A stretch of 37,373 nt of DNA from an uncultured Oscillospiraceae bacterium (GTDB lineage Bacteria; Bacillota; Clostridia; Oscillospirales; Oscillospiraceae). The stretch spans positions 1 to 37,373 of the forward strand of contig CAKTNP010000018.1 in assembly GCA_934589155.1 (NCBI GenBank), given 5' to 3'. The notes under the pieces are model-generated. The model was not told the DNA's origin, ran no database searches, and saw only the letters and a list, made by a program, of their open reading frames with translations. Made by a program: the position numbers and the translations under genes. Of this stretch, positions 1-37,373 are shown piece by piece; the stretch's first letter is position 1, and every line of letters starts with the position of its first letter.

Positions 1-65
1 GTGCGGCTCGAACGCACGGTCTCCTGGTCCCAAACCAGGCGCGATACCAACTTCGCTATACCCGG
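1..65 (-). tRNA. tRNA-Pro (anticodon TGG), 3' end cut by window edge
   Basis: Read on the minus strand from 65 downwards, the 5' acceptor strand is CCGGGTA, then TA, a D arm with GCGA/TCGC stem, and an anticodon stem CCTGG/CCAGG. The loop is TTTGGGA, giving anticodon TGG (proline). A five-base variable region and a T arm GTGCG-TTCGAGC-CGCAC follow. All stems pair. The 3' acceptor strand and discriminator lie beyond position 1. It is probably the functional copy of a small repeated locus, because two partial copies lie upstream of it at 251-288 and 321-358. Confidence 0.9.
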
Positions 66-250
66 ATATTCAATTTTTACCATTATACCACGGCGGGAGG
101 GAAAACCAAAGATTTTTCTGTCTGTGGTCATTTATGTGGTCAAAGCCGCTTTTGTGCCGCCTTCAGCAACCGGGGGAAATCCCGCAAACGCAGGTGTCGC
201 AAGGCTTTGCAGCGTTTCGCCTTGCCCTGTCCCGGATACCGCCACGGTAC

Positions 251-288
251 TCCCAAAGCAGGCGCGCTACCAACTGCGCTACACCCGG
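251..288 (-). pseudogene. tRNA-Pro(TGG) 5'-half relic, copy 1
   Basis: The minus strand matches the 5' half of the neighbouring tRNA-Pro: acceptor CCGGGTG, TA, D arm GCGC/GCGC, the 5' anticodon strand CCTGC and loop TTTGGGA. After the loop the sequence no longer pairs with the anticodon stem and no T arm is recognisable, so it cannot fold as a tRNA. The AT-rich bases just upstream of its 5' end also resemble those upstream of the intact gene. It is probably a decayed duplicate. Confidence 0.8.
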
Positions 289-320
289 TTATTCAGTTTT
301 TTATCCGGCTGGTCGTATTC

Positions 321-358
321 TCCCAAATCAAGCGCGTTACCACTTTCGCTGCACCCGG
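321..358 (-). pseudogene. tRNA-Pro(TGG) 5'-half relic, copy 2
   Basis: A second partial copy lies exactly 70 bases from the first, in the same orientation. It has acceptor CCGGGTG, D arm GCGA...ACGC, 5' anticodon strand CTTGA and loop TTTGGGA. Homology ends at the 3' side of the anticodon loop, the same point as in the first relic. No 3' half is visible. Confidence 0.78.
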
Positions 359-433
359 ATATTTGTTGTTATTCGATCGGGGGCGTTTTCAAACTGCACA
401 CTGGTGAAACTGTACCGGAGAGATATTTAAATC

Positions 434-462
434 AGTATAGCACAGAACGTCCGGAAAGTAAA
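434..462 (-). promoter_or_regulatory. probable promoter for the tRNA-Pro locus
   Basis: On the minus strand a -35-like TTTACT (462-457) is followed after 17 bases by TATACT (439-434). It points toward the tRNA-Pro relics and the intact tRNA. The -35 box is weak, and no other promoter was noticed between it and the tRNA. Confidence 0.45.
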
Positions 463-466
463 TACA

Positions 467-506
467 CCTCTGTCTGTTGCGGTTTGCCTCTGCCTGTTGC
501 GGCTTG
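467..506. repeat. two tandem copies of a 20-bp unit
   Basis: Two adjacent 20-bp units, 467-486 and 487-506, read CCTCTGTCTGTTGCGGTTTG and CCTCTGCCTGTTGCGGCTTG. They differ at two positions. No function is visible. Confidence 0.7.
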
Positions 507-866
507 CCAGCAGAAGCAGGACGGGCGGGTCCCAGAATAGGAGCACAGGAATCCATAAAATGGAAAACGGCGGGGAATGGGCTCGAGGAGTATGCCGGTC
601 AGAAGAGACAAGCTAATGTCCACTATTATACACAGGATGCCGGGAAAATGCAATCCAAAAGTAAGCGTTGAGCATAAAATGAAACGGAATGTCAATACAG
701 TGACGGTGTGGTAAAACAGCGACAAGACGGAAGACGATGGACCGGGCGGGCAGAACGGGCGTTAGGAGAAGTCAGAAGCCCCGGTTTGGCGCTTGGCCTG
801 CAGCTCGGAAGAGATTCGGCCTGCGGTGCCGCGGCAAAAAAATTTTGCCGAACCGAGAAAATCCAC
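507..866. other. intergenic stretch with no supported gene
   Basis: Short open frames occur on both strands, but none has a convincing ribosome site, family match or protein-like composition. I see no RNA gene here. The stretch separates the tRNA-Pro locus from the T-box promoter at 867. Confidence 0.5.
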
Positions 867-895
867 TTGACAGGGGCATTTGTCCTTGCTATAAT
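867..895 (+). promoter_or_regulatory. consensus sigma-70/SigA promoter of the trpXYZ transcript
   Basis: A perfect TTGACA (867-872) and a perfect TATAAT (890-895) are separated by 17 bases. The expected start point near 902 lies just before the T-box leader. A full-strength promoter fits an operon whose control is mainly by leader attenuation. Confidence 0.93.
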
Positions 896-901
896 GTTAA
901 C

Positions 902-1179
902 AATTTCAAACAGCAAACCTGTGAGCAAGAGGAGTAAGCGGAAGGGCAACCTTTCAGAGAGCCGTGGGTGGTGGGATCACGGCAGAGTACTTTCCGGTGA
1001 ATGGACTTGCGAGGGCGGGGCGAACGCAGTTTTTGCCAGTAGCTACCGACGGGGGCCGCACCCGTTATCAGCCGCGGCGGGGATGATAGTCCCTGAAACG
1101 AGCGGGCGCTATGCGTCAACTTGGGTGGTACCGCAGGATCATGAGTCTTGTCCCAAATGGTTGGGACAGGGCTTTTTTT
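902..1179 (+). promoter_or_regulatory. T-box riboswitch, tryptophan-specific
   Basis: The leader has the T-box landmarks in order. The 5' side of the specifier loop carries AGTA (933-936). The distal stem-I region starts AGAGAGCC and closes through GCCGTG...CACGGC. On the 3' side GAA is directly followed by TGG (1002-1004) and a purine, so the specifier codon is tryptophan. The antiterminator T-box core GGGTGGTACCGC is at 1123-1134, and an intrinsic terminator follows. Uncharged tRNA-Trp is expected to bind codon and bulge, form the antiterminator and allow read-through into the transporter genes. The bulge TGGT would pair best with a tRNA whose discriminator is A, or by wobble with G. Confidence 0.92.
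1147..1179 (+). terminator. T-box intrinsic terminator
   Basis: A perfect stem TGTCCCAA/TTGGGACA, extended by wobble and GC pairs at its base, encloses a 4-base loop and is followed by seven T (1173-1179). It is the terminator arm of the T-box switch. Confidence 0.92.
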
Positions 1180-1209
1180 GTACCCATTTTTCAAGAAAGG
1201 ATGAGGAAT

Positions 1210-1353
1210 ATGCCCAAACAAAATAGGATCAAACGATGGCGATGGCGTCCCCTGGGGCGTTGGGCTGCCGGGGACGCGGCTTCCGAATCCATCCGTAAAT
1301 TCAAATTTGAGTGCAAAAAAGGAGAATATGACCATGAAAAAGAACGTATTTAA
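1210..1353 (+). CDS. small Trp-rich leader ORF (47 residues)
   Basis: Between the T-box terminator and trpX, an AAAGGATGAGG ribosome site precedes ATG 1210. The peptide begins MPKQNRIKRWRWRPLGRW, with three Trp codons (1237, 1243, 1261) in nine codons, in a strongly basic context. The frame continues past the trpX start and ends at TAA 1351-1353, overlapping trpX by 20 bases in another frame. The Trp codons sit at or just before an imperfect hairpin (CGTCCCC 1246-1252 with GGGGACG 1270-1276). This is the arrangement expected of an attenuation or translational-coupling leader peptide in a Trp-responsive operon. It could be chance: tryptophan enrichment in so short a frame is suggestive only, and no family was recognised. 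Confidence 0.4.
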   Translation: MPKQNRIKRWRWRPLGRWAAGDAASESIRKFKFECKKGEYDHEKERI

Positions 1354-2311
1354 GAAGATTGTTGCCGGGGCCCTGTGCCTGGGTCTTACCGCTTCCCTTG
1401 CTGCCTGCAATTCCGGCAAAAAGGACATTCCCGTTATCGGCATTGCCCAGTACGGCGAGCACGGCTCTTTGGACAACTGCCGGGAGGGCTTCCTCCAGGG
1501 GCTGGAAAAGGCGGGGCTGACAGAGGGAGTGGACTACACCTTGGATGTACAGAACGCCAGCTTCGACGATGCCATCGACAGCCAGATTGCCCAGAAGTTC
1601 GCCGACGAAAACGTGAGCCTGATGGTGGGAATTGCCACCCCCTCTGCCCAGGCCTGCTTCAACGCCGCCGAGGAGAAGGACATTCCCGTGATCTTCACCG
1701 CCGTGACGGATCCCGTGGGGGCCAAGCTGGACACGGGCAACGTCACTGGCACCTCCGACGTGCTGCCGGTGGAGGGCCAGCTCCAATTGATCCGGGCCCT
1801 GCAGCCCGAGGCCAAGACCATCGGCATCATCTACACCACCAGCGAGTCCAATTCCCTGTACTCCATCGAGCAGTACGAAAAGTTGGCGGGGGACTACGGC
1901 TTCATCATTGACGCCGTGGCGGTAACGGCCCAGGCTGAGGTCACCCAGGCCGTGGATAAGCTGCTGGCCGATAAGGTGGACTGCCTCAGCAACCTGACGG
2001 ACAACAACGTGGTGGGGGTGCTGCCCGCCATTCTGGAAAAGACCGACGCCGCCGGGATCCCGGTCTACGGCTCCGAGGTCGAGCAGGTGAAGCTGGGCTG
2101 CGCAGCCGGAGCGGGGCTGGACTATGTGAAGCTGGGGATCCAGACCGGCGAAATGGCCGCAAAGGTGCTGAAGGGGGAGGCCAAGTGCCAGGATCTGCCC
2201 TATGAGATCATCGTGGACTACGACCTGTACGTGAACTCCCAGGTCCTGGCGGCTCTGGGACTGGAGCTGCCCGCCGACCTGGTGGACACCGCTGTGGAGT
2301 GCGGCGCATAA
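1334..2311 (+). CDS. trpX: tryptophan ABC transporter substrate-binding lipoprotein (TrpX-like)
   Basis: This 325-residue protein begins with a lipoprotein signal peptide (basic MKKNVFKK, hydrophobic core, lipobox LAAC with Cys25). It then shows the two-lobed fold of the ABC_sub_bind (PF04392, TrpX) family, recognisable from the IGIAQYGEHGSLDNCREGF start and the VGIATPSAQACFNAAE and IPVIFTAVTDPVGAKL segments. It should sit on the outer face of the membrane and deliver ligand to the downstream permease. ATG 1334 is chosen because GGAG at 1321-1324 lies nine bases upstream; ATG 1328 is too close to it. Tryptophan is inferred as substrate from the Trp T-box in front and the trpXYZ gene order. 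Sequence alone shows only the family, which also includes transporters of unknown substrate. Confidence 0.85.
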   Translation: MKKNVFKKIVAGALCLGLTASLAACNSGKKDIPVIGIAQYGEHGSLDNCREGFLQGLEKAGLTEGVDYTLDVQNASFDDAIDSQIAQKFADENVSLMVGIATPSAQACFNAAEEKDIPVIFTAVTDPVGAKLDTGNVTGTSDVLPVEGQLQLIRALQPEAKTIGIIYTTSESNSLYSIEQYEKLAGDYGFIIDAVAVTAQAEVTQAVDKLLADKVDCLSNLTDNNVVGVLPAILEKTDAAGIPVYGSEVEQVKLGCAAGAGLDYVKLGIQTGEMAAKVLKGEAKCQDLPYEIIVDYDLYVNSQVLAALGLELPADLVDTAVECGA

Positions 2312-2321
2312 AGAAAAAGCA

Positions 2322-2348
2322 GGGTGCCGGAGCGCGGCTCCGGCACCC
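2322..2348 (+). other. strong hairpin between trpX and trpY
   Basis: A perfect 12-bp inverted repeat (GGGTGCCGGAGC and GCTCCGGCACCC) with a 3-base loop fills the 65-base gap. No T tract follows, so it is not a standard terminator. Such hairpins after binding-protein genes often protect the upstream message and set the ratio of binding protein to membrane parts (inference). Confidence 0.75.
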
Positions 2349-2376
2349 TCTGCGGGAGAGAAAAGGAGGGCCTTTT

Positions 2377-3261
2377 ATGACCGATCTCATCGTCAGCACC
2401 CTGACCCAGGGGCTGTTATACAGCCTGGTGGCCTTCGGGGTCTATATTACCTATTCCATTTTGGATTTTCCGGACCTGAGCGTGGACGGGACCTTCCCCC
2501 TGGGGGCGGCTCTGACGGCGGGGCTGCTGCTCCGGGGTGTGGATCCCTGGGTGGCCCTGGCCGCTGCCGCAGCGGCGGGTATGCTGGCCGGGACCTTTAC
2601 GGGCATCATTCATGTAATGTTCCGGATCCGGAACCTGCTGGCGGGGATCATCACCCAGACGGCTCTGTTCTCGTTGAATCTGCTGATCAACGGTACCTCC
2701 AACGTGATGCTGGACCGGAACGTGGGCACCATTTTTACCGTGGGCCCGGCGGCGGCCCTGGGAGGCCTGAGCCTGGGGCTGCGGCGGCTTATTGTGGCGG
2801 CCCTGGTGGTGCTGGTGGTGAAAATTCTGCTGGATCTGTACTTTCGGACGAAATCCGGTCTGCTGCTCCGGGCCGTAGGGGACAACGGCACCCTGGTTAC
2901 TACCCTGGCCAAGAACATGGGCTCCGTAAAGATCCTGGGCCTGGCCCTGGCCAACGGCCTGGTGGCCCTGGCGGGAGGTATCGTGTGTCAGGCAGACAAG
3001 GCCTTTACCTCCACCATGGGCACAGGCCAGGTGGTCTTTGGCCTGGCGGCGGTGATCATCGGCATTTCCCTGTTCCGCAAGGTGTCCTTCGTTCGGGGGA
3101 CCACGGCGGTGCTGGCGGGCAGTATCCTGTATAAGGCCTGCATCCAGGGAGCCATGCAGCTGGGCTTCGCTCCCTTTATGCTGAAATTCATTACCGCCAT
3201 GCTGTTCCTTTTGGTGCTGATCCTGTCAGGGCGGAAGGGAGAGGAGATCATCCATGCTTGA
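2377..3261 (+). CDS. trpY: ABC transporter permease (TrpY-like)
   Basis: The 294-residue product is very hydrophobic, with about eight membrane segments. It fits the BPD_transp_2 permease family (LivH/RbsC-like) found with PF04392 binding proteins. It would form the membrane channel of the tryptophan importer. ATG 2377 is chosen because AAAGGAGG ends eight bases before it; an upstream in-frame ATG (2299) overlaps trpX and would put an Arg/Lys-rich stretch and the intergenic hairpin in the coding frame. The 3' end overlaps the ATPase start by 8 bases, so the two are probably translationally coupled. Substrate is inferred from the Trp T-box and gene order. Confidence 0.84.
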   Translation: MTDLIVSTLTQGLLYSLVAFGVYITYSILDFPDLSVDGTFPLGAALTAGLLLRGVDPWVALAAAAAAGMLAGTFTGIIHVMFRIRNLLAGIITQTALFSLNLLINGTSNVMLDRNVGTIFTVGPAAALGGLSLGLRRLIVAALVVLVVKILLDLYFRTKSGLLLRAVGDNGTLVTTLAKNMGSVKILGLALANGLVALAGGIVCQADKAFTSTMGTGQVVFGLAAVIIGISLFRKVSFVRGTTAVLAGSILYKACIQGAMQLGFAPFMLKFITAMLFLLVLILSGRKGEEIIHA

Positions 3262-4018
3262 GCTGCGGAATATCCAAAAAACCTACAATCCTGGCACCGA
3301 CAGCGAGACAAAGGTATTTGAGGACTTCTCCCTGTCCGTGGAAAAGGGACAGTTCGTCTCCATTGTGGGCGGCAACGGCTCCGGAAAGACCACCCTTCTG
3401 AACATCATCTGCGGCTCCGTTCCCATCGACGGAGGAGAGGTCCGGGTGGCCGGGAAGAGCATCGAGAAAATGCCGGACTACAAGCGGTATCTCACCATGG
3501 GCCGGGTATATCAAAACCCGTCCCTCGGGACTTGCCCTAGCCTGACCATGCTGGAGAATCTTTCCCTGGCAGATCACAAGGGCCGGCACTTCGGCCTGAC
3601 CCGGGGCGTCAACAAAGGCCGGGTGGATTTTTACCGGCAGGAATTGGCGGCCCTGGGTCTGGGGCTGGAAAACAAGCTGGATGTGAAAATGGGCAGCCTG
3701 TCCGGAGGCCAGCGACAGGCGGTGGCTCTGCTCATGGCCACTATGACGCCTCTGGAATTTCTGATTCTGGACGAGCATACCGCAGCCCTGGATCCCAAAA
3801 CGGCGGAAACCATTATGGAGCTGACAGGAAGGATCATCCGGGAAAAGAGGCTCACGGCCATGATGGTGACTCACAACCTGCGCTATGCCCTGGAGTATGG
3901 GGATCGGCTGCTCATGATGAACCGGGGGAAGGCGGTGCTGGATAAGGCCGGGGCGGAGAAGCAGCGGCTTTCCACGGAGGAAATATTGGAGGTATTCAAC
4001 CGGATCTCCATGGAATAA
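3254..4018 (+). CDS. trpZ: ABC transporter ATP-binding protein (TrpZ-like)
   Basis: This 254-residue single-domain ATPase should energise the tryptophan importer from the cytoplasmic side. Walker A is GGNGSGKTT (about residues 37-45), the signature is LSGGQRQA, and Walker B ends in LILDEHTAALDP. The family norm is DEPTA, so the proline after the catalytic Glu is replaced by His, a change also seen in this branch of ATPases (from memory, not checked). A switch His is visible in MMVTHN. ATG 3254 overlaps the permease stop. The gene is last in the T-box operon and is followed within ten bases by a strong terminator. Confidence 0.88.
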   Translation: MLELRNIQKTYNPGTDSETKVFEDFSLSVEKGQFVSIVGGNGSGKTTLLNIICGSVPIDGGEVRVAGKSIEKMPDYKRYLTMGRVYQNPSLGTCPSLTMLENLSLADHKGRHFGLTRGVNKGRVDFYRQELAALGLGLENKLDVKMGSLSGGQRQAVALLMATMTPLEFLILDEHTAALDPKTAETIMELTGRIIREKRLTAMMVTHNLRYALEYGDRLLMMNRGKAVLDKAGAEKQRLSTEEILEVFNRISME

Positions 4019-4026
4019 GAGAAGGG

Positions 4027-4062
4027 AAAAGGTCCCGCAGGCGAAAGCCTGCGGGACCTTTT
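4027..4062. terminator. bidirectional terminator between trpZ and the AraR-type repressor
   Basis: A perfect 16-bp stem AAAAGGTCCCGCAGGC with its complement and a GAAA tetraloop ends in TTTT on each strand. It serves trpZ on the plus strand and the convergent repressor gene on the minus strand. The same GGTCCCGCAG stem is reused at 15165-15198. Confidence 0.93.
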
Positions 4063-4093
4063 CCGTTGGAGGGAGAGAAACAAGAACCAAAAA

Positions 4094-5170
4094 TCAAGAG
4101 GTTTCTTTTTCGATGATCTTCCAGGGGATGACCTGGGATTCACAGCGCTGGCCCGCCATGATCTTCAAAAGAAGACGGGCGGCCAGTTCACCGGTGTTGG
4201 TATTTTCATGGGACAGAGAGGTGATACGCAATAGGGCGGAATCGCTGTAGTGGCTGTTGTCAAAGCTGACGATGGCCACGGCGTCGGGGATCTGGATCCC
4301 CTTCCGCAGCAGGGTGCGGACCAGCAGATTCGCCACTTCGTCGTTGTAGCAGACCACGGCGCTGCAGCCCTCTATGACGCGGAGCATCTGCTGAATGGGG
4401 TATTCCGTGTCCAGATTGGGCTTGGTCTCCGTGGAGTACCAGTAGACGTGGCTGTCGTTGATGGGGAGCTGGTTCTTTAAAAGGGCGGCAATATAGCCGG
4501 AGTAGCGCTGGATACCCTGCAGGTCGTCGGATTTGAAGATTCCGGCGATCTGCCGGTGGCCCTTCTGGACCAGATATTCCACCAGTTGATAGCCACCGCC
4601 GTAATTGTCGTCCAGCACATAGCACACGTCGGGAAAATCCGTGTAGTAGCCATTGAGGAAAACAATGGGGACCTTCTTACTGCGGAGCTGCTCATACAGG
4701 AACAGGTTGGGGTTGGGCAGGGCGGTCTTGGTGCCCTCCACGATGAGACCGTCCAGGGAGGGCAGGGTCAGAAGGGTCTGAAGGATCCGGCGCTCAACGG
4801 CGACCTGGTTATTGGTGGCGTAGAGCAGAATGGAGCAGTCGTTGGCGGCCAGCTGAGCCTCGGCTCCCCGCAGGATGCTGGGGAAAATGTAGTCGCTGAT
4901 ATAGGTGGTGATGATGGCTACGGTGCGGTGGCCCTCTGCCGGGACGCCGGAGACGGAAGACTGGGACAGGACCCGGGAGCCGCTGCCTTGGCGCCTGGAG
5001 ATGAGCCCGGCCTGCTCCAGGCAGGACAGAGCCTTGCGGATGGTCTGGCGGCTCACGTCATACTCCAGGCACAGCTCGCTTTCCGTGGGAAGCATGGTGG
5101 CGGGAGGGTAGATTCCCTCGGAGATCTTGTGCTCCAGGGCGTCTGCGATTTGTTGGTATTTCAAAGACAT
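4094..5170 (-). CDS. araR: AraR-type repressor: GntR winged helix fused to LacI-type sugar-sensor domain
   Basis: The 358-residue protein starts MSLKYQQIADALEHKISEG, a GntR-family winged helix (about residues 1-75, with PTESELCLEYDVSRQTIRKAL). It continues into a LacI/periplasmic-binding-like sensor (about 88-355, starting TVAIITTYISDYIFPSILRG). This GntR-LacI fusion is the architecture of Bacillus AraR, the arabinose-responsive repressor. The start is ATG at 5170, six bases after AGGAGG; a longer frame to 5236 has no such site. It lies divergent from the arabinose transport operon, and its own promoter overlaps a palindrome built on ACAAAT, the motif that also flanks the divergent promoter. 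Repression relieved by L-arabinose is inferred from architecture and neighbours. Confidence 0.87.
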   Translation of the reverse strand: MSLKYQQIADALEHKISEGIYPPATMLPTESELCLEYDVSRQTIRKALSCLEQAGLISRRQGSGSRVLSQSSVSGVPAEGHRTVAIITTYISDYIFPSILRGAEAQLAANDCSILLYATNNQVAVERRILQTLLTLPSLDGLIVEGTKTALPNPNLFLYEQLRSKKVPIVFLNGYYTDFPDVCYVLDDNYGGGYQLVEYLVQKGHRQIAGIFKSDDLQGIQRYSGYIAALLKNQLPINDSHVYWYSTETKPNLDTEYPIQQMLRVIEGCSAVVCYNDEVANLLVRTLLRKGIQIPDAVAIVSFDNSHYSDSALLRITSLSHENTNTGELAARLLLKIMAGQRCESQVIPWKIIEKETS

Positions 5171-5255
5171 AGGTGCCTCCTGACCGGGGCAGACCCGAAA
5201 AACATACATTACAAATAAGAATGACATGAAGATCAAATCTTAGCTGGGATGGTCA

Positions 5256-5285
5256 TATAATAACAAATTTGTATTATAATGTCAA
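5256..5285 (-). promoter_or_regulatory. araR promoter overlapped by palindromic operator
   Basis: On the minus strand TTGACA (5285-5280) is followed after 17 bases by TATTAT (5262-5257). The whole spacer and -10 lie inside a palindrome (5256-5278) with perfect 7-bp arms TATAATA/TATTATA around ACAAATTTG. ACAAAT/ATTTGT half sites resemble known AraR operators. This position predicts autorepression. Confidence 0.72.
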
Positions 5286-5497
5286 TGAGAATTTGCTAGA
5301 ATTAGGAATGAAATCCAGAGCGTATCAATGGGATTTGACCGGATATTTCTTGGAATTGTTATTTTGACGGAAAAATGACGGAAAACAACTGGCGAATTGT
5401 GCAAGTTTATATTCGAAAAAGAGAGAAAACGGTGGGTAACTCTAAACATTTTGCGAAGTTAGAGTAGACAAATAATTTGACTGCACAAGGGAACGAA
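5286..5497. other. central part of the araR/ABC intergenic region, with repeats
   Basis: No gene is supported here. Two copies of TGACGGAAAA (5365-5374 and 5376-5385) are spaced 11 bases start to start, one helical turn. An inverted repeat ACTCTAA/TTAGAGT (5439-5445 and 5459-5465) has a 13-base spacer. Either could be a further regulator site; the binding protein is unknown. Confidence 0.5.
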
Positions 5498-5518
5498 ATT
5501 TGTATTGTATATACAAAT
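5498..5518. promoter_or_regulatory. predicted AraR operator
   Basis: Perfect 8-bp arms ATTTGTAT (5498-5505) and ATACAAAT (5511-5518) flank five bases. The arms match the ATTTGT...ACAAAT pattern of Bacillus AraR boxes. It lies 29 bases upstream of the -35 box of the divergent promoter; further ACAAAT copies run through 5526-5555, overlapping that box. Confidence 0.68.
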
Positions 5519-5546
5519 GAAATTTGACAAATATATGGACAAATTA

Positions 5547-5575
5547 TTGACAAATATGCGAACAACTTTTATGAT
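5547..5575 (+). promoter_or_regulatory. promoter of the arabinose ABC/GH127 operon
   Basis: TTGACA (5547-5552), a 17-base spacer and TATGAT (5570-5575) point toward the ATPase gene. The -35 box is embedded in three near-repeats of GACAAAT (5526, 5539, 5549), so a repressor bound to these would block polymerase. Confidence 0.85.
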
Positions 5576-5663
5576 AGTGCCATGATGAATGTGGAGCGCG
5601 GGAAAACCGGCAAATCTCCGGCGGGCGCTGCATTTTCGTACAATCCGGACTAAGGAGGGCATT

Positions 5664-7160
5664 ATGGAAGCGAATTCTGTTTTGGAAGTAAGAAATGTGA
5701 AAAAGAGCTTTCCAGGCACCATGGCGCTGAAAGGCGTTTCGCTTTCCCTGAAGCAAGGCGAGATCCGAGCGGTGGTTGGCGAAAACGGTGCCGGTAAGTC
5801 CACCCTGATGAACGTGATCTCCGGTGTACTTCCCCTTGACGAGGGCGAGATCCTGGTGAAGGGGAAAAGCGAGGTCTTTAAGGGACCGGCGGAGGCTGCG
5901 GAACGGGGTATCGGCTTTGTGCATCAGGAGCTGGCGCTGTGTCCTGTGCTGACCGTGGCCCAGAACGTGTTCATGGGCCATCTGCCGGAAAGCGGCGGCG
6001 GAATGATCGACCAGAAAAAGCTGTACCACGATACGGAGCAGCTTCTGGAGAAGTTCGACGTCACCTTCGGCCCCAACGACCGGCTCATGGGAATGAGCAC
6101 CGCAGAGCAGCAGATCGTGGAGATCGCCCACGCCCTGTCCCTGCATTGCGAGGTGCTGATCCTGGACGAGCCCACCTCCAGCCTGAACGAGGCGGAGACG
6201 GAGCGGCTGTTCCAGGTGGTGCGGAAGCTCCAGGCTGACGGCATGGCCATATTGTACATCAGCCACAAGCTATCGGAGATTTTCGACTTGTGCGAGACCG
6301 TGACGGTCATGCGGAACGGCGAGGTCATCGACACCCACAATATCACGGATATCACGCCAGAGCAGCTCACTTCCGAAATGGTGGGCCGCCCCTTGAATAA
6401 CCTGTATCCCCCCAAAACCGGCGGCGAGCCTGGGGAGATCCTGCTCCAGGCGGAGCACATCAAGAGTGGCTCCAAGGTGTTGGACGGCTCCTTTACCCTG
6501 CGGCGGGGCGAGATCCTGGGCATCAGCGGCCTTTTGGGCAGCGGTCGGACGGAGTTGGCCAAGGCGGTATGCGGCATTGACCGCTGCCAGAGCGGCACGG
6601 TGCGGACCGGCGACGGAGAGCACAGCTTCCATAATTACCGGGAGGCTCTGGAGCAAGGTATTTGCTACCTGACCGAGGACCGGAAGGGCGACGGCCTGTT
6701 CCTCCGCATGAGTATTCGGGACAACATTTCAGCTATGATCATGAAGGAAAACTCCAAGGCCACCATTCTCAATCACAAAAAGCTGGGGGAGATCTCCCAG
6801 GAATATGCGGAAAAACTTCGCATCAAGGCCAACACCATTCAGCAGTCCGCAGGCTCCCTGTCCGGCGGCAACCAGCAGAAAGTGCTGATTGCCAAGCTGC
6901 TGGCCATGAAGCCCAAGGTGGTGTTTATGGACGAGCCCACCCGGGGCATCGACGTGGGCGCCAAGTATGAGATCCACGCGCTGCTGCGAGAGCTGTGCGC
7001 TCAGGGCGTAGGCATCGTGGTAATCTCTTCGGAATTCCCGGAGATCGTGGGCGTGTGCGACCGAGTTATGGTTATGCACGAAGGCAGGACGGTAGCGGAG
7101 CTGGTCGGCGGCGAGATTACCCAGGAAAATCTGATCCACTGTGCTTCCGGCAACAACTGA
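5664..7160 (+). CDS. sugar ABC transporter ATP-binding protein, duplicated NBD (RbsA/MglA/AraG type)
   Basis: The 498-residue protein has two fused nucleotide-binding domains, typical of CUT2 monosaccharide importers. Domain 1 has Walker A GENGAGKST (about residues 40-48), a family-typical degenerate signature MSTAEQQIVEIAHAL and Walker B LILDEPTSSL. Domain 2 has GLLGSGRTELAKAV in place of Walker A, as is usual for this class, then LSGGNQQKVLIAKLL and MDEPTRGIDVG. The start at ATG 5664 follows AAGGAGG by five bases. With the permease (7189) and binding lipoprotein (10340) it forms one importer. L-arabinose or an arabinose-containing sugar is the inferred substrate, from GH127 and AraD in the same locus. 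Confidence 0.9.
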   Translation: MEANSVLEVRNVKKSFPGTMALKGVSLSLKQGEIRAVVGENGAGKSTLMNVISGVLPLDEGEILVKGKSEVFKGPAEAAERGIGFVHQELALCPVLTVAQNVFMGHLPESGGGMIDQKKLYHDTEQLLEKFDVTFGPNDRLMGMSTAEQQIVEIAHALSLHCEVLILDEPTSSLNEAETERLFQVVRKLQADGMAILYISHKLSEIFDLCETVTVMRNGEVIDTHNITDITPEQLTSEMVGRPLNNLYPPKTGGEPGEILLQAEHIKSGSKVLDGSFTLRRGEILGISGLLGSGRTELAKAVCGIDRCQSGTVRTGDGEHSFHNYREALEQGICYLTEDRKGDGLFLRMSIRDNISAMIMKENSKATILNHKKLGEISQEYAEKLRIKANTIQQSAGSLSGGNQQKVLIAKLLAMKPKVVFMDEPTRGIDVGAKYEIHALLRELCAQGVGIVVISSEFPEIVGVCDRVMVMHEGRTVAELVGGEITQENLIHCASGNN

Positions 7161-7188
7161 GAAATCGAAGAAAGGGTTGTGAAACAGC

Positions 7189-8202
7189 ATGAAACAGAAA
7201 AAATTCAGCCTCGGGAAACTGATGGCGATGCAGGAATTCACGGTGTTCCTTCTGGTTCTGATCGTGTTCGTCCTGCTGTCCGTGACCAGAACCAGCGTAT
7301 TCCTCTCATCCTCGAACCTTTTGAGTACCCTGATGGGTATGGCGACCCAGGGCATCCTGGCCATCGGCGTATCCACGGCTCTGATGGGCGGCTGTTTTGA
7401 TATGTCCGTGGGCTCCACCATGGGCATGTCTGCCATGGTATGCGCCCTGTTCTGTACCTCCGGCATCAACCCCTGGATCTCAGCGCTGCTGGCCCTCATT
7501 ATCGCCGCCGCCTTCGGTACCATCAACGGTCTGATGGTGGGCTACATCGGCCTGAACCCCTTCATCGCCACTCTGGGTACCATGTCTGTGGGCCGGGGCA
7601 TCGTTTCTGTGCTGACCCTGGGCATGCCCGTCAGCATTCTGAATGTTGAAAACATCAATTCCTTCCGATTCATCGGCGCCGGCTCCGTGGGCGGTGTTCC
7701 TATGCTGGCCATTATCCTGGTGGTCTTCGTTGCGGCAGCGGAATTCGTCCACAGAAAGTCCTCCGCGGTCATGAAGGTCCGGTATGTGGGCAGTAACTTC
7801 AACGCGGCTTACCTTTCCGGCATCAACGTGAAGAAGACCAAGCTCTTCCTGTACATCACCACCGGCCTTTCCGCTGGTATGGCCGGTATCCTGTCCCTGG
7901 CCCGGTTCGGCTCCGCCACCAACACCCTGGGCACCGGCATTGAAATGGACATCATCTGCGGCGCCGTCATCGGCGGTATCAGTATGGCCGGCGGCATCGG
8001 CAGCGTCATCGGCGCCGTGCTTGGCGTTTTGCTTATGAACCTGATTTCCAACGCCCTGGTGCTTTTCCGGGTCAGCGCCTACTGGCAGGAGCTGATCACC
8101 GGCGTCATTACGGTGCTGGCCGTGCTGATGGACCTGATGATCCATTCCAGACCCGTCAAAAACGCGAAAGCCCCCAAAGAAGCAGCCATTGCGAAGAAGT
8201 AA
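7189..8202 (+). CDS. sugar ABC transporter permease (RbsC/AraH type)
   Basis: The 337-residue product belongs to the BPD_transp_2 permeases of CUT2 sugar importers. It has about eight to ten hydrophobic segments and the conserved GGCFDMSVGSTMGMSAM and IIGGAVIGGISMAGGIGSV-like segments. It starts 28 bases after the ATPase, preceded by a modest AAAGGG site. It would form a homodimeric channel with the ATPase at 5664 and the lipoprotein at 10340. The C-terminus is basic (Lys-rich) and probably cytoplasmic. Sugar specificity is inferred only from the neighbours. Confidence 0.9.
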   Translation: MKQKKFSLGKLMAMQEFTVFLLVLIVFVLLSVTRTSVFLSSSNLLSTLMGMATQGILAIGVSTALMGGCFDMSVGSTMGMSAMVCALFCTSGINPWISALLALIIAAAFGTINGLMVGYIGLNPFIATLGTMSVGRGIVSVLTLGMPVSILNVENINSFRFIGAGSVGGVPMLAIILVVFVAAAEFVHRKSSAVMKVRYVGSNFNAAYLSGINVKKTKLFLYITTGLSAGMAGILSLARFGSATNTLGTGIEMDIICGAVIGGISMAGGIGSVIGAVLGVLLMNLISNALVLFRVSAYWQELITGVITVLAVLMDLMIHSRPVKNAKAPKEAAIAKK

Positions 8203-8235
8203 TTTCTGAACGAACACATAGAAGGAGGCAAACGA

Positions 8236-10248
8236 ATGAACCGAGTAATGGAAAGTGCGAAGATCCCGGAGTTATCCAAGGTCAAGCTCCAGGGCGAACT
8301 CTTCGGGCGGATCTACGACAACACCCGGAACCATGTGATCCCCTATATGTGGGATATTCTCAATGACCGGGACGGAATCCAGGCCGCGAATATGTTTGTG
8401 GCATCGGAGGGCGAGGAAAAGGAATCCTATCCTTCTCACTGCATCGCAAACTTCAAGATCGCGGCGGGGGAGATGGAAGGCAGCTTTTACGGCATGGTCT
8501 TCCAAGATACGGACCTGGCCAAATGGCTGGAGGCCGTGGCCTACCTGTTGGCGGCGGAGCCCAATGAGGAACTGGAGCGCCAGGCTGACTGGGCCATTGA
8601 CCTTATCGAAAAGGCTCAGGAGGAGGACGGATACTTGGATACGTACTTCACCCTGGCGGCCCCCAACGATAAATTTACGAACCTTTGCGAGTGCCACGAG
8701 CTCTACACCGCAGGCCATATGATGGAGGCCGCCGTGGCCTACTATGAGGCCACGGGTAAGCGGAAGCTCCTGGACGTGATGATGCGGATGGCCAAGCTTA
8801 TCGATTCCAAGCTGGGCCCTGCGGAGCTGGGGAAAATGCCCGGTTATCCCGGACATGAAGAGATCGAGTTGGCGCTGGTGAAGATGTACAAGGTCACCGG
8901 GGAGCGGTGGCTTCTGGATCTGGCCAAGTTCTTCCTGGATGAGCGGGGTAAGGAGCCCAAGTATTTCACGGAGGAACTGAAACGGAGAAATTATAAGTCC
9001 TTCTTCAGCACTTACAACCCGCCCTACGGCATGTACAGTTTCGGCCCCGAGTATGGGCAGTATCACCTGCCAATCCGACAGCAGAAGGAGTTCCTGGGCC
9101 ATGCGGTGCGGTGTATGTATCTGGCCTGCGGCATGGTGGATGTGGCCCGAGAGACCGGGGACCAGGAACTGCTGGACTGCGCCAAGACTCTGTTCCAGAA
9201 CATGGTCCGGCGGAAGATGTACGTCACTGGCGGCATCGGCTCCGCCGTCTCCGGCGAGCGGTTCACCGGGGACTACGATCTGCCCAACGACTCCATTTAC
9301 GCAGAGACCTGCGCCTCCGTAGGCCTGGTGTTCTTCATGCGTCGGATGCTGGAGCTGGAGCAGGACAGCATTTACGCCGATACTATGGAGCGGGCCTTGT
9401 ACAATACCTGCCTGGCTTCCACCTCCCTGGACGGAAAGACCTTCTTCTACGTGAACCCCACGGAGGTCAATCCTGCCATCATCCGGGAGAATCCCGGCCT
9501 GCGGAGCCACGTGCGGCCGGTACGACCCCAGTGGTTCGGTTGCGCCTGCTGCCCACCGAACCTGGCCCGTATGATCGCCGCCCTGGGCGAGGACATCTAC
9601 TGTGTTCAGGGAGACCGGGTCTATGTGCACCTGTATATTCAGAATGAGGCGGAGTTGACCGTGGACGGCAAGGCCGTGAAGATTGCCATGCAGACCGCCT
9701 ATCCCAACGAGCTCCACGTGCGCCTGACCCCCGGTGTGGGATCCTATACCCTGGCCCTCCGGATCCCGGATTGGAGCCGGAAGCACTGGGAGATCCGAGT
9801 CAACGGCAAGGCCGTCCAGGCGGAGCTGGACCGGGGCTATGCTCTGGTGCCCGGCGACTGGACCGGCAGCGACACCGTGGAGCTGCAGCTGGACGAGACC
9901 GTCAAGCGGATCCGTGCCAACGCCAAGGTGCCCAGCGATGTGGGTAAAGTTGCAGTACAGTACGGCCCCATCGTCTACTGCGCCGAGCAGGTGGACAACG
10001 GCGAGAACCTCCAGGCTCTGTGCATCGGCCAGGACACCGCCTTTGAAAAGACCTGGAAGGGTGACAAGCTGGGGGGCATTGTGGAGATCCGGGCCAACGG
10101 CTATCGCCGCAGCGAGGTCAATCCCGACAGCCTGTACACCTACGATCTGGAGAAGGAGCTGACTCCCTGTGAGATCACCCTGATCCCCTATTACACCTGG
10201 GCAAACCGGGGCGAGAATGAAATGACCGTTTGGCTCCATGAGGTTTGA
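8236..10248 (+). CDS. GH127 beta-L-arabinofuranosidase, cytoplasmic
   Basis: This 670-residue protein belongs to glycoside hydrolase family 127 (formerly DUF1680), whose characterised member HypBA1 releases L-arabinose from beta-L-arabinofuranosides using a cysteine nucleophile held by zinc. The HypBA1 ligands appear in order: Glu357 and Cys359 in YAETCAS, then Cys438 and Cys439 in ACCPPN, the second being the presumed nucleophile. An (alpha/alpha)6 barrel would be followed by a C-terminal beta domain (about 470-670). No signal peptide is present, so it should act in the cytoplasm on an imported oligosaccharide. ATG 8236 lies seven bases after AAGGAGG. It sits between the permease and the binding-protein gene, which ties the imported sugar to arabinosides. 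Other GH127-like activities remain possible. Confidence 0.88.
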   Translation: MNRVMESAKIPELSKVKLQGELFGRIYDNTRNHVIPYMWDILNDRDGIQAANMFVASEGEEKESYPSHCIANFKIAAGEMEGSFYGMVFQDTDLAKWLEAVAYLLAAEPNEELERQADWAIDLIEKAQEEDGYLDTYFTLAAPNDKFTNLCECHELYTAGHMMEAAVAYYEATGKRKLLDVMMRMAKLIDSKLGPAELGKMPGYPGHEEIELALVKMYKVTGERWLLDLAKFFLDERGKEPKYFTEELKRRNYKSFFSTYNPPYGMYSFGPEYGQYHLPIRQQKEFLGHAVRCMYLACGMVDVARETGDQELLDCAKTLFQNMVRRKMYVTGGIGSAVSGERFTGDYDLPNDSIYAETCASVGLVFFMRRMLELEQDSIYADTMERALYNTCLASTSLDGKTFFYVNPTEVNPAIIRENPGLRSHVRPVRPQWFGCACCPPNLARMIAALGEDIYCVQGDRVYVHLYIQNEAELTVDGKAVKIAMQTAYPNELHVRLTPGVGSYTLALRIPDWSRKHWEIRVNGKAVQAELDRGYALVPGDWTGSDTVELQLDETVKRIRANAKVPSDVGKVAVQYGPIVYCAEQVDNGENLQALCIGQDTAFEKTWKGDKLGGIVEIRANGYRRSEVNPDSLYTYDLEKELTPCEITLIPYYTWANRGENEMTVWLHEV

Positions 10249-10267
10249 TCCCCAATCACGTCCTTTT

Positions 10268-10294
10268 ATCCGTGGGGGCCTGTCCCTCACGGAT
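10268..10294 (+). other. hairpin upstream of the binding-protein gene
   Basis: ATCCGTG (10268-10274) pairs with CACGGAT (10288-10294), with three more GC pairs inside and one bulge. There is no T tract. It could be a processing or stability element raising expression of the binding protein (inference). Confidence 0.55.
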
Positions 10295-10339
10295 CACGGA
10301 ATAAAAAAACGCAAACGCAAAAAAGAAAGGAAGAAAACA

Positions 10340-11380
10340 ATGAAAAAGAGAACGATCGCAATGCTCCTGGCCCTGTGTATGATCCTTTCCCTGGCCCTTC
10401 TGGGCTGTGAGAAGCAGGGAACCACAAACGGCGGCAATAACGCCGCAAGCAGCAGCGGCGACGCCGCCATCATGAAAGATGACACTGCCGAATACCACAT
10501 GTTCGTGCACTACGCCGGCTACTCCTTCTGGCAGGAATGCTGGAGAGGCTTCCAGGATGCCGCCAACGTCATGGGCGTGAAGGCCTCCTATTCCGGCACC
10601 CCCGAGTATGAGCTGAATGCCGTTTTGACTGCCTTCAACCAGCTGGTCGCCCAGAAGCCCAGCGGCATCGCCGTCACCGCCATGGACTCCGCCGCCTATG
10701 TGGACCCCATCAACAATGCCATTGCTGAGGGCGTGGACATCGTGGTCTTTGACTCCGACTGCCCCGACAGCAACCGCCTGGCCTTCATCGGCACCGAGAA
10801 CTATAACTGCGGCGTGGCTGCTGCCGACTTCATCGCAGAGGATCTGGGCGGCAAGGGCAAGGTTGGTATGATCACCAGTCTGACCCAGTCCAACATCGTT
10901 CAGAGAAATGAAGGCTTTGCTGCCACCATGGACGCAAAGTACCCTGACATCGAGTATGAAATCATCGCCTCCAGCACCGAAGAGAGTGCCACTGTGGACG
11001 CCGTTAAATCCCTGCTACAGGTGAACCCCGACATCGTCTATCTGTTCCCCACCACCTTTGGCGCCCTGACCGGTACCCTGACCGCCGTTGATGAAATGGG
11101 CTTGACCGACCAGATCAAGATCATCACTTTTGACACCGATGAGGCGACTCTGGACTACATCGAGAACGGCCGTGTGCAGGCCTCTGTTTCCCAGTCCCCC
11201 TACTGCATGGGCTGGTGGTCTCTGATGTACCTGTACTTCCTGGATCATGACGACATGGTCAGCGCCTCCGAGGACTGGAAGGCCAACGGCTATCCCTTCC
11301 TGCCTCCCACCGCAGACAGCGGATCTACCATCGTGACCAAGGATAATGCGTTTATGTTCCGCAGAGGTTCTGAAGGCTGA
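10340..11380 (+). CDS. sugar-binding lipoprotein of the arabinose-locus ABC importer
   Basis: The 346-residue protein has a lipoprotein signal (MKKR, hydrophobic core, LALLGC with Cys23), a low-complexity Gly/Asn/Ser linker and a Peripla_BP_4 (RbsB/XylF-like) domain from about residue 55. Recognisable segments are GYSFWQECWRGFQDAANVMG, KPSGIAVTAMDS and GVDIVVFDSDCPDSNR. It is the ligand receptor for the ATPase and permease at 5664 and 7189. ATG 10340 follows GAAAGGAAG by six bases; a longer frame begins inside the GH127 gene and lacks a signal at its start. A terminator follows directly, so the importer operon may end here in part of the transcripts. Confidence 0.88.
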   Translation: MKKRTIAMLLALCMILSLALLGCEKQGTTNGGNNAASSSGDAAIMKDDTAEYHMFVHYAGYSFWQECWRGFQDAANVMGVKASYSGTPEYELNAVLTAFNQLVAQKPSGIAVTAMDSAAYVDPINNAIAEGVDIVVFDSDCPDSNRLAFIGTENYNCGVAAADFIAEDLGGKGKVGMITSLTQSNIVQRNEGFAATMDAKYPDIEYEIIASSTEESATVDAVKSLLQVNPDIVYLFPTTFGALTGTLTAVDEMGLTDQIKIITFDTDEATLDYIENGRVQASVSQSPYCMGWWSLMYLYFLDHDDMVSASEDWKANGYPFLPPTADSGSTIVTKDNAFMFRRGSEG

Positions 11381-11389
11381 TCGAATCGA

Positions 11390-11421
11390 TGGGACGCTGC
11401 GGAAACAGCGTCCCATTTTTT
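11390..11421 (+). terminator. intrinsic terminator after the binding-protein gene
   Basis: A perfect 10-bp stem TGGGACGCTG/CAGCGTCCCA with a 6-base loop is followed by six T. It divides the importer/GH127 genes from the isomerase-kinase-epimerase genes. No strong promoter was noticed in the 40 bases before the isomerase, so partial read-through is likely. Confidence 0.88.
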
Positions 11422-11461
11422 ATTCCCATATTTCTAGTCCCTGTTGAAAGGAGAACAATAT

Positions 11462-12931
11462 ATGAACCTGCCTGAAGTAAAACTGGCCCTGGTGGCCGTG
11501 TCCCGGGACTGTTTCCCCATTGCCCTGTCCATCACCCGGCGGAAGAACCTGGTGGAGGCCTACGGCCCCGGCCTGTATGAATGCCCCGTCACCGTGGAAA
11601 ATGAGGCTGACGCCTTGAAGGCGGTGTCGGACGTGGAGGCTGCGGGCTGCAACGCCTTGGTAGTTTTCCTGGGCAACTTTGGCCCCGAGACCCCCGAGAC
11701 TCTGCTGGCCCAGAAGTTCCATGGCCCTGTTATGTACGTGGCCGCCGCCGAGGGCGACGGAGATATGATCAACGGTCGGGGCGATGCCTACTGCGGCATG
11801 CTGAACTGCTCCTATAACCTGGGCATGCGGGGGCTGCGGGCCTATATCCCCGAATACCCCGTGGGCACCGCCCAGGAGTGCGCCGACATGATCCGGAAAT
11901 TCGTCCCCATTGCCCGGGCTATTATCGGCGTACAGAACCTGAAGCTCATCACCTTCGGCCCCCGGCCCCAGGACTTCTTTGCCTGCAACGCCCCTATTAA
12001 GGGCCTGTATGAGCTGGGGGTGGAGATCGAGGAGAACTCAGAACTGGATCTGCTGGTCAGCTTCCAGGCCCACAAGGGCGATGCCCGGATCCCTGAGGTC
12101 ATGGCAGATATGCAGCGGGAAATGGGCGGCAAGGTCTACACGGACCTTTTGGAGCGAATGGCCCAGTTCGAGCTGACCCTTCTGGATTGGGCAGAGACCC
12201 ACAAGGGCGCCCGGAAGTATGTGGCCTTTGCCGACAAGTGCTGGCCTGCCTTCCCGGAGCAGTTCGGCTTTGAGCCCTGCTTCGTCAACTCCCGGCTGGC
12301 AGCCCGGGGGATCCCCGTGGCCTGCGAGGTGGATATTTACGGCGCCCTCAGCGAGTACATCGGTGCCTGCATCACCGGCGATGCCGTGACCCTGCTGGAC
12401 ATCAACAACTCTGTGCCCAAGTATATTTACGATGAGGACATCACCGGTAAATTTGATTATAAGCTCACCGATACCTTCATGGGCTTTCATTGCGGCAACA
12501 CTCCTTCCTGTAAACTCTGCGACGGCTGCGGCGTGAAATACCAGCTGATCCAGCACCGGCTGCTGGAGCCCGCCGGAAGCGAACCCGATTTCACCAGGGG
12601 CACTCTGGAGGGCGACATTGCCCCCGGTGATGTGACCTTCTATCGGCTCCAGTGTGACAGCAACGGCGATCTACGGGCCTATGTGGCCCAGGGCGAGGTC
12701 CTGCCTGTGGCTACCCGGTCTTTCGGCGGCATCGGTATCTTCGCCATTCCCGAAATGGGCCGGTTCTACCGTCACGTACTGATCCAGAAGCGGTATCCCC
12801 ACCACGGCGCCGTGGCCTTTGCCCACTGCGGTCAGGCCCTCTTCGAGGTCCTGAAGTACCTGGGCGTGAAGGACATTGCCTACAATCAGCCCAAATCCCT
12901 GCCCTACGCCACGGAGAATCCTTGGGGGTAA
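11462..12931 (+). CDS. L-fucose-isomerase-fold sugar isomerase, paralogue A (predicted L-arabinose isomerase)
   Basis: The 489-residue protein belongs to the L-fucose/L-arabinose isomerase family but is not a classical AraA. Likely metal ligands are Glu289 in ACEVDIYG, Asp313 in LLDINNS and a His at 447/448 in PHHGAVAFAH. The 24-residue Glu-to-Asp spacing equals that of E. coli FucI (Glu337, Asp361, from memory). It should convert an aldose to the 2-ketose in the cytoplasm. Next to a ribulokinase-like FGGY kinase and AraD, the expected reaction is L-arabinose to L-ribulose (inference). ATG 11462 follows AAAGGAG by seven bases. A close paralogue lies at 25823-27301. L-fucose or D-arabinose are alternative substrates, but then AraD would be hard to explain. 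Confidence 0.8.
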   Translation: MNLPEVKLALVAVSRDCFPIALSITRRKNLVEAYGPGLYECPVTVENEADALKAVSDVEAAGCNALVVFLGNFGPETPETLLAQKFHGPVMYVAAAEGDGDMINGRGDAYCGMLNCSYNLGMRGLRAYIPEYPVGTAQECADMIRKFVPIARAIIGVQNLKLITFGPRPQDFFACNAPIKGLYELGVEIEENSELDLLVSFQAHKGDARIPEVMADMQREMGGKVYTDLLERMAQFELTLLDWAETHKGARKYVAFADKCWPAFPEQFGFEPCFVNSRLAARGIPVACEVDIYGALSEYIGACITGDAVTLLDINNSVPKYIYDEDITGKFDYKLTDTFMGFHCGNTPSCKLCDGCGVKYQLIQHRLLEPAGSEPDFTRGTLEGDIAPGDVTFYRLQCDSNGDLRAYVAQGEVLPVATRSFGGIGIFAIPEMGRFYRHVLIQKRYPHHGAVAFAHCGQALFEVLKYLGVKDIAYNQPKSLPYATENPWG

Positions 12932-12935
12932 GATC

Positions 12936-14468
12936 ATGTTTTTAGGAATCGAGCTTGGATCCACCCGCATTAAGGCTGTCGGGATCGACGGCTCCTTTCG
13001 ACAGGTTCTTTCGGGGGACCACACTTGGAAAAGCAGCTATGAAAACGGGGTCTGGACCTATTCCTTGGAGGACGCCTGGCAGGGGTTGAGAAAAGCTCTG
13101 GAGCCCTTCCGAGGAAAAACGGTGGAAGGGGCTGGCGTCAGCGGCATGATGCACGGCTACCTGGCCTTTGACCGGGAGTGGAGGCTCCTGACCCCCTTCC
13201 GGACCTGGCAGAACACCATGACGGCGGAGGCGGCGGAGCTCCTGAGCCGGCGCTTCGGCTTCAACATTCCTCAGAGATGGAGCATCGCCCACCTGTACCA
13301 GGCTATGCTGCGGGGAGAAGACCATGTGCCAAATATTGCCCACATCACGACATTAGCGGGCTATATCCACTATATGCTCACCGGCGTCAACGCCGTGGGC
13401 ATCGGCGAGGCATCCGGTATTTTCCCGGTGGACAGCGAGACCCTGGATTATGACGGGGCCATGCTGGCCTGCTTTGAGGAGCTGGCCAAGGATCAGCCCT
13501 GGAAGCTGCGGGAGATCCTTCCCAAGGTCCTGACGGCGGGGGAGCCTGCCGGGCAGCTGACGCCCGAGGGAGCGGCGCTGCTGGATGGGATCCTGCCGGT
13601 GGGTACCCCCTTCGCCCCCTGCGAGGGGGACGCGGGAACGGGCATGACGGCCACCTGCTCCGTGGCCCCCCGGACGGGCAACGTGTCCGCCGGTACCTCC
13701 ATCTTTGCCATGGTGGTGCTGGAGCATAAAATGGAGCGGGTCTATCCCGAGATCGACCTTGTGACTACCCCCACGGGCCGTGGGGTGGCCATGGTCCACT
13801 GCAACAACTGCACCAACGACACCAACGCCTGGGCGGAGGTGCTGGGTCAGACCCTGGAGCTTTTCGGCTCCCGGCCCCCGGCGGGGGAGCTGTTCACCGG
13901 CCTGTATCGGAAGAGTCTGGAGGGGGATCCGGACTGCGGCGGCGTGACCGTGTGCAACTATCTGTCCGGCGAGGGCGTGACCCACTTTGACACGGGGAGA
14001 CCCCTGGTCCTGCGGGATGCGGAGAGCCGGTTCACCCTGGCCAATTTCTTCCGGGCACAGCTGTATTCCACCATGGCGACCCTGCACCTGGGCATGAAGA
14101 TCCTGGAAGGGGAGCGGGTGCGGATTGACCGGCTGACGGGCCACGGCGGCCTGTTCAAAACGCCCCTGGTGGGCCAGAAGTATCTGGCGGCGGCCTGCAA
14201 TGCTCCGGTGACCTGCCGGGAGACCGCCGGAGAGGGCGGTCCCTACGGCATGGCTCTGCTGGCGGCCTTTGGGGCCTGCCGGGAGCCGGGAGAGAGCCTG
14301 GAGGATTTCCTGGAACACAAGGTGTTTGCGGTCGCGGCTGAGACCACGGTGGAGCCGGATCCGGAGACGGTCCGGGGCTTTGCGAAGTATATGGAGCGGT
14401 TCCGGGACCTTCTGCAGGTGGAGCGGACCGCGGTGGACGGTGCCAAGGAGGAAACGGATGCTGTCTGA
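12936..14468 (+). CDS. FGGY-family carbohydrate kinase (predicted L-ribulokinase)
   Basis: The 510-residue kinase has the two-domain actin-like FGGY fold. It starts [17 protein letters not shown] (phosphate-1 loop). [12 protein letters not shown] is the sugar-side motif, [12 protein letters not shown] carries the likely catalytic base Asp232, and [12 protein letters not shown] is the phosphate-2 loop. It is not an obvious AraB or XylB orthologue. Placed between an aldose isomerase and AraD, it should phosphorylate L-ribulose at O5 in the cytoplasm (inference). ATG 12936 starts four bases after the isomerase stop, and the 3' end overlaps araD by 11 bases, so the three genes are tightly coupled. 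The sites [11 protein letters not shown] and [10 protein letters not shown] are conserved-looking but were not assigned. L-fuculokinase is an alternative. Confidence 0.8.
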
Positions 14469-15147
14469 ACTGAAAGAAGTGGTATGGCGGGCCAATCTGG
14501 CTTTGCCGAAGCACGGTCTTGTGACCTTCACCTGGGGCAACGTTTCCGGCATTGACCGGCAGCAGGGCCTTGTGGTGATCAAGCCTAGCGGCGTGGAGTA
14601 TGAAGCCCTCAAGGCGGAGGATATGGTAGTGGTGGACCTGAACGGTCAGGTGGTGGAGGGAGACCTTCGCCCCTCCTCGGACACGCCCACCCACTTGACC
14701 CTGTACCGGGCATTCCCCCAGATCGGCGGCGTGGTCCACACCCATTCTCGATGGGCCACCTCCTTTGCTCAGGCGGGGCTTGGCATCCAGGCCATGGGCA
14801 CCACCCAGGGAGATTACTTCTACGGAGAGATCCCTTGCACCCGAGCCATGACTCCGGAGGAGATCCGGGGCAGTTACGAAAAGGAAACGGGAAACGTGAT
14901 TGTGGAGACATTCTTCGGAAAGGACCCCGGCACGATCCCTGCCGTGCTGGTCCGCTCTCACGGTCCCTTTACCTGGGGAAAAAGCCCGGCGGAGGCGGTA
15001 TATCACGCCGTGGTCCTGGAGGAGATCGCCTTCATGAACTACCACGCCCGGATGCTGGCGCCCTCGGCGGGACCCATGCAGCAGGAGCTGCTGGATAAGC
15101 ATTTTCTGCGAAAGCACGGCCCCGGCGCCTATTATGGACAGAAATAA
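14458..15147 (+). CDS. araD: L-ribulose-5-phosphate 4-epimerase
   Basis: The 229-residue product matches AraD in length and motifs. These include [20 protein letters not shown], the metal-binding [14 protein letters not shown] (His94, His96), [12 protein letters not shown] and [10 protein letters not shown] (His168). E. coli AraD uses His95, His97 and His171, so all three zinc ligands are in place. It belongs to the class II aldolase/epimerase family; the HTHS and DYFYG segments favour AraD over fuculose-phosphate aldolase. It converts L-ribulose-5-P to D-xylulose-5-P, which enters the pentose phosphate pathway. ATG 14458 overlaps the kinase end by 11 bases. A terminator lies 17 bases after the stop. 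Confidence 0.92.
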
Positions 15148-15164
15148 GAACGGGCAGAAATAAA

Positions 15165-15198
15165 AAAGGTCCCGCAGATTTTCGTCTGCGGGACCTTT
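15165..15198. terminator. bidirectional terminator between araD and the ROK repressor
   Basis: A perfect 14-bp stem AAAGGTCCCGCAGA with its complement and a 6-base loop has an A run on the left and TTT on the right. It separates convergent araD and the ROK gene. The core equals that of the terminator at 4027-4062. Confidence 0.85.
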
Positions 15199-15208
15199 GT
15201 ATATCTAG

Positions 15209-16474
15209 TCAGGCTTCTGCATCGGCCGGCTCCCGGTAGAGGGCCGGACTGGAGAAGAACAGCTCTGCCAGGGCGATATAGGAGCCCTCGGCGTCCAGGT
15301 CCAGCAGGGACCGGCGGTCGTACTTGATGTCAAAGGGAGTGCCGGTGGAGTAATAGCGGAAGGAGGACAGTTGCCGCCGGAGTTCCTGGTCAAACAGACC
15401 GTCGGCGTAGGCGTAGTCTCCCTGGAACACCACAAGATCCGGGTCGAAAACCAGGGAGATGTTCCGCAGAGCCAGGGCGAAGCGCTCCGCAATATAGAGG
15501 ACCAACCGGTTGGCCAGAGGGTCCCCTGCGGAGGAGGCTGCAAAAACCTCCGGCATGGTCAGACTGTCTATGGGTCCGTGGAGCAGGGTGGACCGGGGAT
15601 ACTCGTTCTGTAGGGCGGCAATGTGTTTCCGGAGCCGGTCGATGCTCACCAGCCGTTCCAGGCAGCCCCGGCCGCCGCAGCCGCAGTCCTCGGTATCTGA
15701 CGGGTCGATGACCATATGGCCGATCTCGCCGATGAGGGAGTTCCGGCCGGAGAGAATGTGCCGCTTTTCAATGAGGCAGCTGGACAGGCCCCAGCCGGAG
15801 AGAATCACCAGAATCCGCTTGTTGGCCAGGTTTCGGTTCAGTAGGTAGGGCCGGGCCGTCATTTTGCCGGCATTTTCTACGAATATGGGGGTATCCTCCG
15901 GGAAGTGGCGCTGGAGGTACTGCTCCAGGGGGATGTCCGTGCCCCAGCCCGGGGCCTGGGAGTTGTATTTCAGGTGGCCTGTGTGCCGATCCACGATGCC
16001 GGAGGTGGAGAGACTGACGGCACAGATGTCGTCCTTGGAGACCTTATTCTTTTCCAGCATCAGATCCACCAGCCGGGCGATGGAGTCGATGGCGGCCTCC
16101 GGATTCAAGGCCGGGGTGTGTGCCAGGCACAGGCTGTCCACCAGGGTCTTGCCGATGGTGAACAGGTGCAGGCACAGATCCTGGGGCCACAGGGTCAGGC
16201 AGAGAAAGTATTTGTTGGGGGAGAGCATGTACCGCTCCGGCCGCTTGCCGCCGGAGGTGGTGGAGTCGCCCTTTCCGGCGGAGACCAGGATCCCGTTGTT
16301 CAGGAAGAACTGGATGGCCTTCATGACCGTCTGGCGGCTCAGGCTGACGCTGGCGGAGATGTCATTGGCGCAGCAGATGCCGCCGTCCCGCACGGCCTCC
16401 AGGACCTGGATCCGGTTCCCAAATTTCAGATCCGAGGGGAGGGCGGCCTTTTCATTTCGCAGATTCATATACAT
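15209..16474 (-). CDS. ROK-family transcriptional repressor (XylR-like)
   Basis: The 421-residue protein has an N-terminal winged helix (about residues 17-78, with DISASVSLSRQTVMKAIQFF) and a ROK domain. The ROK zinc motif is intact: His253 in GEIGHMVID and CGCGGRGCLE (Cys264, Cys266, Cys271). The sugar-kinase catalytic Asp of the usual ENDAN motif is missing (VENAGK at about 199-204), as expected for a repressor without kinase activity. It is divergent from the xyloside ABC operon, with an inverted repeat between them. A xylose response is inferred from the neighbours. ATG 16474 has AAGGTG eight bases upstream; ATG 16468 is an alternative start. Confidence 0.86.
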   Translation of the reverse strand: MYMNLRNEKAALPSDLKFGNRIQVLEAVRDGGICCANDISASVSLSRQTVMKAIQFFLNNGILVSAGKGDSTTSGGKRPERYMLSPNKYFLCLTLWPQDLCLHLFTIGKTLVDSLCLAHTPALNPEAAIDSIARLVDLMLEKNKVSKDDICAVSLSTSGIVDRHTGHLKYNSQAPGWGTDIPLEQYLQRHFPEDTPIFVENAGKMTARPYLLNRNLANKRILVILSGWGLSSCLIEKRHILSGRNSLIGEIGHMVIDPSDTEDCGCGGRGCLERLVSIDRLRKHIAALQNEYPRSTLLHGPIDSLTMPEVFAASSAGDPLANRLVLYIAERFALALRNISLVFDPDLVVFQGDYAYADGLFDQELRRQLSSFRYYSTGTPFDIKYDRRSLLDLDAEGSYIALAELFFSSPALYREPADAEA

Positions 16475-16506
16475 AATGGTTCACCTTGCTTTTCCTCGAT
16501 ATCTAT

Positions 16507-16534
16507 ATTCTATCATAGTTTTGAAAAAAAGCAA
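16507..16534 (-). promoter_or_regulatory. probable promoter of the ROK repressor gene
   Basis: On the minus strand TTGCTT (16534-16529), 16 bases, then TAGAAT (16512-16507). TATGAT lies just beside the -10 as an alternative. The predicted start falls about 25 bases before ATG 16474. Confidence 0.5.
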
Positions 16535-16536
16535 CG

Positions 16537-16575
16537 TTTCATAACATAATTACGAAATAAAAGTTAGTTTCATAA
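16537..16575. promoter_or_regulatory. predicted ROK/XylR operator with repeated TTTCATAA half site
   Basis: TTTCATAA (16537-16544) and TTACGAAA (16550-16557) form an inverted repeat with one mismatch and a 5-base spacer. A further TTTCATAA at 16568-16575 is preceded by TTAG, as in Firmicute XylR boxes that begin TTAGTTT. It lies just upstream of the repressor's own -35 box and about 65 bases upstream of the divergent promoter. Confidence 0.5.
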
Positions 16576-16640
16576 TAGACAAAAACCGGAGTTGTATTTT
16601 TGACACAATATACAAAAATCGAAAAATATTGAAAAACATA

Positions 16641-16669
16641 TTGCAATCAATGCACAATGGAGCTATACT
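16641..16669 (+). promoter_or_regulatory. promoter of the xyloside ABC/GH31 operon
   Basis: TTGCAA (16641-16646), a 17-base spacer and TATACT (16664-16669) precede the ATPase gene by 75 bases. The untranslated leader holds no clear terminator. Confidence 0.75.
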
Positions 16670-16743
16670 GTCGTTGTGGTAAGGAACTTACGTAACTAAA
16701 GCGCGATATAATTCAATAGTAGATGCAGAAAGGTCGTGAGCAT

Positions 16744-18246
16744 ATGAACAAGACGCCCTTGATCGAGGTAAAGGACATCAGCAAGTCCTTTACGTCAACA
16801 AAGGCATTGCAGCACGTTTCGCTGGCGGTGTACCCCGGCGAGGTGCATGGCCTCATCGGCGAGAATGGCTCCGGTAAATCCACGCTCTCCGCCATCATCT
16901 CCGGAAACCTGAAGGCGGACGAGGGAGAGATGTTCCTCTTCGGCGAACCCTACAAGCCCACGGACAGCTTCGACGCCAGCCAGCACGGCGTCAGCATGAT
17001 CGTCCAGGAGCAGGGTACCATCGACACCGTTTCCGTGGCGGCCAACATTTATGCCGGACGGGAGGCCCAGTACTGTAAGCTGGGGATCCTGGACAGCAAG
17101 CGGCTGACCCGGGACGCCCAGGAGCTGCTGGCCCGGATCGGCGTGACGGACATTTCCGCCGCCGCCCTGACGGCCACCCTTTCCTTTGAGGAACGGAAGC
17201 TGGTGGAGATCGCCCGAGCCTTTTACAAGCTGCCGGAGCTTTTCATCGTGGACGAGACCACCACGGCTCTGCCCCAGAAAGGCAGAAACATTCTGTATCG
17301 CCTGATCCGGGAGCTGAAGGAGGCAGGCAAGGCTGTCATCTTCATTTCCCATGATATTGACGAGCTCATGCAGGTCTGCAACTGCGTGACCATCCTCCGG
17401 GACGGCAAGTACATCGCCACCCTGAACGAGGAGGAGATGGACGCCAAGAAGATGAAGTCCCTGATGGTGGGCCGGGAAGTGGTGGACAACTTCTACCGCT
17501 CCGATTACGACAAGGTCCCCGAGGACGCCGAGGTAGCCCTGAAGGTGGAAAACGTCAGCTGCGGCATCCTGCAGGACATTTCCTTTGAGCTGCACAAGGG
17601 CGAGATCCTGGGCCTGGCGGGCCTGTCCGACTGCGGTATCCACGACATCGGCAAGACCGCCTTCGGCCTGAACCGGATCGAAAGCGGCAGCGTGGAGGTC
17701 CCGGGCCACGGCAAGATCACCAACGCCCACAAGGCCATCAAGGCCGGCATGGGCTTCATGTCCAAGAACCGGGACACCGAGTCCATGCTCATCACCCTGA
17801 GCATTCAGGAGAACACGGTGCTGCCCTCCCTGGGGAATCTGCAGAAGCTGGGCTTCTTCATCACCCCCAAGAGCGAGCACGACCTGGCGGAGAAATGGTG
17901 CACCAAGCTCAACGTGAAGATGCGGGGCTTGGATCAGGCCTGCTCCGAACTCTCCGGCGGCAATAAGCAGAAGATCGTCCTGGCCAAGTGGCTGGGCAAC
18001 AATTCCGACATTTTCATTCTGGACTGCCCCACCCGCGGCATCGACATCGGCGTCAAGGACACCATCTACCGAATCATGGAGGATCTGCGGAGCCAGGGCA
18101 AGGCCATCATCATGATCTCCGAGGAGCTGCCCGAGGTCTTGGGCATGAGCGACCGGATCCTTGTGATGAAGGACGGCCGGATCGTCAAGTCCTTCGACCG
18201 TAGCCCCCAGCTTGCGGAGTCGGACATCATCGAATACATGATTTAA
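16744..18246 (+). CDS. sugar ABC transporter ATP-binding protein with degenerate second NBD
   Basis: The 500-residue protein has two fused NBDs like the ATPase at 5664 but is more divergent. Domain 1 has Walker A GENGSGKST and a signature reduced to LSFEERKLVEIARAF. Its Walker B reads FIVDETTTAL, with Thr in place of the usual Pro after the catalytic Glu. Domain 2 lacks Walker A (GLSDCGIHDIGKT), keeps LSGGNKQKIVLAKWL, and has LDCPTRGID, where Cys428 replaces the catalytic Glu. Presumably one hydrolytic site remains in domain 1. ATG 16744 follows AAAGG; the upstream in-frame ATG 16723 has no ribosome site. It heads the operon and probably serves both permeases (18260, 20548) and the lipoprotein at 19287. 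Xylose or xyloside import is inferred. Confidence 0.88.
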   Translation: MNKTPLIEVKDISKSFTSTKALQHVSLAVYPGEVHGLIGENGSGKSTLSAIISGNLKADEGEMFLFGEPYKPTDSFDASQHGVSMIVQEQGTIDTVSVAANIYAGREAQYCKLGILDSKRLTRDAQELLARIGVTDISAAALTATLSFEERKLVEIARAFYKLPELFIVDETTTALPQKGRNILYRLIRELKEAGKAVIFISHDIDELMQVCNCVTILRDGKYIATLNEEEMDAKKMKSLMVGREVVDNFYRSDYDKVPEDAEVALKVENVSCGILQDISFELHKGEILGLAGLSDCGIHDIGKTAFGLNRIESGSVEVPGHGKITNAHKAIKAGMGFMSKNRDTESMLITLSIQENTVLPSLGNLQKLGFFITPKSEHDLAEKWCTKLNVKMRGLDQACSELSGGNKQKIVLAKWLGNNSDIFILDCPTRGIDIGVKDTIYRIMEDLRSQGKAIIMISEELPEVLGMSDRILVMKDGRIVKSFDRSPQLAESDIIEYMI

Positions 18247-18259
18247 GGAGGTGCCGTTC

Positions 18260-19240
18260 ATGGATAAGACAGCAGAAAAATCCGCCGAGAATCTGGCGGA
18301 CCGGAAACTGAAATGGAAACAGCTCTTTTCCAAATCGGCCAGCTTCCTGGGCTTTGTGGTACTGGTGATCCTGTTCTCCATCCTGACCCAGGGCAAGCTC
18401 CTGAGCGCTACGAACCTGCAGCTCATCGTGAAGCAGGGCTTCACCCTGTTCCTGGCCTCCCTGGCGGGCGTGTTCATCATGTCCACCGGCAACCTGGACT
18501 TCTCCCTGGGCGCCAACATCGGCTTTAGTTGCGCCATCTGTGCTACGGTGGCCCAGACCTTGCCCCCGGCGGTGGCCGTCGCGGCCGCCATCTTGGTGGG
18601 TACCGCGGTGGGCGCCCTGAACGGCCTGGTCATTACCAAGCTGCGGCTGCCCAGCTTCATCACCTGCCTGTGCATGATGTTCATCCTGACCGCCGTGACC
18701 CAGACCCTCTGCGCCAAGGGCGGCAGCAGCATCTCCATGCCCCTGTCCATGCGGAAGTGGGAAAGCCTGACCCTCTACGCCGTGCTGGGCATCATCTACT
18801 TCGCCATTATGCTGGTCATGTTCCGCTACACCAAGTTCGGCAAGTACATGAAGGCCCTGGGCGTTTCCCCCGAGGCTGCCCGGCAGTCCGGCGTGGGCGT
18901 CAATAAGATGATCTTCCTGGGCTACCTGCTCACGGGCTTTGCCGCGGGCCTGGCCGGCTTTTTGACCATGATCCGGACCGGCGGCGCCACCTCCACCACG
19001 GGCCAGACCATGACTACCGACGTGATCATCGCCATCGTCTTCGGCGGCATGTCCATTGCCGGCGGCGCTACCTCCAAGATCTCCGCCGCGGTCCTGGGCA
19101 CTCTGATCGTTACCACCCTGAACAACGGCATGGTTTTGGCAGGCTACGGCGGTGAGCTCCAGCAGCTGGTCAAGGGCATCCTGTTCCTGATCATCATCGG
19201 CATCTCCACCAAGCGGGACGCCAATACCATCATCAAGTAA
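18260..19240 (+). CDS. sugar ABC transporter permease 1 (RbsC/XylH type)
   Basis: The 326-residue BPD_transp_2 permease has a charged N-terminal tail (about 30 residues) followed by about eight membrane segments. MSTGNLDFSLGANIGFSCAI and FGGMSIAGGATSKI-like segments mark the CUT2 permease family. ATG 18260 is chosen because AAGGAGG lies eight bases upstream; the GTG at 18251 would overlap that site. It follows the ATPase by 13 bases. A second permease of the same family is encoded after the binding protein, so the channel is probably a heterodimer rather than a homodimer. Confidence 0.9.
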   Translation: MDKTAEKSAENLADRKLKWKQLFSKSASFLGFVVLVILFSILTQGKLLSATNLQLIVKQGFTLFLASLAGVFIMSTGNLDFSLGANIGFSCAICATVAQTLPPAVAVAAAILVGTAVGALNGLVITKLRLPSFITCLCMMFILTAVTQTLCAKGGSSISMPLSMRKWESLTLYAVLGIIYFAIMLVMFRYTKFGKYMKALGVSPEAARQSGVGVNKMIFLGYLLTGFAAGLAGFLTMIRTGGATSTTGQTMTTDVIIAIVFGGMSIAGGATSKISAAVLGTLIVTTLNNGMVLAGYGGELQQLVKGILFLIIIGISTKRDANTIIK

Positions 19241-19286
19241 TTTGCGTCGACAAGACGTGAAATAAAAACAAAAGAGGAGAATAAAA

Positions 19287-20471
19287 ATGAAAAAGCTGCT
19301 TGCGATCCTGTTGGCCTGCGCCATGGTCCTCGGCCTGGCGGCCTGTGCCTCCAACAACAATCCCTCCACAAAAGCACCTGATACCAGCACCGCTCCCGCG
19401 GGCGACGACAACGCCACCGGCACTACCGATGGCACCTCCGGCGCCAAGCCCTTCAAGTACGGCTTCATCAGCTGGGGCACCGCCGACGAGCACGGCCGCA
19501 CCCTGAACGCCGCCGTGGAATGGGCCGTGAAGGCTGCCGGCGGCGAGGTCGTGGCTGACGGCTCCGCCATCTCCGCCGAGACCACCGTGGCCGCCGCCGA
19601 GAACCTGATTTCCGCCGGCTGCGACATCATCGCCTTCTGCACCTACGCCGGCGAGTCCACCGTTCCCACCATCTCCGACCTGTGCCAGAAGAACGGCGTG
19701 TACTGGACCATGTGGGACACCACCATCTCCGATCCCGAGGTGGCCGAATACATCAAGGACGATCCCTACTTCGTGGGCACCACCGCTGAGGACAACGTGT
19801 CCACCGGTTACGACGTCATGAAGACCCTGGCCGAGGACGGCGCCAAGAATGTCCTTATCATCCGCTACGGCACCAACATCCCCACCTGTGACGAGCGCTG
19901 CGACGGTGCCATGAAGTACATCAACGAGGCCGGCAACATCACCGTGGCTGACGACATGATCATCTTCACCACCGACGCTGCCGAGTACAAGTCCGCCGTT
20001 TCCAACGCTCTGCTGGCCCATCCCGAAGTGGACAGCGTGTTCCTGGCCGGTTCCGGCTCCAAGGCGACCTCCATCGCCGAAGCCTTCAAGAGCTCCGGCA
20101 GGACCGATTTCCACATCGGCGCCTTTGACTACTTCGACGCCATGGGCGACATGCTGAAGTCCGGCGAGCTGTCCGTGGTCAACGGCGGCCACATGGTCAC
20201 CGGCACCTTCTCCGCTCTGATGGCCATCAACGCCTTGTTCGGCACCCCTCTGTCCGACGAGCAGTATAGCGTGACCATCCCCTACCTGACCCTGAAGAGC
20301 TATGAGGACTATGAGGCTTATAAGCAGTACGCCTCCGAGGGCGCTGCCTACTCTGACGAGGAAATGCAGCAGTTCCTGAAGGTCTACAATCCTGACCTGA
20401 CCCTGGAGTCCTTCCAGGAGGGCGTCTCCAAGTGGTCCATCGCCGACATTATGGCAAGAAAGGGCAACTAA
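19287..20471 (+). CDS. sugar-binding lipoprotein of the xyloside-locus ABC importer
   Basis: The 394-residue protein has a lipoprotein signal (MKKLLAILL, LGLAAC, Cys20), a Thr/Asp/Gly-rich linker to about residue 50, then a Peripla_BP_4-like domain (FKYGFISWGTADEHGRTLNA, then LISAGCDIIAFCTYAG and NVLIIRYGTN). It would capture sugar outside the membrane for the two permeases on either side of it. Codons end in C almost throughout, more strongly than in neighbouring genes, and a GC-rich hairpin follows; both suit very high expression. ATG 19287 has GAGGAG seven or eight bases upstream. The ligand is not shown by sequence; xylose or an alpha-xyloside is inferred from the downstream genes. Confidence 0.88.
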   Translation: MKKLLAILLACAMVLGLAACASNNNPSTKAPDTSTAPAGDDNATGTTDGTSGAKPFKYGFISWGTADEHGRTLNAAVEWAVKAAGGEVVADGSAISAETTVAAAENLISAGCDIIAFCTYAGESTVPTISDLCQKNGVYWTMWDTTISDPEVAEYIKDDPYFVGTTAEDNVSTGYDVMKTLAEDGAKNVLIIRYGTNIPTCDERCDGAMKYINEAGNITVADDMIIFTTDAAEYKSAVSNALLAHPEVDSVFLAGSGSKATSIAEAFKSSGRTDFHIGAFDYFDAMGDMLKSGELSVVNGGHMVTGTFSALMAINALFGTPLSDEQYSVTIPYLTLKSYEDYEAYKQYASEGAAYSDEEMQQFLKVYNPDLTLESFQEGVSKWSIADIMARKGN

Positions 20472-20488
20472 AACTTAGTATCGCGCTC

Positions 20489-20519
20489 CCGGGCGGCCGG
20501 AAGACCGCCGGCCGCCCGG
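20489..20519 (+). other. GC-rich hairpin after the binding-protein gene
   Basis: A perfect 12-bp inverted repeat CCGGGCGGCCGG/CCGGCCGCCCGG with a 7-base loop lies between the lipoprotein and the second permease. With no T tract it is probably not an efficient terminator. It could stabilise the lipoprotein message and lower expression of downstream genes (inference). Confidence 0.75.
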
Positions 20520-20547
20520 ACAAAGCACAGGAAGTCGAGGTTTTGAT

Positions 20548-21507
20548 ATGAATAAAAAGCAAGACATCGGAACGATCTGCAAGAGAGTTGCATATACCAT
20601 CGCACTTCCGGTGCTGGTCTATGCCATAATGTGCATCGCCCGTCCCAACATCTATCTCAGCGGCTCCACGTTTATTTCCCTGCTGCTCCAGTCCTTCATT
20701 TACATGCTGGTGGGCTGGTCCATGCTCTTTGGTATGTCCTGCGGGCTGTTTGACTTCTCCGTAGGCTCCCGGTATCTGCTGGCTGCCCTGTTCGGCATCC
20801 AGATGTCCCAGAAATTCGGCGTCATAGGCTTTGTCCTGGGCGTGCTGCTGGCCTCTATGGCCCTGGCCGCCATCACCGGCGCCTTCTTCGCCGGCCTGAA
20901 GATCCCCTCCATCATCGCGGGCTTCGCCGCCCTTCTGATCTTCGAGGCTCTGGCCTGTATTTATCAGAAAACCTTCAGCGTGGTGGTCACAGCCGACATC
21001 TCCGTTTTCGGCCGGACCCCCGGCATCTACATCATGGTGGCTCTGTGCTTTGTCCTGGTGTATGTGCTGTTCAACCGGACCAAGTTCGGTTATCAGATCA
21101 AGGCCATCGGCGGCAACGAGGCCATTGCCCGGAGCATGGGCATTAAGGCCGTGCGGCTGAAGGTTATGACCTATATCGTCGGCGGCCTGATCCTGGGCGT
21201 TGCCACCATCGCCAAGGTGGGCTATGACCAGTCCGTAGTGGCCGCCACCAACATGGCCTCCATGTCCGCCTGCTTCACTCCCATGATGGCGGTCATGATC
21301 GGTCTGCAACTCACCTCCTGCAATCCTGTGGTGGGCGCTGCTGCCGGCGCTTTCACCATCGCCACGGTCAGCTCCGGCGTTGTGACCCTGGGTATCAACT
21401 ACCGGCTGCAAAACGTGGTAATCGGCGTGTTCCTGCTGGTATTCATCGCCTACAAGACCAACCTGAACGTGATCCTGGGCCTGCGGAAAAAGAAGGCCGC
21501 GGCATAA
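20548..21507 (+). CDS. sugar ABC transporter permease 2
   Basis: The 319-residue product is a second BPD_transp_2 permease, with about eight to ten membrane segments and the family segment GMSCGLFDFSVGSRYLLAA. It is clearly not a recent duplicate of permease 1, since the two share only family-level features. Position after the binding-protein gene and before the GH31 gene in one operon suggests a heterodimeric channel with permease 1, both driven by the single ATPase at 16744. The start ATG 20548 has only a weak GAGG site. A separate transporter borrowing another ATPase is the alternative. Confidence 0.88.
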   Translation: MNKKQDIGTICKRVAYTIALPVLVYAIMCIARPNIYLSGSTFISLLLQSFIYMLVGWSMLFGMSCGLFDFSVGSRYLLAALFGIQMSQKFGVIGFVLGVLLASMALAAITGAFFAGLKIPSIIAGFAALLIFEALACIYQKTFSVVVTADISVFGRTPGIYIMVALCFVLVYVLFNRTKFGYQIKAIGGNEAIARSMGIKAVRLKVMTYIVGGLILGVATIAKVGYDQSVVAATNMASMSACFTPMMAVMIGLQLTSCNPVVGAAAGAFTIATVSSGVVTLGINYRLQNVVIGVFLLVFIAYKTNLNVILGLRKKKAAA

Positions 21508-21541
21508 GATTTCAACATGAACATTATAAGGAGGAAAAACT

Positions 21542-23596
21542 ATGTTTAAGGAACTTGACAACAAGCTGTATTACACCTATGATAACGAGACGGTATGTGT
21601 GGAAGCCTGGGGTCGGAATGCCCTCCGTGTCCGTATTACCCACAACGCCTGCTTCAATGACAACGACTGGGCTCTGACGGAGCCTGTGGAACATAACGAC
21701 CCCAAGATCACCATTTGCATGGATGAGGACACAATGGCCGGCGGCGCCTTCGCCAACATGTTTTCCGGTGATGACAAGTCCTACGCCGCCATTCAGAACG
21801 GCAACATCACTGCCACCTTCAATGCCTATGGCGTTCTGACCTTCACCAACCAGGACGGCAAGGTCCTGCTGAAGGAGAACTGGCGCCGCCTGAAGGACAA
21901 CCCCAGCATGTCCCTGAAGTATGAGGGCCGTGAGTTTGTGGGCAATGGCGGCGACAACTGGAAGGTCACCCTGCGGTTCCTTCCCAACGACGACGAGAAG
22001 ATCTTCGGCATGGGCCAGTATCAGCAGAAATACCTGGATATGAAGGGCTGCTCCCTGGATCTGGAGGACCGGAACAGTCAGGCTACCGTCCCCTTCTACA
22101 TTTCCAACCAGGGCTACGGCTTCCTGTGGAACAACCCCGCCATCGGCAAGGTGACCTTCGGCAAGAACGGCACCGAGTGGCTGGCCCGCAGCACCAAGCA
22201 GGCCGACTACTGGATCGTGGCCGGGGATGACCCCGCCGAGCTGGAGGAGATCTACACCGGCGCTACCGGCCGTGCTCCCATGATGCCGGATTACGGCATG
22301 GGCTTCTGGCAGTGCAAGCTGCGCTACATGACCCAGGAAGAGCTGCTGAACGTGGCAAGACGGCATAAGGCCCTGGGCCTGCCCATGGACGTCATCGTGG
22401 CCGACTTCTTCCACTGGACCCAGCAGGGCGAATACAAGTTCGATCCCAAGTACTGGCCCGATGTGCCCGCCATGTGCAAGGAACTGGACGAGATGGGCAT
22501 TAAGCTCATGGCCTCCGTGTGGCCCACGGTGGACTACCGCTCCGAGAACTTCCAGGAAATGATGGAGAAGGGCTACCTTGTCCGCACCGAGCGGGGCGTT
22601 CGCGTCACCATGCAGTGCTTCGGCCAGGAAGTGTTTATGGATCCCACCAACCCCGGCACCCGGGAGTTCGTCTGGGAGAAGTGCAAGGAGAACTACTGGG
22701 ACAAGGGCGTCCGCCTGTTCTGGCTGGACGAGGCCGAGCCCGAGTACACCGTCTACGATTACGACAACTACCGCTACTATCTGGGCACCGACCTGGAGGT
22801 CGGCAACCTGTACCCCCTGTACTACGCCAAGGGCTTCTATGACGGCATGAAGAAGGCCGGCATGGAGACGCCTATGAACCTGCTGCGGTGCGCCTGGGTC
22901 GGCAGTGCCAAGTACGGCGCCCTGGTGTGGTCCGGCGACATTGACTCCACCTTTGAGTGCTTCCAGCGCCAGGTCCGGGCCGGCCTGTCCATGGCCGTTG
23001 CCGGCATCCCCTGGTGGACCACCGACATCGGCGGCTTCCACGGCGCGGACATTCGTGATCCCAAGTTCCATGAGCTGCTGCTCCGCTGGTTTGCCTACGG
23101 CTGCTTCTGCCCCGTGTTCCGTCTCCACGGCAACCGGAATCCCATGCACGGCTACGAGGGCGACATCAATTCCGGCGTAGGTTCCTTCGGCTCCGGCGCC
23201 GAAAACGAGGTCTGGAGCTATGGCGAGGACAACTTCCAGGTCATGAAGAAGTATCTGCTGCTCCGTGAGCGGATCCGTCCCTACATCGCCGAGCAGATGA
23301 AGAAGACCCATGAGACCGGTATGCCCATCATGCGGCCCCTGTTCTTCGACTTCAAGGGAGACAAGAAGGCCTGGGATGTGGACGATCAGTACATGTTCGG
23401 TCCCGATCTGCTGGTGGCCCCCGTCATCGAGGCCGGTGTGGACAGCCGGGAGGTTTACCTGCCCGCAGGCGCTTCCTGGACCGACGCTTGGACCGGCAAG
23501 GTCTATGAGGGCGGCCAGACCATTACGGCGGCGGCTCCCATCGACACCATCCCCCTGTATCTGAAGGACGGCGCGAAGCTGCCCATCGCAGAATAA
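21542..23596 (+). CDS. GH31 glycosidase, probably cytoplasmic alpha-xylosidase
   Basis: The 684-residue protein has the GH31 layout: N-terminal beta-sandwich, catalytic barrel (about 240-580) and C-terminal beta domains. The nucleophile is Asp396 in LFWLDEAEPE and the acid/base is Asp466 in LVWSGDIDSTF. The stretch VADFFHWTQQGEYKFDPKYW resembles alpha-xylosidases of xyloglucan breakdown rather than alpha-glucosidases. It should release D-xylose from non-reducing ends of small xylosides. There is no signal peptide, so it acts on imported sugar. ATG 21542 follows AAGGAGG. With XylB and a putative xylose isomerase downstream, alpha-xylosidase is the best call; sulfoquinovosidase and alpha-glucosidase are less supported. 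Confidence 0.85.
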   Translation: MFKELDNKLYYTYDNETVCVEAWGRNALRVRITHNACFNDNDWALTEPVEHNDPKITICMDEDTMAGGAFANMFSGDDKSYAAIQNGNITATFNAYGVLTFTNQDGKVLLKENWRRLKDNPSMSLKYEGREFVGNGGDNWKVTLRFLPNDDEKIFGMGQYQQKYLDMKGCSLDLEDRNSQATVPFYISNQGYGFLWNNPAIGKVTFGKNGTEWLARSTKQADYWIVAGDDPAELEEIYTGATGRAPMMPDYGMGFWQCKLRYMTQEELLNVARRHKALGLPMDVIVADFFHWTQQGEYKFDPKYWPDVPAMCKELDEMGIKLMASVWPTVDYRSENFQEMMEKGYLVRTERGVRVTMQCFGQEVFMDPTNPGTREFVWEKCKENYWDKGVRLFWLDEAEPEYTVYDYDNYRYYLGTDLEVGNLYPLYYAKGFYDGMKKAGMETPMNLLRCAWVGSAKYGALVWSGDIDSTFECFQRQVRAGLSMAVAGIPWWTTDIGGFHGADIRDPKFHELLLRWFAYGCFCPVFRLHGNRNPMHGYEGDINSGVGSFGSGAENEVWSYGEDNFQVMKKYLLLRERIRPYIAEQMKKTHETGMPIMRPLFFDFKGDKKAWDVDDQYMFGPDLLVAPVIEAGVDSREVYLPAGASWTDAWTGKVYEGGQTITAAAPIDTIPLYLKDGAKLPIAE

Positions 23597-23605
23597 ACCC
23601 TAGAG

Positions 23606-23633
23606 CTGGGGGTATGCTCCGGCATACCCCCAG
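23606..23633 (+). other. hairpin between GH31 and xylB genes
   Basis: A perfect 12-bp inverted repeat CTGGGGGTATGC/GCATACCCCCAG with a 4-base loop is followed by only a short mixed stretch (TAAGATTTTG). It might be a weak terminator or a processing site that adjusts xylB-group expression. Confidence 0.7.
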
Positions 23634-23667
23634 TAAGATTTTGAGCAACATGAAAGGAGTGGCGCCT

Positions 23668-25146
23668 GTGCTGTATATTGGCGTAGATCTGGGAACCTCG
23701 GCGGTCAAGCTGCTTTTGATGCGGGAGAACGGAGAGATCCTGAAGATTTTGTCCCGGGAATACCCTCTGGAGTTCCCGGCTCCCGGCTGGAGCCAGCAGA
23801 ACCCGGAGGATTGGAAAAAGGCTGTGCTGGAGGGGATCCCGGAGTTGATCCGGGGCTTTGACGGCAGTCAGGTGGCCGGGATCGGTGTGGCCGGGCAGAT
23901 GCACGGTCTCGTGATCCTGGATGAAGAGGACCGGGTGATCCGGCCTGCCATCCTGTGGAACGACGGCCGGACCCAGGAAGAGACGGACTACCTCAACGAG
24001 GTGGTGGGGAAGGAGAAGCTTTCCCGATACACGGCCAATATCGCCTTTGCGGGCTTTACGGCGCCAAAGCTTCTGTGGCTCCGGAAGCATGAGCCGGAGA
24101 ACTTCGCAAAGATCCGGCGGATCATGCTGCCGAAGGATTATGTAAACTATATTCTCACCGGCGTTCATTGCACGGATTATTCCGATGCCTCCGGCATGCT
24201 GCTGCTGGACGTGAAAAACCGGCGCTGGAGCCCGGAGATGTTGGAGATCTGCGGCATCCGGGAGGACCAGATGCCGAGGCTCTTTGAGAGCTATGAGCCC
24301 GTCGGTACCCTGCTGCCTCAGGCGGCGGAGGCCCTGGGCCTGCCCCGGACGGTGGTAGTGGCCGCCGGCGCCGGGGACAATGCCGCTGCCGCCATCGGCA
24401 CCGGCACCATCGGAGAGGGAGGCTGCAACATCTCCCTGGGAACCTCCGGTACCATTTTTATCACCTCCGATCACTTCCAGGTGGATCCCCACAACGCACT
24501 GCACAGCTTTGACCATGCCGACGGCGGCTACCATCTTATGGGCTGCATGCTTTCGGCGGCCAGCTGCAACAAGTGGTTTATGGAAGAGATCCTGAAAACC
24601 GAGGATTTTGCCGGGGAGCAAAAGGCTATCACCCCGGAGAAGCTGGGCCGCAATACCGTATTTTTCCTGCCCTATCTCATGGGCGAGCGAAGCCCCCTGA
24701 ACGATGTGAACGCACGGGCGGCTTTCCTGGGCATGAGCATGGACACGGAGCGGGCGGATCTGACCCAGGCGGTGCTGGAGGGCGTGGCCTTTGCCATTCG
24801 GGATTCCTTCGAGGTGGCCAAGGACCTGGGCCTGGATATTCAAAAGAGCACCATCTGCGGCGGCGGTGCCAAGAGCCCCCTGTGGAAGACCATTCTGGCA
24901 AACGTGCTGAACATCGAGCTGGACAGTCCCGCCTCCGAGCAGGGACCCGGCATGGGCGGCGCTATGCTGGCCATGGTGGCCTGCGGTGCTTACAAGACCG
25001 TGGCGGAGGCCTGCGGGGCTCTGGTGCGGATCGACGGACGGGTGGAGCCCGATCCGGAGCTGGTCCGGCGGTATGAGGATCGGTACGCCGCCTTCCGCAG
25101 GATCTATCCCGCCTGCAAGGAGTTGTTCCCGGCCCTGAGCCTTTGA
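23668..25146 (+). CDS. xylB: xylulokinase
   Basis: The 492-residue FGGY kinase matches xylulokinase in length and motifs: YIGVDLGTSAVKLLL, GVAGQMHGLV, RPAILWNDGRTQ, AGAGDNAAAAIG with catalytic Asp237, and ICGGGAKSPLW. It phosphorylates D-xylulose to D-xylulose-5-P in the cytoplasm. The start is taken as GTG 23668, eight bases after AAAGGAG; the in-frame ATG 23650 lies upstream of that site and would make it part of the coding frame. It is distinct from the FGGY kinase at 12936, which lacks the xylulokinase-specific segments. The gene sits between the alpha-xylosidase and the DUF4867/isomerase pair, completing a xylose route. Confidence 0.93.
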   Translation: MLYIGVDLGTSAVKLLLMRENGEILKILSREYPLEFPAPGWSQQNPEDWKKAVLEGIPELIRGFDGSQVAGIGVAGQMHGLVILDEEDRVIRPAILWNDGRTQEETDYLNEVVGKEKLSRYTANIAFAGFTAPKLLWLRKHEPENFAKIRRIMLPKDYVNYILTGVHCTDYSDASGMLLLDVKNRRWSPEMLEICGIREDQMPRLFESYEPVGTLLPQAAEALGLPRTVVVAAGAGDNAAAAIGTGTIGEGGCNISLGTSGTIFITSDHFQVDPHNALHSFDHADGGYHLMGCMLSAASCNKWFMEEILKTEDFAGEQKAITPEKLGRNTVFFLPYLMGERSPLNDVNARAAFLGMSMDTERADLTQAVLEGVAFAIRDSFEVAKDLGLDIQKSTICGGGAKSPLWKTILANVLNIELDSPASEQGPGMGGAMLAMVACGAYKTVAEACGALVRIDGRVEPDPELVRRYEDRYAAFRRIYPACKELFPALSL

Positions 25147-25169
25147 AATGCGAAAAGGAGAGAATCAAC

Positions 25170-25817
25170 ATGAAAATGATTCCGGTTACTGACCCGTCCT
25201 TCCGGGAATACGGTCAGATCTTAACGGGTTATGATGTAGAGCCCCTTCTGAAGGAGCTGGAGAGGGTGACGCCCCAGAGCACTACGGGCACGGACTATGT
25301 TCCCTGTCAGAAGGAGTTCATGGACCTGCCCCTGGCCAAAGAGATCTCCGACAATGCCTTCGGCGGCATGCCCATCGAGATCGGCTGGTGCAACGGCTAT
25401 AACACCATGCTCAACGCCCTGGAGTATCACCGGGACAGCGAGCTGAACGTAGGCACTCAGGACTTTGTCCTGCTGCTGGCCCGCCGGGCCGACATTGAGG
25501 ACGGGGTCCTGGATACGGGGAAGATCAAGGCCTTCCTGTGCCCGGCGGGGACCTTTATCGAGGTCTATGCCACCACACTGCACTATGCCCCCTGCAGCGC
25601 CAGGGCCGGTCAGGGGTTCCGGGTGGCGGTGGTGCTGCCGGAGGGGACCAACCTGGACCGCCCCGCCATCTCCGTGAAGAACCCTGAGGACGAGCTCCTC
25701 TGGGCCAAGAACAAGTGGCTGCTGGCCCACGCCGAAAGCGGCGAGGCCGCCATGGGCGCCAAGGTGGCTCTGAAGGGTGTCAATATTAACATTTCCGATT
25801 CCTGGAAAGAAGGGTAA
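25170..25817 (+). CDS. DUF4867 family protein (cupin-like, unknown role)
   Basis: The 215-residue soluble protein begins MKMIPVTDPSFREYGQILTG and resembles the DUF4867 family, which I associate with a cupin-type beta barrel (from memory). EYHRDSELNVGTQDFVLLL and GTFIEVYATTLHYAPCSA look like cupin strands, with a His (EYHRDSE) and later Glu and His that could hold a metal. No reaction is known to me. ATG 25170 lies nine bases after AAAAGGAG. It starts just after xylB and ends five bases before the isomerase gene, so an accessory role in sugar isomerisation is plausible, such as anomer conversion. That is inference only. Confidence 0.75.
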   Translation: MKMIPVTDPSFREYGQILTGYDVEPLLKELERVTPQSTTGTDYVPCQKEFMDLPLAKEISDNAFGGMPIEIGWCNGYNTMLNALEYHRDSELNVGTQDFVLLLARRADIEDGVLDTGKIKAFLCPAGTFIEVYATTLHYAPCSARAGQGFRVAVVLPEGTNLDRPAISVKNPEDELLWAKNKWLLAHAESGEAAMGAKVALKGVNINISDSWKEG

Positions 25818-25822
25818 CAATT

Positions 25823-27301
25823 ATGATGCAGAATATTCCTGATGTAAAGCTTGGCATGATCGCCGTATCCCGGGACTGCTTCCCCATTACCCTGTCCGCC
25901 ACCCGGCGGGACGCCATTGCGGCGGCCTATGGGCAGGATCTATACTGCTGCAAGATCACGGTAGAAAATGAGCTGGACGCCGAAAAGGCCCTGGCGGACG
26001 TAAAGGCGGCGGGCTGCAACGCCCTGGTGGTGTTCCTGGGCAACTTCGGCCCCGAGACCCCAGAGACCCTGCTGGCCCAGAAGTTCCATGGCCCTGTTAT
26101 GTACGTGGCCGCCGCCGAGGGCGACGGAGACATGATCAACGGCCGGGGCGACGCCTTCTGCGGCGTGCTGAACTGCTCCTATAACCTGGGTATGCGCCAC
26201 GTCAACGCCTATCTGCCGGAGTACCCCGTGGGCACCGCCCAGGAGTGCGCCGACATGATCCGGCAGTTCGTACCCATTGCCCGGGCGGTCATCGGCGTTC
26301 AGAATCTGAAGATCATCACCTTCGGCCCCCGGCCTCAGGACTTCTTTGCCTGCAACGCTCCTATTAAGGGCCTGTATGAGCTGGGCGTAGAGGTGGAGGA
26401 GAACTCCGAGCTGGATCTTCTGGTTTCCTACAAGGCCCACGCCGGCGACAGCCGGATCGAGGCCGTGTGCCAGGATATGGCCCAGGAGCTCGGCATGTCC
26501 GGCAACCAGTATCCGGAGCTGCTGCCCCGGATGGCCCAGTTCGAGCTGACCCTCCTGGATTGGGCGGAGACCCACAAGGGCGCCCGGAAGTATGTGGCCT
26601 TCGCCGACAAGTGCTGGCCCGCCTTCCCCGAGCAGTTCGGCTTTGAGCCCTGCTATGTGAATTCCCGCCTGGCCTCCCGGGGCATCCCCGTGGGCTGCGA
26701 GGTGGACATTTACGGCGCCCTCAGCGAGTACATCGGCACCTGCATCACCGGTGACGCCGTGACCCTGCTGGATATCAACAACTCCGTGCCTAAGTACATT
26801 TACGACGAGGACATCGCCGGAAAGTTCGATTATAAGCTCACCGATACCTTCATGGGCTTCCACTGCGGCAACACCCCCGCCTGTAAGATGTGCGCGGATC
26901 GGGCCGTGAAGTACCAGCTGATCCAGAACCGGCTTTTGGAGAACGGCGGCACGCCGGACTTCACCAGAGGCACTCTGGAGGGCGACATTGCCGCCTCGCC
27001 CGTGACCTTCTACCGGCTCCAGTGCGACAGCAACGGCGATCTGCGGGCCTATGTTGCCCAGGGCGAGGTCCTGCCGGTGGCCACCCGGTCCTTCGGTGGC
27101 ATCGGTATCTTCGCCATTCCCGAAATGGGCCGCTTCTACCGCCATGTGCTGATTCAGAAGCGATACCCCCACCACGGCGCTGTGGCCTTTGCCCACTGCG
27201 GCCGGGAGATCTTCGAGGTCCTCAAGTATCTGGGCGTGAAGGACATTGCCTACAACCAGCCCAAGTCCCTGCCCTACGCTACGGAGAATCCCTTCCTGTA
27301 A
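25823..27301 (+). CDS. L-fucose-isomerase-fold sugar isomerase, paralogue B (predicted D-xylose isomerase)
   Basis: The 492-residue protein is a close paralogue of 11462-12931, nearly identical over long stretches (for example the CWPAFPEQFGFEPC region and most of the last 100 residues). The presumed metal ligands are conserved: Glu293 and Asp317, again 24 apart, and the PHHGAVAFAH His pair. The main differences are the N-terminal third, the region near residues 210-240 (SYKAHAGDSRIEAV...), and a CKMCADRAVKY segment replacing CKLCDGCGVKY. Being in an operon with alpha-xylosidase and xylulokinase, with no XylA in the window, it is predicted to make D-xylulose from D-xylose. That reaction is not established for this branch as far as I know. 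ATG 25823 or 25826 is the start; only AGAAGGG precedes it. Confidence 0.78.
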   Translation: MMQNIPDVKLGMIAVSRDCFPITLSATRRDAIAAAYGQDLYCCKITVENELDAEKALADVKAAGCNALVVFLGNFGPETPETLLAQKFHGPVMYVAAAEGDGDMINGRGDAFCGVLNCSYNLGMRHVNAYLPEYPVGTAQECADMIRQFVPIARAVIGVQNLKIITFGPRPQDFFACNAPIKGLYELGVEVEENSELDLLVSYKAHAGDSRIEAVCQDMAQELGMSGNQYPELLPRMAQFELTLLDWAETHKGARKYVAFADKCWPAFPEQFGFEPCYVNSRLASRGIPVGCEVDIYGALSEYIGTCITGDAVTLLDINNSVPKYIYDEDIAGKFDYKLTDTFMGFHCGNTPACKMCADRAVKYQLIQNRLLENGGTPDFTRGTLEGDIAASPVTFYRLQCDSNGDLRAYVAQGEVLPVATRSFGGIGIFAIPEMGRFYRHVLIQKRYPHHGAVAFAHCGREIFEVLKYLGVKDIAYNQPKSLPYATENPFL

Positions 27302-27558
27302 TCTCGTTTGTTTCACTCCATTTTTTATCTTTCCGTTCCCATCCAATGTCTGAGGGCCGCCGGTCTCCCGGCGGCCCTCAGACGTCCGGAGACCGCCGGA
27401 CCGCTAAAATATCCTTCGTCATCGGGCCCTCCGACAGTGGCAAGAGTTCCATTCCCCGGTTCTGGAACGCATGGGAACAACATCAGGTTGGGCCGCCCGG
27501 CCTTTGCGGGCGGCAAAAGGAAACCGTGGATTGGAAGCAGTAAGGGCCGAAATCCCTC
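27302..27558. other. hairpin-rich intergenic region after the xylose operon
   Basis: No gene is supported. A perfect 16-bp inverted repeat starts GTCTGAGGGCCGCCGG (27348-27363, 27368-27383, 4-base loop). Downstream GGAGACCGCCGG could compete by pairing with its loop side. A second hairpin GCCGCCCG/CGGGCGGC lies at 27492-27514. Neither has a T tract on either strand, so the operon end may rely on Rho or RNA processing. Confidence 0.6.
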
Positions 27559-27587
27559 TTGAAAAGCGGGGGAAACTCTGCTATACT
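27559..27587 (+). promoter_or_regulatory. promoter of the riboswitch-controlled surface-protein gene
   Basis: TTGAAA (27559-27564), a 17-base spacer and TATACT (27582-27587). The predicted start near 27594 lies 17 bases before the riboswitch closing stem. Confidence 0.8.
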
Positions 27588-27610
27588 GGACCCAGAAAAA
27601 GGAATATAGG

Positions 27611-27723
27611 ATCGTGCGGCCTGCTTTGGGGAACCGGGGCGGGCGGAATGGGGTGAAAAGCCCCGCGAGTGGGTCACTGTGATGCCGGAGCTGCCGGATA
27701 AGTCAGACACGTCGGCCGCCGAT
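27611..27723 (+). promoter_or_regulatory. cobalamin riboswitch
   Basis: The conserved cobalamin-aptamer core is recognisable. GGAATGGGGTGAAAAGCCCC (27645-27664) matches the GGGAA...GGTG.AA..CC element. It is followed by GTCACTGTGATG, then GGAGCTGCCGGATAAG and the B12-box-like AGTCAGACACGTCGGCC (27701-27717). The element is closed by ATCG-GCGGCC (27611-27621, one bulge) pairing with GGCCGCCGAT (27714-27723). A hairpin GCCTGC/GCGGGC lies near the 5' side. The B12 box departs from the commonest form, so this may be a variant class. An intrinsic terminator 47 bases downstream suggests transcriptional control, with ligand expected to favour termination. Confidence 0.82.
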
Positions 27724-27769
27724 TCGGCACCTGCCGTCACCGGGACCGCCGCTCTGTTTTAGGGATATG

Positions 27770-27808
27770 TGGGCCTGTACCGCCGGGGCGGTGCAGGCCC
27801 ATTTTTTT
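27770..27808 (+). terminator. riboswitch expression-platform terminator
   Basis: A 14-bp stem (TGGGCCTG...CAGGCCCA with inner ACCGC/GCGGT and one U-G pair) is followed by seven T (27802-27808). It lies between the cobalamin aptamer and the surface-protein gene, the usual place for a transcription-terminating platform. Confidence 0.9.
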
Positions 27809-27846
27809 GGGACCCCGGGGTCCCATGCTTTGCACCGCAAAGCATG
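27809..27846 (+). other. perfect 16-bp palindrome abutting a 10-bp hairpin
   Basis: Directly after the terminator T tract lie a perfect palindrome GGGACCCCGGGGTCCC (27809-27824) and an inverted repeat CATGCTTTGC/GCAAAGCATG (27824-27846, 3-base loop). They share one base. A zero-loop palindrome is more typical of a dimeric protein site than of an RNA hairpin. Role unknown. Confidence 0.7.
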
Positions 27847-27917
27847 ACAGAGCTGTGAAACCGTATTATCAGGCGAAAGCCTTGTAATAAATAACAATAA
27901 GGAGCAAAAACGAAACC

Positions 27918-30900
27918 ATGACAAAACGTATTTTTGCCCTGCTGCTGGCCCTGGTGCTGGTAGTAAGCCTGCTGCCTGTGGGGGCCTCTGCGGCGGCTCC
28001 GGCCTCCGGCGGCACGGGCACGGCAGCGGATCCCTATCTCATCACCTCAGCTCAGGATCTTAAGGGTTTCCGGGACCTGGTGAATGCTTCGGCGAACAAA
28101 AGCACGTCGGAGCTCTGCGCCAAGTTGACGGATGACATCGACTTGAGTACGGTGGGAAATTGGACTCCCATTGGAGCCTATTCTTCCTATTCAAGTTATG
28201 TGGCCTATGGCGGCACATTTGACGGAAACGGCCATACCATCAAGGGCCTTTCCATTGAAACGACTGCGGCATACCAGGCGCTGATCGGCTATGCCAAGGG
28301 CTGCACGGTGCTGGATCTGACGGTAGAGGGTACCGTGACCGTGACCGGAACCAGCAGCCCCTACGCCGCGGGCATTATTGGCAGCGGCAGCGATGTGACC
28401 CTGGAGCGCTGCACCAACCGGGTCAATGTGACAACCACCAAGAAGGGCTATGCCGGCGGTGTGGCGGCTTGCCTCAGTAAACCCAGCAGCGGCAACAACC
28501 GGGTGAACGGCTGCCGGAACGAGGGCAGGATCTCCGGCTGCGGAGACTATGTGGGCGGCATTGTGGCAAATGCCACCGGCGCGACGATCGAGGGCTGCCT
28601 CAACACCGGGGAAATCGTGGATAACGGAAAGCCTGGCTCCTACAACTATGGCGTGGGCGGCGTGGCAGGCAGCGTCAGCAGCACGACCCTGGAGCGCTGC
28701 GGCAATACGGGTGCTGTGACCAGCACCCTCAAGCGTACCGGCGGTGTGGTCGGCTCCCTGAGCGGTACCATGACGGCCTGCTTCAACTCCGGAAATATTA
28801 CAGGCATTTATGCGCTGGGCGGCGTAGTCGGCTCTGTGGCAAGCAAGGACAGCGAGATCACGGACTGCTACAACCTGGGTACTGTCACCGGCCAGGCGCC
28901 TACGGCGACTTTTTCTGATTCCGGTGCGAAGGGCATTGGCGGTGTGGTGGGGGATCCGTCCTCCGCTTCTGTCACCAATGTCACAGTGGAAAACTGCTAC
29001 AATGCGGGGGCTGTCACCAATCAGAATACGGATGCCACGGATATTACCATCGGCGGCGTGATCGGGTGCAGCGTCGGAAAGAATTACAAAGGCGAGCCGA
29101 CGGCCGAGCTGATCACGGCGAAGAACTGCTATTATTTGGCGGCCGAGGGACTGAACGGTGACGGATATAACGGTGCAGCAGCCGGTGTGACGGCCAAGAC
29201 CGATGACGAATTGAAGGCCTCCGGTATGGCGGCGCTGCTGGGCGTAAGCTATACCGATCAGGCGGGGAACTATCCCATCCTGGGCTGGCAGGATCCTAAT
29301 GCCAAGTACCCCGTGACCTTTGTGCTGAGTCCCGCAGCTACGGCGCTTACGGTAAGATCCGGAGAGGAAACGGTCCAACCCAGGGAATCCAATCTGTATT
29401 CCCTGGGGAACGGGACCTATACCTATGAGGTCTCCGCACCGGAGTATGAGACGGTCACGGGTTCCTTTACGGTGGCCTATTCCGGCGCCACCATCTCGGT
29501 GACCCTGGTGGAGAAACGGTATGACGTGGTCTTTACCCTGACGCCCGCCAATGCCACCCTGGTGGTAGATGGTCAGACGCCGTTGGCCGACGGCCGGACG
29601 TTCCAGCTGACCAAGTCCGACAATCCCTATACCTATCATGTTTCCGCCTTCGGCTATCAGGCCATGAAAGGCAGCTTCTCCGTCAGCGGGGCAGGGGACA
29701 ACCAGAACGTGACCCTGACGGCGCTGCCCACCTGGAAGGTCCGTTTCGGCGCCATTACGGCGGCGGATGGCGAGACCATTGCGCCGGTGATCCGGCTGAC
29801 CAGCACCGACTGGCCCCAGCAGAGGCTGGAGGCCGGGCAGGATGGCAGCTATGAGCTGCCGGATGGCAATTACACCTACACGATCTCCTGCCAGGGCTAT
29901 AAGACGATCCGGGGCAGCTTTACCGTAGCGGGGGTGGACCTGAATCTGCCCGGCGTGGAGCTGGAGGTCCAGACGGCCTGGGACGGCACCACGCTCACCG
30001 AACCCCAGAAGGATGAGGACGGCTACTACCGCATCGGTACGCCGGACGAACTGATGTGGTTCAATCAAAACGCCAAAATGACGGACAATGTGCGGCTGAC
30101 GGCGGACATTCGGATCAATGAGGACCTGTCCGCCGAGGACTCCAACCTGTTTGGCTGGAAGCCCATCGGCAGCAGCAGCGCGCGATATACCGGCACCTTT
30201 GACGGCGGTGGACATACCATTTCCGGACTGTACATTTTTGCCTCCGGCAATACGGACGCGTCCAAATATGTGGGCCTGATAGGCTATGGCGGAACGGGCA
30301 GCAAAATCCAAAACCTGACCATTTCCGACAGCCTGATCCATGCGGAAAGCACGGGAAACTACGGAAAATATGTGGGCGCGTTTGCGGGCGAGATCTTTGA
30401 CCTTGAAAACTGCCACACCACCGATACGGTCCAGGTCTATGGCATGCAGCATGTAGGCGGTCTGGCAGGCTATCTGGACGGCACGGCCTCCCGCTGCTCC
30501 AACCGGGCTTCCGTCACCGCAGAGAAGACCTATGTAGGCGGCCTGTTCGGCGATGTGTATTCCCAGTCCAGCACTGCCGTGGTGCAGAGCTATAACGCCG
30601 GCGCTGTTACGGGGACCAACCTGGTGGGCGGCCTGGCTGGAACGCTCTATAATGGCGGCACCATGGCGGATGTGTACAATACGGGCTCCGTCACCGCCAC
30701 CGGCGGGCTCGTTGGCGGCTTTGTCGGAGAGCTGCGTTATGGTTCTCTGAAAAATGCCTATCAGGCCGGAACGGTCTCCGGTACTACCGTTGGCAGCGTG
30801 GCCGGACAGCTGGATTTTAGCCGCGGACAGAAAAACCTGGACAATCTTTATGTCCGCAAGGATGGCTATAACGATGTCGGCAATCTGAACAATTGTACCG

Positions 30901-33900
30901 CCCCGGAGGGGAAGGCCCAGGAAAAGACCGAGGAGGAGCTGAAGGCTCTGGCATCCAGTCTGGGCGACAGCTTTGCGGAGGATACCACCGGCCTCAACGG
31001 CGGCTACCCAATCCTTGTGTGGCAGAAGTCCGGCTCCGATGAACCGGAGGACCCGGACGCTCCCGCCAGCGACCCCAGCCAATGGGACGGCAAGACCAAG
31101 ACCCAACCCACCCAGTCTGATGGCGTGTACCAGATCGGCACGGCAGCGGAGCTGAAGTGGTTTGCCGATGCGGTAAAAGGCGACGCGGCGATCCGGGGCG
31201 TTCTTACGGCGAATATCGACCTGAACAACCGAAATTGGACGCCTGTGGCAGGCTTTACCGGCTCTCTGGATGGCAAGGGCTTTGAGATCCGGAATTTCTA
31301 TTGTAAGAATCTTATGGGAGCGGCGGCTCTATTCCTGGACAACAGCGGCGAGATTCGGGACCTGACCCTGAGCGGCAAGGTGATCGGCGGCGACAATACC
31401 GCCATGCTGGTTTCCGCCAATCAGGGAACCATTACCGGTTGCACCATCAAGGGCAGCGTGGCAGGCGGCAACTACACCGCGGGCCTGGCTGCGGTAAATA
31501 CCGGGGCCATTACCGGCTGTACCAACGAGGCGGGGATTTCCGGTGCCCAATATGTGGGCGGCATCAGCGGCCAGAACAAGGGGACCAAGGACAGCGCCGC
31601 CCGGATCGAGTCCTGTGTGAACCTGGGTATGATCCAGGCTTCCGGCTTCATGGCCGGCGGCATTACGGGCGATAATGACGGCTACGGTGAAAGCTTTGAC
31701 CATGCCACTGTCAAGAACTGCGCTTCCTCCGGCCATGTGGTCAGTACGGCGGCGGTGATGCAGGCCTATGTGGGCGGTATCATTGGCCGGAACAACGGCG
31801 TGGGACAGAACCTTTATAATGAAGGCAACGTGGAAGCTGTGGGTGGCTGCGTCAGCGGTACCGTGGGCCGGACCCTGAGCAAGGCCACCTCCGACAATAC
31901 CTACAACACCGCGGATGTGACCGGCGGCGACTATGAGGACGACGGCTATCCCACCGATGACGCTGTCAGCACGGAAACGGAGCTGGCCCAGGCCAAACGG
32001 ACCATGGGACAGGTGCTGGACCGGCTGCCCCAGCGGGAGACCATTTCCGGCAGCCTTACCATGGAAGGCAAGGCAGCCGTGGAGGCCACCGTCCGTGCAA
32101 ATTATACCGGTGAGGAAACCGGACTTGTGTATGTCTGGTACCTCAGCTATGGGGAGGATGACCCGGCGGTCCTGGCGATTTCCGAGGACCCGGAGTATGT
32201 GATCCCGCTTAGCATGGCAGGCCGGAAGCTGTACGTCAAGGCGCTGTGCGCCGGAAGATCCGGTGTACTTCAGGCGGAAACGGGCAGGATTCAGGGCCTC
32301 ACCGGCGTACTGAAGATCCAGGGACCTGCTGTGATCGGCAGGACGCTGAAGGCGGAGTTTACCGCGTCGGATCCTGTGGAGGGCCTCCAGTACCAGTGGT
32401 ACCGGGACAAGGCGCTGATTTCCGGCGCAAACCAGGCCAGCTATACTGTGACCCAAGAGGATCTGGGCAAGAAGCTGACCCTTCGGGTCACCAGCAGTCA
32501 GATCCCCGGCTCCGTGGAGGCGGCCACGGCCGCAGTCATGACACAGGAGACTGCCGGAATGTGGGACCTGTCCCAGTGCCAGGAGCCTGCCTTGGTAGCC
32601 GGAATCTATCATATCACCACGGAACAGGAGCTGCATTGGTTCGCCAGTGAAATCAACGGCGGAAACACCGGAATCTCCGGCAAACTCGTCAATGACATCA
32701 CGCTGACCTCTGAAAACTGGTATCCCATTGGCCGGGGAGACCATGGCTTTGTCGGATCCTTTGACGGAAACGGAAAAACGATCTCCGGGCTGAAGCTGGT
32801 CTCGGATCAGAGCGAAACCGGCTTCTTCGGCCTGATTGCCGGCGGCGGGAAGGTCCAGAGCCTGACCGTGTCCGGCACCGTGACCGCTACCGGAGATGTT
32901 TCCCAGGCGGGCGGCATTGCCGGTGCCATGGCGGATGAAGAGAAGGCGGCGTCCATTACGGATTGCCATTTCTCCGGCTCCGTGACCGGAAATCTCCAGG
33001 TCGGCGGCATTGTCGGCTGTGTGGGCCTCCATAACAGAGTGGAAAAATGCAGCAATACCGCCCGGGTGACCGGTAAGCAGCAGGTCGGCGGCATAGCCGG
33101 CGCCAACTCCTATGGCAACCTCTACTACTGCTTCAATACCGGCACCGTAGGCGGTGAGGATGCCAAGTATGTAGGCGGCATTGTGGGCGAAAATCAGAAC
33201 TATGCGGAACTGGTGGGCTGCTACAACCGGGGCACCGTTACGGGCGCCGACTATGTGGGCGGCGTGGCCGGACAGATCTATGTGGCCTCTATGGCCCTGG
33301 GCTGCTATAACACGGCGGAGGTCAGCCTGACCATGCACTCCGGCGGCGCCGTGGGCAGCTTCGGCGGTGATGAGTATATTACCATCAAGACGGGCAGCTT
33401 CTTCCAGGGGCCGCTGTCCGAGGGCTATCAGCCCAACGGCGCAAAGGCACGGACTGCGGAGCAAATGACCGGCGGCTCCTTTGCCAAGGAACTGAATCAG
33501 GATGCCTATGTCCAGTGTTATCAGGAGGATACGGCGAAGATCAACGACGGCTACCCCGTTCTGACCTGGCAGCGTGCTACGGTGGCCCAGACCGAGGAGC
33601 GGATCGTTGCCATCGGTTCTGTGAGCCTGGACAGCGAGAGCCGGATCGCAGCGGCCCGGGCGGCATATGACTCCCTGACGGAGGCGGAAAAGGCACTGGT
33701 TTCCAATTACAATGTGCTGACGGATGCGGAGACCCTGTTGGCCCACCTGAAGGATTGCCAGAAGGGAGAGCACGTCTGCAAGTCCTGGACGATCATAGCC
33801 CAGTCCGGCTGTGAAACAGAAGGGTCCATGACGGCTGACTGCATTTACTGCGGCGAGGAGCAGACCCAGATTCTTCCTGCCCTGGGCCATGACTGGGACG

Positions 33901-35294
33901 AGGGCGTGGAGACCAAGGCCGCCACATGCACCGTGGAAGGTGAAATGACCTACACCTGCCGCCGGGAAGGCTGCGGCGCTACCCGGACCGAGGCCATCGC
34001 CAAGATCCCCCACACCTATGAGTCCGTGGTCACCAAGCCCACCTGCGAAGGCATCGGCTACACCACCTATACCTGCTCCGCCTGCGGCGACAGCTACGTG
34101 GACGACATCGTGGAGGCCCTGGGCCACAGCTATGAGGACGTAGTCACCGCTCCCACCTGCGATAAGATGGGCTATACCACCCACACCTGCAAGACCTGCG
34201 GCCTTGCCTATGTGGATACCTTCACCGATGCCCTGGATCACGACTTTGTCAAGACCGTGACCAAGGAGCCCACCTGCACCGAGGAAGGCGAGATGACCTT
34301 CACCTGCGCCCATGAGGGCTGCACTGAGACCTACACCCAGCCCATCCCCAAGACGGACCACGACCTGGAGGAGACCAAGGTGGAGGCCACCTGCGAGACC
34401 GCCGGTTACACCACCTACTCCTGCAAGAACTGCGATTACACCTACGTGGGCGAGATCGTCCAGCCCCTGGGCCACACTTGGGATGAGGGCCGGACCCTGC
34501 TGGCCGCCAACTGCATCCATGAGGGTATGGTGGAATACACCTGCACCGTCTGCGACGACACCAAGATCGAGACCCTGGAGATGACCGACCATGTCTGGGA
34601 CGAGGGCAAGGTCACCAAGGAGCCCACGGCCTATGCCGAGGGTGAAAAGACCTACACCTGCACCGTCTGCGGCGAGACTCGGACCGAGGCCATCGCCAAG
34701 CTGGGCACCTGCGACGGAGGCAAGACCTGCCCCAGTGCCAAATTCACCGACGTGAGCGCTTCCCAGTGGTATCATGAGGCCGTGGACTACGCCGTGGTGA
34801 ACGGTTTGTTTGCCGGTACCTCCGACACCACCTTTACCCCCAACGGTGAAATGACCCGCGGTATGCTGGTGACGGTGCTGTGGCGTATGGCGGGCAAGCC
34901 CGAGGCCAAGGCCGCCGCAGCATTCCGGGATGTGGATGCCGATCAGTACTACGCCGTGGCGGTGGCCTGGGCCAAAGAGAACGGCATTGTGGCCGGTACC
35001 TCCGACACCACCTTCAGCCCCAACGCCAAGATCACCCGTGAGCAGATGGCTTCCATCCTGTACCGCTACGCTAAGCTATGCGGCATGGATGTGACCACGA
35101 CTGCGGATCTGGCCTCCTTCCCGGATGCGGACAAGGTTTCCGCCTACGCCGGGGAGGCTCTGGCCTGGGCTGTGGAGAACGGCCTTGTCAGCGGCACCCT
35201 GAGGGGCGGAAAGGCTTACCTGGATCCCACCGGCAACGCCACCCGCGCCCAGGTTGCCTCCATCCTCATGCGCTACGCCAAGACCTTTGCCTAA
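27918..35294 (+). CDS. giant SLH-anchored surface protein with GLUG-like, PEGA-like, Ig-like and Cys-rich repeats
   Basis: The 2,458-residue secreted protein has a signal peptide (1-26, cut near GASA). Four GLUG-like beta-repeat blocks follow (about 30-460, 688-1038, 1056-1358, 1548-1886), each full of YVGGIVG...CYNTGTVTG units. Blocks 2 to 4 open with a WD...YxIxTxxEL-type lead-in. Three PEGA-like units lie at 465-685, two Ig-like domains (QWYRD...) at 1365-1543 and a helical FIVAR-like segment at 1890-1950. Eight repeats of about 40 residues with CxxC or CxxxxC pairs occupy 1951-2266, and three SLH domains 2273-2458. SLH domains bind cell-wall polymer, so the protein is displayed on the surface. 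A cobalamin riboswitch precedes it. AAGGAG lies 13 bases before ATG, a long spacing. Ligand or partner is unknown. Confidence 0.9.
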   Translation: MTKRIFALLLALVLVVSLLPVGASAAAPASGGTGTAADPYLITSAQDLKGFRDLVNASANKSTSELCAKLTDDIDLSTVGNWTPIGAYSSYSSYVAYGGTFDGNGHTIKGLSIETTAAYQALIGYAKGCTVLDLTVEGTVTVTGTSSPYAAGIIGSGSDVTLERCTNRVNVTTTKKGYAGGVAACLSKPSSGNNRVNGCRNEGRISGCGDYVGGIVANATGATIEGCLNTGEIVDNGKPGSYNYGVGGVAGSVSSTTLERCGNTGAVTSTLKRTGGVVGSLSGTMTACFNSGNITGIYALGGVVGSVASKDSEITDCYNLGTVTGQAPTATFSDSGAKGIGGVVGDPSSASVTNVTVENCYNAGAVTNQNTDATDITIGGVIGCSVGKNYKGEPTAELITAKNCYYLAAEGLNGDGYNGAAAGVTAKTDDELKASGMAALLGVSYTDQAGNYPILGWQDPNAKYPVTFVLSPAATALTVRSGEETVQPRESNLYSLGNGTYTYEVSAPEYETVTGSFTVAYSGATISVTLVEKRYDVVFTLTPANATLVVDGQTPLADGRTFQLTKSDNPYTYHVSAFGYQAMKGSFSVSGAGDNQNVTLTALPTWKVRFGAITAADGETIAPVIRLTSTDWPQQRLEAGQDGSYELPDGNYTYTISCQGYKTIRGSFTVAGVDLNLPGVELEVQTAWDGTTLTEPQKDEDGYYRIGTPDELMWFNQNAKMTDNVRLTADIRINEDLSAEDSNLFGWKPIGSSSARYTGTFDGGGHTISGLYIFASGNTDASKYVGLIGYGGTGSKIQNLTISDSLIHAESTGNYGKYVGAFAGEIFDLENCHTTDTVQVYGMQHVGGLAGYLDGTASRCSNRASVTAEKTYVGGLFGDVYSQSSTAVVQSYNAGAVTGTNLVGGLAGTLYNGGTMADVYNTGSVTATGGLVGGFVGELRYGSLKNAYQAGTVSGTTVGSVAGQLDFSRGQKNLDNLYVRKDGYNDVGNLNNCTAPEGKAQEKTEEELKALASSLGDSFAEDTTGLNGGYPILVWQKSGSDEPEDPDAPASDPSQWDGKTKTQPTQSDGVYQIGTAAELKWFADAVKGDAAIRGVLTANIDLNNRNWTPVAGFTGSLDGKGFEIRNFYCKNLMGAAALFLDNSGEIRDLTLSGKVIGGDNTAMLVSANQGTITGCTIKGSVAGGNYTAGLAAVNTGAITGCTNEAGISGAQYVGGISGQNKGTKDSAARIESCVNLGMIQASGFMAGGITGDNDGYGESFDHATVKNCASSGHVVSTAAVMQAYVGGIIGRNNGVGQNLYNEGNVEAVGGCVSGTVGRTLSKATSDNTYNTADVTGGDYEDDGYPTDDAVSTETELAQAKRTMGQVLDRLPQRETISGSLTMEGKAAVEATVRANYTGEETGLVYVWYLSYGEDDPAVLAISEDPEYVIPLSMAGRKLYVKALCAGRSGVLQAETGRIQGLTGVLKIQGPAVIGRTLKAEFTASDPVEGLQYQWYRDKALISGANQASYTVTQEDLGKKLTLRVTSSQIPGSVEAATAAVMTQETAGMWDLSQCQEPALVAGIYHITTEQELHWFASEINGGNTGISGKLVNDITLTSENWYPIGRGDHGFVGSFDGNGKTISGLKLVSDQSETGFFGLIAGGGKVQSLTVSGTVTATGDVSQAGGIAGAMADEEKAASITDCHFSGSVTGNLQVGGIVGCVGLHNRVEKCSNTARVTGKQQVGGIAGANSYGNLYYCFNTGTVGGEDAKYVGGIVGENQNYAELVGCYNRGTVTGADYVGGVAGQIYVASMALGCYNTAEVSLTMHSGGAVGSFGGDEYITIKTGSFFQGPLSEGYQPNGAKARTAEQMTGGSFAKELNQDAYVQCYQEDTAKINDGYPVLTWQRATVAQTEERIVAIGSVSLDSESRIAAARAAYDSLTEAEKALVSNYNVLTDAETLLAHLKDCQKGEHVCKSWTIIAQSGCETEGSMTADCIYCGEEQTQILPALGHDWDEGVETKAATCTVEGEMTYTCRREGCGATRTEAIAKIPHTYESVVTKPTCEGIGYTTYTCSACGDSYVDDIVEALGHSYEDVVTAPTCDKMGYTTHTCKTCGLAYVDTFTDALDHDFVKTVTKEPTCTEEGEMTFTCAHEGCTETYTQPIPKTDHDLEETKVEATCETAGYTTYSCKNCDYTYVGEIVQPLGHTWDEGRTLLAANCIHEGMVEYTCTVCDDTKIETLEMTDHVWDEGKVTKEPTAYAEGEKTYTCTVCGETRTEAIAKLGTCDGGKTCPSAKFTDVSASQWYHEAVDYAVVNGLFAGTSDTTFTPNGEMTRGMLVTVLWRMAGKPEAKAAAAFRDVDADQYYAVAVAWAKENGIVAGTSDTTFSPNAKITREQMASILYRYAKLCGMDVTTTADLASFPDADKVSAYAGEALAWAVENGLVSGTLRGGKAYLDPTGNATRAQVASILMRYAKTFA

Positions 35295-35312
35295 AAATAT
35301 CCCGTTTTAAGC

Positions 35313-35342
35313 GGAGCGGCGCCGCATTAGCGACGCCGCTCC
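35313..35342 (+). other. hairpin after the surface-protein gene
   Basis: GGAGCGGCG (35313-35321) pairs with CGCCGCTCC (35334-35342) around a 12-base loop, 18 bases after the stop codon. No T tract follows. The true terminator comes next. Confidence 0.65.
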
Positions 35343-35349
35343 CAAACAG

Positions 35350-35382
35350 GGCCCCCGCGGACACCGTCTGCGGGGGCCTTTT
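35350..35382 (+). terminator. intrinsic terminator of the giant surface-protein gene
   Basis: A 13-bp stem GGCCCCCGCGGAC/GTCTGCGGGGGCC with one wobble pair and a 3-base loop is followed by TTTTCT. Confidence 0.9.
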
Positions 35383-35472
35383 CTGTGCGCTCGGCCATAC
35401 CAACGGGATTTGGAAGAAAAATCCAAAATTCATGGCTATGTGTGGAGAGAGGGGTAATATTTTGGAAAAAGC

Positions 35473-35501
35473 TTGCGGGTTTTGGAGAATTATGCTATGA
35501 T
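35473..35501 (+). promoter_or_regulatory. promoter of the second surface-protein gene
   Basis: TTGCGG (35473-35478), a 17-base spacer and TATGAT (35496-35501). It leaves an untranslated leader of about 270 bases before ATG 35781. Confidence 0.72.
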
Positions 35502-35574
35502 AGTAATGTACTATATCGCTATGGGACATTATATCCGCCTCGATCCGAATAAAATGCGGAAGGAGGGCTTGACT

Positions 35575-35778
35575 GTGACGGAAAAAAGCGCAGAGATCTT
35601 GTCGGTTCGGCGGGAATACGGCGCCCTTTTTTCGGTGCGTCAGGCTGCGGCCCATACCATTGATCTGAAACCAACAGCCGGAGACAAGGCGCTTTGTGCC
35701 TTGCCTTCGGCTGTTTGCGGTTTCCGGCCTGTCCGCGGCCGGAGAAAAAAACGGACGAAACTATTTTGGGAGGAATGA
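35575..35778 (+). CDS. small upstream ORF in the leader (67 residues, hypothetical)
   Basis: A strong AAGGAGG (35560-35566) lies eight bases before GTG 35575. The frame reads VTEKSAEILSVRREYGALFS..., turns basic near its end (RPVRGRRKKRTK) and stops at TGA 35776-35778, two bases before the ATG of the surface-protein gene. No family is recognised. The ribosome site is better than that of many real genes here, and the stop/start spacing suits translational coupling. However, its 3' half coincides with strong RNA hairpins, so the sequence may be constrained as RNA instead. Confidence 0.35.
   Translation: MTEKSAEILSVRREYGALFSVRQAAAHTIDLKPTAGDKALCALPSAVCGFRPVRGRRKKRTKLFWEE
35673..35743 (+). promoter_or_regulatory. 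structured RNA leader before the second surface-protein gene
   Basis: A nested stem-loop has outer arms AACAGCCG (35673-35680) and CGGCTGTT (35708-35715) enclosing CAAGGC/GCCTTG (35685-35690, 35698-35703). A second hairpin TCCGGCC/GGCCGGA (35723-35729, 35737-35743) ends 24 bases before the ribosome site GGGAGG (35768-35773). No known riboswitch class was recognised. Control of translation start is possible. Confidence 0.5.
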
Positions 35779-35780
35779 AC

Positions 35781-37373
35781 ATGAAGAAGAGGATTTTGAG
35801 CGTTCTCTTGGCCCTGTGCCTGGTGCTGTCTCTGGCACCCATGACGGCCCTTGCGGAGGACGCGCCGGGGGTCGCTGTCTGGGACGGCACCGTGGCCACG
35901 GCCTTTGCGGGAGGTGCCGGTACCGAAGAGGACCCCTATCAGATCGCCGACGGAGCCCAGCTGGCCTACCTGGCAAGCTCGGTGAATGGCGGCGAGACTT
36001 ATGAGGGGAAGAGCTTTGTCCTGACGGCGGACATCAACCTGAACGGTCTGCCCTGGACACCCATCGCAAATACCTTTGCCGCCGCCCTGCTGGGCGGCCC
36101 GGATTATCGCGTCTTTGCCGGTGATCTGGACGGCCGGGGACATACCGTTTCCAATGTGGCAATCGGGTCCGAGACCGCCCCGCTGGAATCCGATGTATTC
36201 GGCTTCTTCGGCGGGACGAAGGGAAAGATCAGTAACCTGAACCTGGACAACGTTTCGATCTACGGCCTGGTAAAAACGACGGACGGTTATGTGATCGGCC
36301 TGGCCGGAGGCCTGGCGGGCTCCGTCGGCGGCCCCGTTGAGAACTGCCATGTGTCGAATCTCACCATGAATATGGCCCTGCCGGACACCAACTATGCGGC
36401 CGCCTACTGGATCGGCGGCTTTGTGGGCGCCCTGGACGGGGAGCAGGTCATTACCGAGTGCAGCGTCTCCGGCAATATTGAGGAGCAGGCGGGCAAGGGC
36501 TCCATCGGCGGCTTCATCGGCGAACTGGGAGTAAAAGCCAAGATCTCCTACAGCAGAGCGGACGTGGCTCTGAATGTAAAGGCGGATGCTTACGGCGGCG
36601 CGGATGTCGGCGGCTTTATCGGTAAGGGCAACGGCAACAGCAACGCCGAGACCGTGATCCGGAACTGCTATGCCTCCGGCAAGGTCCAGGGCGGCGCCTA
36701 TTCGGGCGGCTTCACCGGCAGTATCTGGGGCCTGAACATCAAAAATTGCTATGCCGCCGGAGATGTGACTCAGGCCGCTGCTTCTATGGCCTCCTTTGCA
36801 GGCACGGACGGTCCCGCAGGGTATGCCTACGGCTCCATCATCAACTGCTATGCCTCCGGCGAAGTCATTGGGAAGGCCGCCTATCGGTATGCCTTCGCTA
36901 TGCAGGATGCCGCCAAGCGGAGCGAGATCACAAACTGCTATTTTGCGGATGTGAATTCGGAGATCAAGAATGAAAACGAGTCCGCAGAGGCCAAATCCCC
37001 GGATGAAATGAAGACGGGGGCCTTTGCGGCGGCCCTAAACGCCGAAGATGACGGCAACGGCTGGAGCTTTGCGGATGGGAAGGTCCTCTGCGGTGCCGAG
37101 CCGGCGGATTACGGTGCCGTAGAGGCGGCCCTGGCGGCTGTTCCCTCCGATCTAACCCCGTATTCCGATGAATCTCTTGCGGCCTTGAATGCGGCCCTGG
37201 ATGGCGTGATCCGGGGCAAGGCTGTCGTGCATCAGACCCAGGTGGACGCCATGGCAAAGGCCATCAAGGACGCCATCGCAGCCCTTGCTTACAAGTCTGC
37301 CGACTACACCCGGGTGGACGAGGCCATTGCCAAGGCCAATGCTTTGACGAAAGAGGACTATGAGGACTTCTCC
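35781..37373 (+). CDS. second secreted GLUG-repeat surface protein, 3' end beyond window
   Basis: The frame is open from ATG 35781 to the window end (531 codons). A signal peptide (MKKRILSVLLALCLVLSLAP, cut near TALA) is followed by the lead-in VAVWDGTVATAF...DPYQIADGAQLAYLASSVNGG, shared in form with the first surface protein. GLUG-like repeats (IGGFVG, VGGFIGKG, NCYASGKVQG) run to about residue 395. An alpha-helical FIVAR-like region with Lys/Ala-rich helices begins near residue 436 and continues off the end. ATG 35781 lies seven bases after GGGAGG. It is a paralogue-like neighbour of the 27918 gene with its own promoter. Anchor and C-terminal domains cannot be seen. Confidence 0.88.
   Translation, partial: MKKRILSVLLALCLVLSLAPMTALAEDAPGVAVWDGTVATAFAGGAGTEEDPYQIADGAQLAYLASSVNGGETYEGKSFVLTADINLNGLPWTPIANTFAAALLGGPDYRVFAGDLDGRGHTVSNVAIGSETAPLESDVFGFFGGTKGKISNLNLDNVSIYGLVKTTDGYVIGLAGGLAGSVGGPVENCHVSNLTMNMALPDTNYAAAYWIGGFVGALDGEQVITECSVSGNIEEQAGKGSIGGFIGELGVKAKISYSRADVALNVKADAYGGADVGGFIGKGNGNSNAETVIRNCYASGKVQGGAYSGGFTGSIWGLNIKNCYAAGDVTQAAASMASFAGTDGPAGYAYGSIINCYASGEVIGKAAYRYAFAMQDAAKRSEITNCYFADVNSEIKNENESAEAKSPDEMKTGAFAAALNAEDDGNGWSFADGKVLCGAEPADYGAVEAALAAVPSDLTPYSDESLAALNAALDGVIRGKAVVHQTQVDAMAKAIKDAIAALAYKSADYTRVDEAIAKANALTKEDYEDFS

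Follow-up and report, generated by a model that had tools for sequence, protein, structure and literature searches.

Cobalamin-riboswitch-family RNA missed by Rfam precedes a giant SLH surface protein in an uncultured Oscillospiraceae bacterium

In Bacteroides, the B12-riboswitch-controlled surface lipoprotein BtuG, which is linked to btuB, functions in B12 acquisition, and BlastP found no homologs of it outside Bacteroidetes (PMC6143338). For Gram-positive bacteria, work published in 2007 (PMC1796856) predicted secreted transcobalamin-like B12 scavengers in which SLBB and alpha/alpha-toroid domains occur together with FIVAR and Ig modules; neither riboswitch nor SLH is mentioned in that text. 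Cobalamin riboswitches usually act as off switches (PMC11477304). RNAs of the RF00174 type (with RF01482 and RF01689) have a GGTGAAA...CACTGTGA...AAGTCAG core and paired core helices, are followed by a terminator and precede B12-pathway genes. Another known class, SLH surface proteins with GLUG repeats, is marked by a signal peptide, the repeats and three C-terminal SLH domains. To our knowledge, extracellular corrinoid capture by Gram-positive gut bacteria has been little studied, unlike that by BtuG in Bacteroides.

The window (the whole 37,373-nucleotide stretch of DNA analysed here) contains a promoter, an aptamer and an intrinsic terminator directly ahead of the gene for a 2,458-residue SLH surface protein, as originally predicted (Table 1). 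The promoter is the only sigma-70-like match in 27300–27950 (shuffles, mean 0.2), and TG precedes its second hexamer. By chance alone, terminator-like stems are fairly common in the leader scan (mean of 1.1 in shuffles), but the one present here is long; across the RNA family described below, such stems lie 3′ of the aptamer in 78 of 93 members compared with 2 of 93 shuffles. An antiterminator pairing was looked for in the window leader and none was identified. No gene intervenes, again as predicted: on the plus strand between 27543 and 27918 there is no ORF of at least 90 amino acids besides the SLH gene itself (ATG at 27918, stop at 35294). A cluster with sugar uptake, GH127, GH31 and fucose-isomerase-type genes lies upstream of the riboswitch and SLH gene. 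In the second GLUG protein, the residues past the GLUG part appear FIVAR-like by eye, with no Pfam match.

Table 1. Features of the leader, the SLH gene and the following gene, in window coordinates
Feature	Coordinates	Strand	Basis or remark
Sigma-70-type promoter, TTGAAA-17-TATACT, TG-extended	27559..27587	+	Motif scan
Cobalamin-riboswitch-family aptamer, short-P7 subclass missed by Rfam; core motif 27652-27706	27604..27758	+	Model R1 and core pattern
Closing helix P1, 5′ strand (partner 27714-27725)	27609..27621	+	Duplex -22.5 kcal/mol
Closing helix P1, 3′ strand (partner 27609-27621)	27714..27725	+	Duplex test
Intrinsic terminator (expression platform): 15-pair stem 27769-27802, loop 4, T run 27802-27808	27769..27808	+	Stem scan
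2458-aa surface protein: signal peptide, GLUG beta-rich scaffold, Cys-rich repeats, three SLH domains	27918..35294	+	ORF, Pfam, by eye
Scaffold, about residues 27-1885 (shared stretch about 1-1890)	27996..33572	+	Homology to DUF4430 + toroid proteins
Cys-rich repeats, about 38 aa each, at place of relatives' beta-grasp or toroid domains	33840..34700	+	
Three SLH domains (S-layer/secondary cell-wall polymer anchor), residues 2276-2447	34743..35258	+	Pfam
Second signal-peptide GLUG protein, cut by window end	35781..37373	+	Possible partner

The original prediction placed a cobalamin-type aptamer at 27590–27740. The literal Rfam test of this, with RF00174 (gathering threshold of 31.5 bits), RF01482 and RF01689, is negative, because Rfam 15 gives no cobalamin riboswitch match in the window at gathering and no match to 27500–27950 up to E 10. 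A covariance model (R1) derived from the leaders of 52 relatives, with the window sequence excluded, identifies a single site in the window (106.9 bits, E = 2.1 × 10−25), and the core pattern has one match there and zero in 100 shuffles. The window leader is thus a real cobalamin-riboswitch-family RNA despite the Rfam miss; the predicted location stands, with an extent that is slightly longer than had been proposed.

The core pattern is listed for at least 120 genome stretches and one viral contig, and the letters before CACTGTGA divide the 121 matches listed into 58 canonical and 63 variant forms. From the variants we omitted three apparent chance matches (L003, L016 and L070), the canonical-looking L115, which the letter rule mislabelled, six GAGGCCGT/GAGGTCGT-type loci and the duplicate L089, leaving the 52 leaders of R1; a later family search covered 90 loci and the window. 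Because at least 120 stretches were listed and rows were left out before counting, all family counts are samples. A leader query matched 103 of 400 genomes, at least 4 of them through the terminator part only (query positions 209–246), so the aptamer part is matched in at most 99. Viral contigs gave no match to a stricter form of the variant pattern.

Conserved core sequence and covarying paired core helices, two features of RF00174, are both present in this family. Compensatory changes occur at 10 of 17 predicted pairs in a sequence-only MAFFT alignment of the 52 leaders. For 93 distinct sequences fitted to R1, 98.0% of pairing cells are paired compared with 81.4% after shuffling, both sides change at 12 of the 17 pairs and the covariation score is 0.465 (0.143 shuffled; reached by 0 of 500 shuffles). 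The P1 strands of these sequences fit their own partners better (mean duplex energy -16.5) than re-paired ones (-11.6, sd 0.30). L5–L13 complementarity, counted for 91 of the 93 sequences as two have no anchor, is found in 60 against a shuffled mean of 58.7, and L5 varies too little for such a simple test. Judged by its sequence, the RNA is a short-P7 subclass of the cobalamin riboswitch family, found in Oscillospiraceae and other Clostridia. It shares with RF00174 the core, the helices, the terminator and the kind of target listed above, and differs in that a short P7 hairpin is all that separates CACTGTGA from AAGTCAG, and in its divergent L5 and B12-box loop. None of 19 variant sites reaches Rfam gathering; four others are sub-threshold at 24.9–27.6 bits. 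Our literature search found no description of such an Rfam-missed subclass or of its SLH targets.

Members of the family stand before genes for B12 synthesis and uptake, CbiK, DUF4430 proteins and SLH proteins. A census of 93 distinct sites assigned 29 to DUF4430, 16 to CbiK (6 of these fused to SLH) and 39 to other targets, with 6 loci too short. SLH without DUF4430 occurs at three sites, namely the window, L182 and L042; with just 2 others among 87 assessable sites, a target of the window's kind is in the minority. The 'other' class takes in the two Vescimonas loci L126 and L127, whose analysed sequences end after 1500 nt, and L127 precedes a 2200-aa DUF4430 protein although it is filed there. 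Ten of the 39 were scanned and yielded CbiD (twice), a tetrapyrrole methylase, CobS, CobT, three BtuF-type binding proteins, a histidine phosphatase and an ECF transporter. SLH, DUF4430, CbiK or toroid genes lie within 3 kb downstream at 26 of 67 sites, compared with 0 of 23 in the upstream control.

Sibling targets of the RNA combine DUF4430 with an alpha/alpha toroid. The model of one sibling, P0242 (pLDDT 92.5), has a two-domain fold consisting of a toroid and a beta domain, and its best 15 Foldseek matches are all transcobalamin, haptocorrin or intrinsic factor entries, the kind of protein that carries B12 in animals. The beta domain superimposes on 5np4 (TMt 0.76, 2.4 Å); whole-model TM-scores to transcobalamin are 0.33–0.49 at about 22 Å. 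The VIA-align list, which covers the toroid part alone, is headed by squalene-hopene cyclases and has no transcobalamin entry in its best 50 rows. These siblings contain the same kinds of domain as the proteins predicted in 2007 (Burroughs et al.); the window protein differs from those proteins in having neither binding domain.

The window protein has the make-up of known SLH/GLUG surface proteins (SLH and GLUG by Pfam, with an Ig-like composition) and differs from them in the B12-type riboswitch in front of its gene. Like BtuG, it is a surface protein behind such a riboswitch; unlike BtuG, it is SLH-anchored in a Gram-positive host, its signal peptide (read by eye) has no lipobox cysteine and its binding of corrinoid is putative. 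Neither DUF4430 (own profile, 2.1 bits) nor an alpha/alpha toroid was detected in it up to E 1; the DUF4430-like domain of its relatives is absent, and it has no recognisable corrinoid-binding domain.

The scaffold is homologous to that of proteins carrying DUF4430 and a toroid. One such homolog is encoded about 180 nt downstream of an RF00174 riboswitch (88.5 bits), its DUF4430-like and toroid parts being read by eye; for a second, L229, the RF00174 match, at about 760 nt upstream, stays below threshold (22.4 bits). In a comparison of profiles, the 'VYFSLS...GD' domain of relatives bears a weak resemblance to DUF4430 (probability 45.5, P = 2 × 10−4; three controls, 0.1–0.4). None of the relatives compared in genome context is closer than about 50% identity to the window protein. 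Searches with P0001, P0018 or P0055 at strict E-values found no close relative in 300 genomes of the G140 family, and only C-terminal or SLH-side matches, in 3 of 43 genomes, at E up to 10−60. Two relatives, G699 and G704, were found in 394 genomes of one order and again in 250 genomes of the G699 family; G704 alone was found in 80 genomes of its genus and G699 alone in 3 of its own. There were none in 391 genomes of the class or in viral contigs.

The original prediction of corrinoid capture at a Gram-positive surface gains support for the regulon, because the same RNA family precedes SLH, DUF4430 and toroid proteins, one DUF4430/toroid model best matches transcobalamin and intrinsic factor, and relatives of the window scaffold carry both domains; for the window protein itself it is not supported: the binding modules are absent up to E 1, and the best structural matches of the scaffold are adhesin- and pilin-like. 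We consider it probable that the B12-family leader RNA turns expression off with corrinoid and that the SLH protein is a scaffold, docking partner or adhesin of a corrinoid-scavenging surface, a role that we favour because the GLUG scaffold is kept and Cys-rich repeats replace the ligand-binding modules. With corrinoid plentiful, the RNA would bind it, the terminator would form and the SLH gene would be off; under B12 starvation, the terminator would be read through. Once exported, the protein would be anchored to the cell wall through its SLH domains. It would be one of a set of B12-repressed surface proteins; many members of this set have transcobalamin-like DUF4430/toroid modules or CbiK, and an anchor of this type is frequent among them.

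The scaffold model (residues 27–700, pLDDT 79.5) has adhesins, pilins and a putative IgA1 protease as its best structural matches, at low TM-scores. The adhesin and pilin matches, the SLH/GLUG/Ig-like make-up and the upstream sugar cluster would fit a glycan or host adhesin within the B12 regulon that remodels the surface under B12 starvation and does not capture corrinoid; we think this rather unlikely, given the many B12 and cobalt genes in the regulon of the RNA and the DUF4430 and toroid of the scaffold relatives. Somewhat less likely still, corrinoid might be bound directly by the GLUG scaffold or the Cys-rich repeats of the protein, which would then be a Gram-positive functional counterpart of BtuG. 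The riboswitch in front and the scaffold in common with transcobalamin-like proteins speak for such binding; against it, the protein lacks precisely the modules that would be expected to do so, and the scaffold has the structural matches named above.

Two further alternatives concern the RNA. Its divergent core (short P7 and GCGAGTSGGTCACTGTGA), its scores below Rfam thresholds and its many CbiK targets could indicate that it senses another corrinoid (another cobamide or a cobinamide-type precursor) or a related tetrapyrrole; we regard this as improbable, as the targets include CobS, CobT and BtuF-type genes and as GGTGAAA, CACTGTGA and AAGTCAG also occur in canonical-looking leaders, although this sharing of motifs follows by construction, since one pattern retrieved both. 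The single-sequence fold of the window leader is modestly stable (z = -1.99; 8 of 200 shuffles equally good). Decay of the riboswitch, leaving the SLH gene unregulated, would suit a minimum-energy structure that does not show the consensus core in full and the missing Rfam match, but is highly improbable with conserved core columns, promoter and terminator intact and P1 strong.

Returning to the scaffold, docking or adhesin role, a bolder extension, which we offer tentatively and hold to be possible rather than probable, is that in gut Clostridia the Rfam-missed subclass commands an S-layer-anchored corrinoid-harvesting surface on which GLUG giants such as the window protein bind corrinoids directly or pass them on, in company with transcobalamin-like and SLH–CbiK partners. 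The results suggest that relying on Rfam models alone, at their own thresholds, leads to an undercount of B12 regulons in Oscillospiraceae. They also suggest a surface B12-scavenging system in a gut-type bacterium, in which a single RNA model leads to a specific group of surface proteins that feature transcobalamin- or intrinsic-factor-like modules, SLH anchors and CbiK fused to SLH.

The original prediction placed a promoter, a cobalamin-type aptamer and an intrinsic terminator ahead of the SLH protein gene; promoter and terminator are borne out (table). Rfam 15 gave no support for a cobalamin riboswitch, with no cobalamin match at the gathering threshold across the whole window or at E-values up to 10 in 27500–27950, and single-sequence folds of the window did not show the whole consensus core. 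By eye, the leader contains GGGTGAAAAGCCC, GTCACTGTGA and AAGTCAGA, arranged as in a cobalamin aptamer. A covariance model (R1), for which 52 leaders of a short-P7 variant class were aligned, folded and modelled without the window, finds the aptamer as its sole site in the window, and confirms this part of the prediction. The leader belongs to a subclass of cobalamin riboswitches.

Features of the leader, the SLH protein gene and their surroundings in the window
Feature	Position	Strand	Details
Partial tRNA	1–65	−	Rfam 46.4 bits; clipped by window edge; none found by ARAGORN
T-box leader	912–1158		RF00230, 99.9 bits; before ABC_sub_bind/permease genes from 1307
L-fucose-isomerase C-terminal-domain genes (two)	11444–12931, 25823–27301		One sugar uptake region
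Sigma-70-like promoter	27559–27587	+	TTGAAA-17-TATACT; sole match in 27300–27950
Variant cobalamin-family aptamer	27604–27758	+	R1 106.9 bits, E = 2.1e-25
Intrinsic terminator-like stem	27769–27802	+	15 pairs; T run 27802–27808; sole one in 27300–27950
SLH protein gene	from 27918	+	2,458 aa; signal peptide (by eye), GLUG motifs, three SLH domains
Second GLUG signal-peptide gene	35781–37373		Runs off window; long own leader

The leader of the second GLUG gene has no riboswitch by Rfam or R1. The sugar uptake region also holds GH127, GH31 and FGGY kinase genes.

The core pattern GGTGAAA-N14-20-CACTGTGA-N13-22-AAGTCAG matches once in the window and never in 100 shuffles; it occurs in at least 120 stretches of the genome collection and in one viral contig. 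Among the matches listed, the letters preceding CACTGTGA label 58 as canonical and 63 as variant, although four of the latter do not belong (L003, L016 and L070 are apparent chance matches; L115 looks canonical). The variant sites among these listed matches share GGAATnGGGTGAAAAGCCC.GCGAGTSGGTCACTGTGA and a short P7 hairpin, and derive mostly from Oscillospiraceae and other Clostridia, according to record titles. Across 19 loci with a variant site, none of these sites reached the Rfam gathering score; RF00174 matches in L024 and L064 sit apart from the variant sites. Variant sites in four other loci, all short, scored a sub-threshold 24.9–27.6 bits with RF00174 or RF01482. In L064, a canonical RF00174 riboswitch (4003–4256, minus strand) lies close to the variant (4436–4586, plus strand). 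A second subset (L013, L050, L060, L078, L113 and L119), which was excluded from R1 and scores 40–50 bits with it, carries GAGGCCGT or GAGGTCGT in L5.

Riboswitches also occur as same-strand tandem pairs (L213, 458–622 and 915–1072; L076, 485–640 and 789–934; L208, 497–650 and 736–890, the second copy being weak at 38.2 bits). Of 400 G007-family genomes, 103 match the leader region of the window at the DNA level, no more than 99 of these within its aptamer part; behind the closest match (78% over 158 nt) lies a gene for a 1,780-aa DUF4430 protein. A single 861-kb record of Vescimonas fastidiosa carries four copies, one of them before a 2,200-aa DUF4430 protein. In L128 (Vescimonas NZ_AP023416.1, 8–39.5 kb) and L002, three riboswitch copies share a stretch with conjugation and integrase genes, which suggests that the surface-protein cassettes behind them may be mobile.

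The fold of the 52 leaders has changes on both sides in 10 of 17 pairs. For 93 distinct sequences of an enlarged set, aligned by fitting to the R1 structure and thus with a bias towards it, 98.0% of cells pair (81.4% when shuffled) and 12 of 17 pairs changed on both sides. Their covariation score was 0.465 compared with 0.143 for shuffles (0 of 500 as high) and 0.017–0.091 for slid controls. The closing helix P1, which lies outside the model, is supported by duplex energies: own 5′ and 3′ strands average −16.5 kcal/mol, compared with −11.6 when re-paired (s.d. 0.30), and the window value of −22.5 is equalled by 4 of 92 foreign 3′ ends paired with the window 5′ end. Terminator-like stems follow within 220 nt of 78 of 93 aptamers, compared with 2 of 93 mononucleotide shuffles. 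Kissing-loop complementarity was not above shuffles.

To survey the genes behind the family, we applied home-made profiles at 93 distinct sites to same-strand open reading frames of at least 100 aa whose start lay no more than 3 kb away, counting tandem sites separately and assigning frames by position, whatever the operon; 6 sites had less than 700 nt downstream. CbiK occurred at 16 sites (SLH-fused at 6) and DUF4430 at 29 (14 with SLH, 12 with an alpha/alpha toroid); SLH without DUF4430 occurred at 3 (the window, L182 and L042), and 39 had none of CbiK, DUF4430 and SLH. A Pfam scan covering 10 of these 39 identified CbiD (twice), tetrapyrrole methylase, CobS, CobT, three Peripla_BP_2, a histidine phosphatase and an ECF transporter. 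Pfam also confirmed SLH with DUF4430 (L076, L008, L085, L108, L187 and L197), SLH with CbiK (L061 and L018) and CbiK (L100, L105, L030 and L121). In a control, SLH, DUF4430, CbiK or toroid domains lay within the first 3 kb downstream at 26 of 67 variant sites, and 0 of 23 had them upstream; canonical-looking leaders gave 5 of 34 downstream and 0 of 31 upstream. CbiK–SLH fusions lie behind the riboswitch in L061 and L018 (Pfam) and in L213, L098 and L116 (own profiles); their composition suggests a surface-anchored chelatase-like or tetrapyrrole-binding protein.

Many sibling targets look like surface corrinoid binders. In L212, a small DUF4430-plus-toroid protein with full-length relatives lies about 1.2 kb behind the site. 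The structure model of a 99%-identical relative, P0242 (pLDDT 92.5), has only transcobalamin, haptocorrin or intrinsic factor entries among its best 15 Foldseek matches. Overall TM-scores to these were 0.33–0.49 at about 22 Å, probably because the two domains are differently placed; the beta domain taken alone matches that of human transcobalamin (TMt 0.76, 2.4 Å). A second aligner, in rows covering the toroid only, ranked squalene-hopene cyclases first, and sequence profiles against the PDB found these cyclases and no transcobalamin.

The window protein itself has no DUF4430 or toroid at E-values up to 1. With its closest relative, P0002, it shares 92% identity along the full length; the other 119 of the 120 best relatives are about 55–60% identical over about 77% of the protein and differ in their C-terminal domains, so the scaffold (residues 1–1890) is common and the C terminus exchanged. 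By our profiles, SLH is present in 90 of the 120 and DUF4430 with toroid in 16, leaving 14 that have neither; another domain, a weak profile match to DUF4430, occurs in 103 (98 by text pattern). P0002 appears to be the sole one of the 120 without a DUF4430-toroid or DUF4430-like domain; the window protein also lacks both, with Cys-rich repeats of about 38 aa in that place. Scaffold homologues in two genomes (47–49% identity) end, by eye, in DUF4430-like, FIVAR-like and toroid parts; one lies 184 nt behind an RF00174 riboswitch (88.5 bits), the other 763 nt behind a sub-threshold match (22.4 bits). A model of residues 27–700 (pLDDT 79.5, 4 sequences) is nearly all beta, which we read as a solenoid with sandwiches after it; its structural matches, at low TM-score, are adhesin-, pilin- and IgA-protease-like.

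Bacterial SLBB-toroid surface proteins were predicted to be B12 scavengers in PMC1796856, which uses neither the term riboswitch nor the term SLH; BtuG is the Bacteroides counterpart (PMC6143338). The words surface, S-layer and DUF4430 are absent from a riboswitch-regulon survey (PMC3766115). Among the papers searched, DUF4430 and cobalamin appear together only in PMC4350170, on vertebrate carriers, and PMC9963975, a Lacticaseibacillus proteome that calls a DUF4430 protein of unknown function. In the literature searched, which was judged mostly from listings and abstracts and included few subscription journals, we recognized no work linking SLH proteins or bacterial DUF4430 proteins to cobalamin riboswitches. 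In a review on C. difficile (PMC11477304), cobalamin riboswitches are presented as off switches that belong to class I, with IIa and IIb as minor classes.

B12 most likely represses the SLH giant, and would do so through transcription termination at 27769–27802. The proposed capture of corrinoids at the surface fits many siblings and is less likely as a direct role of the window protein, which lacks their binding domains. Because it has the scaffold, anchor and control of its siblings without those domains, it is more likely to be a partner, scaffold or adhesin than a direct binder.
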